Assembly (NCBI RefSeq): GCF_028009165.1
Contig: NC_079242.1
Location: forward strand, 3,100,001-3,164,000
Direction: 5' to 3'
DNA: 64,000 bases
From: Akanthomyces muscarius
Lineage: Eukaryota; Ascomycota; Sordariomycetes; Hypocreales; Cordycipitaceae
Below are positions 1-64,000 of this stretch, in pieces (position 1 is the stretch's first letter; every line of letters starts with the position of its first letter). A program made the translations under genes and the position numbers. Below the pieces are notes generated by a model. It had not been told where the DNA came from, ran no database searches, and saw nothing but the letters and a program-made list of their open reading frames with translations.

Positions 1-1100
1 GTAGCTTTTGGGATCTTGTGTGATTAAGCCGCTGCGCGAGGCCAGCGGCGCGGTGGTGACCAGAGCCCCCCAAATGGCCACGCCAACGTACGACTTGAAA
101 TGGTGCATGGCCAAAAGGATCTAGGAAGACTTGGAGAACGATACTAGGCGGCCCCTCGGAATTACATCACCTAATGCTTGCTCTTATACTCTCCGGCTGG
201 CTTGGCGAGCGATCAAATGCCAGCACCATTTCGACTTAGTAATTCGGCATCAGCCGCGCCGAGGTCATCCTGTGTATCCAGGTGTTCATATCAAGGGATC
301 AGCACTAACTAAAATAAAGTGTGCCTGCTCCCCTGACTAAATTTAGTGAGGCCAGCTAGCTCGTGGCTGCCCGCCTGTCAAAAAACGCGCCCGCTCAGCC
401 CCCAAGTTCGCCTTTTGCGCCACTTCCATTATCCCTGTTCATGAACGCTCGCCCCCAACTGCCGTATCTCACGCGAGCCGTTTGGCTCACGCTGTTGCAG
501 TGGCTGCTGCTCTTTAAGGTGCATTGAATTAAAGTTCCGGCCGAGAATGTCATCAAGCTCTTTAAGAGGTGGGTATCTACTCCGTGGCTACTAAAGGACG
601 GCACCACCCCATGTGACGGTCACGTTCGTATGGCGGGCCAAATCGTGGGTCATGTACTGGCAGTTGGCACTTTGTGCAGGGTTTGGATACTAGCAGCCGT
701 CTCTGATTCTGATCCCATTCCGCGTCATGTCTCGTATTGGCAAGTCAAAGTCTAATTTACGTACCACCTGAAGCCCGTTGTCGCCATTATGACTTGCGAA
801 GATTTATTGAAAATTAATTCCATTTCAGTTCTGCAGGTCTGCTCCAGGCCTACCGGTCACAGAGAGATACGGTTACTTTCTAAAAATAAAGCAGCCTATG
901 AAGATGACGCACATGACGCGACCCATGCTAGTTTAGTGACAAAGCCACGATGCTAATAGAAATCTGCACGTCGATCAAGTCATCGTTGCAGAACTGAGTG
1001 TATTTTTACCAGAAAGCCGTTTCCTACCCGTCCGCTGTGCGTAGGCAGGTTCCACCATCTCATTCAGCTGACTTGTCGGGCATCCACGACGAGCAACACT
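1..1100. other. Intergenic, no gene seen
   Basis: No open frame here shows a family motif or believable splice structure. It is the 3' flank of the cis-prenyltransferase gene, and the rest of the putative cluster, if any, would lie beyond the left edge. Confidence 0.5.
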
Positions 1101-2064
1101 TCAAGCCTTTGAGATAGTTGGTGGCGGTGGGCTTTTGTTCTGTCGCCATTCGATGAGGATAGCCAGGACGCGGGGTATGCTCAGCTCCGGCCAAGCTTTC
1201 TTCACAAACACGATGGACGTGTCCTGGTGGCACTGCCACAGCAAGAAATCGCTGAGACGATGCGTACTGCCTGTGCGGATGAGTAGGTCCAGCGGCGGGC
1301 TGTCCACCGTGTACATGTTTCTATCCAAAGCCGTAACTGTGTCGAATGTGGTGTCGCTAGCCGTAGCTTCCTGTGCGAGGCGCTCTCGCACGCTGCATTG
1401 TATCGCCGTCCGCATCTCAACCGTCGAGGCATATGCGAAGCAAATATTCACAATGGCACTGACAGAGCGGGTAAGCCGAACAAACACGGGTGAAAGAAAG
1501 GGAATGGGGAAAAGGGAAACGCACCTCTGGTTATGCCTTGTGCTCTCAGCGGCCCCTTCCAGTCTCTCTAGCACGCGTGGAGAAATGAGCTCGCGCTGCC
1601 CGCATATCCGGATCGATGCGTCGAGGTCGTGCGCAAGCTGCACCAGCTCGTCCAATCCCCCGACGACGATATCAAGGATAGTATCAACCTCTTCATCCGA
1701 TCGCTTGAAGTTTTCCACGCTGAAGACGTACAGGGACATCGCCCTGACGCCGCATCTAGTGCAGAGCTCGACATACTGGGCAGAACTTGCGATTAACATG
1801 GATACCCAAGGGGAAGGGCCAAAAAAAAAAGTTTTCACATCACACCTTTTTAAGCTGCCCCCATCCAGCCAGATATGTATTGCGAAGCGAAAGACCCCGA
1901 CGCCGTCCCCAGCGTCGGTTCCCGTCCAGGATATAGGCAACGTGCGCAGGGACTTGGCCGCGTCTTGCTGTCGCGACGGCGAGGCTAAAAAGCCACTGCT
2001 CGAAGCGACCCGTCTCTTGTGATGGAGGCTCGTTCCTCGGGGAGAGTGAACGCAGAAATCTCAT
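1101..2064 (-). CDS. cis-prenyltransferase, catalytic-subunit type (UPPS/Rer2 family)
   Basis: The family condenses isopentenyl diphosphate onto an allylic diphosphate to give cis (Z) double bonds; the housekeeping homologue makes dehydrodolichyl diphosphate at the ER. Spliced model: exons 2064-1846, 1775-1525 and 1458-1101 (introns of 70 and 66 nt), 275 aa, close to the usual 250-330. Visible motifs: HVAYILDGNRRWG with the catalytic Asp near residue 45, LYVFSVENFKR, NICFAYAS, RTGSTHRLSDFLLWQ and a terminal AW(P)E...EWRQ segment. Two oddities: where bacterial enzymes have GHxxG the protein reads TYLAG, and the metal-binding Glu of RTGGEHR is Thr. It has no C-terminal RxG motif, as expected of the catalytic partner in a two-subunit enzyme. 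A Nus1-like partner lies 2.6 kb upstream on the same strand. It may be a specialised paralogue; product chain length cannot be read from sequence. The family is certain, the pathway inferred. Confidence 0.87.
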
Positions 2065-4710
2065 CTCGTGCGTTTTCGTTCTCGTGGCGATCTCAGAGGT
2101 ATCCGCCTGTGCGCGGTGAAATCGACGCGGGAAAGTTGTCGACAGTTATCGACGCAAAGTTTTCGATGGTATAATAGTCTCACGTCCATCTTTTTCAGTC
2201 TCAGTGGTCAGCTGGAAAAAGCCTGTCAGTCTCGGATACTCGATGCGACTGGGGGGCTGAGCCACCTGTGTTTAATTGAAATGCCGTGTCTGAGCGCCCT
2301 TGTCAGGCAGCCTACTGAGTAAATCGTTATTTTACTGGTTCCAACTTATTGCATCAGATTCATCATTACACGACAGAGCCATCATTGTCTCGCAGTTGAA
2401 CACGACATGAAATTACTGTATGCATTTCCTAGCTTTATATAGTGTTTGTGTTGGGTGTGACAAAGATCGGCACCAGGTGCTGCGCTGCTAAATAGTACGA
2501 GATTCGCCGCCCATTAAAGATCAGCTGCGTGTGATCCAACGTCAAATTGGAATTTACCGAGTGTCGATCCGGTTCGACTGCTGCCACAAATCCCGGAACA
2601 GACTGAAACAAGTGCATCCCGTTGTTCGTTTTGCGCCGAGACGCTCCAAGTACATCATTTGAAGCCAAGCCCCGGTACAGGTGTTCACGATACACAGCGA
2701 GGTCCGCACGATGCGTGTTCACAAGCGTCCGCGATTCGTCAACGGGAATTACGCACTTCCTCGACGTACATGTGAATAAAGCACCAGAACCTCCTGAAGT
2801 AGGTCGGCATGGGATTGTGCGGCAGGGTGATATGGTCGAGAAAAGAGCCGATTCAGATAGGCCAAGTCAAACAGGGCGGCGCAAAAGCTCTTGTTCAAAT
2901 TCGAGTTGAACGCTGATGCAGATCCGAGCCACTACACAAGAGGAATTGGCATTTCTGGCGGCATGATTTTCCACATATACACACATGCCGATCTTTTGAA
3001 GGAAATGCTTCGGTGGCTCGTCAAGCTGTTGCAGATAGCAGTATCCGTGTAGAGGCTGCCGTAGTGCCTCTCTCATAGGTAGGTAGGTCGGTTGCCCAGC
3101 GGGGTTTATTGGCGACAGTCCAGTGCTTTCCTCGCCCATCTCGGTAGACGATGACTTGCTGGCCCGATGTGCTGGGGGCTCGTCAGCGCAGTCATGTCGA
3201 TGGTGGCTGATATTAGGGACGTACTGATTGATGCTTGGCCGTCTCGCCTTGTAAACGCGGACACGCTCAAAATGTTGATAGAGGTCTGACGTCCCCAGAG
3301 ATGAATGTGCTTTGAACTAGGACACTCCTGCGTCATGATGCAATCTTAGTCAATGCAAGTGATGACATGTCGGCGTGCTGTGGTACGTGCCTCTGCCTTT
3401 GTCCATCTGGTCCTGCCAGCTGGCAGCCTGGCCTTCGGGAGCGAGCACCGCTTAGCTTGAAAGGAAGGAACAGCGCCGACGGATGGCATAAAACTCGCGT
3501 CTCGCCTTTCCTTTTCATTTTTTTTTCTTCCTCCTCAGATAATCATCAGTGCATTACTCACACACCGTCCTGTGAAATATCGACGCTCAAGAGGTCGACA
3601 TGGGGGTGGCCTCCTTCGAGAACTGCGTGAGGCATACTAACCCTCGAAGTGCCACTAGTCCGGTAGGTACCGCGGTACAATTTTTGGTTTCTTCTTCTCT
3701 TTTTGTCCCTGGTATCACACTGCCTCCAGGTGGCGAGTCTTCTCTTTCATTCTGTTCGAGGCTATATGCTGCGTCAGGAAGAAGGATCAACGATCAGTTC
3801 CTTGTGTACTCGACGCCCTCGGTCACCCTCCCTTTCGAAATTTGGTTTCTTTCTTCCACCGTATTGGTAGTCAGTAGCCTTGGTGAAAGCCTTCGAAATC
3901 GTCTTATGAAGTATCGACGTCAAGAGGTCGACATGTGAGGTCGAGGGCCAACGAGCTGGGCTTCGATGGACCGGCCGGGAGGAATCAGACTCACGACAAA
4001 CGAGACTAGAAAATGGCCGTTGTGAGGGGGGAATGAGCCTTTTTGTATTCGCACGAGAGAATCAGAGTTTTGCAAACTTTTTTTGTGGCGGCATTGTGGC
4101 AATGCTAGGACAGAGCGTGGCAGAATGGTGACGCAGTGTGACAAGATTAAAGTTGGTCGCATAGAAATATCGAGTTCGAGTCGATTGCCTTTCTTCTTCA
4201 ATATCCTCAGCTCCCCATCAATCCCACCGCTTGTCAATGCCAGTGCCTTTGTTCGCCAGAGCCTCTTTTCCTCCATATCTCTCTACGTGGTCTTTGTCGA
4301 ATTTGATCTTTCGATTTCCCACGCGGCATTGCGTCCCTGGCTACTGGTCGATTCCATGACGCCAACAGCGCCAATAAATGGTGGCTGCGCGGCTGTTTGT
4401 CTAAAACTTTTTCTGTTACCCTGGCGTCTGTCTAAGCGTCATCTCTGGTGCGAAACACCACTGTCCCGCAACGTAAACACTTACTTTTAGTTGTAGACCC
4501 ATAACCCTCATGCACACTTCTCGTTTCTCAGCTCATTCTTCATGAGCCACTCGCACTATGTTGTGGAGTGGACTGGAGTGTCTTGCGTAGAGTTCTTTGG
4601 CTCTCTTTATTGGTTGTGTTTTTGTTTTTATTTAAGTGGAATAACATGCGGAACATATTGTCACGCAGCCTGGGACATTCGAATTGTCAAACCCAGCTAC
4701 AAGCCAAGGC
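2065..4710. other. 2.6-kb spacer with broken coding-like pieces on the minus strand
   Basis: On the minus strand between about 3340 and 2435, several adjoining open stretches of 76-95 codons lie in different frames (3336-3106, 3139-2867, 2722-2435). Between them a further readable stretch at about 2895-2770 shifts frame. I could not join them with good splice sites and recognise no family. The rest (3340-4710) holds a pair of imperfect direct repeats and CT-rich tracts. It may be a decayed gene or chance open frames. Confidence 0.35.
3574..3935. repeat. Imperfect direct repeat pair, about 29 bp each
   Basis: Copies at 3574-3602 and 3908-3935 share a core containing AAGAGGTCGACATG and the preceding TATCGACG; they differ by one substitution and one inserted base. 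They bracket about 305 bp. The flanked segment has no transposase or recognisable LTR features. Confidence 0.6.
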
Positions 4711-5658
4711 CTACTTGCCGTGCCGCATTTCAGCATCGGCGTAATTCCGCAGCGCATGCGCGAACGCGACATAGCTGAACTTGCCGTTGTCGCGAAGGAA
4801 CTCCATCTCTGCCTGCTGTAGATGCCAGGGTGGGTAGCCCGACAGCTTCAGCTCTGGCCTGAACAAGACGATAAGGTCTGGTGCAGGCATGACCAGCGAG
4901 TGTAACTGCTCGGCAACCGGGCCAACAGATATCTCTTCAACGGCGATATTTCCACACTTGACCTGCTCAGCGAAGGCCTCTGTGACATCGCCCATTGCAC
5001 GGCGTCCGTCATCCTCGGATATTAGGTAGATGATCAGGCTTGGTGGTCTGCCGTCATGGTCCTCCTTGTCCAGCGACAGCTTGCCTTCCAAATAAACCGA
5101 CACTCGATGCGTCTGGTTTGGGACTAATGCCTTGATTCTGAGACTGGCAAAAACGTGAAATAGTGCGGCATGGTGCTTCAAAATTCCTACAATTGTTGTC
5201 AGAACAGTAAATTCGTCGTCGCGCCTGCGAAGCGAAAACTCACCTCGCTCATCGTAGATTGAGATGGTAGGGATCCCAGCCGCAGCAGACCATGCCGCAA
5301 ACTCGGCAGCCTCTTGGATAAGCTTGTTCGAATCAGTCTTCTCTGCAGAGATTTCGGCGTTCATGATCGCGCTTAGATGCTTCGGCACCTTGCTAAGCGC
5401 CGATACCATTGCGGCGATACTGGTCGCGGTTGGCGCCATTCGAGCCTGGTACCTGTACTTGGCAGAGTTCTTCAATCTGCGCGCGCCAAGATATGAGGCT
5501 GCACAACTACTGATGATGCCATTGAGCGGTCGTGAGAGAAGTCTGATGCTTCGGCCCGCGGGCTCTGGCCTGCTGGAAGGCATCGTTAGGTACAATGTGC
5601 CAATGGGTCGTCCTAAAGTATCTAGATCTTGTTGTATGATGGATGCCATGACTTCCAC
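4711..5658 (-). CDS. Nus1/NgBR-like cis-prenyltransferase partner subunit
   Basis: Nus1 (NgBR) subunits have the cis-prenyltransferase fold but lack the catalytic DGN motif; they activate and anchor the catalytic subunit at the ER. Model: exons 5658-5244 and 5186-4711 around a 57-nt stop-free intron (GTGAGT...TTGTAG), 296 aa. Removing it gives YDERGILK, matching the family's YDxxGxxK. Other matches: KVPKHLSAIM (about residues 90-100), EFAAWSAAAGIPTISIYD, and PDLIVLFRPELKLSGYPPWHLQQAEM near the C-terminus. The last residues, ADAEMRHGK, keep the C-terminal RxG motif that NgBR-type subunits supply to the active site. No confident N-terminal membrane helix is visible, so an upstream exon could be missing or it may be soluble. 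It lies on the same strand as the catalytic cis-prenyltransferase and diverges from the MFS gene across a 546-bp shared promoter. It could instead be the housekeeping Nus1, but linkage to a terpene cyclase favours a specialised copy. Confidence 0.8.
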   Translation of the reverse strand: MEVMASIIQQDLDTLGRPIGTLYLTMPSSRPEPAGRSIRLLSRPLNGIISSCAASYLGARRLKNSAKYRYQARMAPTATSIAAMVSALSKVPKHLSAIMNAEISAEKTDSNKLIQEAAEFAAWSAAAGIPTISIYDERGEFSLRRRDDEFTVLTTIVGILKHHAALFHVFASLRIKALVPNQTHRVSVYLEGKLSLDKEDHDGRPPSLIIYLISEDDGRRAMGDVTEAFAEQVKCGNIAVEEISVGPVAEQLHSLVMPAPDLIVLFRPELKLSGYPPWHLQQAEMEFLRDNGKFSYVAFAHALRNYADAEMRHGK

Positions 5659-6204
5659 GTTAAAAAACTGCCGTGGAAGAAATCAGGCGGTTCTATAATT
5701 ACTTTGCTATTAATCGTCGATGTGAGACTAGGCCCAAGCACTGAACACGGTGTGACTTTGATGCCAGCAGTGAGTAACGCTCGTAATTCCCAGCAAGAAC
5801 AGAGGGACTAGATAGTTCCACTCTCTTCTTTTTTGGGGGGAGAGGGAGGGGGGTCATCGTCTATCTACTGGTATTGGCATACTCGGTATTGGATGCCCCT
5901 GTCAATTGTGGCGGTCCTGTCACGGCTGAGTTGAGTCGTCCTCGCATCGCCGACCCGCAGCATGTCTCGGAAAGCGAGTTCCTGCAGCGTACACGACTTG
6001 ATTTGTAAATTGGACCGAAACATATATCCAAGTCATTTTGCACGCAAGGAATTGACTGTCGTGGTAATGGGAAGTTGGTATCATTAAGGTCTCATACCAC
6101 TGGGACTGATTACAATGGGCACTTTTCGGCGCTCTTAGCTTGTGTGACCTCGCTCTTCGCTCCTGTAGCTTATGCATCTCTATTTGAACACACTTCCTGG
6201 TACC
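5659..6204. promoter_or_regulatory. Divergent promoter region, Nus1-like / MFS transporter
   Basis: This 546-bp gap separates two divergently transcribed genes and must hold both promoters. It contains a G-rich tract at about 5835-5852. I see no clear inverted-repeat binding site for a cluster-specific Zn2Cys6 regulator and no such regulator gene in the window. Confidence 0.45.
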
Positions 6205-8151
6205 ATGATGATCAGAAAGAACAACGCGCAGGCTGACCCGCGGGTGCTGTGTGTCGATGCCTCTGAGTCTGATCGAGAGCGCATGAGCACGTGGCAACTT
6301 GCAATCATTCTCGGCTGGTAAGTCTCGCCTTGCCAAGGTACTCAATTAAGCTGCTGATAATTCGTCATGTATTCGCTAGTGTTGGAATAGGACTCTTTCT
6401 TTCCCTGATGGATGCTACTGTCGTAGCGACCATGTTGCTGGACATTACCAGTGACCTCGGGGGCTTTCAGAAATCACAATGGGTCGTGCTGTCTTATACA
6501 CTACTTGACGGCGGTCAGTAAACTCGTAGCAATTACACATGGGTGCACAGTAACTCGGAAGCTGATTGTCGACATAGGATTGGCCGTCTTCTTGGCCAGG
6601 TTGTCTGACATTGTAGGCCGAAAAGTTGTCATCTGTGCGTCCTTGGCTATTTTTCTCGCGGGCTCCATGGCCTGTGGCGCATCGCGAACGCTGAATCAGC
6701 TTATCGGGTTTCGCGCTCTGCAAGGTGCTGGCGCCGCTGGCCTCTATGCAACTTCGCTCGTTGTCTACTTGGAGATGGCACCGCCGCGACACATCATACT
6801 CATGTTTGCGGTCGTTGGCGGTATTGTTGCCCTGGCAGGAGTGGCAGGGCCAATCGTTGGAGGCCTGCTTGCTACCCACGTGAACTGGCGTTTTGCCTTT
6901 TGGATAAAGTAGGCTCCATTACGCTCGTAAGAGACTGCATATGAACGTGCGCGTTACTGATACTTTTCTAGCGGCCCATGTGCCTTTGTCGCCCTCCTGT
7001 TGCTGATGCTACTTTGGCGGGAGAACGATGCCCATAAGAGTCCCCGGGCGAATTTGAGTATTTGCAATCTGGACTTCATAGGTGCTATTCTGATTTTAGC
7101 CGGTGTTACTTTGCCCATTTTCATCGCTAGCCAGGCCTCGGCTGGGGTGTATGCATGGTCCAGTCCCACCACCATCTCCGTTCTCGTCGTCTCAGTGGTG
7201 ATGTGGATTTGCCTCATCGCATGGCAGCGGTACATATCTAAAACTCCTCGCTTCGCCAATATGTTCCCGCAACTTCCTTGGGAGGTTCTTTCCAATAGAA
7301 TTCTGTTGGCTGCTCTAATGTGCGTATGATGTTCCATCAGCCCTATAATACGACTCGAACCTTAACCCGAACAGCGACACTATACTTGCGAGCCATGTCC
7401 TATTTGTGGCCATTTTTCATATTCCAATCCGTGCTCAAATAACAGAGCTCTACGACGCCGTTCAATCTGGCCTTTTGCTATTGCCGCTCCTTGGCAGCAG
7501 CGCAGTGGGGGCAGCAAGTGCTGGAATCATCTCTCACAGAAAGAACTTCACGTTTTGGGTCATGGGTATGTCAAGTATCCTCATGATAGTTGCGTCTGTT
7601 TTGCTTTCCCAGCTCCCGGAGTCCACTTCTTCTCTACCAGCGCAGAGGGGCTATCTGGCCATACTAGGGCTGGGCGCAGGTATGAATATAGCCACAACGA
7701 CGCTGCTGGCCGCCTTGCACTCGGAAATTGAAAACCACGGTATGCAAGCCCAACACCGGCTCTCCCGGCCCCTCCACTGTACCAAAAGGCTAACCAAGCT
7801 GAAGCGGTTGCCCAAGGCATCATTGCGCAGATGAGGATCGCTGGGGGAACTATTGGGGTGGCAATTAGCTTCATCGTGCTCCATGTTCGAGTGACGCACG
7901 AGTTGCAGGGCGATTTTACTCCCGCGCAGCTGCGAGACTTCTACCAGTCGCCTCTCTCTACCAGTTCATTTACCGTCTCCCAGTTACTTCTTGCACGACG
8001 CGCATATATCGCTGCCTTCACCGATATCATGCGGGTGTCGATCGGCATATCTGGAGCCTGCTTTCTAGCATCGCTCTTTGTGTGGCAGAAGCAGCCGGCT
8101 AGTATACAGAAAAAGCTAGAAGACATGGAGGCGTACTTTGGAACAAGATGA
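6205..8151 (+). CDS. MFS drug:H+ antiporter-like exporter (DHA14/DHA2 type)
   Basis: Predicted plasma-membrane proton antiporter exporting small molecules. Six exons: 6205-6317, 6380-6513, 6578-6908, 6972-7319, 7375-7739 and 7799-8151 (introns of 55-64 nt), 547 aa, normal for a 14-helix transporter. Visible: first helix GLFLSLMDATVVATML, cytosolic motif A LARLSDIVGRK, motif B-like IGFRALQGAGAAGL and antiporter motif C GVAGPIVGGLL followed by NWRFAFWIN. The start at 6205 gives a 37-residue hydrophilic N-terminus before the first helix; a second ATG at 6283 would also work. It converges on the terpene cyclase with only 157 bp between stop codons, and shares a promoter region with the Nus1-like gene. 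That supports a role in exporting the cluster product or in self-protection; the substrate is unknown. Confidence 0.9.
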
Positions 8152-8308
8152 ATGTGGAAACATTCGATTTGCAGTTGATAAGGGTCGGAGCAACCAGTCA
8201 AGGCATGTGCGATCATATGCACGAAGTTTCAACGCTGAGTGTAGCTCATGATACGTATGAAAGGATGATGGCTGAAGTTGCAATTTCTAGTTCTAGTAGA
8301 ATATTTTT

Positions 8309-9478
8309 CTATTTAAAATACTTTTGATGAATGGAAAAATAACCATGCAAAATTTCTTCACACTCCTTCTCAAAGGCGTCATCCAGCGCCACAAGTGGTA
8401 GCGTCTCTTCCAGCACTTCCCGGACAAGATCCGCCACGGGCCCTTTGCTACTATATCTCTTACACGTGCATTGCCATGTCGCAAATCCAGAAATGAGCAA
8501 AAGATAGCTTCGGGCCATCTTCTTGACATTGTGCGACACGCAGGAATCGACGAGAAGCTCATCCGCAAGAAGTTCTGCCTTCATCTCAAACTGCATGAGC
8601 TTGCGGCGACACTGCGACAGCGCTCGTCTCTCGTCACAATCCAGCTGCCGAAGGAAGATTATCATGCTGGAGCAAGGATCCGTGTTACTCGAAACGCGCT
8701 CAACTGTCTCTTTGGGCCAGCTCAGAATGTCATTGCACAACGTCATGGCGGCCGTGCTCACAGCATCTAGGCACTGGAGACGGGCAGCATCGTTGGTCGA
8801 CAGCTTGAGCCCCAGAACAAAAGCCAAACCGGGCATCATTATGCTGCGACAAAATGTGTAAGCAGAGTTAACATTCTTTGCATGGGAAATGAAGGGATCC
8901 TACGAGCAGGGAAAGTCGTATAGTCGAATTGGAAATAGCTCAGCAAATGAATCTTGTGTCACAGGCAAAACGGAGGAGAATAACTTCAGGCTCCGAGCGT
9001 GGAGAAGAGCAGTCTTGACAACGCCTGCTGATGATAATAAATTTTGTAGCAGAACAGAACTTGTAATTTTAATTATCGCTTTCTTTGCTTGCCAGGAGAG
9101 ATGACCAATATGGCTATCTTGCACATCTTGACTGGCTACATATCTTTAGTATCTGATCGTGGCAGTGAATTACTGTGTGCACCTACTGTCAAAGACGCAA
9201 ATCATGTCCAGTAGCTTGACAGCACTTGAGATGCGCTGTGGCAGCGCCTCAGGGATGGCGATAGAAATACCATGGTTCGGCGAGGCGTCACCCAAGTATT
9301 CCTCGCCTTCAACAGACTGAGTCGGCAGACCGGCCGATTTCCAGGTATCAATCAGCTTCTGGGAGACTTGTTTTGCAATATTGTTGTATTTGCTAGTGCG
9401 AATGGGGAGCGAGGTAGTATTTGCTGCCCAGACCGGCAGTTCCTGGTCATAAGACTGTGAGTACACGAAGGCCGGCAT
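8309..9478 (-). CDS. Class I terpene cyclase, stand-alone (fusicoccadiene-cyclase-domain-like)
   Basis: Ionises an allylic diphosphate with a Mg2+ cluster and cyclises it. Model: exons 9478-9187, 9126-8904 and 8843-8309 (two 60-nt introns), 349 aa, the size of the cyclase domain alone. Splicing restores the motifs in order: NHGISIAIPEALPQRI (about residue 70), the Asp-rich motif read as FDNVQD (about residues 97-102), FPIRLYD whose Arg lies 44 residues before the NSE motif (pyrophosphate sensor), the NSE/DTE motif NDILSWPKE, and the C-terminal RY pair in CKRYS. The pattern resembles the N-terminal cyclase half of fungal chimeric prenyltransferase-cyclases (PaFS type), but there is no downstream prenyltransferase domain, so the substrate must come from another enzyme. 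The usual DDxxD has Asn at its second position, which depends on the chosen acceptor at 9127. Product unknown. Confidence 0.85.
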
Positions 9479-10246
9479 AATGGAGATGAGCGCAGGCGAC
9501 GCTGCGCAGCGACGGGATCTTGCAACGCGGTGCTTTGGGCAAGAAGAAAAGGGACATTCCTGCGCACTGAGTTTCCAACTCTGCAGGGTTGCTCACTTTT
9601 GTTTTTTAGTGTCTCGCAAAGATTTGCAAGCTGATTTGCTTGTATCCCTGGTCATTGCAGCCTCGGCAAAGAGGTTTGGTATCACACACTTGCTTTGGCG
9701 CAATGTCTTATTAGATGTAGTCAGGCATCCTTGTCTCGCTCTAATAGCCCTGGATCTCAAATCGTGGTCCCTTCAGTAGCTAACATGGATACCATACTTC
9801 AGTAAGTTATAAAATAACAATAGAAGAAGCAGAAGAAGAAGAAATCGCCCCTTGCTCGCAAGCTGTCTATACCGTATGACTGCACATTGCTGCAATGTTA
9901 CTCCGTATGCTATGAGATATAATACTCGGGCATGCATGCATCTATTTTACATTATCGCTGTAGTGCTCTATCGAATGCAAGATATATTACGGTGGGTAAA
10001 CCTCGGCTAATTGTGCGATTCGGTGAATTAGGTCAGCAATGCTGAGACCGCGCGGGCTGCTCAGGCTCAGGCAGGCTGCCACTCTGACGAAGCTCCACTG
10101 GCAAGCTACGCATCATTCCCAGTGCCTGCTGTTGACCTCGCGCACCATTGCACTACTATCGCCCATCTTCCAATCCGTCATCCAACATCCATTTTCGCTT
10201 GCGCGTACTTCCCTCAAGGCCGCAAAACAGTTCAGCTACAGACACG
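9479..10246. promoter_or_regulatory. Divergent region, terpene cyclase / PRE6
   Basis: This is the right border of the putative cluster. It contains a GAA-rich microsatellite at about 9822-9843, an AT-rich patch (9780-10020) and a CT-rich leader just before PRE6. No gene is seen. Confidence 0.5.
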
Positions 10247-11251
10247 ATGGCTTCAGGTTATGACAGAGCTCTGTCGGGTACGTAACTCCGTCACCAATAC
10301 GCCCTCGCTTACCCTTCTGTCTTCAAAGCTAACTTTCACGATAGTGTTCAGGTAAAGACGGCTGTCCGAAACGCTCGTTAGGTCCTATCGCATGCTAACA
10401 CTGGTTCTAGTCCCGATGGACACGTTTTCCAAGTCGAATATGCTGGTGAAGCTGTGAAGCGAGGTAGGTGCTGCGCAGGTGCTGGCGCGTTTCCCCGGTG
10501 CTTGGGGCATTACTAAATACTTTCCACTGTAGGAACCTGTGCTGTTGGTGTCAAGGGCCAGGATGTTGTTGTACTTGGCTGCGAGAAGCGCTCTGCCATG
10601 AAACTCCAAGATACCCGAATCACCCCCTCTAAAATCCAAGTTCTCGACAACCACGTCGCCCTCGCCTTCGCTGGCCTCAACGCCGACGCCCGAATCCTCG
10701 TCGACAAGGCACGTCTAGAGGCTCAGTCGCACAGACTTACCGTCGAAGACCCCGCCACCATCGAATACATTACAAAATACGTTGCCGGCGTGCAACAACG
10801 GTACACTCAGGCTGGTGGTGTCCGCCCTTTTGGTATCAGCACGATGGTTGTTGGATTTGATAAGAACAGCAAGATCCCTCGTCTCTACCAGACCGAACCG
10901 TCAGGCATCTATTCTGCGTGGAAGGCCAACGCCATCGGCCGCTCCAGCAAGACCGTCCGCGAGTTCCTGGAACGCAACTACAAGGAGGAGATGGACCGGG
11001 AGGCTACTATCCGCCTGGCCATCAAATCGCTATTGGAAGTTGTGCAAACGGGAGCCAAGAACATCGAGATTGCTCTGATGGCCCCCGGGTCTACTATCGA
11101 AATGCTTCCCACGGAAGAGATTGAGCGCTACGTCAAGGAGATTGAGCAAGAGAAGCAGGAAGAGGCTGCCAAGAAGAAGACTGGTCGCGCTCCCGCCATC
11201 AGTGGCACGGCAATTCCCACGAGAAGCCAGGATGACTCTGCCGCCGAGTAA
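10247..11251 (+). CDS. PRE6: 20S proteasome subunit alpha4 (Pre6/PSMA7)
   Basis: Alpha-ring subunit of the 20S proteasome core, structural and gate-forming, non-catalytic. Four exons: 10247-10277, 10345-10351, 10411-10463 and 10533-11251, 269 aa. The N-terminus reads [21 protein letters not shown], the alpha-subunit signature; further matches are [68 protein letters not shown] and [14 protein letters not shown]. The tail is Lys/Glu-rich, as in fungal alpha4. The second exon is only 7 nt (TGTTCAG); it is needed to encode VFS, and both flanking introns have good sites. One residue looks unusual: the usual YALEA reads YAGEA. Identity is essentially certain. Confidence 0.97.
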
Positions 11252-11501
11252 TCTGGTTAAATAAATGGAACCCATAATTAGGCAGGCATTAGGCAGCTAT
11301 TTATCGTTGTTGATAGAACAAAGCCACTGTATGAACACTTGATTTTATATTTTTCGATGAACCAAATTTCGAGCAATGCTGTAGTAAACGCCACGTTAAA
11401 ACACTATATACCTCGGTCCGGACCAGATATGATTCCAGACTTGAGGTACTAATGCCGCCGAAAGTTTCAAACGGGATGAATGGTATAGATTTGAATGGCC
11501 T

Positions 11502-12006
11502 CTAGCCCAGTTTATCGGCGTCGTCATCTGGGTCGAACATCGATCGTAGGAGAGGTTGCCCTCGCGCTCTGTCGTCCTTCAGGAGCTTGTTGTTCATGCG
11601 AGTATCGTCGCCTTCGATGGTGAGCGCCGGTTTGGCAATCTTGGCTTCAATGACAAAGTGGTTGTCGCAGTGCGGGCAGTATTCGTCGCTGTCCTCGAAC
11701 TCCTGTGTATCTTTGCGGAAGCACTTTTTGCACTTTTTGCAAGCGAAAGTCATGTCGTGAGACTGAAGAAGTGGGTGCTGCTCTTGTTCGGCATGGCATT
11801 CAGCACAGTCGAACCATTTGCGACCTATATGAGGCAGGGTAAACAGTCAGTCTTGAGGAACAGCGACTAACGACTCGAGACCATTAAGAGTGGCGGGTCA
11901 TACAGCACGGTGATCGGATCGCGACCTGCGCATTAAGGATATGTTTGCTAATGGCTGGTCAGAGCTGTATATTCTTCTGCCTTCAGATTTATCTCCCTTA
12001 CCACAT
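11502..12006 (-). CDS. CHY-type zinc-finger protein, small
   Basis: A 123-aa zinc-binding protein almost entirely made of one CHY domain. Exons: 12006-12002 (only ATGTG), 11947-11904 and 11824-11502; introns of 54 and 79 nt. Splicing gives MCKHILNAQVAIRSPCCRKW, then FDCAECH, FACKKCKKCFRK, SDEYCPHCDNHFV, with Cys/His ligands in the CHY order. The C-terminus ends MFDPDDDADKLG. Yeast Hot13, a mitochondrial intermembrane-space factor, also has a CHY domain, but resemblance beyond the metal ligands is weak, so I do not assign that role. It diverges from the XPB gene with 301 bp between start codons. Confidence 0.88.
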
Positions 12007-12307
12007 GGCTACTGGAAGCTTAGGTGGGTAAATATGCTCTGCTATGTAGAAACTCAGAATACTGTCGAAATAATGTTGCGGCGTTGGAGGGGTGGCCAGT
12101 GGTACCCCACGCCGGTTCGTGCGCGGGAGTTTTTTAGTCAGCGATCTTAGTGGTGTGCTACATCTTCACGTAGTGCCTCTCGCCACCGGAAAGCCAACTC
12201 TTCCGTTTTAACATCCACGCTCGCCATCACCCCGGCAGCGCGCATCACAACGACACCGACTTTCTTGCTGGGCGCGACTCCGCACAAAGGGCATTTTTCT
12301 CGCAGCT
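12007..12307. promoter_or_regulatory. Divergent promoter, CHY protein / SSL2
   Basis: A 301-bp gap holds both promoters. Nothing resembling a TATA box is obvious; the SSL2 side is C-rich. Confidence 0.5.
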
Positions 12308-14779
12308 ATGCCTCCCAAGCGGAAGGCCGGCGGCAATGTGCAAGGGGGGGCCAAAACTGGCCGGGCTTCGCGCATGAGCACGCCAGGTGCAGCGACTCCT
12401 CGAAGCATCGGTAGCAACGATGACATTGAAGAAGACGACGCACCGATCGATGAAGTCCTCGAGGCAGATATCGACAAGAACATAGACCGTTTCTCTCTTA
12501 GTCGATACCAGAAGCGGCACAATGTTAAAGACCCGCTCACGCACATCTTTGGTGACAATGACTATTCGTATCTTGTCCTTAAAAAGGACCACCGGAACAG
12601 ACCGCTATGGATAGATCCTCAAAAGGGTCGTATCATCCTCGAAAGCTTCAATCCGCTGGCTGAGCAGGCGCAAGATTTCCTCATTACAATTTCAGAGCCG
12701 CTGTCGCGACCGACCTTTATGCACGAATACGCCCTCACCATGCACAGCCTGTACGCTGCCGTATCTGTAGGCCTGTCTCCAAAGGATATTATCAATACTC
12801 TCGAAAGATTTCTTAAGACACCACTGCCCGACGAAATCCGAGCGTTCATCACCAGCTGTACACAAACATATGGCAAAGTAAAACTTGTGTTGAAAAATAC
12901 CAAGTATTATGTCGAAAGCCCTGACCCGGAAATGCTGCAAATGCTGCTCAAGAACCCGAAGATTGGCCCGCTCCGCGTCCAAGGAACAGAAGAGATTACA
13001 ACCACAGCAGCGCCCAAGATTGGCGGCTTGGTCATCCCTGGCACGAAGAATGCTGCAGGTGTCAAACAGGCGAATGGGCTTCAGACGGGCGAAACCGAGC
13101 AAGGACCGGTTCCGCAAGGACAAGCCCAGGCAACGCTGGATGACGACGACGACGATGATCAAGAGGTCACACACGCCTTCGAAATCGCGGACAAGGATGT
13201 GGAAACAGTGCAAAAAGAGTGCCTCAACCTTGGCTATCCGGTTCTGGAAGAATACGATTTCCGACGCGACGAAGCAAATCCCAATCTCGATATTGATCTG
13301 CGACCTGGCACGCAAATTCGACCATATCAGGAAAAGAGCCTGAGCAAGATGTTCGGTAACGGCAGAGCGAAGAGTGGTCTTATCGTTTTGCCATGCGGCG
13401 CCGGCAAGACTTTGGTTGGCATCACAGCTGCATGCACCATCAAGAAGGGCATCATTGTGCTTTGCACAAGCTCCATGTCAGTTGTGCAGTGGCGAAATGA
13501 ATTCTTGAAGTGGTCGAACATCAACCCTGATGACATTGTCGCCTTCACATCGGACTCGAAAGGCTCGGTATTCACAGGCAGTACTGGTATCATTGTTACT
13601 ACGTACTCCATGGTCACGCAATCGCGAGCGCGGTCCTATGATGCGGAAAAGATGATGAGGTTCCTCACCGGAAGAGAATGGGGTCTCATGCTACTCGACG
13701 AAGTGCACGTCGTGCCAGCGAACATTTTCCGAAAAGTTACTTCCTCCATCAAGACACACTCCAAGCTGGGTCTTACAGCTACGTTGCTGCGAGAAGACGA
13801 CAAGATTTCTGATCTCAACTTCCTCATTGGCCCCAAGCTGTTCGAAGCAAACTGGATGGAACTCTCAAAGCAAGGTCATATTGCTCGCGTGCAGTGCGCA
13901 GAGGTTTGGTGCGCCATGCCAACCGAGTTTTATGATGAATATCTGCGTGCGCCATCCCGCAAGAAGAACTTACTCTACATTATGAACCCACGCAAGTTCC
14001 AGGCCTGTCAATATCTCATCAACTACCACGAAGCCCGCGGAGATAAGATTATTGTCTTTTCTGATAATGTCTATGCCCTCAAGGCTTACGCATTAAAACT
14101 AGGCAAAGCCTTCATCTACGGCGGTACGGGTCAGGCTGAGCGACTGAAAGTGCTGGAAAACTTTCAGCACAATCCGCTTGTGAACACACTTTTCTTGTCG
14201 AAGATTGGTGATACCTCCCTGGACTTGCCCGAGGCTACTTGCCTTATCCAGATATCATCGCACTACGGTTCCCGACGCCAAGAAGCACAGCGCCTGGGAC
14301 GAATTTTGCGAGCCAAGAGACGTAACGACGAAGGCTTCAATGCGTTCTTCTATTCTCTGGTGTCTAAAGATACGCAAGAAATGTACTTCTCGTCGAAGAG
14401 ACAGGCCTTCCTCGTCGACCAAGGCTATGCGTTCAAGGTCATTACGCAGCTAGCCAACATTGAGCAGACGCCCGGGCTTGCGTTTGCGACTGCAGCAGAG
14501 CGTCGAGAGCTGTTGCAAAAGGTGTTGGTGGAGAACGAGGGCATGGAGGATGAAGACATCACGGATGATTTGTTCCACAGCGGCAGCATGGGACGCGCCA
14601 AGAAGAGAGTTCGGCGAACGGCGGGCACGCTGGGCGAGCTCAGCGGCGGCCAGGACATGGCATACATTGAACAGAACAAGAAGTTCAACGGTGGTCTTAA
14701 AAAGAAGGGCAAGAAGGAGAGCAATGCCTTTTTTAAGAAGATTGGTAGAGAGAATGCTCGCCGCGCGGCGGGTGAGTGA
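12308..14779 (+). CDS. SSL2: TFIIH DNA translocase/helicase XPB (Ssl2/Rad25)
   Basis: ATP-dependent 3'-5' translocase of TFIIH, which opens promoters for RNA polymerase II and opens DNA around lesions in nucleotide excision repair (nucleus). Single exon, 823 aa (yeast Ssl2 is 843). Order: Lys-rich basic N-terminus, XPB N-terminal domain ([23 protein letters not shown], quoted in part, near residue 60), acidic linker with a run of Asp near 278, Walker A LPCGAGKT at about 361-368, DEVH box at 464-467 followed by VVPA, motif [16 protein letters not shown] including the RED element, then motif V/VI with [21 protein letters not shown] (partial). Canonical DEVHTIPA reads DEVHVVPA, a mild change. 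Likely essential and constitutive; no sign of disruption. Confidence 0.97.
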
Positions 14780-17700
14780 AGCAGACTCGCTTTGGCGAGT
14801 GGACAGGACAGTGTACTTGTTGGGATATTGTTTAATTGCATATGGCGTTCTTACTGGGATTCTTTCATTATTTTTATTTTTGCTTGCTGCCGAGCAGGAA
14901 ATAGCATACAACATACCATATTAGCGATTTGAATAATAGAAATTCCATGATTTTTACCGAGCATAGCCCAGCCAAGCTTTGATGCGAAAGGGAGGGAGCT
15001 GAAATTTAGTCTTCTCTGGGCATGCAAAATGACGTTACTTTAGGAAGAGGTCGCATGACAGACCGGAAAGGTGGGTTGGTGTGCAGATGTGCTGGCATCT
15101 GGATACGACGTGAAGGAGGCTCTGCGACTTGGCAGATGTAAAATGGGAAAGCCGGGGCTAGCGCGCCTAGCGATAATGCTGGTATGGGCATGGAGGAGGA
15201 TGGGCGATCAAAAGGATGGGCGATGGCCTCGTGCATTCAGCCCCGGTGCAGATCGACCTGTCAGTGCTATGCACCATTCTGCGGTGGGATGAACAATAAC
15301 AAAGTTTACGTCTATTCATCTGAACGTTTGCGTAGTTCACTGTACGGACCGCTGTGTTGGCATGGCATGCCGAGTCGCCATGCAGCATGTTTTCATTTAC
15401 ACGGACGGTGTGGCATATATGTGTACCAGTAACTCGGGGCGGTGCGTGTTGCGCAAGGCGGGCGAGGTGTGGTGGTGTGGTGGTGGCGTCCAGTAGGTGC
15501 ACCATTGATCTGGGGCATTGCTGCATTTTCTCGGATTTGATATCTCTGATATGAGTGCTCTTGTCCCCTTTTGCCCTTTGTACAAGCAAAAGATGGACGT
15601 GACCAACGAGGAGTGGGAGGCCAGGATCGGCGAAGCTAATGGGCTTGCATGGGTGTGTGCCAGAAGTGCATCGTTGGCCAGGCTTCTGCTGTAATTCATT
15701 TCAGCTATCATGGCAGGGCAGCCAACCACCGGCTTGGGGGGCGCGTCTGTGTCTTTGACTTCATTTTTTGGTACCAATTATTGGGGGCGGATTAGCACGC
15801 GGGTGCAGGGGCGCTGGCCGGGGGGGCGCGCGCCGAGGGGACCCTGTTAATAAAAAGAAGGTTTGCGCCGTAGGCTTGGGAGATGAGGCATTGTTGTAGT
15901 GCTGCGCCCGGTGAATGACTCTGTGGGTGAGCGATTAAAACTGGCGGCAGCAGACATTCTTCCCCCCTAACCTAATGACGGCTGCTCATCAGTTTGGGGG
16001 CGGTGACAACGGAGGGGACAGAAAGACGCCGAGGAGGGCGAGGAATGCGGTGATCTGTTGACAGATTTGAAGCGTGCTTGAATGATTGATGGTGGTGCGC
16101 AGAAGAGCGCCAAGCTGAAAGAGGCGCTGATGGGCACTGGAGCAGCCACCACAACGTCACTGGCAACTGGGCAGCCCTAGACAATCCCAGGAAGGCCACT
16201 AAAAAAAACCGCTAGCAGTGTACGCCACGTTTTGGGTGTTTTCGGCACCACTTGGACACCACTTGGACCAGGCACTTGGGATGTTTGGATGGCCAGGACG
16301 GCTTTTGGTGTGGCAAACCCGCTTGCAGAGTGCAGAGCCCACGCACCACCAGCTGTCCGCCGTCCACCCTCGCCGTACCCGGCGGCGTCTTTGCTGACCA
16401 GCCAGCCAGTCAGCCAGCCAGTCAGTCAGCCAGCACAATGAATTTTGCTGCGTGCCGAGACCAGAACCAGCGGCCGCCAAAATCTGGGCTAGCAAAGTGC
16501 TCGCAGGCCACGCCAACTAACAAGGTAAGGTGGTTACCGCAGTCCAGAGGCAGCGCCACAGACAACCAATTTCTATCGCCCGCTGCCCACCATTCCCTCG
16601 TGCAAACGCTCATCCTCAATTCGCGACAGCAATTCGCCTCGAGTCTCGCCATCGATCGTGCAGGCGGGCACATACGCTGCTTCGGTGGCTAAGCCGGACC
16701 CAACTCTTGTCCAAAAAAAAAAAAAACTTGTATTTTCTCTTTTCTCTTCTCCTCATCTCTACTCTTCTCTCCTCGCCCTCCTTTGTCCCTCGTGCAGCGG
16801 CCAGGTTCCATTGCTACCTGCGCGCGCCTGTCGCAGTCGTACCAGATCTTTCAACCTCTGCGCAACGAGTCCACCATCTCCAATCGTGCTGCCCCTTGCC
16901 GCGTGCGACGCATCATTCTCGAGACTCGCCGCAGGGTCTGGACCCCTTTGTACGCCCGCCGCGGTCCCCGAAGCCTGCATTGCAGACACTGCCATCGCAC
17001 CACCAAGACGCACCACCGCAATCCCGAATTCGGCATCCTTGCAGAGACATTCATAGCAGGGCGAGACCAAGCTTATCCAGGCGCCCGGTTGACGGAGCAC
17101 GAATTCCCAGGCACCGCCGGCTTTGTCTCAAACCTCTGTTTATTTTTATCTCGTCGTCTTTGCGATTGAGACTGCTGTCTAGGACCGTCGTCCCTCGATT
17201 CACCAGCGGCCGACGTCTCCTGCCGAACTCCATTGGCGCTCCCCAGGACCTGCGCGCCGCGCCCAGACTTCGAAAGTGCGACACGGCCAGAATCGCCAAG
17301 AACCGACCGGCTCTGCACTGCCCGCTTCGCCATCTTCCATTCGACAGCTTTTCTTCTTCGCCCTCTGCGCAACCTACGACAGTCCTTGAACCAAAACTCT
17401 CTCCACCTGCAAACATCCTTATCAGCAGTTCCAAACTTGCTCTCCTTTTCCCGCCTCACCTGGGACTCGACCTCGAATACCAGTCCGACTTTTTGTGTCA
17501 AGATCCTGGCCGAGACCTGCAGCGGCCGGACCCTGTGTCACCACCTTCCGGAAAACGTGCCGGCCTTGCAGTCCTTCCATTCGACAACTGATCCTTGCTT
17601 GGCCCTTTACAGGGTTTTTTATTTTCTCCAGTGGCAGGACCGCCTACTTCAACGCCCTAGACAACGGAAACGACGTCAACACGGCGAACTCGACAAGCTG

Positions 17701-18090
17701 CTGAACTGATTGCGCTCGGGATACATGCTGTCGTGCTTCTGTACCATACGGCTCTTTAAATTGGTATATTAACTCTGGTCGCTCGCCTGGTTTCCGGCAG
17801 AGCTACCACTCTGAGATAGCCAAGCCTGCCAGCATCACTTTCAAGGACGCAACAACTCCACGCCATTGCCTCGACTTCCTATCTTATTCGCCACTTCCAC
17901 CATGCTTTTTGCCCTTGACCATACTCTCCTGTCGCTTGGCTGGACTTTGGCTTAACCCTTGCTGGTTTTTCTAATCACCATCTTGAGCCACTCGACTTGC
18001 TCAAAATTCGGCCGACGCTACGTTCTTGGCTACCAATTTTCCCTTCCCTATTTCCATACCAAATACTCAACTGCAGTATCAATCGCCACT
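14780..18090. other. 3.3-kb intergenic region including probable long TRK leader
   Basis: No gene is supported. From about 16700 to 18090 the plus strand is strongly C/T-rich with AT-poor composition, so several frames stay open by composition alone, and it runs straight into the TRK start codon. This looks like a long 5' leader or promoter, perhaps with leader introns (e.g. GT...AG pairs near 17700-17960). Short upstream ATGs (e.g. 17901) are present. Confidence 0.4.
16399..16434. repeat. Tetranucleotide CAGY microsatellite, nine units
   Basis: Nine consecutive CAGC/CAGT units. Just upstream at about 16246-16266 a short unit, ACCACTTGGAC, is repeated twice in tandem. Confidence 0.85.
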
Positions 18091-20913
18091 ATGCTTGACA
18101 ATCTTCGCAGCAATGTCTGGGCACAGCTCAAGGCTATCAAGCCCGCCTTTGTGTCCAAGAACCCACACTTCAACTTCATCACCGCACACTACTTTTGGAT
18201 CGTTGGCGCTACAATAGTTGGCTCCATATGCATATACGCTGGTGGCAAGGGCCATTTAGCTTATATCGACGCTCTGCTTTTCGCCAGTGGTGCAAACACA
18301 CAAGCCGGTCTGAACCCGGTTGACGTAAACCTGCTCACCACCTTCCAACAAGTCGTCATCTACGTTCTTGTCATGCTGTCCAATCCAATCACACTTCACG
18401 GGTCCGTCGTCTTTCTCCGCATTTACTGGTTTGAGAAACGCTTTCAAGGATGGGTGCGTGAGGTTCGCAGCCGGCGTCCCAACTTGACCAAGTCAAAATC
18501 TCAAGCTGTCAATGAGATGCACAGAGCTGAGGAAGGTGTAAATGGCCGCAACATCACAGTGGTTCCCGCCAACGGCAAGTCACAGCGAATTACCAATGAT
18601 GGTATTCTCCTTGACAACAGCAACACTGCGCCTCCCGACTTACCCCGTCGCGGTAATGAGGACAGTGACACCACCACGACTGCGACGCATAGCCCATCTA
18701 CAAACACGCCTGGCCACTCCCAACATACCCAAGATAGTGACGATGGGTCGCCGTCAACGCACGGCACTGCCACTCCTGTTACTGAGTTGCAAGCTCGCAA
18801 GGACAGCGGGGGAGAACATACCCATGGTCCCACGGCCATTACCTTTGCCGATACTGTCAAGAGAAGCGATGGGCTGGAAGAAAACGCCGCCGAGTTTGCC
18901 GAGAGACGTCCAAATGCCCAGCACATTGCCATCCTCGAACGCCAGCGCAACGAGGACGACAACGATGTTCTTCGCATTCCTGGTCCCCGTGATATTGAGC
19001 GCGGGCAGGTTCCCACCCGTCTAGATGAATACGAACGCGATGAAACTCTTGGCCCTCGAGCCTCGCGCATAACCAGCAATCCCGATTCAAAACCGCCACA
19101 CGCCCACGACGCACCCTATCAGGGCCTTCGTGGCCGGCAACCAACCATTACCATTGCGGAACCAGATCGCAAGCATAGAGAGCTTGCAGACGACGCTAAA
19201 GCTTTGACTGGTACTCTTGATGTTTTCCGCTTAAGAAAACCACGTCTTTTCAACAAGAACGGGCAGAACACAAATCACGAAGATGGCCAAGACCAGCCTC
19301 CTAGGCCCACGCGGACATGGACACTAGAACGAATTCGATCTGCCCTTCATCGCGATTCTGGCAATGCCGAAGACATGCCTTATCTCAGCTACACTCCAAC
19401 CATGGCCAGAAATTCAAACTTTGTTGGCCTCACGCTTGAGCAGCGTGAAGAGTTGGGTGGTATTGAATACCGTTCCCTACGAACTCTTGCTTTTGTTCTG
19501 CTTGGGTTCTTCTGGGGTTTCCAACTTTTCGGCCTCGTCACGCTACTTCCCTTTATTCTGCACAACAATTACTACGGTAAGATTGTCGAGGCCGGTGGAG
19601 TCTCCAGAACATGGTGGGGTTTCTTTACAGCCAATGTCGGCTTTATGGATGTTGGCTTTACTTTGACGCCCGACAGCATGATCTCGTTTGTCAAATCCGA
19701 GTATGTTTTGATGATTATGTGTTTTCTAATCATTCTCGGCAACACTGGCTTTCCCGTCATGCTGCGCTTCATCATTTGGGTGCTTACCAAGATTGTCCCC
19801 AAGCGCTCTGGCCTTTGGGAGGAGCTCAAATTCCTTCTCGATCATCCCCGTCGGTGCTTCACGCTTCTCTTCCCGTCGGGACCAAACTGGTGGCTGTTTT
19901 GGATCCTCATTTCTCTCAATGCAATTGATTTGCTTTTTTTCCTTGTCTTGGATTTGGGCAAGGAGCCCATCAGCCAGCTTCCTCTGCATAACAGAGTCGT
20001 TGTCGGACTTTTCCAGGCCGCCTCGACGAGAACTGCAGGCTTTTCAGCTGTCAACTTGGGCGATCTTCATCCCGCCATGCCGGTCATGTACATGATCATG
20101 ATGTACATCTCCGTTTTCCCCATTGCCATCTCCATTCGACGAACCAACGTGTATGAGGAACGGTCCTTGGGCGTCTACGACCACAACGAAGGCGCCGAGG
20201 AGGAGGCCTCCGCCCTGTCGTATGTCGGTACCCATTTGCGCCGACAGCTTTCTTTCGATTTGTGGTTTGTCTTCCTGGGCTTCTTCATCCTCTGTATCTC
20301 AGAGGGTTCCAAGATTCAAGATGGGCGCTTCGACTTGTTTGCGGTCCTGTTCGAGGTTGTCAGTGCCTACGGTACTGTTGGGCTGAGCATGGGTGCCGCA
20401 GGCGTCAACGCCTCTCTGTGCAGTCAATTTTCCGTTGTTGGCAAGCTTGTCATTGCTGCTCTGCAGATCCGTGGTCGTCACCGTGGTCTGCCGTATGGTC
20501 TAGATAAGGCCGTCCTTCTTCCTAGCGAGGCTCGCTTTAAGAAGGAAGCCGAGGAATCGGAGGCAGTCTTGGCCCGTATGAGCACGGCGCCCACGGCGAT
20601 GTCCAGCGGAATTCAGAGACTGCCGAGCGTCGCGCGCGGACGCACCGTGAGCAGAGGCAAGGATACAAACATTATTGCAAAGTTTTTGCATCCTGGTCCT
20701 GTGGCCCAACGCGACGCTAGTCTTGCGCACCAGCGAAGCCGCTCTAACGATTCTCGCGCGTTGACTCTGGAGCGCAACCGCACCTACACTGAGCCTCACA
20801 CTGAAGTGGACTCTCAGTTGGAGCAGCTGCCCAGTGGTAATTCCTCGAAGCACATGCACCCAGTGCGTTCTGAAACTGCACCGTCAAACTATCCTACTCC
20901 TTGGAGGCCATAG
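18091..20913 (+). CDS. TRK1: TRK-family potassium uptake transporter
   Basis: High-affinity K+ (Na+) uptake at the plasma membrane; Trk/Ktr/HKT fold with four membrane-pore-membrane repeats. Single exon. I take the ATG at 18091 (940 aa) rather than the in-frame ATG 132 nt upstream, because family proteins start close to the first helix and the extra 44 residues read like leader sequence. Pore loops: A FASGANTQAGLNPVD (near residue 65), B NVGFMDVGFTLTPDSMISF, C STRTAGFSAVNLGDLHPA, D AYGTVGLSMGAAGVN; then KLVIAALQIRGRHRGLPYG, the hallmark end of the last helix. A hydrophilic cytosolic loop of about 300 residues (130-435), rich in Ser/Thr/Asp, separates repeats A and B, as in fungal Trk1, and is a likely phosphoregulatory site. 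The C-terminal 120 residues are disordered. Confidence 0.95.
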   Translation: MLDNLRSNVWAQLKAIKPAFVSKNPHFNFITAHYFWIVGATIVGSICIYAGGKGHLAYIDALLFASGANTQAGLNPVDVNLLTTFQQVVIYVLVMLSNPITLHGSVVFLRIYWFEKRFQGWVREVRSRRPNLTKSKSQAVNEMHRAEEGVNGRNITVVPANGKSQRITNDGILLDNSNTAPPDLPRRGNEDSDTTTTATHSPSTNTPGHSQHTQDSDDGSPSTHGTATPVTELQARKDSGGEHTHGPTAITFADTVKRSDGLEENAAEFAERRPNAQHIAILERQRNEDDNDVLRIPGPRDIERGQVPTRLDEYERDETLGPRASRITSNPDSKPPHAHDAPYQGLRGRQPTITIAEPDRKHRELADDAKALTGTLDVFRLRKPRLFNKNGQNTNHEDGQDQPPRPTRTWTLERIRSALHRDSGNAEDMPYLSYTPTMARNSNFVGLTLEQREELGGIEYRSLRTLAFVLLGFFWGFQLFGLVTLLPFILHNNYYGKIVEAGGVSRTWWGFFTANVGFMDVGFTLTPDSMISFVKSEYVLMIMCFLIILGNTGFPVMLRFIIWVLTKIVPKRSGLWEELKFLLDHPRRCFTLLFPSGPNWWLFWILISLNAIDLLFFLVLDLGKEPISQLPLHNRVVVGLFQAASTRTAGFSAVNLGDLHPAMPVMYMIMMYISVFPIAISIRRTNVYEERSLGVYDHNEGAEEEASALSYVGTHLRRQLSFDLWFVFLGFFILCISEGSKIQDGRFDLFAVLFEVVSAYGTVGLSMGAAGVNASLCSQFSVVGKLVIAALQIRGRHRGLPYGLDKAVLLPSEARFKKEAEESEAVLARMSTAPTAMSSGIQRLPSVARGRTVSRGKDTNIIAKFLHPGPVAQRDASLAHQRSRSNDSRALTLERNRTYTEPHTEVDSQLEQLPSGNSSKHMHPVRSETAPSNYPTPWRP

Positions 20914-21280
20914 CGACTTCTATTTTCCATTCGACATACATCCATACTCACTTTAGACTTGACCTTCTATCTTGTTTTTGTTTTCCTTGCGCGGCATATG
21001 TACATGTATTGCAACGGCGCCATTCCAGCTGCAGACTCTGCCGGATTGCCTTGATGGAGTTGTTTATAGACGGGTCACACTGGTGTTTTTTGTTTTGTTT
21101 TGTTCTTTTGTATTGGGAATAGGGGCGCTTTTGACTTGAGGGCGCTTAGAAGAGAGTAGCTGGGCCCGTTTTCAGCGACTTGTAAATACCAAAACAGATG
21201 TGACATTATATATCATATTATTGATTCGTTATATCGAAAGGCCAAAAAAGGATCCGCTCTGGTGATTCATATGTACAACA
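20914..21280. other. Convergent 3' region between TRK1 and the VPS9 gene
   Basis: About 370 bp holding the 3' UTRs of two converging genes; AT-rich stretches at 21205-21245 are plausible polyadenylation regions. Confidence 0.5.
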
Positions 21281-23672
21281 TTATTTATCCTCAAAAGCAT
21301 CTAAATTGTTCAACGCGCCCGCCAACCGTCGATAATCTCGTAGAAGCTCCAGCACCTCGCCGAGGCGCAGCTCGCCCGGGGTGGTTATCTCCATGAAGCG
21401 CTTGTTGGGCGGCGCAATCTTGGGCTTTGGCGGCAGCGCGGCTGCCAAGTCTGGGAATGCCTGCGGGTTCTTTGTCAGCGCTGCATTTCACGGTGTGCTG
21501 GGCGATTACAGTGCCGGAGGGGATGCAGGCTACTTACCGCGCTCAAGTCGCCGCCATCCTCGGGGGGGTTGCTTCCGCCGCCGTCCTTGCCGGTCGCTGC
21601 GGCGGCAGCCAGCGGTGGTGGTGGCGGCGGCGTCGACGTCGCCGCCGCGCGACCGAACCCGCGGAAGCCCATGTTGGGCAGGCGCGCCATGGGGTTAAAG
21701 GTGCTGCCGAGGTTGCGCACCTGGTCCAGCATGGCGGCGCCCTGTTGCTGCGCGGCGCCGGCGACGGTCGTGGCCGGCGGGGGCGGCGTCGTGCCGGGAA
21801 ATTCAACCACTTTTTTCAGAGAGCTCGCGCTGCGCCGGCTGCGCGTGCTGTCGGCGCTGGGCTCGCGCCGGCCGCCAATGAGCGTCAGGACCGAGTCGCG
21901 CGGCGGCGCCGCTGACTTGGAAGCCCGTGTCTCGCCATCTTCGGCGGTGGCGACGGCGGAGGTGTCGACGCTGGTGGTGTCATTGTCGTCATCGTCGTCA
22001 TCGTCACCCAGCGGCGGCGTGGTGACGAGCTTGCGGGCGTCGTCGAGGGTCCGCGGCACGACGAGAGACTCCTTGTTGGGCCCGACGCCCTGCTGGCGCT
22101 GCTCGCGCAGCTTACCGAGGAGGAACGAGTAGCTCTCGCCGAGGCTGTTGGAGATTGTCTTGAGGCCCTGGTCGGCGGTGCTGAAGACGGCGCCGCTGGC
22201 GGCGCCAAACGCCTGGGCGGGCGTGTTGACGAGGTCGCTGAGGCGGCGGTTGCGCAGCACCGCGGCGGCCGTCAGCCCCCCTCCACCAGGCGACGGCACG
22301 CTGAGCTTGGCGGCGGCGGCGTTTTCCTTGGTGGCATCGGTGGTGGATGCGGCGGCACCGCGCTGTGTGTAGGCGGGAGGAAACGTTTCTGGCTTGGCGG
22401 TGGTGGCTTCGGCGGCGACGGCGGCCTTTGGCGGGCCGGAGGGGTGCTCATCGTCGCGGAGGGTGGAGAGGTCGACCGTCTCGAGGAAGCTGATGGCGGC
22501 CTCAAAGTTGGTGAGACAGTACGCGGCCTCGCCGGTGAGCTTGGGCTCCCAGCGAAAGTACTGCATGAAGTGGAGGTCGCTGATGGCATGCAGGTGCTCG
22601 GGCGGAAGCGTGATGAGGGTGTATATGAGCATGGGCATGATCTCGTCGGCCGACGCAGAGGGCTGGAAGTGGGAGAGCGTGTCGACGATGCTCTTGTGCA
22701 CGGCCTTGAGGTGGTTGATTTTCCCGAGGGGGTAGTGCGAGTCGCTCATGGCAACGAGTTCTTTGCGCGCTGGTTCCAGAGACTCTCGGATTTCTTCGTC
22801 GCGAAATTTCGGTGCCACTCCATCCTTCTTGTCGTCGTCCTCCTCTTGGCCGAGATCAATGCCCAGGTCCGTCAGGCCAATATTGACCAGGGCCAGCGCG
22901 GCCGTCTTGGACCTGAGCTTGTCATCCTGCGCCTCGTCGTGGGTGCTTCGGTGACGGTATATTCGATCGTAGATGGCCTCACACAGGCGCCGCTCCACGG
23001 CCTCCTCGATCAGGCCCTTCTTTGCTTCCAGCGCCTTGCGTGCCTTTTTCCTGTCGGCAAGCTCCTCGGCCGTAATCATTTGGTGTTCGACTTCGAGCTT
23101 TGGCTTGCTGTCCTTGGACGACTTGAGCGACGCAGTGCGGGAGCGGAAGCGACTGGCAGCAGAGGATATCGACGATGTGGTGGAGGGGCTCGGGGACGGG
23201 CCACGACGCTGTCTTGTCGCAAGTGCGCTGATGTGTGTCTGTATATGGGATGAGGCGAGCGTATAGAAGTCTTGGAAGAGCTGGGATAGCTTGTCTATGT
23301 TTGGCGGCGTCGAATGGACCTTGGCGCTCAGCGATTCGACGAAACTACGTGTAGCATTATTAGTTAACGGCCGCCTTGGGGGGCATCTGTGGATGACATG
23401 TACCTATCTGTCAGGGTGACGAGTTCAATAGGCAGCTCGTCAAGGTCGACAGAGCTTCTGCCGTTGTCGGCAGGCTCCTCGTGGTCGTCTGCATCCTGCG
23501 ATGTCTCAAAGGCATCGGGCTGCTGGGCGGCACCGTCGTTCTGAAAGGTGTGGGCGCGCTTCGGCAGCTGTGTGCTCGCGCTCGTCCTGCGGCTCTGCGG
23601 CGCATCGTGTGAGTTGACCCGGGCAGCGGCTGGCTTGCCGGACACGGCGGGATCGGAGCTAGTAGAGGCCAT
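21281..23672 (-). CDS. VPS9-domain guanine nucleotide exchange factor for Rab5-type GTPases
   Basis: Probably activates Vps21/Ypt5-like Rab5 GTPases in endosomal transport. Exons 23672-23404, 23344-21538 and 21460-21281 (introns of 59 and 77 nt), 751 aa. The N-terminal 90 residues are Ser/Asp/Glu-rich; a helical region with KKARKALEAKKGLIEEAVERR (in part) follows; the VPS9 core is visible as YPLGKINHLKAVHKSIVDTL, ADEIMPMLIYTLI, HAISDLHFMQYFR and GEAAYCLTNFEAAISFLETV, matching the conserved D/P/Y/T positions. The C-terminal half is low-complexity (runs of Asp, Pro, Ala) and GC-rich. The last exon adds a helical tail with LRLGEVLELLRDYRRL. The domain makeup resembles yeast Muk1 more than Vps9 (no CUE domain seen). 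Long open frames on the opposite strand here are composition shadows. Confidence 0.9.
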
Positions 23673-25513
23673 CTCGATGGGTGCCGCGCGTCGATCGAGG
23701 GAGGGGAATGGCTAGGCGGTTGGGTGTCTGGAGAGCAGTTGCCGTCGTCCTCAAAGCATGGGAAGCCGATGGGCGCTTTTGCAGACCGCTCCCCGTGTTG
23801 TACACTCGTGCAGAGGGATGGACGTGGTGCAGAAGTCAAGATTGGCTGGCAGCCACAGAGGTGTCGATGCTGCTGAGGGAGCCACGCACGCGACTCTTGG
23901 TGGCAGCCGGCTTGCGCAGCTGTCGCAGGCTTGCGTCAGAAGTCGTGTTCGTGGGGGCGATGGGGGATTGGCGAGTCGGCAGCAAAATGCAAAAGCTGTT
24001 GCCGAGAATGAAAAAAAAAGAAAGATGACGTCTTCCTGCTGAGTTACAAACACCTCTAATGTCGTAATGTGAGGTCCAAGTCAGGCAGCTCGCGACAGGT
24101 CAAGGCAATGGAAGGGAGCCGCTTGGAGCTTCCCGGGTCGGCCCTCACTGTTCGCTGGTCACTAGCAGCTAGCTGGGCCGAGGAGCTACCAGGCGCGCCA
24201 CTGTCAGTGCCCAGCTGTATAAGTACAGCTACGCCGTTAGCAGCACCCAATCTGCAGCAGTGTGCAGGATGAGTCGGACATTTTCATCCCGCGACAAAAG
24301 GCAGATGCGTAGGCCCATAGCTTCTTGACAGGTCACATGAGTGCTTCAAGGCGGCATTTAAGCAGTGGCCGCGGCCAATAGTCCGCTTGGTCGAAGGCCG
24401 TAACTATAGGGTAGGTCGGTATCGCAACCATCTTTGGTGTAAGGCGCTGGCGGCGTCAATTTTGACCTGCGGGCTGCCTATTCCAGCCGCGAAGGTATTT
24501 CGTGCATGTGATTTCTTTTCATATTCAACTTTTGCATTACTTCAGAAATGTTTTTACTAGAAGTCAGGCCCGTTCGCTTTGGTGTCTTTCCACTCGTCCG
24601 CTTGAGGCTAAGGACTGCAGTTGGTCAAGGAAATAATATCCAGGCATCAAGATAGTAAATGATACCACCTAATAAAAGAGGCAAGTTCATAGAGAAGAGA
24701 TGGTTTGTGCATGTCGCAGATCTGGTGTCGGGAATCCGGGGCACGCCGTCAGTCAAATAAATCAAGGCAGACGCATGATGGCGCAGAGGATATCTCGGCT
24801 GGCATCCATCATAACCTGAAACTGCTTTAGTATCCTCGACGCCGTGAGTACTCATCTCCATGAATTTTTTTAAGCTCGCGCATGCAATCTTTCGTCATAG
24901 CCATGCAAAGACAAAGATGCCTCTTGCCTTATTCTTCCATCGCGAGCATGGCACACGCCGGGCGCTCCGTCGCCTGTGGCTGCAACAGCGTTTTTGAAAC
25001 AGTTCAAGCTTCACGTCTCGCAACTCAGCCCCCAAAACGGGCATCAAGAGCCATGCAATGGCCACTACCTCCAAGCAGGCTCCTTCAAGCGCCCTGGCCG
25101 TGACTCGCGCGAACCGAGGTGCGCTGCTGGTTTTACGTGGATGTTGAAACAGGTTCCTTATAGCCTTTATGCGCGCTCATGTTAAAGAACTGACTCATTA
25201 TACAGCAGAAGAACGATGGATGATATTTAGGTTTTGCTAGACAGCTGCCACACAAGGTGGTTAAAGTGAGCCCACCAGTCAACTAGTGCTCGTAACAGGC
25301 TTTTTTACAATGTGATATTGTTTCACCGGTTTATGCACGCGGACATACGGAATGTTAGTAAAGTGCGCGAACGTCTACTTATAGATAGTGTTCGTTGGTG
25401 AATAACTCGCCATTTTTTTTCTTCCTAGTTATATTGCCATCCTGCACATTGCATCGAACGATTTTTACACCAACTATAAACCATTTCTATTTCTTGTCCC
25501 ATCTGGTACAACA
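23673..25513. other. 1.8-kb intergenic region, no gene seen
   Basis: It holds the promoter of the VPS9 gene at its left end and that of the small secreted repeat protein at its right. TATAAA occurs at 25475-25480, 34 bp before the downstream start codon. Confidence 0.5.
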
Positions 25514-26049
25514 ATGAAGCTTGCTGGTACACTCGCCGTTGTCCTCGCTTGTGCGACTTCCCTTGTGGCTGGCGCTCCTGCATCTGGTACGTTGGGAACG
25601 CATGCGAAGAAAGATTCTTGAAAATCCAAAAAGAAAAAAGCAAAGACGCAGAGCAGGGCCAAAGACGATGCCAATTAATCAAGAGGCTGACCTTTTGCGT
25701 CACAATCACAGGTCGCAACGGTAACAACATCGCGGACAGTGCCGCCGGTCTCGCCAACAGCATCCAAGGCGGAGACGGCAAGGACATTGCCGACAGCGCC
25801 ATCGGCCTTGCTTCGAGCATCCAGGGCAACAAGAACAACAAGAACAACGGCGGTGCCGCTGCCCCTCCGGCGCAGAACGCCTCGGGTGATGATGCCTCTC
25901 CTCCGGCAAAGGGCAAGCAGGGCGGCGGTAACAATATTGCAGACAGTGCTGCTGGCTTGGCCAACAGCATTCAGGGCGGCAATGGTGGCAACATTGCCCA
26001 GAGCGCGGTGGATCTCGCCTCGAGCATTGTTGGCAGCATCGGTGCCTAG
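25514..26049 (+). CDS. Small secreted protein with internal amphipathic repeats
   Basis: Not a family I recognise. Exons 25514-25586 and 25712-26049 (125-nt intron), 136 aa. Residues 1-21 are a clear signal peptide (MKLAGTLAVVLACATSLVAG, cleavage near AGA-P). The Cys-free mature part consists of two copies of a two-unit block, joined by an Asn/Lys- then Pro/Ala-rich linker of about 40 residues. The first unit of each block, NNIADSAAGLANSIQGG, is identical in both copies although ten bases differ; the second unit (NIADSAIGLASSIQG-type) has diverged more. Each unit has hydrophobic residues spaced for an amphipathic helix between Gly/Asn turns. The intron falls exactly between the signal peptide and the repeat part. 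It may be a cell-surface or apoplastic protein; a function cannot be assigned. Confidence 0.85.
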
Positions 26050-26464
26050 GTTGAAGTGAGACACATCAGAGATTCGGTCAGATGAATTTTTGGAATTTGT
26101 CTTGTATTTTCCCAGCCTCCTCTCTAGATTGAACGGAACCGCGCGATCCTAGGTACTATGGAATAATGCTGCCTGCAAAGTAGCAGCATGAACTTTTGCA
26201 TAGCTCCATACAATCGAGGGCCATTGACCGCTAAATATTGCCAACATGGTGACACTCTCATATGTAGTTCTTGACCCTCGGTAGTGATGTCGTTACCGAA
26301 CGGATTGGCACGGCAACCTAAAGCAAGGTTTTAAACTCTAGCATCTCTCTGGTCATATGATTGGCTTTGATTGAGTAGCTAAAGCATACGATTCCGCCCA
26401 AGGTATCATCGCAACAAGGCCAACAGCACAGAGGCGCTCTCCTCACATAAGACTAGCCCGCTCT
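26050..26464. other. Convergent spacer, no gene seen
   Basis: About 415 bp between the stop codons of two converging genes; AT-rich, no features recognised. Confidence 0.5.
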
Positions 26465-28398
26465 TTAAGTAGACGTGCGACCGGTCTTTGCCCAATCGCG
26501 CAAGTCATTCTTCTTAATCTTGCCCGTGCTCGTCTTGGGCAGGTCCGCCACGATCTCGACCTCCTTGGGCACCATAAACCTACTGATGGCGCTGTTGTCC
26601 TTGGCCCAGGCAATCAGGTCCGCGCCCTGCATGGACTTGCCCTCTTTGACGGTGATGTACGCCTTGGGCACCTCGCCCCACTGCGTGCTGGGAACGGCCA
26701 CGACGCCGCACTCGAGCACGTCGGGATGCTGCACTAGCATGCTCTCCAGGGCGACCGAGGAGATGTTCTCACCGCCCGAGATGATGATGTCCTTGGCGCG
26801 GTCCAGGATCTGCGCGCTGCCGTCGGGGTGCCAAACGGCGAGGTCGCCCGAGTGCAGGCCGCCGCCGGCAAACAGCTTCTTGGTGGCGGCGGCGTCCTTG
26901 TAGTATTCCTTGGCGCAGATGTTGCCGAAAAAGACAATCTCGCCAATCTCCTTGCCGTCCTTGGCAACGTCGATGAGAACGTCTTCGGGCTGGTCCGGCT
27001 TGATAATGCGGATGGGCAGGCTGGTGATGAAGCCGTGTCCTTGACGTGCCATCTTGGCGTATTTTTCGGCTGGGGGAAGACTGTCCCATTCAGGCATGGT
27101 GTAGCATTTGGTTATAGGGCCGTATGTTTCTTTGTCTGTCAGCGGGCGTGCGAAAACACAGCAGGCGTGCAAAACTTACCCGTCATTCCGTAAACGTGTA
27201 CTGGCATCAGGTTCAAGTTGGTCTAAACGATACGAATTAGTCACCGAAGCATTCGCTTGCCAGCCTTGACAACAACACACCATTTGCTCAAACAGATGGC
27301 CAGTGGGCGGACTGGCTGCGACAGTCACTTGTACTGGATTCGGTAGTTTGGTGGCCTCTTTTGCAGCCACAAGCAACGTGTTGACAGTCGGCGCAGCGTT
27401 GAAGTGGGTGACGCCTTCATCCTTGAGGAGGCGCCAAATTACTGGATAATCGATTTTGCGCAGACACACATTTACACCACGCACCGCGACAATGGACCAT
27501 GGAAACGTCCATCCGCAGGCGTGAAACCTAGCTTCAGTCAGTATGCGAAGCTGGGTTTCTTTGGCGTAACTAGATCCCACTTACATGGGCAACGTCCATA
27601 GATATTTGCAGCGACCATGATTCAGACCAGACTCGATAATGTTCGCGACAGCAGCAAGGTAGGCGCCTCGGTGGGTATAGACGACGCCCTTGGGTTTGGA
27701 CGTTGTGCCGGAAGTAAAAGGGATGGCAAGCATGTCATCTTCGTTGTCTGCATGTGCGTGAAGCCCAGCCCAGCCCTTGGCACCTTGCTCGGCATCGTAA
27801 GCAAGACCCTCTGTTACAGCTTGATTATACTGGCCTGCATGCGGGCCGTTGAGGACGTCAGTATCCTACAACGCCGATGGTTAGCTAGTGTAGCGCGCAT
27901 CCTCGAGTGCGTGTTTCTCCCTCTTACATTATCCACGATGATTGGGACTTTGCTGTGCTTGGATTTGTAGGCACTTAGAAGCTCTTCAAACTCCTTGTCC
28001 ACAATGATGGAGTCCACCTCGGCAAACTCAAAGATGTAGGCAATGTCATCCGGCTTGAGGCGGTAGTTTGCGGGAACAACAACACCGCCAGCGGCCACAA
28101 TTCCATACAGCGACTCCAGGAAGGCGGGCGTGTTGGGCGCGAGGATGCCAACACGTTTCAGGCCGTGCTTCTTGAGGTAGTACGCGAGACCTCGGGCGCG
28201 GTCCGCCGTCTGCTGGTAGGAGCGGCGAATGCTGACGCCGTTGGCGGTGATGTGCACGACGGCGTCGGCATTGGGCTCAATGGACGCGGCGCGTTCTAGG
28301 AAAAACGTGGGTGAGAGGTGGTGGATGTGCGCCGGGGGCGGAGCAGCTGGCAAGAGGTGGTTGAGGATTGAGCGGAGGCGTGACGGAGGGCCAGACAT
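26465..28398 (-). CDS. AMP-binding acyl-CoA synthetase / acyl-activating enzyme
   Basis: Activates a carboxylic acid as acyl-AMP, then transfers it to CoA (ANL superfamily). Five exons: 28398-27928, 27865-27585, 27527-27281, 27222-27180 and 27129-26465 (introns 50-62 nt), 568 aa. Motifs: P-loop FTSGTTSKPKGVVYTHRG near residue 206, HACGWTF, the A5-type VHVYGMTETYGP restored across the 43-nt exon 4, SAQILDRAKDIIISGGENIS with the adenylate-binding Asp and hinge, and the C-terminal catalytic Lys in TSTGKIKKNDLRDWAK. The P-loop has Ser-Lys where TTGxPKG is usual. The combination with GGENISSVALES is typical of medium-chain/short-chain acyl-activating enzymes rather than long-chain synthetases. The C-terminus (RTST) is not a canonical peroxisomal SKL signal. 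Substrate unknown; no neighbour suggests one. Confidence 0.93.
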
Positions 28399-29651
28399 TG
28401 TGGAGGACGTTGTGAGAGTCGCACGGCGCTGTAGATGGGTAGATGAGTCGCGGCGGGGTGTTGAGGAAGAGGTGAAGATGAAGATGAAGAGACAATGGCA
28501 AGGCCAGATGAGAGTCGGCAAAAACGGTTGCAACGGGGGAAGCTTGCAAGGGTCCGAGAGATCAGCACACGGCCGACCGGAGATTCTTTGGTGCCAGGCG
28601 CCAGCGTCGGCTCTTGTCGGAAGTGGAGAGCACAAGCAGCTTGGATGAGATGCGAGATGGGGATGCCGTGGCCGTGGCTGCGTGGGTGACGATGGGCCTG
28701 ACAATGGGGGACCGCGCTGAGCCTTGGGGCAGGTACCGCGGGCCCGCGGGGGCGGAATAAAGCGGGGAGCTCTGATTTCCAGAGCCGCCACTGGTCCTTT
28801 CAGCGGCGTTCTAAGGTACTTGTAGTGGTCGCAGGTGCTGACCGTGCCCTTTATTACCAGTTCTTTCGGTGACTGATGGTGCCCTGTAGTGTCTGCTGGG
28901 GCCTTACCGCGGATTGTGTTGCTTCCGCATCTTCGGCTCAACAGGGCGACAAATTATATAGCAAAATTCACAATGAAGCAAGGGCCGATAGACGCAAGAT
29001 CCGATACTACATTTATTTTGCTTCAGGCTTGCGTTGCAGGACGTGGACCTGTCGCATCCTCCTGTGCAGGGTAGCTGCCTCTTTTTGCTATCGAGGCGGG
29101 CATTGAAGGCCGCGAGACTGTATTTTAAAGCTCGGTATATCTTGGAGAGACCGATAAACGACATCTCACGGTTGCTCGTGTCTCAGTATATGGCAGGATA
29201 ATGTTGTATGCTGAGCGCCCAGTTTGTATCGATAATGAAGCAGTACACTTGTGGGTAGATATTTGCCCAGGAATGACTAACAGCAGGCAGGCCATCCTTT
29301 TGACTATACCCATGGCCACTTGCCTTGCATCCGACCACGATCCGAATTCAAACGAACGAGCAAAACATCTTCAAAAATTCCCCAAGTATTCCTCAATCCA
29401 TGACCCGCCTAGTGCCTCCCTTTGTACCGCATTCACACCTCACCCGACTGTGGTGGAGTGGCTCCTCCGCTTTCGTCATACAAGCTTCAATTTCGGTGCC
29501 AACGGAGCTCCAGCCGGCCACACTGCCCCTCATTTTCTCAAAGACAAGCCCACCGGCCTGACGTAGCGCATCACCCAACATCATCCAATAACAAAATTTT
29601 CATCGCCAATTACATCCGCTGTTCTTGTCGTCTGACTCTACAACATATACC
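28399..29651. promoter_or_regulatory. Divergent region, acyl-CoA synthetase / GFA-family gene
   Basis: 1.25 kb without a supported gene. The part upstream of the synthetase (28399-28760) is GC-rich; the middle is AT-rich. It contains both promoters. Confidence 0.45.
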
Positions 29652-30515
29652 ATGAGCTCGTTACGTCCGTTGCGCGGTGCCTGCCAGTGCGGCCGCAATC
29701 GCTACCTGATTGTAGTCCCCGAGGACGCCATCAACGATGCTCAAGTGCTGTTCAATACTGAATCGCTCCATCGTACGTCCCAAATTCCCTGCCAGCTCTC
29801 CGCGAGAGCCGCTGCGCTATTCGTTCCACCATGGCCTCAAACAAACTGATGATACATCTGCACCTTGGCTGAATACGATGCTAACCAACCGTGCCCAGAA
29901 GCCTCGCTCGCTACGCCACTGGCAGCCTACATTAGAGTGCCCTTGAATTGGTACAAGAGCGCAACGTATGCCTACTGCGACGACGAAACACACTCGACGA
30001 TTCGGCGATCTTATACACACCCTGACCAGCAGGACTGCAAGCGCTACTTTTGCGGGTACTGTGGTACGCAGCTGTCGTACTGGTCCGAGAGCCCGGCCGC
30101 CGAAGCCGAGTACATTCACTTGACCCTCGGCAGCCTTGTACACGAAGACTTGCACGACTTGGAAGAGCTCGGCTTGATTCCCGATGACACCGACTCAGAT
30201 GAGGCCGCACAAGACCTGGACCTTGAGGATGTGGCGGACGACAAACAGCAAGAACCTACCACGGCCAAGACCGCCGTGCTTCGAGAGTCTTTCGGCGTGC
30301 CCTGGTTTGAGGAACTTGTCGAAGGCACCAGACTAGGCAAATTTCGTCGCATGCACGGCGGCCAGCGTTCACACGATGGCAACGTGCAGCTGGAATGGGA
30401 GATTATAGAATACGCGGATGATGGCGATGACATGGAAGACGTGGACATGGCGACACCATCCTCCGGAAAACGAAAGCTAGACGAAAGAGAAGACAACGAA
30501 GTTGAAACACAGTAG
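29652..30515 (+). CDS. GFA/CENP-V-domain zinc protein
   Basis: Exons 29652-29772 and 29899-30515, 245 aa. The two zinc-site halves of the Mss4-like/GFA fold are visible: CQCGRNRY near residue 11 and YFCGYCGTQLSYW near residue 95, followed by the typical LTLGSL strand. The family was named for a glutathione-dependent formaldehyde-activating enzyme, but most fungal members have no proven activity. The C-terminal 120 residues, containing an acidic stretch and KRKLDERED, are not part of the fold and may hold a nuclear signal. The intron is 126 nt and lies between the two zinc-site halves. Confidence 0.85.
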
Positions 30516-32811
30516 AATAGAAACGATGCCATTTTTTTTTTGGGATGGACAGGTGGGAGATGGCAATGGCTGGTGATCGGGAGTTATGGAGAAGTACTGT
30601 TTGGGTTCGGAGTCATTCCGGGAAAAGTATCGCTAACCGAACTCGACCGGCTGTTTTGTTCATGTAAAACTTGAAATATGTTCAAAAGAAATCTCAACGA
30701 ATTATCAATTCTACGCCGAGAGGTGGACGCCGTTTTCTATTGTGCAAACGCTTGTAGTGGCGAAGCATTAATCCTGAGACGTAAGAAAAGCCTTGGATGC
30801 AGCAGAACGAGGCGACACAAGTCCCATTTGCATGTCAGCCTTGCATATGTATTGGCACACGAGCCAAGATTGCTAAGTGGCAAGTTTCAGCAGTCAGGAC
30901 AAGGTGATATATAAAGCAGCCTTGACGGCCACCGATACGATGTTACACGTCGCTTCTCTCGCACAGGATTTGATGTCTATATTGCCTTTTAAAGCACCAT
31001 GATGCAGCACTGAACCGTATCAGCGGTCGCTAGAGACTGGATTTTCCTTGCGTGTATTGTCAAATTTACTGGCGAGGCGGAATCTCAGTATCCCCATCTA
31101 GAGTTGAGGCAAAGCACCAGAAACCTTGGCCTACATCATGCTCCGTCCGTCTCTTGGCGAAGATACGAAAACAATGATCCGAACAGTATGACACTTAACA
31201 ATTAGGAGAGGCTGATGCTTGGTCGAACGTCTCCGCTGCCAAGCCGAGCCCCATCCTGTCGACGGCCTTGAAGCACAAGTTTTAGCGGGCAATGCGGAAT
31301 CGTCGGTATGGATTTCACAGGCGCTGATATGCCGCACTCTAAAACCTGTGTGGACGAAAGTAACAATTGATCCAATATATTTATCGAGAATACGGTTCAA
31401 TGCTACCGTAGCGTAAAATTCCGTCACAAGGCCAGCCTTGTTACCCACGAATGGCACCATGTCGTCAGCCGAGCCCAACTAAATCCCACGGGTTGTTATT
31501 AATAGCACACCCAATACTAAGGTTAGTGCCCGTGCCTAGCGTATAACCTCACCTGTGCTTGGCCTATAGCTCCAAAAAAAGAATGAAAAGAAGTGCTTCT
31601 GAGAAGACTTCCTTCGCCGTTTGGCAGAGGAGAGTGGCAGATCCTGCCGAAAACTGCGAATGGCAAAGACTGACGCGACGCACAACAGCTCACATGCCAC
31701 CATGTAGACTCCAGCGTTCCCGCCAGGAAACGTAATTGGCAGCGCCGTGTCGCCCCCCGGAAGTTGCCCCATTCGTCCACTAAATCGGACACCCGCTGCG
31801 GGAATGGCACCGATGTGGTCGCAGCAGGAATTCTAGGATCCTGTTCCTTCTTTCAAGCCAGGCGAACGAATAACAGGCTTCCAAGGGCCCACGGGATATA
31901 CTCGTTTAGCTTGCAAGAAAAATAAATAAGGCTGCGGCTCATCGACGAATTTCGACGTGCCCGAAGCCTTTGCTGGGGGGCAAATACGGTCTTCAGCCCT
32001 CCACGGCCCCAGTGCCGATGCAGATCTTGGCTTTAAATAGCGCCGCACCACGGGACCAGGTCATGGCTCGATCACCGTTCCGTTCGTATTGAGCGATCAG
32101 AAAGAAAAAAGAAACTGCATCTTGCTTGGCACTATATTCGGACCTCTTTGTCCGGCAGACCAACAAGTCATGCTCTAAAAATACTTTCTTGCTATGACAA
32201 AAGTGTGGTGTTTCGCTCAATGGCACGAAGACAAGGCATTGAAGCTTACTTGGGGGCGCTGCCTCTTGAGCGTCGATTGAGGGAGACTATTGACGAAAGA
32301 TTCTCTGTAATAGTACCTGATGGTTTACCATCATAATGTGACAGTTTGCTTACTTTACGCCGAGCTCATTTACTTCATTGCCTCGTTCAATGGATTCATG
32401 CATCCACAAGACATCCCTGCCGAGACCCTGGACGGGCTCGTATTGAGCTCCGCTGCCAGCCTGGATCAGGCTAGCGGCCAAGACCCCGAGATTCGTGGAT
32501 ATCGTGGGCGGTCATGTACTGGTAGCTTCGCACCTTTTCTCACAGGGTAACACCGGACGTCACTGGGCTCCTTCTCCAGCAAAGGGGCCTCATTTCGGGA
32601 TACGCCAAGTCTCTCGCCAAAGGAGAAAGGTCCGATCGTGTATCCGTGACTTTTTATATAAATATCTAATCATTCTCCCCTTCAGTTCCGACCATCATCT
32701 TCAGCATCCGCATTCTCACACTTCATCACTTACACATACAATTTTACACTCACGCCTCACCAACCTCCAACCACACCCAACTCTATTTTATTTTATAAAT
32801 AAATAAACAAA
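30516..32811. other. 2.3-kb intergenic region, no gene seen
   Basis: Only short open frames without motifs or splice coherence. The right end is the promoter of the BYS1-family gene. Confidence 0.5.
32655..32664 (+). promoter_or_regulatory. TATA-box-like element of the BYS1-family gene
   Basis: TATATAAATA about 150 bp before the start codon, followed by a CT/CA-rich stretch (32670-32790) typical of strongly expressed fungal genes with a defined start region. Function is inferred from position. Confidence 0.5.
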
Positions 32812-33279
32812 ATGTTCAAGCAGCTCAGCATCCTCGCCGTCGCCGCGGTCGGCTTCGCCACCACCGCCGCAGCCGAGGGCTACGCCAAGGTCTACAACCA
32901 ATGCGACTTTGAGGTGACGCTCTGGTCCGTCGGCAAGGACGTCTCCAACGGGCACACGCTGGCCAAGGGTGAGTCGTACGCGGAGCCCTTTGCCGTCGAC
33001 CCCAAGACGGGCGGCCGCACGCTCAAAATCACCCGCGACCGCGACGGCCTCTACACCGGCAAGCCGCAGACCAACTACGCCTACAGCCTCACCCAGCCCA
33101 ACGTCTGGTATGACCTTAGCGACGTCTTTGGCGATGCCTTTTCCGGACACAAGCTGCACCTCGCCAGCGATGATAGCACCTGCCCGACTATCCAGTGGGA
33201 CAATGGCGTGCCCCCCGGTGGTGCTCACACCCACGTCTGCCGCTCGGATGCCTCTGTCGTCCTTACTCTTTGTGCTTAA
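32812..33279 (+). CDS. Secreted BYS1-domain protein
   Basis: Single exon, 155 aa. Residues 1-20 form a signal peptide (MFKQLSILAVAAVGFATTAA, cut before EGYAK). The mature part begins with AKVYNQCDFEVTLWSVG and ends with SDASVVLTLCA, the start and end pattern of the BYS1 family (named after a Blastomyces yeast-phase protein), a thaumatin-like small beta fold. Cys pattern: one near the N-terminus, a central DSTCPTIQW, then HVCRS and the terminal LCA, allowing two disulphides. Codon use is heavily C-ending, consistent with high expression, as is the TATA-containing promoter. Role unknown; homologues are secreted during growth or host contact. Confidence 0.85.
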   Translation: MFKQLSILAVAAVGFATTAAAEGYAKVYNQCDFEVTLWSVGKDVSNGHTLAKGESYAEPFAVDPKTGGRTLKITRDRDGLYTGKPQTNYAYSLTQPNVWYDLSDVFGDAFSGHKLHLASDDSTCPTIQWDNGVPPGGAHTHVCRSDASVVLTLCA

Positions 33280-33688
33280 AAAACGAAGCAAAAAATCGCC
33301 AATTCGTTTGCACATGAAGTTTCTGTAGTGGGGTTTCCTGACAAAGCACTCATTGTTGATTCGCGAGGCATTTTGAGGTCAAGTGCCATGGATTACGAAT
33401 CACATTCTCAAAAGCATGGGCTGACATGCTACGGCAAGAAAGTCAAGCCGGGCTTGTACACATATCGTGTTACATGGAGTTATTATTCTTAATTATTAAT
33501 TCAGACGAAAATTTAAAACAACAACAAGAGCCCCTGCCTGTGATGTCGCGAGGTGAAAGTGGTCCTGTATGAATCGCACTTGCCCGGTGAATCGGTGCCC
33601 CCCACGTCTTGTTGCTCTGTGACCAGACCTCCGATCTTCTCTCTCCACGCTATTCTTAAACTAATCGAAATTACAATAATACGCCATC
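33280..33688. other. Spacer between BYS1-family gene and GH1 gene
   Basis: About 410 bp on the same strand as both neighbours; carries the 3' UTR of the first and promoter of the second. Nothing else seen. Confidence 0.5.
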
Positions 33689-35144
33689 ATGTCGCTTCCA
33701 AAGGACTTTATTTGGGGATTTTCCACGTCCGCGTATGTTCTGCTGTTGCCCATCAGCTGAGTGCTGGCTAACCTGATCAAGCTACCAGATCGAAGGCGCC
33801 ATCGAACAAGACGGCCGAGGCCCTAGCATCTGGGACAGCTTTTGCAATCAACCTGGCAGAATTACGGGCGGCTCATCAGGCGCGGTGGCTTGTAATTCGT
33901 ATAACCGAACGGCTGATGATATTGCCCTCCTCAAGTCCCTCGGCGCCACAGCCTATCGGTTCTCGCTTTCGTGGAGTCGAATTATTCCTCTCGGTGGCCG
34001 CGAAGACCCCATCAATGATACAGGGATGCAGCACTACGTTAAATTTGTTGATGATCTACTCGATGCTGGCATCACGCCGTTCGTCACGCTCTACCACTGG
34101 GATTTGCCTGACGAGCTCGAGAAGCGCTACGGCGGCCTGCTAAACAGACAGGAATTTCCACTCGATTTTGAGAGGTATGCAAGAATTGTTTTCGAAGCTC
34201 TCCCGAAAGTGAAGCATTGGGCGACATTCAATGAGCCATGGGTCTCGTGCATTCTTGGCTACAATGTAGGCTCCGCCGCTCCAGGCCGCACCTCTGCTGC
34301 CTCTACCGACCCTTGGATAGTTGGTCACAACATCCTGATTGCCCATGGAAGAGCGGCAAAAACTTACCGAAAAAAATTTCAGGCTCAGCATGGTGGCGAA
34401 ATCGGCATTGTGCTCGATGGTGATGCCACTTATCCATGGGATGCTTCTGACCCTGAAGACATCAGAGCATGCAACAGAAAGATCGAGTTTTCGATTGGCT
34501 GGTTTGCAGATCCCATATATCTGGGACACTATCCAGCTGCTATGCGTGCACAGTTACTGTCCAGGCTACCTACTTTCACCGATGAAGAACGGGCTCTGGT
34601 CAAGGGATCGAGCGACTACTACGGCATGAATCATTACACAGCCAATTATGTCAAACATCGGGAAGACGCCCCAAATCTGGAAGATTATGCCGGAAATGTG
34701 GATATCCTGTTTTCGAACAAGAACGGCGACTGGATAGGAGCAGAGACCGAGTCTCGATGGCTGCGACCCTGCCCACAAGGATTCGGAGATCTGTTGCGAT
34801 GGATCAGTGAACGGTATCGCAATCCAAAGATCTATGTGCTTGAGAACGGAACTAGCATCAAAGGCGAAAACGATCTGCCGATAGAGAAGATCCTCGAAGA
34901 CGATTTTCGAGTGCAATATTACGATGGGTATGTGAGAGAAATGGCCGCTGCTGTCCGGTTGTGTGGAGTGGATGTGCGAGGCTACTTTGCTTGGTCGCTG
35001 ATGGACAACTTTGAATGGGCCGAAGGATATCGCACTCGGTTTGGCGCGTGTTACGTGGATTACGATAACGGGCAAAAGCGATATGTGAAGAAGAGTGCCA
35101 CTGTGATGAAGCAGCTGTTTGATGAGCTGACCAAGAAGGACTAG
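33689..35144 (+). CDS. Glycoside hydrolase family 1 beta-glucosidase
   Basis: Retaining beta-glucosidase releasing glucose from cello-oligosaccharides or aryl glucosides. Exons 33689-33732 and 33782-35144 (49-nt intron), 468 aa, the usual single-domain GH1 length. It begins MSLPKDFIWGFSTSAYQIEG with no signal peptide, so it is likely intracellular. Acid/base Glu in TFNEPW near residue 166; nucleophile Glu in YVLENGTS near residue 369; glucose-binding SLMDNFEWAEGY near the C-terminus. The nucleophile motif reads VLENG rather than the common VTENG. The intron joins A-YQIEGA exactly across a GC|C codon. Intracellular GH1 enzymes in fungi often go with cellodextrin uptake, but no such transporter adjoins it. 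Confidence 0.96.
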
Positions 35145-35214
35145 AAAATGGATAACCATCTTTCTCGAGTACAGTTACGCACTTGTAAATATTTTTAGAA
35201 TAGAGCTAGTCTTG

Positions 35215-36823
35215 TTATTTTGACTGTTTATCCTCTTTTCGACTTTTGTTACCCGTCATATACGCTTTCGTTTGCGTTTGAGGTTCCATATGTTGCTGCT
35301 CCTCTGGCTCTGTGTCTGCCTGCGTCTCGGAATCTGAATGGTGCTTTCCCATACGCCGCATGTACCACTTAAAGACGTGGACAAGTAACTGTGCCACGAA
35401 GACCTAAATGCTGCGTGAGTAAAAAAAACCTAAAATTTGTGCATCAAGATGCGAACCTGTTCGATAGTATACAAGAGAACTGGTATTTGAATGAATGCCC
35501 TTGTTAGGTTGTCTGCGGCAGCCCACATGGCAGCCACCAGCGGGATACCCAGACTCGTAGTCTTGGCCGCGCCACAGAAGCACACGGCAATGGTTTCTTC
35601 CATGCTCATCTGGCGAATAGTCAATATGCGACGAATAAAACTGGGCAGTCGTCTGCCAAGTTTGGAGTCGGCCATTATCGGGTTGAAGAGCCGAGCGAGA
35701 GCCAGCGGAGGCCGAGCAGCGAAGAAGCATATCACTGTGAAGAGCAGGTAGAGCGCAATATTCATAAAGATGATCCACACGACAGAAGGCTTTGAGATTT
35801 TGAAAAGTGCGCCTGTCTCGAATGCGCCCGAAAACGTTGTCCTTGAGAACCAAGCATATTAGTCTGACGAGTGGCTTGCACGAAGGGGGCAACCCGCTTA
35901 CCAAACTAGCAGAATAAGACAGCAGGCTGACAGCTTGGGCAGCTTCAGCAGGTTCAGCACCTTGACAACTTTGGGTTCCCAAGTCCACCGGAGCGCCTGC
36001 CCGACAACAAGCGGCAAGATGACGCTGAGACCTAGCTGCTTGGCGACGTCGGCGTACATGCGGCCGAGGGTGCTGGGGCCGGCGGGCCGCCAGGGCTGGA
36101 AGGCGTCGTCGGTGGGCACGAGGCCGTAGATGAGCAGCGGCGAGAGAAAGGAGCCAAAGACGTTGCCGAGGACGACGGAGATGACGGCGGCCGCCTCGTC
36201 GCCGCCCGCGCTGCGCGTCATGACCACGTTGGAGGCAATGGTGGTGGGCAGGCACGCGGTGGCGAGCAGGCCGACGAGGACGGGGATGGAAGGGGTGCCG
36301 GTGCGGAGGGCGCCGGCGGCGATGCAAATATGGAATATTGCTGTAAAGAGTTGTCAGTAAATCTCTTCATGCAACGGGGCGCAAGGCAAAGGGGACTGGT
36401 GAGGGGGAGAGATGCATATATACCCAATACGACGGTGGGAAAGACGAGGAAGCTGATGCCCTGGACGAGGACGTGCAGGCGCCAGCTCGTCAGGCTCTGC
36501 TTGAGCTTGGCCGGGCTCAGCTGCAGGCCGCTGACGAGGAAGATGAAGGCGACGGCGCCGTACAAGATGCTGTACTCGGAGCGGATGGAGCCTCCGTGGG
36601 CGGCGACATCTGAGAGATCGTCCCTGGTGAGCGACGGTGTCCGCGGCCAATGGAGGAGACGCAACGGGGGATGCAACGTACGGGGAAAGAAATAGGCCAA
36701 GACGCAGGCGAAGCCAAATCCGATGATGAGCCACTGCGCAAGCAAGAACCGAACGACGGCGGTTGCGAAGCGCACCGCGGGTGGCCGCTGCGGCTCCGAC
36801 TCGGCGTTGACGGCGGCGGCCAT
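35215..36823 (-). CDS. RCH1: SLC10A7/Rch1-like membrane transporter (SBF-like family)
   Basis: Ten-helix bile-acid:sodium symporter-fold protein. Fungal Rch1 dampens calcium uptake at the plasma membrane; the transported ion is not settled. Five exons: 36823-36682, 36609-36424, 36340-35902, 35841-35457 and 35403-35215, 446 aa. The first intron is 72 nt and stop-free; removing it joins YFFP to [20 protein letters not shown], the conserved arrangement. Other matches: [71 protein letters not shown]. The C-terminal 50 residues are hydrophilic, with Glu/Gln-rich and basic stretches. It converges on the beta-glucosidase with 70 bp between stop codons. Confidence 0.92.
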
Positions 36824-37798
36824 GGCGCCCGGGGCGCGCGCAGGGAGGGGTCACGAAATGCAGGGCGACGACGACGACGATGGCCCAATCAGCTATGCGC
36901 GCGTGCTCAACGATACATCTCTGTCCTCGTAGCAGTCCAGGACCTCTGCATTCACCAGGCTGGCGGCGCTGCGGCACATTCCGGAGATGACTGTGCCGAG
37001 TGTCGATGCAAAGGGAGGCGGGCCGGGAACAAGACGGCGCATCCTGTTTGCCCCGCCCCGTAGGCCGAACGACGAACAAAACGCTGCGAAGCAGGGGAAG
37101 GGGGGGGGGACTAGTAATTACGTAGCGTCTATGGATATACGCCTCGGCGACCAAATCTGAGCCCCGGGGCGTACCGGGACCGCGTTGCTACTACGTTTAC
37201 TTGTCGACGGCCTCCTTGATCGCTCAATGAGGAGCAAGGCTCTACTTGCTGTCCAATCGCTCTTCTTTTCTCCTCAGACTTGGCTCGTCGGGTGTGCAAG
37301 TGTTAGTTCCAGTCGGCCATGACCACTTGCGTCATGGTGTGTGTACGTCCCGTAGCCGCTGAAGAGAGAGCGCGGTGAGGTCACGCCGGTAGTTGCAGAT
37401 ATTCGAGGCGGTCCATCGATAGATTGCATGAGACGCGGCGTCGGATTTTTGCGTTATTTAGACAGTAAAAAAATGTCTATAGTATAGTAGAAAGCATAAG
37501 AGAAACAGTGATCCCGCCGTGGAGATTTGAACAACAGTAATATAGTAAAACTTGAAAAGAAAAAAAGAAAAGACCAAGCAGTCCGAAACGCCAACGATGC
37601 TGGTGGTATCAGAAATCATACGGCATCTCTACACCGCTCAAAGAATAGTTCCCGAAGCTCTGTTGCTGAAAAGAAACACCCGCGCCAGAGCACTTTCCTA
37701 CCCGCGCCAGAGCACTTTCCTACTCGCGCTTGTAATATATGCAATTGTGGAAGAAACGAAGAGGTTGCCCGTCATCGGCGCTGCAATCGCCGTCTGCT
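36824..37798. other. Intergenic, 5' of the Rch1-like gene
   Basis: About 975 bp without a supported gene. Left part is the GC-rich promoter of the Rch1-like gene; a perfect tandem duplication lies near the right end. Confidence 0.5.
37679..37722. repeat. Perfect 22-bp tandem duplication
   Basis: Two head-to-tail identical 22-bp units (37679-37700, 37701-37722), each containing CGCGCCAGAGCACTTTCC, followed by a partial third start. It lies 77 bp beyond the ERF4 stop codon, so probably in its 3' UTR or terminator region. Confidence 0.9.
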
Positions 37799-38603
37799 CT
37801 ATGCCGGGATCGCAGAAGCTGCTGGCTCCATCGACAACGCTGTCCTGGATTCGTTTGCACCAGCCGTACTAGGAGCCGGCGCAATTTCTGGATCTGGTAT
37901 TTGGATGTCGAGCTGTTTGTCGTTTATCAGCACAAGTCACACAACGGTGGCGCAATGCACCGCATTAACTCACAGTCATGTATCCCGTTTGTCGCAGGGA
38001 AATGATTTTAGCCGCCACGAGCCCCGTGTCCTCGGTGGACATGGACTTTTGCATCTCCGTGTTCCACTGCTCAATCCACCTCTCCAGCGCCGCCAGTTTC
38101 TTCTTCGTCGCCGTCATACCAAAGTCGTCCCACAGCCAGCCGGTGAGGGCGCCCATGACGCTGTCCACGACGTTGCGCCCAGCATACGGGTTGAACGCCT
38201 CGCCCAGCTCGGTGTTCAGCTTCCCAATCACCTTGCGGAATTCCTGCTCCGAAATGCCCGCGGGATCGAGGATCTCAGGGTATAGGTTCGAAAAGGCCGG
38301 TGCCAGGTCGCCGTGGAGGAGCCAGTCGCGTCGCACGCGGATGATTCTCGTCGTGGCATGTTCCGTCGAATCCACGGGCACGTGGGGGTTGATGTGAGGA
38401 TAGCAAGGATGCTGGGGGCCCCATTCCTCGCCCATGTCGCCCTGGATATCGTCGCCCATGATGGACGAGTTTGTCGACGACAGAGCGGAGCCGATGCCGT
38501 CACCGGCAGAGACATTGGACAGGCGCGGAGCATTTTCGTCGCGGCCACGCTCGAGGTCTCTGGCAAAGCCTTCGCCGGGACCATGAGCTCCTGCCATTTC
38601 CAA
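37799..38603 (-). CDS. ERF4: Erf4-domain protein, Ras palmitoyltransferase subunit
   Basis: Partner of the DHHC acyltransferase Erf2; the complex palmitoylates Ras at the ER/Golgi (homologous to GCP16/Golga7). Exons 38603-37974 and 37912-37799 (61-nt intron), 247 aa. After a disordered N-terminus (about 75 residues) the domain reads RIIRVRRDWLLHGDLAPAFS, LYPEILDPAGISEQEF, KVIGKLNTELGEAFNP and NVVDSVMGALTGWLWDDFG, the classic Erf4 order. The last exon adds GYMTLDIQIPDPEIAPAPS, common in Pezizomycotina members. A second ATG two codons in is an alternative start. Confidence 0.93.
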
Positions 38604-39579
38604 AGGATTTTTGACTGGATATTGATGCGAGCGTAGTATGGGCTACTCGAGTAGCGATTGCGAATCGGTGACTAGTCGATCCGGCTTTATGGTTATGTGG
38701 GTTGTCGCTGCCCAGAAATGAGTCGAGACACTGTTGTCTGATTGGAGGCTATCCGATGTGTGATATATAGTCGATCGATTGCCGGAATCGTGGGGCTTTG
38801 CGAGGTCTTGCCGTCTCGGGATATTGCAAGTGGAATGTGGTGGCTTCAAGGGGGAGTCGGCCAAAACCGTTGACTCTGTCGGCCCTGCCTGCGAGCTTTG
38901 GATCTTGCACAACTGCTGCTGGTAGGAATACAGTCGTCTCGGTCGACTATTTGATGCGTTTGACGCGACAGCGGGGTGTTGTAAGCAGGATGGCGGATAT
39001 GCACTTCTTGTTTTGGGGATGCTGCAAGACAAGATGGTGGTTAAGATTAGGGGAGTGTGGAGCACGGACCCCTTCGATCACTTGGAAGTCTAACTGCCGC
39101 CACGACAACTGCCAGCAGCACGAGATTAGGCAAAAAACACGACGGCCATCAAAAATAATGATTCAAGAAAATTACTAATTTCCATCTAATACTTGATAAT
39201 TTAGGGTCAGAAAGTTGCAAGTATGTCACAATGCCGAAAATCACGAAAATCGCAAGCCTCATGATCGAATTAGGCGTCGCGTGTTGGAATAATGGCAAAT
39301 TCAGAGTATTTAATATTGGTCATGAAATAAATATACGCCTTCCAGGATAGCAACGTATATGATTTGCCATGCAAATACCGTCGTCGATCAATAGTTGTGG
39401 GCAAGCCGATACAGCTACGGCCCACTGTGCAGCTGTCAAATGGCAAAATCGGGCAACACATCACGAGCTGAAAGAACGAAGCAGAAACATCATCTTTATA
39501 CTACAGTGTAACCATCCTCGCATAGCATTTCTTCAGCATTTGGCGCACAGAAATTATATCTTTTCTCACCAGAGAAAAA
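38604..39579. promoter_or_regulatory. Divergent region, ERF4 / YjjX-like gene
   Basis: About 975 bp between divergent starts. No gene seen; AT-rich in the second half (39170-39370). Confidence 0.45.
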
Positions 39580-40185
39580 ATGGCCGAAACGATAGACCGC
39601 ACCGTCATCGTGGCGTCCACGAACCCTCTCAAGCTCCAGGCAGCCCAGGACGGCTTCACCCGCATGTTCCCCGACGGCAATTTCACCTTTCACGGCCGCA
39701 GCGTCGGCTCCGGCGTGCCGGACCAACCCCTCACCGACCAAGAGACCCTACAGGGCGCCCTCAACCGGGCCCGCAACGCGCAGCGGCTCGAACCGGCGGC
39801 CACGTACTGGATCGGGCTCGAGGGCGGCGTGCACACCGTCGACGGCGAGACGCAGGCGTTTGCGTGGATCGTGGTGCTGGGGCGCGACGGCGCGATGGGC
39901 CGGGCGCGCACGGGGACCTTTTTCCTGCCGCAGGAGACGACCAAGCTGCTGCGCAGCGGCCTGGAGCTGGGCGACGCGGACAACCGGCTCTACAACAAGA
40001 CAAACTCGAAGCACCAGACGGGCACCGTGGGCATCCTGACGGGGGACCTCATCACGCGGCGAAGCTACTATGCCGAAGCAGTCGTCCTGGCGCTGATTCC
40101 GTTTAGGAATACACAGTTGGCGTTTGGAAAGGAGCAAGCTGGCGACGGTTCGGCGCCGGATCAACCTCTCGCGCTGGACGAATAG
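39580..40185 (+). CDS. Non-canonical purine NTP phosphatase (YjjX/DUF84)
   Basis: Predicted inosine/xanthosine triphosphatase that removes deaminated purine nucleotides (ITP, XTP) before incorporation into nucleic acids. Single exon, 201 aa. Starts TVIVASTNPLKLQAAQDGF, the phosphate-binding N-terminus of the family; then DQPLTDQETLQGALNRARNA, the conserved YWIGLEGGV, and TGTVGILTGDLITRRSYY with the terminal conserved Thr-Arg. The C-terminal 25 residues are a short extension. Codon use is very GC-rich. The distinct Ham1/ITPA family also hydrolyses ITP but lacks this GLEGG pattern. Confidence 0.92.
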   Translation: MAETIDRTVIVASTNPLKLQAAQDGFTRMFPDGNFTFHGRSVGSGVPDQPLTDQETLQGALNRARNAQRLEPAATYWIGLEGGVHTVDGETQAFAWIVVLGRDGAMGRARTGTFFLPQETTKLLRSGLELGDADNRLYNKTNSKHQTGTVGILTGDLITRRSYYAEAVVLALIPFRNTQLAFGKEQAGDGSAPDQPLALDE

Positions 40186-41168
40186 TGCATGAGGATGGGA
40201 TTGCAACTATACTCATCACAGATAAATGATACCTAGCTGGCTGCTCATCTCTTACTATTGCGCCTTGTTTTGCGTGGTGCAACATAACCCAGTGTCCTGA
40301 TCTTTAGTTGCCAAACAGCGAGTTGAGCACCAGAAAGTCTGCATAAGATATCGACCTTGTAGAATTAGATTTTGAACTCTCCAACGTTTTTGAACTCTTA
40401 GTACAAGTGCATACCAGCGTATGTCAACGACAAGACAATTTAATGAAGGTGTCTCCAACTACTTGACCCCATATAGATGAGCAGATCCCTACCTGCACAT
40501 GTAGGGTACGACCCCCCGACTACGATGTAGCGAGTGCCCGCGCGCTCATATTCCGTAATTTATGAATGCCTGGACCAGTTTGGAGTTCTCGCTATGTAAT
40601 TTCTGACTGGATCTTTATCCCTGAGCCCTGCAGCCGTCGTAGGTGTCTCTATATGGTAGCTGAAGGAGCCGACGTCGGATCTCCTATGGATTGCCCACCA
40701 CCTCAAATTTGGGCCATTATACAGCTCTTTTTGGCACCTTGTTGATGCGCTTCTCCTCTTCTGTTTCGGTAAACGGCTCCAGTATTTACGGGAAATGACG
40801 AGCATCTGAAGCAGATTACTCCTTACGGATAGTGTATCGATGATTTTTGTTACGGCCCGAAAGGTGTGTTGGTAGCGAATTCCCCGCAGTGACATTGGAT
40901 GGGTGAGCATCGCGGACTGCGTACTGTTCAGCATCTGCACTACACGTGCCACCCACCCACCAAGTAGTGTATAAACCAGAAAGTAAAGTACATCTATGAA
41001 AGTACGTACTGTGAGATGGACCTGGTTGAAATAGCTGCTATCAGTTAACAAGTATACATTTCGTTGCCGCATTGTGCAGGCCTCGTCTGGGCATGGCTCG
41101 ACTTGTCTTCGGAGGCCAGTCACCAAAGCGTAGCTTTCCTGTACATCTATCCAGCCGCTGACGGTCAA
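40186..41168. other. Convergent spacer, no gene seen
   Basis: About 980 bp, longer than most convergent spacers here and AT-rich. A minus-strand open frame of 202 codons at 41168-40560 shows no motif, domain or typical codon bias; I do not call it. Confidence 0.45.
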
Positions 41169-42008
41169 CTATCTGCGAACCATGTAGGCGGCGCGCAGCT
41201 CGGCCCGCTTTATCTTCATTTCGATGAATTTTTCGGGCAGTACAGCTGCACACGTCTCCATCAGGGCAAACAGCTCCCCAAGGGGGCCGTCGATGCAGTG
41301 CTCGCCGTGCCACGCCATCTGGCCCGCGCTCGCATCCCACACATACGCTGCGTCGTGTGCGCTCAAAATCTCCCAGTGCTGACCCTCAGAGGGCTGCTCG
41401 GTGTTCTCTGGCGCATTTGCCACAATGTACAGCGTTTCGAGCTCTAGCGAGCACAGCTCCCACACGTCCCAGAGATGCGACGCCACCGAGTCAAGTCCGC
41501 ACGGGGTTATCGCGAGGCGGACAATGCTCGGATCGGGTCGGTAGACTAACATGTCTTCTAGGTCCGGCTTCCAGAGCCTTTCGAGGTGCTCCGAGAGGAA
41601 GCCGTAGAGAGCAGCCGCGGTCGGTATAAAAAGGACGTCCCGTGCGGTATCGTACCCCCGCACAAAGACGCACATGGCAGCGTTGTCGCTGCGTCGCAGT
41701 TTTTGCGACTCGATATATTGGCAAGCAACACTTTGCGCCTCGCGGCTCACAGAGAAAAGTACCAACTCAAAGTCGACTACATCAAGCAGCTCATGCCTAA
41801 ACTCGAGCGTCAAGTTAAACTCATCATTAACTGGATTAAAGTGAGGATCGGCTGCAGTGAGACGTCTCGGCTTCCAGCAGCCATCTTTAAAACAAAATAA
41901 GACACGCCCAGGCGCCTCGGGTTCGAGCGCCAGCTGCCATATTTGCAGCCGAATCTCGATCGGCAGCTGAGGGAAGAGGGTGAAGTAGTTGAAGTGGGCG
42001 GCCGCCAT
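41169..42008 (-). CDS. 2EXR-domain protein
   Basis: Single exon, 279 aa from the ATG at 42008. I prefer this start to in-frame ATGs further upstream because the domain begins directly after it: FNYFTLFPQLPIEIRLQIWQ, the 2EXR signature (an F-box-like N-terminal motif very common in filamentous ascomycetes). Further typical segments are EAPGRVLFCF and VSREAQSVACQYI. The rest is family-typical but uncharacterised. Proteins of this type are numerous and variable and often sit in accessory regions; no biochemical role is established. Confidence 0.85.
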   Translation of the reverse strand: MAAAHFNYFTLFPQLPIEIRLQIWQLALEPEAPGRVLFCFKDGCWKPRRLTAADPHFNPVNDEFNLTLEFRHELLDVVDFELVLFSVSREAQSVACQYIESQKLRRSDNAAMCVFVRGYDTARDVLFIPTAAALYGFLSEHLERLWKPDLEDMLVYRPDPSIVRLAITPCGLDSVASHLWDVWELCSLELETLYIVANAPENTEQPSEGQHWEILSAHDAAYVWDASAGQMAWHGEHCIDGPLGELFALMETCAAVLPEKFIEMKIKRAELRAAYMVRR

Positions 42009-42943
42009 CGTGACAGGTAGGGTGACAGAACGGCAGGCGACAGGTGGAATGCGTCCAGCCTGTCCCTCATCGACCCCTTCCCGCATTTCTTCCACACTTC
42101 TTCGCACCGTCTGCGTTTCGAGAGCGGGCCATCTCTCACGCACCGCAACGTAGTCACCGCACCGCCGCCGTCCTCCAGCACGTGGTTCTACAATCCCAGT
42201 TTCCATCCGTTGTATCAAATTCCCATGTCGAAAAAAAGGGTGGGAACAGAATTGGCTGACTTTCGGGCGAACGCCTCGAAACGGGTAGCCGATCCTGAGC
42301 GAAGACCGACCCCCTTCTTTAAAGAAGGCCGACCCACGCGACCCTCTCATGCATCTCGTTATTAACCGTCCCCATCGGCCGACTGCAAGCCATTTCTTAA
42401 ATTTTCTTCTGCATCGGAATGGCTTTCGGCGGCTTTACCGCCCCATTTGGGGCTGTCAATAAAGTTGCTCGCCGCCTCTTCAATCTCCCGGCCTTTGCGT
42501 CCAACCCGCCTAACACGAACGACATGCTTCTTCTCCACCCCGATTGGAGCTGTCGTCTAACACGGCTTCTTTTGTTCGCGAATTAAGGCGGCCAGCGAGT
42601 GCGGCCAACTTTTTTTTCTCGAGCCATCCCATGCGGGAAGGTGGAGAGCCAGAAAGGCTGCAGTCAATTTATTCATGCATATTCATGTCAACTAGCTCCA
42701 TCCTGGGAGCAGCAGGTTGGCAATTCTCCTCCGACCCCTGTTGAAGCAGGTTCTTAGCGGCTGGGCTCCAGGCCATTTTAATACACCCCTCCTGTTCTTA
42801 CTTCAGGAAACTCCTGTGGCTGTCTGTATTAAAACATGGGCGTCACCTTGTCTCGACTGTTCTACATGTCTCGCTCTATTCTGATGTCGTTTCTGTAGCG
42901 GATCAAGTCGATTTCACCCTTCAGAGATAAAACACAGACAAAG
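42009..42943. promoter_or_regulatory. Divergent region, 2EXR gene / permease
   Basis: About 935 bp with both promoters. Repeated GATCGG/GCCGA and GGCGG words but no site I can name with confidence. Confidence 0.4.
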
Positions 42944-44644
42944 ATGGCCTCTCAAGGCGGCGTGCAGGAGCAATACAGCGGCAAGAATGAAGTCATTGAA
43001 ATGGCGTCGTCGGCGGCCTCGGGCGAGCATGCCCGCGAAGAGGGCGGCTCCAACGAGGAGTCCGACGTCTACAAGTCGACGTACGACGACGCGCAGGCCA
43101 TGAAGCGCATGGGCCGAAGCCAGGAGCTCATCCGACACTACCGCCTCTTCTCCATGGTGTCCTTTGTCGGCATGGCCACGGCCGCCTGGGAGATGACGCT
43201 GTATCAAATCACGCCGGCGCTGCGCGATGGCGGTCTCCCGGCCCTCATCTACTCGAACATCTGGATCTTTTGCGCCTTTGTCCCCGTCGTACTGAGCCTG
43301 GCCGAGATGTCGAGCATGGCACCCATTGCTGGCGCGAAGTATCATTGGGTTTCCGAGTTTGCACCGGAAAAGTACCAAAAGTTCTTGAGTTATCTGACTG
43401 GGTGAGCAGCATTCTTTTGCCTCCTCTTCTTCCGCCCTGCTTTGCGATGCTAACAACAAGCTCCCTGCAGCTGGACATCTACCCTCGCACTCCAGGCCGG
43501 CAACGCATCCGGGCTGTTCCTCATCGGCACCCTGGTGCAGGCGATTATCCAGATCCACAAGCCCGACTACTCGTTCGAGAACTGGCACGGCACGCTCCTC
43601 GCCATCGCCGTCTGTGGCCTCACAGTGGTTGCCAACGTGTACTGCTCCAAGATTCTGCCGTACTGGCAGAACCCCATCTTCGCCATCAACATCCTCGCCT
43701 ACTTTGCCTTCATCATCCCCGTCTGGTGCAACGCGCCGCTCACCACCTCAGAGCACGTCTGGACCAAGTGGGAGAACTCGGGCGGCTGGTCCAGCCTGAC
43801 CGTCGCCGTGCTCGTCGGCCAGCTGCCTGCCATCACATCGCAGACGGGCATGGATGCCGCTGCGCACATGTCGGAGGAAGTACGCAATGCGTCGTCGGCG
43901 GTCCCCAAGGTCATGATTAGCGTGTTTGGCATCAACTTCTTCCTCAACATCATGACCGTCATCACGCTCTGCTACCACATTCCCGACGTCACGGTGGCGC
44001 TCAACGAGCCGACCATGTATCCCGCCATCTGGGTCCTCAAGCAGTCCATGTCGGACGCGTGGCTCACGGGCCTGCTGGCTGTGCAGTGCATCTTCCTGCT
44101 CTTCTCCAACTTTTCGTACCTGGCGGCCGTGAGTCGTGACCTGTTTGCCTTTGCGCGCGACAAGGGCTTGCCCTACTCCGCGTGGCTGGCCAAGGTGGAC
44201 AAGGAGCGCAAGATCCCGATCAATGCGTATTACCTGACAGCCACGTTTGCAGCGCTCCTCAGCCTCATCTACGTTGGCAGCCCGGTGGCACTTTATGCTA
44301 TCGGCTCGCTGCTCGCCTGCGCCATCATGCAGTGTTTCTGCTTCTCCATTAGCTGTGTGCTCTGGCGCCGCATCTACCACCCGGAGACGCTCCCGCATGC
44401 TCGCTTTTCTCTCGGGAGGTTCGGTGTGCCCATTAATGCCGTGGCCGTCTTTGTGGTGGTATGGAGCTTCTTCTGGGCCTTTTGGCCGCAGACATATCCG
44501 GTCACGCCCAGTGGCTTCAACTGGTCAATCGCGATCTTTGTGCCGACCATTGTAGTGGCCTTGATATACTACGTTGTGAAGGGCCGCCATGAGTACGACG
44601 GCCCTGTCGTGCTGGTTGAGGGTAGAAAGACGCACGTCGCTTAG
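42944..44644 (+). CDS. APC-superfamily amino acid/GABA/choline-type permease
   Basis: Twelve-helix plasma-membrane permease of the fungal ACT group (Uga4/Hnm1-like). Exons 42944-43401 and 43471-44644 (69-nt intron), 543 aa. Visible: hydrophilic N-terminus with DDAQAMKRMGRSQELIRHY, helix 1 FSMVSFVGMATAAWEM, helix 2-3 SLAEMSSMAPIAGAKYHWVS with the substrate-binding APxAGAxYHW pattern, GMDAAAHMSEEVRNASSAVP in the sixth-helix loop (the highly conserved D-AxHxSEE signature), SRDLFAFARDKGLPYSAWLA in the eighth region, and KIPINA before helix 9. Substrate cannot be settled among GABA, choline and neutral amino acids. Confidence 0.94.
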
Positions 44645-46420
44645 ACGGTGCCCTGCAAGTTAACAATATGCTCTGCACCTCGTCCCTGCATCATGACACG
44701 GATTTACGATTTGCATTATAGATATGAATTAAACTTTTCAAACAAATTTCGCACAGCGCGAGCTTCGCCATAAAATATAGGCAGGGGATAGGCAGCAGCG
44801 GCGGAACTATGCCCTGAAAGCTCGCTGTGAACAACAATCGTACCAGTATTAGGCCTCCCAGTGGGGGTAATATAGGTGATAGTTACCGAGCCTGGGCAAG
44901 CCAATTCAGTCAGTAGGAGTAAAGGGAGGCGGACCGCGCTCCCCGCAACTTATTAGTTATGCAGGCCAGGCCGCTGAGTTGAGCCGAAGATTTTTGCAAG
45001 TTCCACCCCTGCGAGCCATTTCCTGCGCATCATACTGGATGCGGAAGCTGCTCTTTGCCTGCAGGTTTTGAGTCGGCTCGCCATTAACTCCGTGCTGTTG
45101 ATCAGCCCTTCGTCTGCTGTGGTCTTCGTCTCGACCACTTTGCGAAAAAATGATGCGGTTCCCTTCAGCCTGCCATTCCATTCTTCGCTGGGGCATGTCT
45201 CAGCCGAACTGTTTCAACGGCTGGTGGCGGGCCGGCGCCACGCTCCGTCCGAGATGAGGGCCCTTGGGTGGAGGGGCATAGCTCATCGGGGCAACGGCTA
45301 TCGACCTCGTTTTGACGTGTCAGTGGAAGTTTTCTCCATCCCATTCACCAGCCAGCTGTCGGGGGGGGGACTAGGGGGCACAGGGCCAAGGGGACAGGGG
45401 GGCAGCAGCTCCAGTCACCGAGCCAGCCAGCCTGATTAACGGTGATGGACAAAAAGGGCACCAGATGGGGCTTGGTCTTGCGACACCCGGACAAGGGTGG
45501 CTTCTGGGCTGATGAGGAGGCAAAACTTTTGGCTGCCACACAGTCGTTGCACACGGGTCGGCGAGTCAAGACCCATGAAGAAGTAGGTAGATGCGCACTG
45601 CTTTTGACGCACGAGCGAGTAGCTGCAGCTGCTGCTTCGTGCTTGTCAAGGAGAAACTACGTGGCGCGCAGAGAAGCAGCTGCATGGATTCACCATTGTT
45701 CGTATGCTTCAGTGTCCTGCAGCCTGCAGGCAGTTCGTTTCTCTTTGTCTTATAATAACCCCCCCTGGCGCTTCTAGATTCTCCAACCGCTACAGGGGTC
45801 TGGATAGTGCTCTGCGCGCCACTGGTTTAACTTAATAATGCGCTGAAGCCTATTTAGTTGCAAGGAATTCTTTGCCGTGTCTCGCTGCGGCATCCGTGCC
45901 AAGGGTAAAGCCATATCTCTCGAGATGAGGCCCAGCACAGGAGGAGTCTGGAATCTTGTCATTAGGGGTACCCGCGATTCGCCCTGGAAAGCCTAAATTA
46001 ACGAGCCTGTCTTTGGATGGAGTTTTCCTTGTTCTCCAGGCAGATCACAGCCGGACCATGTTTGTTCCTCCCAATCCACGGGGCTGCATGGCTTCCCTCC
46101 CCGGGTAACACTGCCATGCGGAGCTCTGCACCGTTTCTTTGTCTCTCGATCCGTGTCACCTCATTCGATGCTCTAATTTAACCCTGTGTATCCCCTCTGT
46201 GGTTTGGAATTTTCGCTTTCATCCGATCTCGCGCGCTCGCCAATCTTCTTCTACCTACTTCCTGCTTTTGCATTGAATCTTTGTTCGTCCTCTTGCACAC
46301 CATCCTTTGCCTGTCATTTAAGCTGTCTTCAACGGTCGCGTGTTTTGCTCTAGATGGTTGTCTGCGTTGCAACTTTTCTATGACGGCGCTGTGCAGCAGC
46401 AAGGCCGAGAGAGAGGGGAA
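44645..46420. other. 1.8-kb intergenic region with a G-rich tract
   Basis: No gene seen. Contains a dense run of G-tracts at 45361-45402 and CT-rich leader sequence (46150-46330) before the rhodopsin-like gene. Confidence 0.5.
45361..45402 (+). other. G-quadruplex-like G-tract cluster
   Basis: Five G-runs of 9, 5, 3, 4 and 6 bases within 42 nt, separated by loops of 3-5 nt, fit the intramolecular G-quadruplex pattern on the plus strand. Structure formation is inferred. Confidence 0.65.
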
Positions 46421-47894
46421 ATGGACGAGAACCGCGCTTCGTGGTTGACGGCACCCATGGGCATGTTCCTGGCCTGGTCAGCATCGACGTTTCTGATTAG
46501 GGCGTGGGCCAAACTTCGAACCAAAACATGGGGGTTGGATGACTACTGTCTGTCTCTATCTCTTGTAGGTGAAGGGACTGTTCTTTGAGACGCTCCTGTT
46601 CACTGACTTTTTTCGTTCAGGCGACGATTGTGGTGCATGTAGCTTGCACGTATCGTGCTATACATTTCGGATATGGAAAACCACTGGCCGCGATAGAGCC
46701 AGAGCATCGACCTATACTAGAAAAGGTGACAAGAAAACAGAACATTTCCCAATATCCTGCTTCATTTTTCGAGACTAATCCTGCCAACTTGCAGCTGCTC
46801 TACATCACTGAGTTCCTCTATGTGCTGGCACAAGGGCTCTGCCGAGCTTCAGCATCGCTCTTCATCAGTCACATGGCCCAATCCGGTCCGCAAACACGAC
46901 CAGCCCGAGCATTAGCTGGCGTTTCAGGAGTTTGGACAGCAGCTTCAGCCCTGGCAATAGCTATCCGTGGCAACATTGGTCGCCCATGGTCTACACTGGA
47001 CGGAACTCAACCATTGGTAATTGGCACCCTGCCGTCGAAGAGGGGTCCATTTCCTGGCTAACTTCTTGCACAGTTCACTCGGTGGTTGTCTATAGAAATC
47101 ACTGGAGTGGTCATCGAACTGTCGATATGGCTTTTAGCCGCCCATCTAGTCTGGAGTCTCCAGATGACGCTGCGGAAGCGTATCTACATCCTTGGTGCCT
47201 TTGGCGTAAAACTACTGTCGGTGCAGATTCCAGGGCAGTCGTCTTTACCGAGATAACTAACACTTTCAACAGACTTATCGTTTTCATCGGGTTTCGTCTC
47301 AAATACCTGGCCCCTGCCCGTAACTGGGATCCGACACTCACCAGCATCGTGCCCAGCATCTTCACCCAGGCCGTGCTACACTTTTCCATCATTGCGTCCT
47401 GCGTCACGACGCTCAAGCCTTTCCTGCGCCACTTTGACCCGACCTACGTCCTCGAGAGCGCAGACGTGAGCTCCTCGAAGCGCTCGCGGACCAGCACCAC
47501 CAACCCGTCGCGCGACCCATACTACCGGCTCGGCACCATGAATCGACCGAACCGATCTCGCGACGACCCCAACGACAATATCAACTGGCGCCCGTACCAG
47601 GGACCCACGCAATCCGACCGCTACGCGAAGGCCTATCATGACTCGACCGCGACGCAGTCCAGCCAATCCAGCAAAGAGGGCACGCTCTCGCGGCTGGCGC
47701 GGACGATAAGCACCAGTTTGGGAAGCGGCACCCAAAGCAAACAGAGTAGCGCAACGCGAAGCAATCATATTGGCGACACAGCTTCGATGAGGACAGACGC
47801 ATCAGATCGCATAATTATTGAGCGGACGACAGAGGTGTCGGTCGAGCATGAGGACTCTCCAGCAGAGCGTGCAAGTCAAAAAGGGGGAGTATAG
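46421..47894 (+). CDS. Rhodopsin-like (SAT4/PTH11-related) integral membrane protein
   Basis: Seven-helix membrane protein of the large fungal rhodopsin-domain group. Five exons: 46421-46564, 46621-46725, 46795-47016, 47074-47216 and 47273-47894, 411 aa. Helices visible at MGMFLAWSASTFLIRAWAK, ATIVVHVACTYRAI, LLYITEFLYVLAQGLCRASASLF (in part), GVWTAASALAIAIRG, ITGVVIELSIWLLAAHLVW and SIFTQAVLHFSIIASCVTTL. GLDDYCL after helix 1 and YGKP before helix 3 are the family's usual spots. The C-terminal 150 residues are Ser/Thr/Arg-rich and cytosolic. No Cys-rich CFEM domain is present. Upstream ATGs at 46340 would add 27 residues not matching the family; I chose the ATG nearest the first helix. Ligand unknown. 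Confidence 0.87.
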
Positions 47895-48877
47895 AGGATC
47901 ATGTACAGTATGTATTTTTAGAAGGACGTTTGGCGTATCTGGAAGGGTGATTTTTGGGCCTACGGAGAGAACAGGAAATTTGTTACCTATCTTCAGACTC
48001 ACTCTAATGTTGGTGATGACGTCGTGTTGGTGAATAGGGTAGCTGCCGTAGGACTACATTGCCAGCTCGCTGCAGGTCAGACTAATTAAAAGTGGCTTTT
48101 GAGAATTCAAGCAGGTAAAGATTTGTTCGGAAAAGAAATCAACGAGCCCTTTATTCGGAGATTAGCAGCACTTCTCCCGGGTTGGGGCGATGTTATATTA
48201 CAACTCCCGTGACATCTCAATGTCCCACTACCGTCACATGCTAGACGCTATGTTGAAATGAACAAGAAAAAGAGACGGTGACAGTATTGGCGTTTACACT
48301 TTCGCGCTATACACCACTGGTTTGATATATGGACGCGTATATATTCCGAGAAAGTCCATTCTCGCATCGATAAAAATCAGGCGATAGGCTTGACCTCTAC
48401 CCACTGATTGGCACTGTACCCCAGACTGTGGCTGTCGATAGGATTTACACTGTGGACCGTTTCGTCCCATCCAACGGCAAGACGAGTGGCCTTTTGGCTT
48501 TTCATCCCGTTCTGCAGGGACGACCGATTCAGGGACCCGAAAAAACATCAGCTCATCATCAAAGCACGCACTTGAGATTTCAGACGCTACCTAACGTGTG
48601 TTATTTTTGTGCCTGGCGCGGGGTGGTGACGTGAACACTGGCCAGTCCTGGGTACAGCACCACTCACTGTCTTAGCCGCATCCCGCCTTTCCCACGTCGG
48701 CCGAGGCTTGCCACCGCAACATTTCTACCGACACTCAGCAACGACGAAATCCGAACCTTGGTCTTTGCTAACAGCCGCGCCCTTTTTTTTTTTACGCCTC
48801 AACAGCCCCTGCCATTGCCCTTGCGCTGACCGACATTCGCTCTCTGCGCGCGCCTTTGCGAATGCAACTCAGCAAGC
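47895..48877. other. Intergenic, no gene seen
   Basis: About 980 bp between tandem genes; the last 200 bp are a C/T-rich leader with a T-run at 48784-48794. Confidence 0.5.
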
Positions 48878-50604
48878 ATGGCCGATGACGCCTCTCCGTC
48901 GACCGCTGCCCGACCGTCGTTACGTCATGCGAAGAGCGGCGGTGGCAACAAAGCTGACGGCAACAACCCAGCGACGACGACAACGGCCACGGCCACGAGC
49001 ACGGGTATCGGTGCGCCGCCAGGACATGCCTTGCGACGGGCCAAGACGGCCGCCGAGACGTCTACGCGCCGATTGTCCTCGGACTCGAGCGCCTTTGAGT
49101 CGCCGCATCCGCCACCTAGGAGGAGCTCCAACTTTTCCGACTACGGCGTCAACGAGGCCCGGTCGATCCTGAATCCGCACGGCAAAGCCGCCCAAGGCAG
49201 CAGCAGCAGCGCCGGCGAGCAAGGCCCCGAGCTGTCGTCGCTGGCCGGCCTGTCGCTGGCCTTTGCCTTGCTGCCCGCCATTGCCGGCGCGCTCTTCAAG
49301 AATGGCAGCGCCGTGACGACGGACATCATGCTACTCGGCTTGGCGGGTGTCTTTTTGCACTGGTCGGTCACGCAGCCTTGGTAAGAGAGATGCTTTGATT
49401 TCTGTCGACACTCGCGGCGAGGCCGTGGTTTTGTACAACGACGATTTCCAAAGGGCTGACACACACACACAACAGGTTGTGGTACCACTCGGCGCAGCAG
49501 GTGCGCATCGAACACGAGGAGAACGCCGCGGACGAGGTCTTTGACGACGACGAGGATAGCGATGACGACGACGACGAGGAATACGCAGACGGAGCGTCGC
49601 ACCTGGACGACGTCCCGGAAGAAGCAACGGCCCCGCGGGAAGAGGCTGCGACGGACAAGAAGACAACGGCAACAGCCTCGGCCAAGCAGCAGTCTGCCCT
49701 CAGCGAGCTCTACCTGCACGAGGTCATGGCGCTCGTGTCGTGCTTCTCGCTGCCGCTCATCAGCGCCTTCATCCTGCACATGATTCGCTCGCAGCTGAGC
49801 CGCCCTTCCGAGGGCCTCGTCTCCAACTACAACCTGACCATCTTCATCCTCGTCTCCGAGGTGCGCGTGCTCTCGCACATGATCAAGCTGGTCCAGGCGC
49901 GCACGCTGCACCTGCAGCGCGTCGTCCACAGCAGCAGCAACCCCTTTGGCACGCTGCCCACCACCAACAGCCTGCGCATCAATGCCATGCTCGAGCGCCT
50001 CGACGCCCTCGAGTCCGACCCTGCCCCCCCGCCGCGCAGCGGCAGCAACAACAACAACAACAACAGCAACGTCCTGCCCGAGGAGGACGAGGAGACGGCC
50101 AAGGCCGCGCAGGAAGCCGTCCTGACAAAGGACGTCCGTAACGCCATCCAACCGGAGCTCGACGCGCTGAACCGCGCCGTGCGCCGCTACGAGAAAAAGT
50201 CGACGCTGCTGCAGTCGCACGTCGACGCGCACTTTGCCGCCATGGATGCCCGCGTCGAGGACGCCATTGCGCTCGCCGCCGTCGCCGCCAAGAACAGCAA
50301 CAGGAGCAGCATCCTGGTGCGCGCCTTCGACTCCGTCGTCGCCCTCGCGCTGTTTCCGTTCAACGCCGTGCTGCAGCTCCTGCTCATGCCCGTCAAGTGG
50401 CTGCTCTCGCGCAGCAACAACAACAACGACCGCGGCGGGAGCAGCAGGAAGAGGAATACGGCCGCAGCCAGCAGCAGCAATGGAGGTGCTCGTGCGGGAG
50501 GAGGAGGTGGCAAAGCGTCTGCGAGAGGCTCCCGAGGGAGCAAGACGGCCGGTCAGCCGCGCTACAGTGGCGATAAGATGCCCTCGCGCCTGGCACGCAA
50601 ATGA
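48878..50604 (+). CDS. Conserved multi-pass membrane protein, function unknown
   Basis: Exons 48878-49380 and 49476-50604 (95-nt intron whose end carries an (AC)n run), 543 aa. I do not recognise a named domain. The N-terminal 115 residues are disordered and Ser/Arg-rich, resembling a cytosolic or nuclear tail. Two hydrophobic segments follow (SLAGLSLAFALLPAIAGALF and TDIMLLGLAGVFLHW), then an acidic stretch of about 25 Asp/Glu residues, then another pair (EVMALVSCFSLPLISAFILH and SNYNLTIFILVSEVRVLSHM). HMIKLVQARTLHLQRVV leads to a coiled-coil-like region (about 360-430), a final hydrophobic segment with VVALALFPFNAVLQLLLMP and a basic Gly/Arg tail. Poly-Asn and poly-Asp runs lie in loops. 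The layout suggests an ER or nuclear-envelope protein, which is inference. Confidence 0.82.
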
Positions 50605-53600
50605 TGAATGCTTGACGAGAATGGAGTTTCCTTGTGTGCGGATGTTATGTGATCTGAGTGACGTTTCCCTCTTTCTTTCCCCCTTTTCTCTACTATTCAT
50701 CTCTTGGATTGGGCGTCAGAGCGCACAAAAAGCTTGACTTTTCTTTTCCATTCTTAATGGGTTTTGCAGCAACATTACGCGATGTTGATTTTTGTCCGGC
50801 ATCGCTGCACAGCCGACACGATACCACTTACGTTTTACCTTTCTTTTTTTACGCCTCTATTATTATTATATCCACTTGCACTCTTCTGCATCCTCTTTCT
50901 TGTTTAAAATAGCGTCCGAAGACTTGAGAAAATAATTGAACCCATGGTCGCTTTAGATTTGCATTCTTGGGGCGAGCTTGACTCTGCTCAGGGTTGCCTG
51001 CCGACTCGTGTCCCTCGAATCCTCAGCATAGACGTCTCAGTAAGAAACCGAAACTTGCCGACAGGCATTAAAGACGGCCCGTTTTGTTGTTCTTGGTGGC
51101 CCCCCCCCCAAAAAAGGAACCCCTAATGATTTGAGATTGCGCGTGAACAATGACGGGATCAAAGCGCTCACAGCAGGACGCGTTTTAACTTTGGCTTGAC
51201 CAATCTTCTTCCTCAAAACTGAATGGACGCGTTGAGCAGACGCTAATAGGAAAGCAGCTGCAAATCTCACCCTGCATGAAACTTACTCACAAAGAGAAGA
51301 AAGGAAGCTCGTGGCTTTTGCCATGGCTGGCGCTGATGGGTAGTCTCAGTTGGGATAGTACGTGTGTAAGGGTCCATCTCCCCGAAGCATGGGCTTCAAT
51401 AGATGGCCTTGTTGCTTTTTTTTCTTCCAAGCCAACGAGCTAGTACAACGTCAAAAAGTGTTGGAAGCGCGTCGCAACTCGATCTTCTGGTGGTGGTTGA
51501 GAATTGGGGATGCGTATCCACCACGTCCACGTCGTAGTGTATATTTGCTTTTTGAGTGAGTCCGCTACTGATACGCCCGCCAACCTTGACAGAACTATTT
51601 TATCAGAAGAGCAAACGACGCTAGACGTGGAGTTGCTTTTGGACAGCGTACCATTCATCTTAATGGAAATGAGATGTGTGCTGTCAGTGCCAGGCTCAAA
51701 GAAGGAAGAATTCGTCACTACTCCTTTTGCATTGGTTGCATTGGCTGGCAGCACGAGCCTCATTGTCTGACGCGATGAACAGACAAACACAAAATTGCAA
51801 ATCTGTACTGCTCGAATTGGAAACCAGATTTCGGATGATTTGGCAAACTGTCGGAGAATATGTCATGCCAGTGGGCACTATATTTATTTGCTCACCATGT
51901 TGTGCATGGAACGACGAACAAGGGGTTGCGGGAAGAGGCACGTTAGGCACGGGACACTGGACACACCAGGCGCCGCCCACGAAGCTTTGGACATGGATGC
52001 AGGAGGCCGACTACTCCGCTGAGGTTGCAAACAAGAGGCCGCTTTCCAATGCACGAGCCCCAAGCAACAGCCAGCGCAAGTGGCGAAATGCAGATAAGTC
52101 CGGGCCTGGCATTGTCTGCATTTTGTTTCAGGTCCAATAAGAGACGCTTACATGGCGGTTTGACAGCGTGGCCGGGGCAATTGAAGCACCGGGTGCCGGG
52201 TTGGCCTCAAGCGGTGAACGGGAGAGCGCTGCATGTCTTGTGTGCTGTCGAGCATGCGATGGAAGCATCTGCGTCATGCCGGGGCTGGATATGGTATACA
52301 TGAGAAGCTATAATCGCTTGACCACTGTATTTCGTGCATGAAGCTTCTTGCTGGCAATGCTATTCATTGAACAATGTTGTCAAAGTGGGTACAGGGACGC
52401 CATGCCGCCATTATTAGGCACTTGAGCTGATATTGCGACCAAGGGGGCAGTGCGGGAGGAGGTGTCTGGACCTCGTTCCTCCGTGGAAAGCGCGTCTGAG
52501 TCGACCACTGATGAAGACTTTATTAAGCCATCAACGAGCCAGAAGCAGATAGCAGACCGACACATTATTAAATAAAGGCAACGGTGATACCCCCAGGAAG
52601 CGCCTGTCTTGGATGTGATCCTGGTTAATAAGGAGAGCCGGGCTATTGCCCAACTAGGGCAGAAAACCGATCGATGCAAAGTCGCAGTGCTAAATTGCAG
52701 CCAGAGGAGGCTTCGATCCGGGAGTGGAGAGACAAAGGGCGAAGAGCTGATGAGGAAGCTAGCAGGCCGGGGTGGACGACGAGGCTGGTTTGCGAGACGC
52801 TGAGGCTGAAGATGGGAGCATGTCGGTGAGACGTGTTCGTGCTGTCTGTTCCAGCGAATTTGGCTGATGGCGAAATATTAGCAAGGAGCTTGCTTGGCAA
52901 CTGGATACACGTAGAACAATGTGAAGGCGGAACGAGATGATGACAAAAACAGCTCAGGAGGGTGAGGTGGTCGATGATGGCATTGGCCAGGGGAGGATGT
53001 GGTGGCGGGCGTGGCGGCCGATCTTGTGGCGCATCGCAATTTCCTGGATGGCCAAATGGCTCGCTTGCATCGCATGGTTGTGTGGCAGCTGGCAGTTTGG
53101 CAGCTATCAGCGCCCTGCACCGCCTGGTATCACCGACCGTCAGCCGTTTACTAACAGAAATCAAATGCAGAAAAGGGAAGGAACCTGCACATGGGCCGGA
53201 CGCTGTTGTTGAGTGTATTCTCATGTCTCGACAGGTTCCAGTTACTGTAAATGATACCCTGCCTGCTCAGGTCGCTGATATGGTCGCAGATTGTATTTCG
53301 GCTGGTGCCGGCGTCGGCGAGTAAGCGGCTTGTCCGAGCCCCGAGCACAGAGGGGCTATATTGCCAAGGACTGTGGTTGCCCCAAGATGTGATACAAGGC
53401 GCATCGTGTCATGCAGTGTCTGGTTGCTGCACAGTCTGCACCGCGTTGGACTTGTACAGCGACTGCTCAATCGAAAAAGAAGGTGGCCCAGCAGCATTCC
53501 AGCCGACGCAACGGGCGCTAGGCGCGGGGGATATTTTTCACATTCCTGGAATACAGTATGGGCATTCTAGATTGTGATGATGCGGCGGTGTGTTGTTTGT

Positions 53601-55105
53601 TTTCGTTTGATGGAATTGGGAGAGACGCAGCTTTGCCAGGTTCGATGCATTGCTGCCGTTTGCTGGTGGTGGTGGTGGTCATGGGAAAGTTTTGGACGGG
53701 TACCTATCTTTTGCTTCCCACAGGTGAAGGCCCTTACAGCCAGTTGCCAGGTACAAGATGGTACCTGAGTGCGGAGTGCTTACAGCGCCGTCTACCGCTT
53801 CGGCCGCCCCTCCTGCCCACTAATAATCTGGAGCAGTCTAGAGGGTAGGTAGCGAGCCTCCACCTGAGCTCTGGGCGGCCGTGGGCTGCATTAGTGCTGT
53901 GGCCAGGTTTGCCAGGCACTTTACGGTACCTGGCACTCCTGGCGGGCTGTGGCTGAACATGGATTGGTTGAAACCAGCACACTCTGGCCCAAACTGGCGC
54001 GTCCCATTTTGCTGGGACGGCTTCGTGTGGAACTCGAAAACTCCCCTCCCCTGCAAACCTAAACGTCGTCGCCCTGCCGCTCCCACTATCCGCATTCATC
54101 TATCGACCAGTATTCTCGACTGCATCGCGCTGCCTGCAAAACACCAGCAACGAACGCTCTTCATATCTCTGGGGGCAGGCTGATTACGGTCTGCTTCAAG
54201 TCATTTTCCGCGGCTCGCTCTTGCCGGTCCCTTTGTGCCCGGCGCCCGTACGCCCCTGGCTGAGCCTCTGGGCCTGCATGCACGCCTCCATTGTGCTATG
54301 CATGCATCCAGCTCATGTCCGCCGCCGCTATGCGTCGATGCTCTGGGTGGCACCATGGGAAATTGGCTCCCGACTAACCTGGGATGCGTGCCGTCCTGGC
54401 TGTCTGTCACGGCCGTGGTGCATCGCCATCTCTCCACTCCAGCTCCCATGCATTGGCCCCCAGCAGCTGGCCTTCTCCGGTTCGGCCAAAAAGTACCGAC
54501 TGCTGTCTGCAACCAAATCTACTGTAGGCACTTCTCTGCCAATCGCCTTCTTCCGCGCTGCTGTTCCGTGCATTTGGTGTTCTGCTTGTCTATCTCGTGT
54601 ACCCTGCCGTGACCTCTTCTTTTTTCAGGCTGTGCCTCCGTCCTCCGTATACTTCACTACTTCTTCCTCCCCTACACCGTCCGTTCCCTCTCAAAAACCC
54701 TCGTTAATATCTCCCTCCCTCGGAGCCCTGCCCACTCCCCTACCACTATTTCCTTCTCTGATCTAGCTATATGCTCTGCGATCGGTGTGGCAACGCATCA
54801 CACTTCCCTCCCCTGCGTGTCTCTCCCATCTGGCAGCCTCCCCACTGGCCACCTTGGACGACGAGACCGGACCAAAAGCGTGTCTCACATTGGTGTGTCC
54901 AGCGTAATTACACGCCAGACTTTGCTTCTTCTTCCGTCGCCTAGAGAGACATCTCTTTTAATACTGCGAGGCAGCGTCCCTGCCTTTTCACTCTTGTTCC
55001 TCTCCCAGTTATGGTTTGCTGGTCCAAGTAGAAAGTCGTGAGACCTCTGGACGTCTATTCAACGCTCTCTTCGAAAGACGGCCTCGACTGCCGCCTTTAC
55101 TCGCC
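50605..55105. other. 4.5-kb region without a supported gene
   Basis: The largest gap in the window. Open frames are short (longest 193 codons, minus strand, 53224-52643) and lack motifs. (TGG)n occurs at about 53663-53680, and GGTACC words recur around 53700-53940. From about 54000 to 55105 the plus strand is pyrimidine-rich and runs into the next start codon, so part is probably a long leader or promoter. No transposon ends seen. Confidence 0.45.
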
Positions 55106-58100
55106 ATGTTTCTTAAGCCCTTCCGAATTTGCGCCTTGCTCTGCCTCATCTTGGCATTGCAGCTTGCTACAGCCCAGAGCTTCCAAGTTATCCGACGAGC
55201 CGACGACGCGACGCCGACCGCAGGCGGCGCACCACCAGCCACAACCAAACCACCCGTCGAGACTGGCAAAGGAGACGATGGTAACAACGACAGCAGCTCC
55301 AAGTCTGCTTCTGGCGATTTGAGTGCATCGCTCACTGGCACTGCAACGGACAGCCATAATAGCACCGCGAGCGGAACGAGCACGGCAAGCACTCCCACGC
55401 CCAGCTTGTCGGGGAACTCGACTTTCCTCAATGGTGAGCGAAACATGCTCTGCACCGATGCGATCTCTTCCAACTAACACTGCTCAGTTACAATTCCTCA
55501 CGGACAGCTACCTCTTGCGCCGGTACTTACACCAGGATGGGGCGTGGCGGGAATTATCATGATGCTCACCGGTCTGGTCTACGCTCTTATCGGAATCAAG
55601 AATCCCTGGATCCATGCATTCTTCTCGACCGCATACATGGCAGCATTGGGTGTCACGGTTCTCATTGTCTATGTCATGAATGTTCCGTTGAGCAATGCAT
55701 TGCAAGGAGGCTACGTCGCAGCCATTATCCTCTCTGGCTGTGCAATTGGCGCGGCGTCCATTTTCTTCAAGGAATTGACTGAAGGGCTGGGCTGTGCTCT
55801 TGGAGGTTTTTGCTTTAGCATGTGGCTACTTTGCTTGGTCCCTGGCGGTCTGCTCCATTCGACGGCCTCGAAAGCCATTTTCATCGCCTGCTTCACGCTC
55901 GTGGGCTTCGCCTTTTATTTCAGCCGCTTCACTCGCGACTGGTCTCTGATTGTTTCCATCGCTTTTGCCGGTGCCACTATAGCAGTTTTAGGAATCGACT
56001 GCTTCAGCCGCGCCGGCCTCAAGGAATTCTGGGCTTGGATCTGGGCACTCAATGACAACCTTTTCCCTCTCGGGGCGGATACCTATCCAGTCACCAGAGG
56101 CATTCGAGTTGAAACCGCAGCCATCGTGATAATATTCCTTGTGGCCACCATGTCGCAGGTCAGACTCTGGAAAATCGTGCGCGAGAAGCGCGAGAAGCGG
56201 GCTGCACTCCGCGCTGAAGGCCAGCGAAATCTCGAGGAGGAGGAGGAGACTGTTGGCCGGCAAATCGAAGAAGCGAACGCTCGGGATCGGGCTGAATGGG
56301 AACGCGTATATGGTGATGGGGGCGCTGAGAGTATCACAGCTTCGCACCTTACTGAAAACGGAGAGGTCCATGAAAAGGACCTGTCTCGCAGCAGGGTTTA
56401 TGCTGCCAGAAAGGGCTCTGGCGAGGCAACTGAAATGAGCGAACTGTCGGAATGCGGTCAGAGCGGCATGGACCAGCTAATGGCTGGCGAAGGAGAAGAC
56501 GGTGGAGTGACTGTGCGAGTTGGTGCTGATGAAATTCACGAGGGTGAAGGCGATGAAATGGTCGCGGGTGACCAAGACATGGTGGTTAACGAGAAGGTGG
56601 ATGAAGGTGTAGATGTTCCACAACAACCTACCGCCGTCGGACAGCGCAGCTCGAAAATTTCAACCCAGAACAGGCGTGCCTCTGGCAATCCTGCCACCAG
56701 TGGCAGGGCTCTTGCACACTCGCAGATGGTCACACCTTCACCTGATGTCGTACCTTTACCATTCAACGTACCCAAGGGCCACCGCGCGCGATCTGAGCGA
56801 TCTTCCGTCGCGACTTTTGCCGACGATGCCGACGAGGATCTGACGTCGGTAGCTCCACGCCGCGACCAAAGACATTCAGTGGTCAAGCGCCTATCCCGAG
56901 GATCCGCTGATCTGCTTCGAAGTCTATCCCAACGATCTGGCCGCTCTTCGCACACTCCCGAGCTCGCACACAACGGCGGCGAGAGTACCGAAATGCTTCT
57001 GACGCAGATGAAACCCCATCGCCAAAACCAAGATAACGAGTCACTCGCCGCTACAGTGGACTTGGAGAGTGTGAGTGGTGGCGAGCGTCGCTCAATCGAC
57101 CTGGATGATGGCGATAATGACCCGGAGGCCGAAGTGAAGGCTGTGGATGAAGCAGAAGAAAAGGATGAGCTGAAGGATGCTGAAGCCCCTCCGGCGCACA
57201 CGACTGCAGTCGACCAAGCTAGTGTAACATCGAAGAAGGCAACGAGACAAAGCACGGCATCTCAAAACAAGCGAAGCAGCTTCCGCTCTCAGGTGGTGGC
57301 CGGCCCCGCCGAGTCAGAGGCCCCTGACGAGTCGGTCTATGCGCCGCAATCAGAGATGCCTAAGTCTATTGCATCTGAGATGTCCGGCCCTGTGAGCCTG
57401 ACCAGAGAGCGCCTTCCAAGCTCGCTGTCTCGAGTTGCGTTGTCTTACCGGACCAATGAGTGGGCTAAGCATCTCAGCAATGCTGATCTGCCTGATATGG
57501 ATCAGCTGCCAGTTGAGAAGCCCGTTCGCACCAAAAAGGCTGCCAAGGAGCGCGCCAAGCCGGTCAATATCGAGGAACTGCAAAGGACCGCAGAAGACGG
57601 AGCGCCCGCGCCCGCGCTTCCGCGGTCACAATCAAGAATGTCTACAATGTCCATTGCCAGTGCGAAACCGCAAACACCGGTACCAGCTGAGGCTGAACCC
57701 ACGCAGATGATAATTCCAGTGGCTACCACATCACCGCGCGATACGTCTAGCCCCGTTTCGCCGACCGACACCACCGCCGCCCCTAGATTGCGGTCTGCCT
57801 CTTCTACAAATATGCGCAAAATTTCCCCGACAGTTCAACCGATTCCCGAGGAAGAGCGAAGTGTCACTGATGCTTCTGGTGTGTTGCCAGTAGCTCACGA
57901 GGAGGACGAACACCCAGCCATGGAAGCCAGTCCGGTCCTGGAAGCCAGCCAATTTGTCAAGCCCGCCGCTGTCCCTGGGATTGTTTCCTACGCCAGTCCA
58001 CAAACACTTCTTGGACAACGTGAGATGTTCCTCCGCACCAGGTCACAAGGGAGCCTTGTGAACACTATTGGCGAGATGCAGGCCACACCGGCCCCTCCCA

Positions 58101-58684
58101 CAGCTGCCGCTAGCGACGCTGGCTCAATACACAACTACCCCATGTACGCCGCTGCATTTGCCTCGGATCCCGACGAAATTCCATTGAGCCAACGCCGCTC
58201 CATGATTCTCGGTAGCCGCATGTCGATGAACGAGTCGTCATATTCCCTGAACCGCAGCGAGAGCCGTGCCGGTAGCAGTCATGGCGGTGTTGACAACCTC
58301 ACTTTCAACTCTCACCAGCCCCAGAGAAACTCGGGCCTCCCCACACAGGCCGTTCGAGATACCCAGCTTGCCAACTTCCGCATGTCTGTTTCGCAGGACC
58401 TGCGCGCTGGCAATCCAATGATGAGCAGCGGTGGCCGCGAAACTCCCTTTGCGTCTACCAACTCGCTACTTGGCGGGCGTGAAGCCGAGGTGCAGCGCAA
58501 CATTGAGATGCAGCGCCACGTTCTGATGGGCCAAAAGGAGGCTGAGGCTCAGAGAAGAGAGATGCAGCGCCGCGATAAAGAATTTTCTGACCGTGCCTTT
58601 GACGATCGCATGCGTAGCGGTGACCTCCTTGACGCGCACCGCGAAGCCATGCGCAAGATGCAGCGAGGGTCTGGTAAACGCTAA
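55106..58684 (+). CDS. Large TM198/DUF4203-like membrane protein with long cytosolic tail
   Basis: Exons 55106-55433 and 55488-58684 (54-nt intron), 1174 aa. Signal peptide (MFLKPFRICALLCLILALQL, cut near AQS), then a Ser/Thr-rich, probably O-glycosylated extracellular stretch to about residue 110, then seven or so hydrophobic segments (about 125-340), including WGVAGIIMMLTGLVYALIG, the family's GGYVAAIILSGCAIGAASIF-type core, GLGCALGGFCFSMWLLCL and FSRFTRDWSLIVSIAFAGAT. This layout matches the DUF4203/TM7SF3-TMEM198 fold. The remaining 830 residues are cytosolic, charged and disordered, opening with a basic/acidic coiled coil (KIVREKREKRAALRAEGQR, in part) and ending in a second coiled coil with EAEAQRREMQRRDKEFS. 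In fungi the family is uncharacterised. Confidence 0.85.
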
Positions 58685-59247
58685 TAAGTACAAGCCATTT
58701 TTGCTTGACTACTGTCACTTTTTGAATTCTTGTCAATTTTTGTCGCCCGACAATTTCTATCTTCTACAATTCTCGCTCGACGCGATTTTCCCAAAGTCAT
58801 TTTCAACTTTTGCTTCAACCGAATACCCCTTCTAATACGCGTTAATCGCACGGCCATTCGCGCGATTTCCCAGTCGTGCGCAGCGGCGAGAAAGACCAGA
58901 TATATTGCCAGGTAGTTGGGTACGTTAACTGTTTCTGCGGCGTTCTGGATTCAATTGCTCGTTTTTTTTGTTACATGTTTCAAAAAAAGAATCTGCGCTT
59001 TCGACCACCGTCACAATTGATCGGTGCCTATACATACAACAGTATAGTTTTTATAATTGATTGCATTCATAAAGATCTCATATCGTCCCATCCTTGATTT
59101 CATTATACCACTTCCAGCGACGTATTTAGTCATTAGACGAAGAAAAAGTGCCAAAATCATTACTGCAAATATGGGCACAACGGCGAAAGTACCTAAATAT
59201 ACCACTCAAGATTGAGCGAAGGAAAAAGCGGACATGAACACTTGAAG
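58685..59247. other. Convergent spacer, no gene seen
   Basis: About 560 bp of AT-rich sequence holding two 3' ends. Confidence 0.5.
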
Positions 59248-61035
59248 CTATGAGCGCTGATGATGATCCCCGGTCTCAGAGGATGTGGCGTCTGCGAACC
59301 TTGCGCTTCTATTACTCGACTCCAGAGTCGAGAACGCATTGGGCAGATCCAGAGCCTCGGAAGGGTGCGGCTGGCCCTGTGGTATCGCAGGCAGCGAAAA
59401 GTTTCTTACAGGTGGAGACGACCTTTGGAGCCGCGGCGAAACCGGCTGCACAGAAATCTCGTCGTCATTTTGGTTATGCAGCGAAAATACCGATGCCTTG
59501 GTGTCGATCGGTGGTAGTACCGGAGGCTGCGACGGAAGGGATGACGTAGGGTGCATGCTTCCGGTCCTGTTTCGGAAGGGAAACGGGTTTCTGGGTAGGC
59601 GGTTCGACCAGCTCGAAGGAGGGCGTGTAATTGACGCATCGCCTTCAGGCCCTCCGCCAAGAGATGTGGCAAGCTGCGGTGTGAGCAGACGAGAGAGGGC
59701 GTGGCTGCCTGCTGTGCTCTCGCCAGAGGAGACGCTCTTGCTGGTCACATGAGGAGTGAGTCTATACCTGGAAGCAGAAGTCTCCGACGTCTTTGTTTTC
59801 CTACGAAGTATGTTAATATAGCGCCATTTTTGCAGCATGGGACCAAGACTCTTACCCAGTAACTTGGTTGAGGTATCCAGCCGAGGCAGCTGTCTGCCTC
59901 GCGCTCCTATCTGGATCATATTCGTCGTGCAACTTGGGCCAAATCTTGCCCAGGCCAAAGTACAGCAGAACGACGCGGTAGGAGTTCATCGCGTCCTTGG
60001 TCATGCCAAAGAAGATGAAGATGGGAATCGAGGTGATGATGGAGATGTAGCCATTGTTGAAGCTGCCAAAGTCGATGACACGGCTTGGCACGAATGTGAT
60101 GGCATCCCATGGTAGTGCTGCGGTGGTGGAATGATGGATCTCGTTGAAATCAAATGGCTTCAAGGTTCCCAGAGCCTGGATATTGAGAAAGCACAGAGTG
60201 ATGGTGATGGGTAAGAAAGGGACGAGAATGGACATGACCATAAGGTAAAGGCGACGCTTGGCACGCTGGCTTCGTAGGAAGGCAGCGCGGTTGCTAGTCA
60301 GGGCAGAAGCAGTGACTTTGGAAACTTGTCGAAATCGGAAAAAGGTGATGACTGGAAGCAGTGTTGGCAATTTTCCCACGCCGAGGCCATGCTGACACGG
60401 GACTCACCTGCGTAGATGGCAGCAACAATGGAAATGACCAGCTGCGCAATAACAAAAAACACCAGATACGGCCAAGCTGAGTACGGAACCCAACTGCATC
60501 CCATCAATGGACCGATAGCGTACCTCTGGGCCGCCAGCGGCCAAGTGAAAGCGAGCTGCACAATGGGCAGCGGAAAGATGATGAGGGCCTGGAACAGGTT
60601 GCGGCGCCTCTTCTCCCTGACCGTGAGTGGGTTGGCGCGCATGATGCCGACCTGGTGCGCGAGGTTGCGCATGATGGCCAGCAGGCAGGTGACGTAGATG
60701 CCCGCGCAGCCATTGTAAATGAAAGGTTCAATATCGCAGAGGCCGTAGCCGGGCCACCACGACTCCATGTCGTCGGTGTGCCAGAGCGCGGCCATGACGA
60801 TGGTGAAGATGTTTTTGATCTCGACGACGACGATGAATACGACGGCGGCGAACTCGCCGTTGCGGTAGAGAAGGCGCAGGGGCACGAGGCAGACGAGGTT
60901 GGCGACGACACCGAGGACGATGCGCACGGCGAGGTTGGCCGTGAGGGACGGCGTGACGAAGGGGGGCACGCTGTCGCCGAGCATGAAGATGGGCGAGTTG
61001 TGGTCCCCTCGGGGGATGAGAGCGTGACGCTCCAT
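59248..61035 (-). CDS. STE3: STE3-class a-factor-type pheromone receptor
   Basis: Seven-helix G-protein-coupled receptor for lipid-modified peptide pheromone. Exons 61035-60408, 60351-59856 and 59800-59248 (introns 56 and 55 nt), 558 aa. Matches: helix 1 VRIVLGVVANLVCLVPLRLL then YRNGEFAAVVFIVVVEIKN, LWHTDDMESWWPGYGLCDIE, the fourth-helix stretch KRRRNLFQALIIFPLPIVQL, the loop ending MGCSWVPYSAWP, then FRFRQVSKVTASALTSNRAA (third intracellular loop), and FGSFNNGYISIITSIPIFIF. C-terminal tail of about 200 residues, Ser/Pro-rich. Unlike yeast, filamentous ascomycetes express it irrespective of mating type. The upstream in-frame ATG at 61077 would add 14 residues; I prefer the shorter form. Confidence 0.94.
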
Positions 61036-63707
61036 GGTGGTTTCAAGTGCTGAGCTTTGTAGATAATGTATTGGCAATGGAGCTGGGGTGTAAGAGAGGT
61101 AGCCTAGACAGGATATCGGCGATGAAGCCGAGTGGGAAGAGCTTAGACACGGTTAGAGAGAAGCAGATCGACAGTAAGCGTTCGTCATGAGGACTGGAAC
61201 AAAGCAAGAGATATGAGGAGAGGAACAGAGTGTTGTTTGCTGAGATCGGGAAGCGCTTTGGGACCAGAGCGGAGTGATATGTAGGACCGGCCCAGGGATC
61301 TCATCCTTATACAATGCGGACGAAGAAGCTAGCATCCGTCTCTACAGGCAGTGAAAGCAATCAACAAGGCAGCCCGTCAGACAGGGCTGCCGAAGGAGTC
61401 GTCACATTTTGCCTGAGACGAAAATAGAGATCAAAAGAACCTCAATAAGACGAGGGTGTGCGGTGTGTACCGATCAGGCCCCTGCCATGGGGAGAAAAGC
61501 CAAGTTGGGGGCCGCCTTCTCCATCGCAGCAGATCCAACGTCTCTCCCTCACCCTCCAAGCCCTCAATGATAGGCTGAATGAAGGAATTCTAGCCTCGTT
61601 CATACACACACTCCTTGGGAAGATCCGCAAGGCCCCCCCGTGGCGTCCAGATGGTCGACAAACATCTGGAGGCGGAGGGGGGGGAAGACACAACGGTCCA
61701 TAACCGGCTTCTCCCGCTGCTAGCCATTTCGGAAGGCGTTGACGGAGCAGAGAGAGAAAAGATTGGCTGCCTGTCGTTGGCTAGGTCTGAGAGGTTTGAA
61801 TGGGGAGGTCTGCTCAATGCGTGTAAGCGCGGTTCTATTGACACCCAAAAAGGGTAATTCTGAGGTGGGAGTGGAAGTGGGTCTGAGACATCCAGCTGGT
61901 GATGTGTAAAAGATTCGCTGTTGAACAAACATGAAGGTGAAGCAGAGGGAATAGAAAAGGGAACTTTGTCTAAAGCCTTGGGGTTCTTTTGTTTTTTGAT
62001 TCAGGATTCTATTGTGTGGATGTGCAGAGGCGTCGGAGTTGCAAAATCCGATGAGGGTCTATTTGAGGGGACCATTCTCTCCGCAGTGGAATACGAGCAA
62101 AGGCTTGCAGTCGATTCGCCATGGGAATGCTGCAAGTATTCTCTTTCGGCACTTGGAAAATCATTTGCGTTGTCTGCATCATGTGGCTTTCCTAGCTGGT
62201 AATCATGCGGCCCGTGTTGACCACCAAAGCTGACTCTGTACCTCGCAGCTGCGGCTGTTTGGCGTAAAGCTAGGATCAAGCCGGAAGAGTGCCACGGAAT
62301 TGATGGATACTGGGGTGTAAGTTGGCTAATAAACCATGTATCTGTGTCCAGTTTCGCAGTCTCGTTTCCGAGGGGGCTGCCCGACATGTAGACAGTGTGA
62401 CGATGGCTCGTGGCAACCTGGCCTCTGTTTTGCGCGGATGGCGTGAAGCCGCGCTGAATGAAAAATCCAACAAGACCTAGTTCCTAATCTAAGTTGTTCT
62501 AGAGACGAGGCTGGTGCAGGTGAAGCCAGCGTGTCCATCCGTTGAAGATTGTCGAGGGCCCGTCGCGACCTCGTCGAGCATATCACAGGCGAGGCACTTG
62601 CGCTCAACAGCGCGGAAAGCTGCGCAGGGGTTTCGTCTCGCCACCGCCCGGCGCACGAGACAAGCATGCAATCAAGCGGTCATCTTGCCATTCTGCACTG
62701 GCCAGAGGACGCTTCGTTACGACGTTGTCACGCCAAGTTGCTGAACAGGTGGACCTTGCCACGGGCGGCAGAGACAATGTCGAGCATGGCGCGGATGCAT
62801 TGACCAAACCCAGTCGCTAGGCGTCTCTGCGCCCAGGGCTCTTAGATCCATTGATTGGACACATCCAGGCGTGACCGAGCAAGTAGCACGTATCAAGTCC
62901 ATACGTCCTGTAGTAAGTTATGACTTGCTGCCGCACTGCCTCGGGAGAGCTCGACCGCCCGTCGCGATCGTGCGCCGTCCACGTTGACCGGCTTCTCCTG
63001 TGGAACTGGTTTGATGAAGAACATGGTGCTGGTGGAAAAAGTCTTGAAGAAAAAAAGAAGAAACTTGAGAGATGAGAACCATATACGACCCGGCTCTATG
63101 GTGATTTCTTTTTACAGAACATTACAAAGGCCTGAGAGACAGCACTCCACGTCCAGCTGCAGGCAGCAGCTAGGAGAGGACTCCTGCCGAAATAATAGGC
63201 CGAGTGAGATGCTTGTCCGGCAGTCGAGTAACACGGCGCATGGCGTCTGCAAAAGCTCGACGCCTTGCATCGTCGTGTGGGCGGGCGCATTTTGCAGCAC
63301 GGCAGATTCACTGCACCACAAGGGATCAAGCCAAGGTTTGGCGGCGATGATCAGAGGGTACATGTGCCACCCGCAAAGGGCCCGCAGTGAAGCTGGTACC
63401 ACTTAAACGGCCCCTGCAGTGCACCCCTTGCGCCCCAGCGCGGCCAATCAGCGTGGCGCAGCAGCCCAGGCCTAATCTAACGTTGGCCGGATTCGCGTCT
63501 GAGACGCGATCTTGCGGCCCCTCCTCTCCTCCAGGCGGCGTTACACCACCAATTTGCTTGCTTCCTCAGGCCAGCTCTTTCGCATCTTGGCGTCGCAAAC
63601 CCCATTCATGTACATTTCATCCATCCAATCCATCAACATCCTCGTCGCAAACGTCGTCTAATTCTTTTTTTCACTCCCACAAATCAATCAGCCAACCAAC
63701 CGCAACA
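61036..63707. promoter_or_regulatory. 2.7-kb divergent region, STE3 / mitochondrial SSB
   Basis: No gene supported. G-runs at about 61673-61685 and A-rich tracts near 63048-63060. The right end (63560-63707) is a C/T/A-rich leader before the RIM1-like start. Confidence 0.45.
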
Positions 63708-64000
63708 ATGTCCTCCATGCTCTTCCGCCGCACCGCCGCCGCCCCTGTGGCCTCTGCCGCCCGCGCCTTCAGCACCTCGTCGCCGCGCTCCATTGCCCGC
63801 ATCTCCATCATCGGCAACCTCGCCGACACCCCCGAGCTCGTGCCCACCAACTCGGGCCGCGAGATCATCAAGTACGCCGTCGCCAGCAACTCGGGCCCCC
63901 GCGACAACCGCCAGACCTCGTGGTTCCGCGTCACCAGCTTCGCCGAGGGTCCCCGCAAGGACTTTCTCCTGACCCTGCCCAAGGGGTATGTACATTTTTC
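63708..64000 (+). CDS. RIM1: Mitochondrial single-stranded DNA-binding protein, partial (5' part)
   Basis: Tetrameric OB-fold protein coating single-stranded mitochondrial DNA. Exon 1 runs 63708-63985 and ends at a GTATGT donor; the rest lies beyond the window. The N-terminus is a mitochondrial targeting signal rich in Arg/Ala/Ser with a likely cut after RAFSTSS. The OB fold starts RISIIGNLADTPELVPTNSG, followed by REIIKYAVASNS and TSWFRVTSFAEG, matching the bacterial SSB beta strands (VxGNLxxDPE, WxxVxxF). Incomplete only because of the window edge. Confidence 0.9.
   Translation, partial: MSSMLFRRTAAAPVASAARAFSTSSPRSIARISIIGNLADTPELVPTNSGREIIKYAVASNSGPRDNRQTSWFRVTSFAEGPRKDFLLTLPKGYVHF

What the first reader, a model, noticed from the sequence alone, without database searches (positions are those of the whole stretch)
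1101..9478. Putative terpenoid cluster fed by a dedicated two-subunit cis-prenyltransferase
Four adjacent genes encode a catalytic-type cis-prenyltransferase, a Nus1/NgBR-like activating subunit, a 14-TM MFS exporter and a stand-alone class I terpene cyclase (seen from motifs). The two halves of eukaryotic cis-prenyltransferase are normally unlinked housekeeping genes making dolichol, and fungal terpene cyclases normally draw on trans-prenyl diphosphates, often from a fused or neighbouring trans-prenyltransferase. None is present here. The inference is that the pair makes a Z-configured prenyl diphosphate that the cyclase uses, and that the transporter exports the product. I know of no described fungal pathway with this set, but I could not search.
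Basis: partly seen in the sequence, partly recalled or inferred. Interest (0 to 1): 0.88.

Follow-up and report, generated by a model that had tools for sequence, protein, structure and literature searches.

The report
Fungal terpene cluster with cis-prenyltransferase pair
The insect-killing fungus Akanthomyces muscarius carries, side by side, extra copies of the two genes that normally make dolichol, a transporter gene and a terpene-cyclase gene; the gene pair is predicted to make short cis-prenyl building blocks that would feed the cyclase, a supply route known from tomato, and an enzyme assay could test it.

Summary
Confirmed: window 1101-9478 holds a Rer2/DHDDS-type cis-prenyltransferase (CPT2), a Nus1-like partner (NUS1L), an MFS transporter with 14 hydrophobic segments, and a stand-alone class I cyclase (TC), all with intact modelled frames. 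The genome is Akanthomyces muscarius and has separate, canonical RER2 and NUS1 genes, so this is not the housekeeping dolichol pair. New here: CPT2 lacks the three-residue helix-3 insertion of long-chain eukaryotic enzymes (87 proteins parsed: 16 lack it, five CPT2-group and 11 bacterial-type). Deleting it from human DHDDS is reported to shorten the product. CPT2 groups with eukaryotic enzymes, so the loss is likely derived. NUS1L keeps the C-terminal RxG motif but shows no membrane anchor. TC is nearest to cyclase domains normally fused to a trans-prenyltransferase; none is fused here. Committed reading: CPT2/NUS1L makes a short or medium Z-prenyl diphosphate for TC. Against it: no co-expression data, no shared upstream motif, altered first metal motif in TC (DTSQD), no scored P450 within 58 kb, MFS genes common in the genome, and patchy relatives (C. 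militaris: CPT2 and TC; A. lecanii: CPT2 and NUS1L with damaged motifs; Beauveria: only NUS1L found). The feeding step is inferred, not shown.

The parts
1101..2064 (-). CPT2: catalytic cis-prenyltransferase paralog, 3 exons (2064-1846, 1775-1525, 1458-1101), 275 aa
   Evidence: PF01255 142.3 bits; 66% to C. militaris P0004; AlphaFold model of P0004 pLDDT 88.4 with cis-PT fold
1912..1926 (-). CPT2 catalytic DGNRR motif
   Evidence: D, R, R identical in the 12 of 14 aligned rows that cover it
1620..1697 (-). CPT2 helix alpha-3 segment, which ends without the 3-residue insertion of long-chain enzymes
   Evidence: alignment A1; spacing count; coordinates by arithmetic from the model
4711..5649 (-). 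NUS1L: Nus1/NgBR-like partner, 2 exons (5649-5244, 5186-4711), 293 aa; the start may instead be Met23 (about 5583)
   Evidence: matches LMH87_004162; close relative P0122 matches yeast NUS1 structure 6jcn E 3.8e-24
4717..4725 (-). C-terminal RxG motif (RHG of RHGK) of NUS1L
   Evidence: role of RxG from PMC7573591 passages
6205..8151 (+). MFS transporter, 6 exons, 547 aa, 14 hydrophobic segments, DHA2/EmrB-like (126.5 bits, below that model's cut-off of 230.2)
8309..9478 (-). TC: stand-alone class I terpene cyclase, 3 exons (9478-9187, 9135-8904, 8843-8309), 352 aa, no fused prenyltransferase domain
   Evidence: C. militaris ortholog matches astellifadiene, fusicoccadiene and stellatatriene synthases over their cyclase part
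8708..8734 (-). TC second metal motif NDILSWPKE (intact NSE triad)
   Evidence: motif definition in PMC8307374 passages
9125..9190 (-). TC first Asp-rich motif DTSQD (split by intron 1; DDNQD in C. militaris)
5650..6204 (.). 555-bp intergenic stretch shared by the divergent NUS1L and MFS genes
   Evidence: no 8-mer shared with the other two upstream regions

Best explanation
In Akanthomyces muscarius, CPT2 and NUS1L, a cis-prenyltransferase pair additional to the genome's own Rer2 and Nus1 genes, likely form a soluble heteromer that would make a short- to medium-chain prenyl diphosphate with cis double bonds, which the neighbouring stand-alone class I cyclase would cyclise and the MFS transporter would export. 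Shown: the four genes with intact modelled frames, the second canonical copies, the conserved catalytic residues, the RxG tail, the missing helix-3 insertion, the lack of a strongly hydrophobic N-terminal segment in NUS1L, and the affinity of TC with cyclase domains of fused synthases. Inferred: heteromer formation, solubility, product length, use of a Z substrate by TC, and export. The likely chemistry is that CPT2 takes an all-E primer (FPP or GGPP from the general pool), adds one or a few Z units with NUS1L completing the active site through its RxG tail, and TC ionises the resulting 2-cis C20-C25 diphosphate.
For: Second RER2 (G000:C5) and NUS1 (G000:C4) genes with canonical features. CPT2 spacing from SxEN to the G[QD] motif is 34 residues, against 37 in the housekeeping RER2 and 69 other hits (87 of 139 sequences parsed; 16 at 34, 70 at 37, 1 at 38; 52 not parsed, 17 of which are TC or NUS1-type). 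The same gap is seen in alignment A1 (absent in the 4 CPT2 rows, filled in the 10 others). That insertion (EKE in human DHDDS) lengthens UPPS products, and its deletion shortens the DHDDS product (PMC7573591 passages). In the tree, CPT2 of A. muscarius and C. militaris are a 100/100 pair on the side with the named fungi (34 rows, 99/98), opposite 14 rows with the named bacteria; of those 34 rows 31 have spacing 37, P0035 was not parsed and 2 are CPT2, so the loss is likely derived. D34, R37, R38, E81, N82, K84, R85, R205, R211 and S213 equivalents are kept in A. muscarius CPT2. NUS1L ends RHGK and its best 19-residue hydropathy in the first 130 residues is 1.11, against 2.07 in the second NUS1. 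The best solved matches of the TC ortholog are di/sesterterpene synthases known to be fused to a prenyltransferase (fusion recalled), with no PF00348 match on this contig. C. militaris has both CPT2 and TC orthologs. Plant precedent: tomato CPT2-TPS21 (PMC4364678, abstract and one section).
Confidence: 0.45

Rival explanations
1. CPT2/NUS1L makes a polyprenol (medium to long chain) for some specialised lipid, and TC independently uses ordinary E-FPP or E-GGPP; they are neighbours without being one pathway.
For: Heteromeric pairs are described as long-chain enzymes in the passages read. The genome has 6 trans-prenyltransferase loci that could supply TC. NUS1L occurs in Beauveria and C. javanica where CPT2 and TC were not found, so the genes may part. 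No shared upstream motif.
Against: CPT2 lacks the long-chain insertion and NUS1L lacks the membrane anchor expected for a dolichol-type enzyme. C. militaris, in another genus, has both CPT2 and TC.
Confidence: 0.3
2. The locus is a relic: a formerly working terpenoid cluster that is decaying in the Akanthomyces/Beauveria lineage and makes little or nothing now.
For: TC has DTSQD where C. militaris has DDNQD. A. lecanii has Cys at the R205 position of CPT2 and has lost the RxG tail of NUS1L. CPT2 and TC were not found in Beauveria. No recognisable tailoring genes nearby.
Against: All four A. muscarius frames stay open across the 10 modelled introns, most catalytic residues, the NSE triad and RxG are kept, and TC is 60% identical to its C. 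militaris ortholog over its full length.
Confidence: 0.2
3. These are the housekeeping dolichol genes, brought together by chance.
For: They belong to the Rer2 and Nus1 families.
Against: Canonical RER2 and NUS1 genes lie on C5 and C4. The C5 copy groups with Metarhizium rileyi RER2 at 100/100, CPT2 does not.
Confidence: 0.02

Closest known systems
Tomato chromosome 8 cluster: NDPS1 / SlCPT2 with TPS19-21 and CYP71BN1 (PMC4364678)
   Same: A cis-prenyltransferase gene clustered with a terpene synthase; CPT2 makes nerylneryl diphosphate, and CPT2 with TPS21 gave lycosantalene in E. coli (abstract).
   Different: Plant, no Nus1-like partner mentioned in the parts read, a plant-type TPS, and a P450 present. 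Here a fungal Rer2-type enzyme with a Nus1-like gene and a fungal-type cyclase.
Fungal chimeric terpene synthases (PTTS; fusicoccadiene, astellifadiene, stellatatriene synthase)
   Same: TC's ortholog is nearest to their cyclase part, and TC shares the ND..SWPKE form of the second motif with a PTTS quoted in PMC8307374 passages.
   Different: PTTS carry a fused trans-prenyltransferase domain; TC ends after the cyclase domain and has a cis-prenyltransferase pair as neighbour.
Rer2/Nus1 and DHDDS/NgBR dolichol synthase
   Same: Same two subunit families, catalytic residues, RxG tail.
   Different: CPT2 lacks the helix-3 insertion, NUS1L shows no anchor, and they are extra to the canonical pair.
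Bacterial short-chain cis-prenyltransferases: Rv1086 Z-FPP synthase; cis-geranylfarnesyl synthase of Streptomyces clavuligerus (8wu7)
   Same: Same fold; 31-32% identity to the C. militaris CPT2 model (names from the listings only). Rv1086 aligns without the insertion.
   Different: Short-chain enzymes are described as homodimers; CPT2 groups with eukaryotic enzymes.

Membership tests
cis-prenyltransferase, catalytic subunit | PF01255 domain with catalytic Asp and pyrophosphate-binding Arg residues | tested here: met
   142.3 bits; D34, R37, R38, R85, R205, R211, S213 equivalents kept; GH His and RTSG altered
Long-chain eukaryotic (dolichol-type) cis-prenyltransferase | 3-residue insertion in helix alpha-3 | tested here: not met
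   absent from CPT2 and its relatives P0002-P0004 and P0065, present in RER2 and 69 other hits
Short-chain cis-prenyltransferase | C10-C25 product | not testable with these tools
   needs an enzyme assay; the tunnel-end residue is Ala and gives no support
Nus1/NgBR partner | C-terminal RxG motif on a pseudo-cis-prenyltransferase domain | tested here: met
   RHGK tail; relative P0122 hits NUS1 structures first, E 3.8e-24
Nus1/NgBR partner | N-terminal transmembrane anchor | tested here: not met
   best 19-residue hydropathy 1.11 (P0122 0.99) against 2.07 for the second NUS1 and 1.8 for P0137; the start codon is uncertain
Class I terpene cyclase (PTTS cyclase type) | DDxxD/E motif | tested here: inconclusive
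   DTSQD in A. muscarius, DDNQD in C. militaris
Class I terpene cyclase (PTTS cyclase type) | (N/H)DxxSxxxE motif | tested here: met
   NDILSWPKE
PTTS chimeric synthase | fused trans-prenyltransferase domain | tested here: not met
   ORF ends after the cyclase; no PF00348 match on contig C2
Fungal biosynthetic gene cluster | co-expression of members | not testable with these tools
   no expression data held; shared upstream 8-mers 0
Fungal biosynthetic gene cluster | linkage conserved in relatives | tested here: inconclusive
   A. lecanii CPT2 and NUS1L on same-length contig; B. bassiana NUS1L model runs into the gene that follows CPT2 here; no DNA of other fungi could be read

The most novel reading that the evidence does not exclude
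This is a fungal terpenoid pathway fed by a dedicated two-subunit cis-prenyltransferase: a dolichol synthase duplicated, lost its chain-lengthening insertion and membrane anchor, and replaced the fused trans-prenyltransferase of a di/sesterterpene cyclase, giving cyclic terpenes from Z-configured precursors and the first heteromeric short-chain cis-prenyltransferase.
Probability: 0.38. Interest if true: 0.85.

Novelty: new variant of a known kind. Interest (0 to 1): 0.62.

Why it matters
If true, fungi evolved cis-prenyl-fed terpenoids independently of tomato, and by recruiting a two-subunit dolichol enzyme. That would break the rule that heteromeric cis-prenyltransferases are long-chain enzymes, and give a natural test of how helix-3 length and membrane anchoring set product size. 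It would also point to terpene skeletons from Z substrates that genome-mining rules built on trans-prenyltransferases would miss. A. muscarius is used in biocontrol (abstract in listing) and C. militaris is produced as a food supplement (abstract in listing), so the product would be of practical interest.

Tried and rejected
Housekeeping-gene explanation: rejected by the second RER2 and NUS1. Horizontal gain of a bacterial enzyme, suggested by the missing insertion: disfavoured by the tree, with the caveat that CPT2 sits on a long branch (2.23), its exact place on the fungal side is unresolved, and the root is only the midpoint. Further cluster genes in the 2.6 kb spacer: no Pfam match in the three largest ORFs; smaller ORFs were not scanned. 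A P450 partner: none scored in the window or within 58 kb to its left (92 of 145 candidates scored). Shared upstream motif: none. MFS search of the genome scored only 9 of 481 candidates and did not reach the window's own MFS. AlphaFold of the C. militaris TC from a single sequence gave pLDDT 34.7 and was not used for any search. Fold comparison of CPT2 does not separate short-chain from long-chain enzymes. The TC protein search could not show fused synthases of about 700 aa, because candidates are limited to 0.55-1.75 times the query length. My first MFS model broke frame at exon 4 and was redone. Papers: 10 of 10 searches used. Eight of them (all but 25 and 35) looked for a fungal cis-prenyltransferase and terpene-cyclase cluster or for these genes in Cordyceps; I recognised none from titles and abstract starts. 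Four of these listings were capped (20 of 31, 20 of 365, 12 of 41, 12 of 112), and most subscription papers are not held.
Full report
Identity of the genome. The window is G000:C2:3100001-3164000, in a 36,193,312-base genome of 12 contigs. The NUS1L search returned LMH87_004162 of Akanthomyces muscarius on a contig of 5,386,820 bases, exactly the length of C2; the published assembly is 36.1 Mb (PMC10323777 abstract). A. muscarius belongs to Cordycipitaceae.

The four genes. On the minus strand lie TC (9478-8309), NUS1L (5649-4711) and CPT2 (2064-1101); MFS (6205-8151) is on the plus strand and shares a 555-bp upstream stretch with NUS1L. To the right come a proteasome-subunit-like ORF (from about 10240) and an XPB-like helicase ORF at 12308 (names recalled from the translations). 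To the left, outside the window, lie zinc-cluster regulator-like ORFs at about L011:7130-8843 (Pfam Zn_clus only 13.9 bits, below cut-off; motif read by eye) and a D-lactate-dehydrogenase-like ORF (name recalled).

Second copies. PF01255 gave 7 matches in the genome: two stretches of CPT2, one of NUS1L, three of a second Rer2-type gene on C5 and one of a second Nus1-type gene on C4. Spliced by eye, the C5 protein has DGNRRYAR, GHHRGF and RTSGVERLSD, and the C4 protein has a hydrophobic N-terminal segment (hydropathy 2.07) and ends RRGK. These are the likely dolichol genes, which removes the main objection to a dedicated pair.

CPT2. In alignment A1 (14 sequences), the four CPT2-type rows lack three columns that all 10 other fungal rows fill. 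Over all sequences held, 87 of 139 could be parsed: 70 have 37 residues between the two anchor motifs, 16 have 34, 1 has 38. The 16 are the five CPT2-group sequences (CPT2, P0002, P0003, P0004, P0065) and 11 others; ten of those 11 were put in the tree and all ten fall on the side of the named bacteria. Passages of PMC7573591 state that inserting three residues at this place lengthens UPPS products from C55 to C70, that deleting them from DHDDS shortens its product, and that heteromeric enzymes are long-chain while short- and medium-chain ones are homodimers. CPT2 thus combines a short/medium-chain feature with a heteromer-type partner. The tree puts CPT2 with the fungal rows (99/98 for the split of 34 from 14), so the insertion was probably lost rather than never gained; the branch is long and the root is the midpoint. 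Active-site residues are largely kept, with two changes shared with C. militaris, His to Tyr in the GH motif and RTSG to RTG[S/N]. The AlphaFold model of P0004 is good (pLDDT 88.4) and has the family fold, but does not discriminate chain length: Foldseek ranks DHDDS first, VIA-align ranks UppS and lavandulyl synthase slightly above.

NUS1L. The closest solved relatives of P0122 (83% identical to NUS1L over 92% of it) are NUS1 structures (yeast 6jcn E 3.8e-24). NUS1L keeps RHGK at the end. Its strongest hydropathy segment is 1.11, against 2.07 in the second NUS1, so an anchor is not predicted. Of 16 hits, named ones are A. muscarius, A. lecanii, C. javanica and eight Beauveria entries.

TC. The full-length C. 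militaris ortholog (P0001, 60%) is the only hit at E 0.01 or better; the search shares words and limits candidates to 0.55-1.75 of the query length, so long fused synthases could not appear. P0001's best solved relatives are di/sesterterpene synthases (E 6e-10 to 2e-5 for the first eight), known as chimeric enzymes (recalled; the family is described in PMC8307374 passages). TC has an intact NDILSWPKE but DTSQD in place of the DDNQD of C. militaris. Within the genome it has no close paralog (next best E 0.003, 26% identity). On C8 a cyclase match and a trans-prenyltransferase match lie 0.9 kb apart, the usual arrangement, which the window lacks.

Relatives and linkage. A. lecanii CPT2 (P0003) and NUS1L (P0124) lie on contigs of identical length, so almost surely the same contig. 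Both look damaged there: Cys at the R205 position, and the RxG tail replaced; annotation error is possible. The B. bassiana model P0133 fuses NUS1L to a protein 83% identical over 105 columns to the product of the minus-strand gene that follows CPT2 here. This shows the locus is syntenic and suggests, without proof, that CPT2 is missing between them. Against the reading: no CPT2 or TC was found in Beauveria or C. javanica, and no NUS1L in C. militaris. Annotation gaps are likely, since no A. muscarius CPT2 or TC was listed either.

Surroundings and regulation. No 8-mer is shared by the three upstream regions (0; 300 random triples from the window average 2.0). This is no evidence for co-regulation and does not exclude it. 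No expression data were available. No scored P450 lies in the window or within 58 kb to its left, and MFS genes are abundant (481 first-look candidates), so the transporter's membership is weakly supported.

Literature. Tomato has a cis-prenyltransferase and terpene synthase cluster making a nerylneryl-derived diterpene (PMC4364678 abstract), and its authors suggest such enzymes are evolutionary novelties (section read). In eight searches of the held PMC library I recognised no fungal counterpart among the titles and abstract starts listed, four of the lists being capped. One A. muscarius genome paper names antiSMASH hits in a passage I saw and does not name this locus there; its Table S2 was not seen.

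Verdict. The dedicated nature of the pair is well supported; the feeding of the cyclase is plausible, at about 0.45, and testable by assay.

Noticed in passing
L011:9488 to window 121 (minus strand): Asp-rich, apparently secreted protein gene; 83% identical over 105 columns to the C-terminal part of B. bassiana P0133, whose N-terminal part is NUS1L, so it marks the locus.
   Followed up: partly
L011 about 7130-8843 (G000:C2 about 3097130-3098843): Zinc-cluster-type regulator-like ORFs about 2.3 kb beyond the CPT2 stop; possible cluster regulator, Pfam support weak.
   Followed up: partly
A. lecanii P0003 and P0124: In A. lecanii RCEF 1005 the CPT2 first Arg of the RTSG motif is Cys and the NUS1L RxG tail is replaced by other residues, suggesting decay or annotation error.
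   Followed up: no
G000:C8:63145-65012: A Terpene_syn_C_2 match (two stops inside) and a polyprenyl_synt match close together on the same strand, looking like a conventional cyclase plus trans-prenyltransferase arrangement.
   Followed up: no
window about 3576-3602 and 3910-3935: A near-repeat of about 26 bases (TATCGACG..TCAAGAGGTCGACATG) in the spacer between CPT2 and NUS1L, seen by eye; the copies differ by one base of length, and the repeat finder did not list it.
   Followed up: partly
CPT2, A1 columns 66 and 332-333: Departures from all 10 other aligned enzymes: GH His to Tyr in the two CPT2 rows that cover it, RTSG to RTG[S/N] in all four; effect unknown.
   Followed up: no
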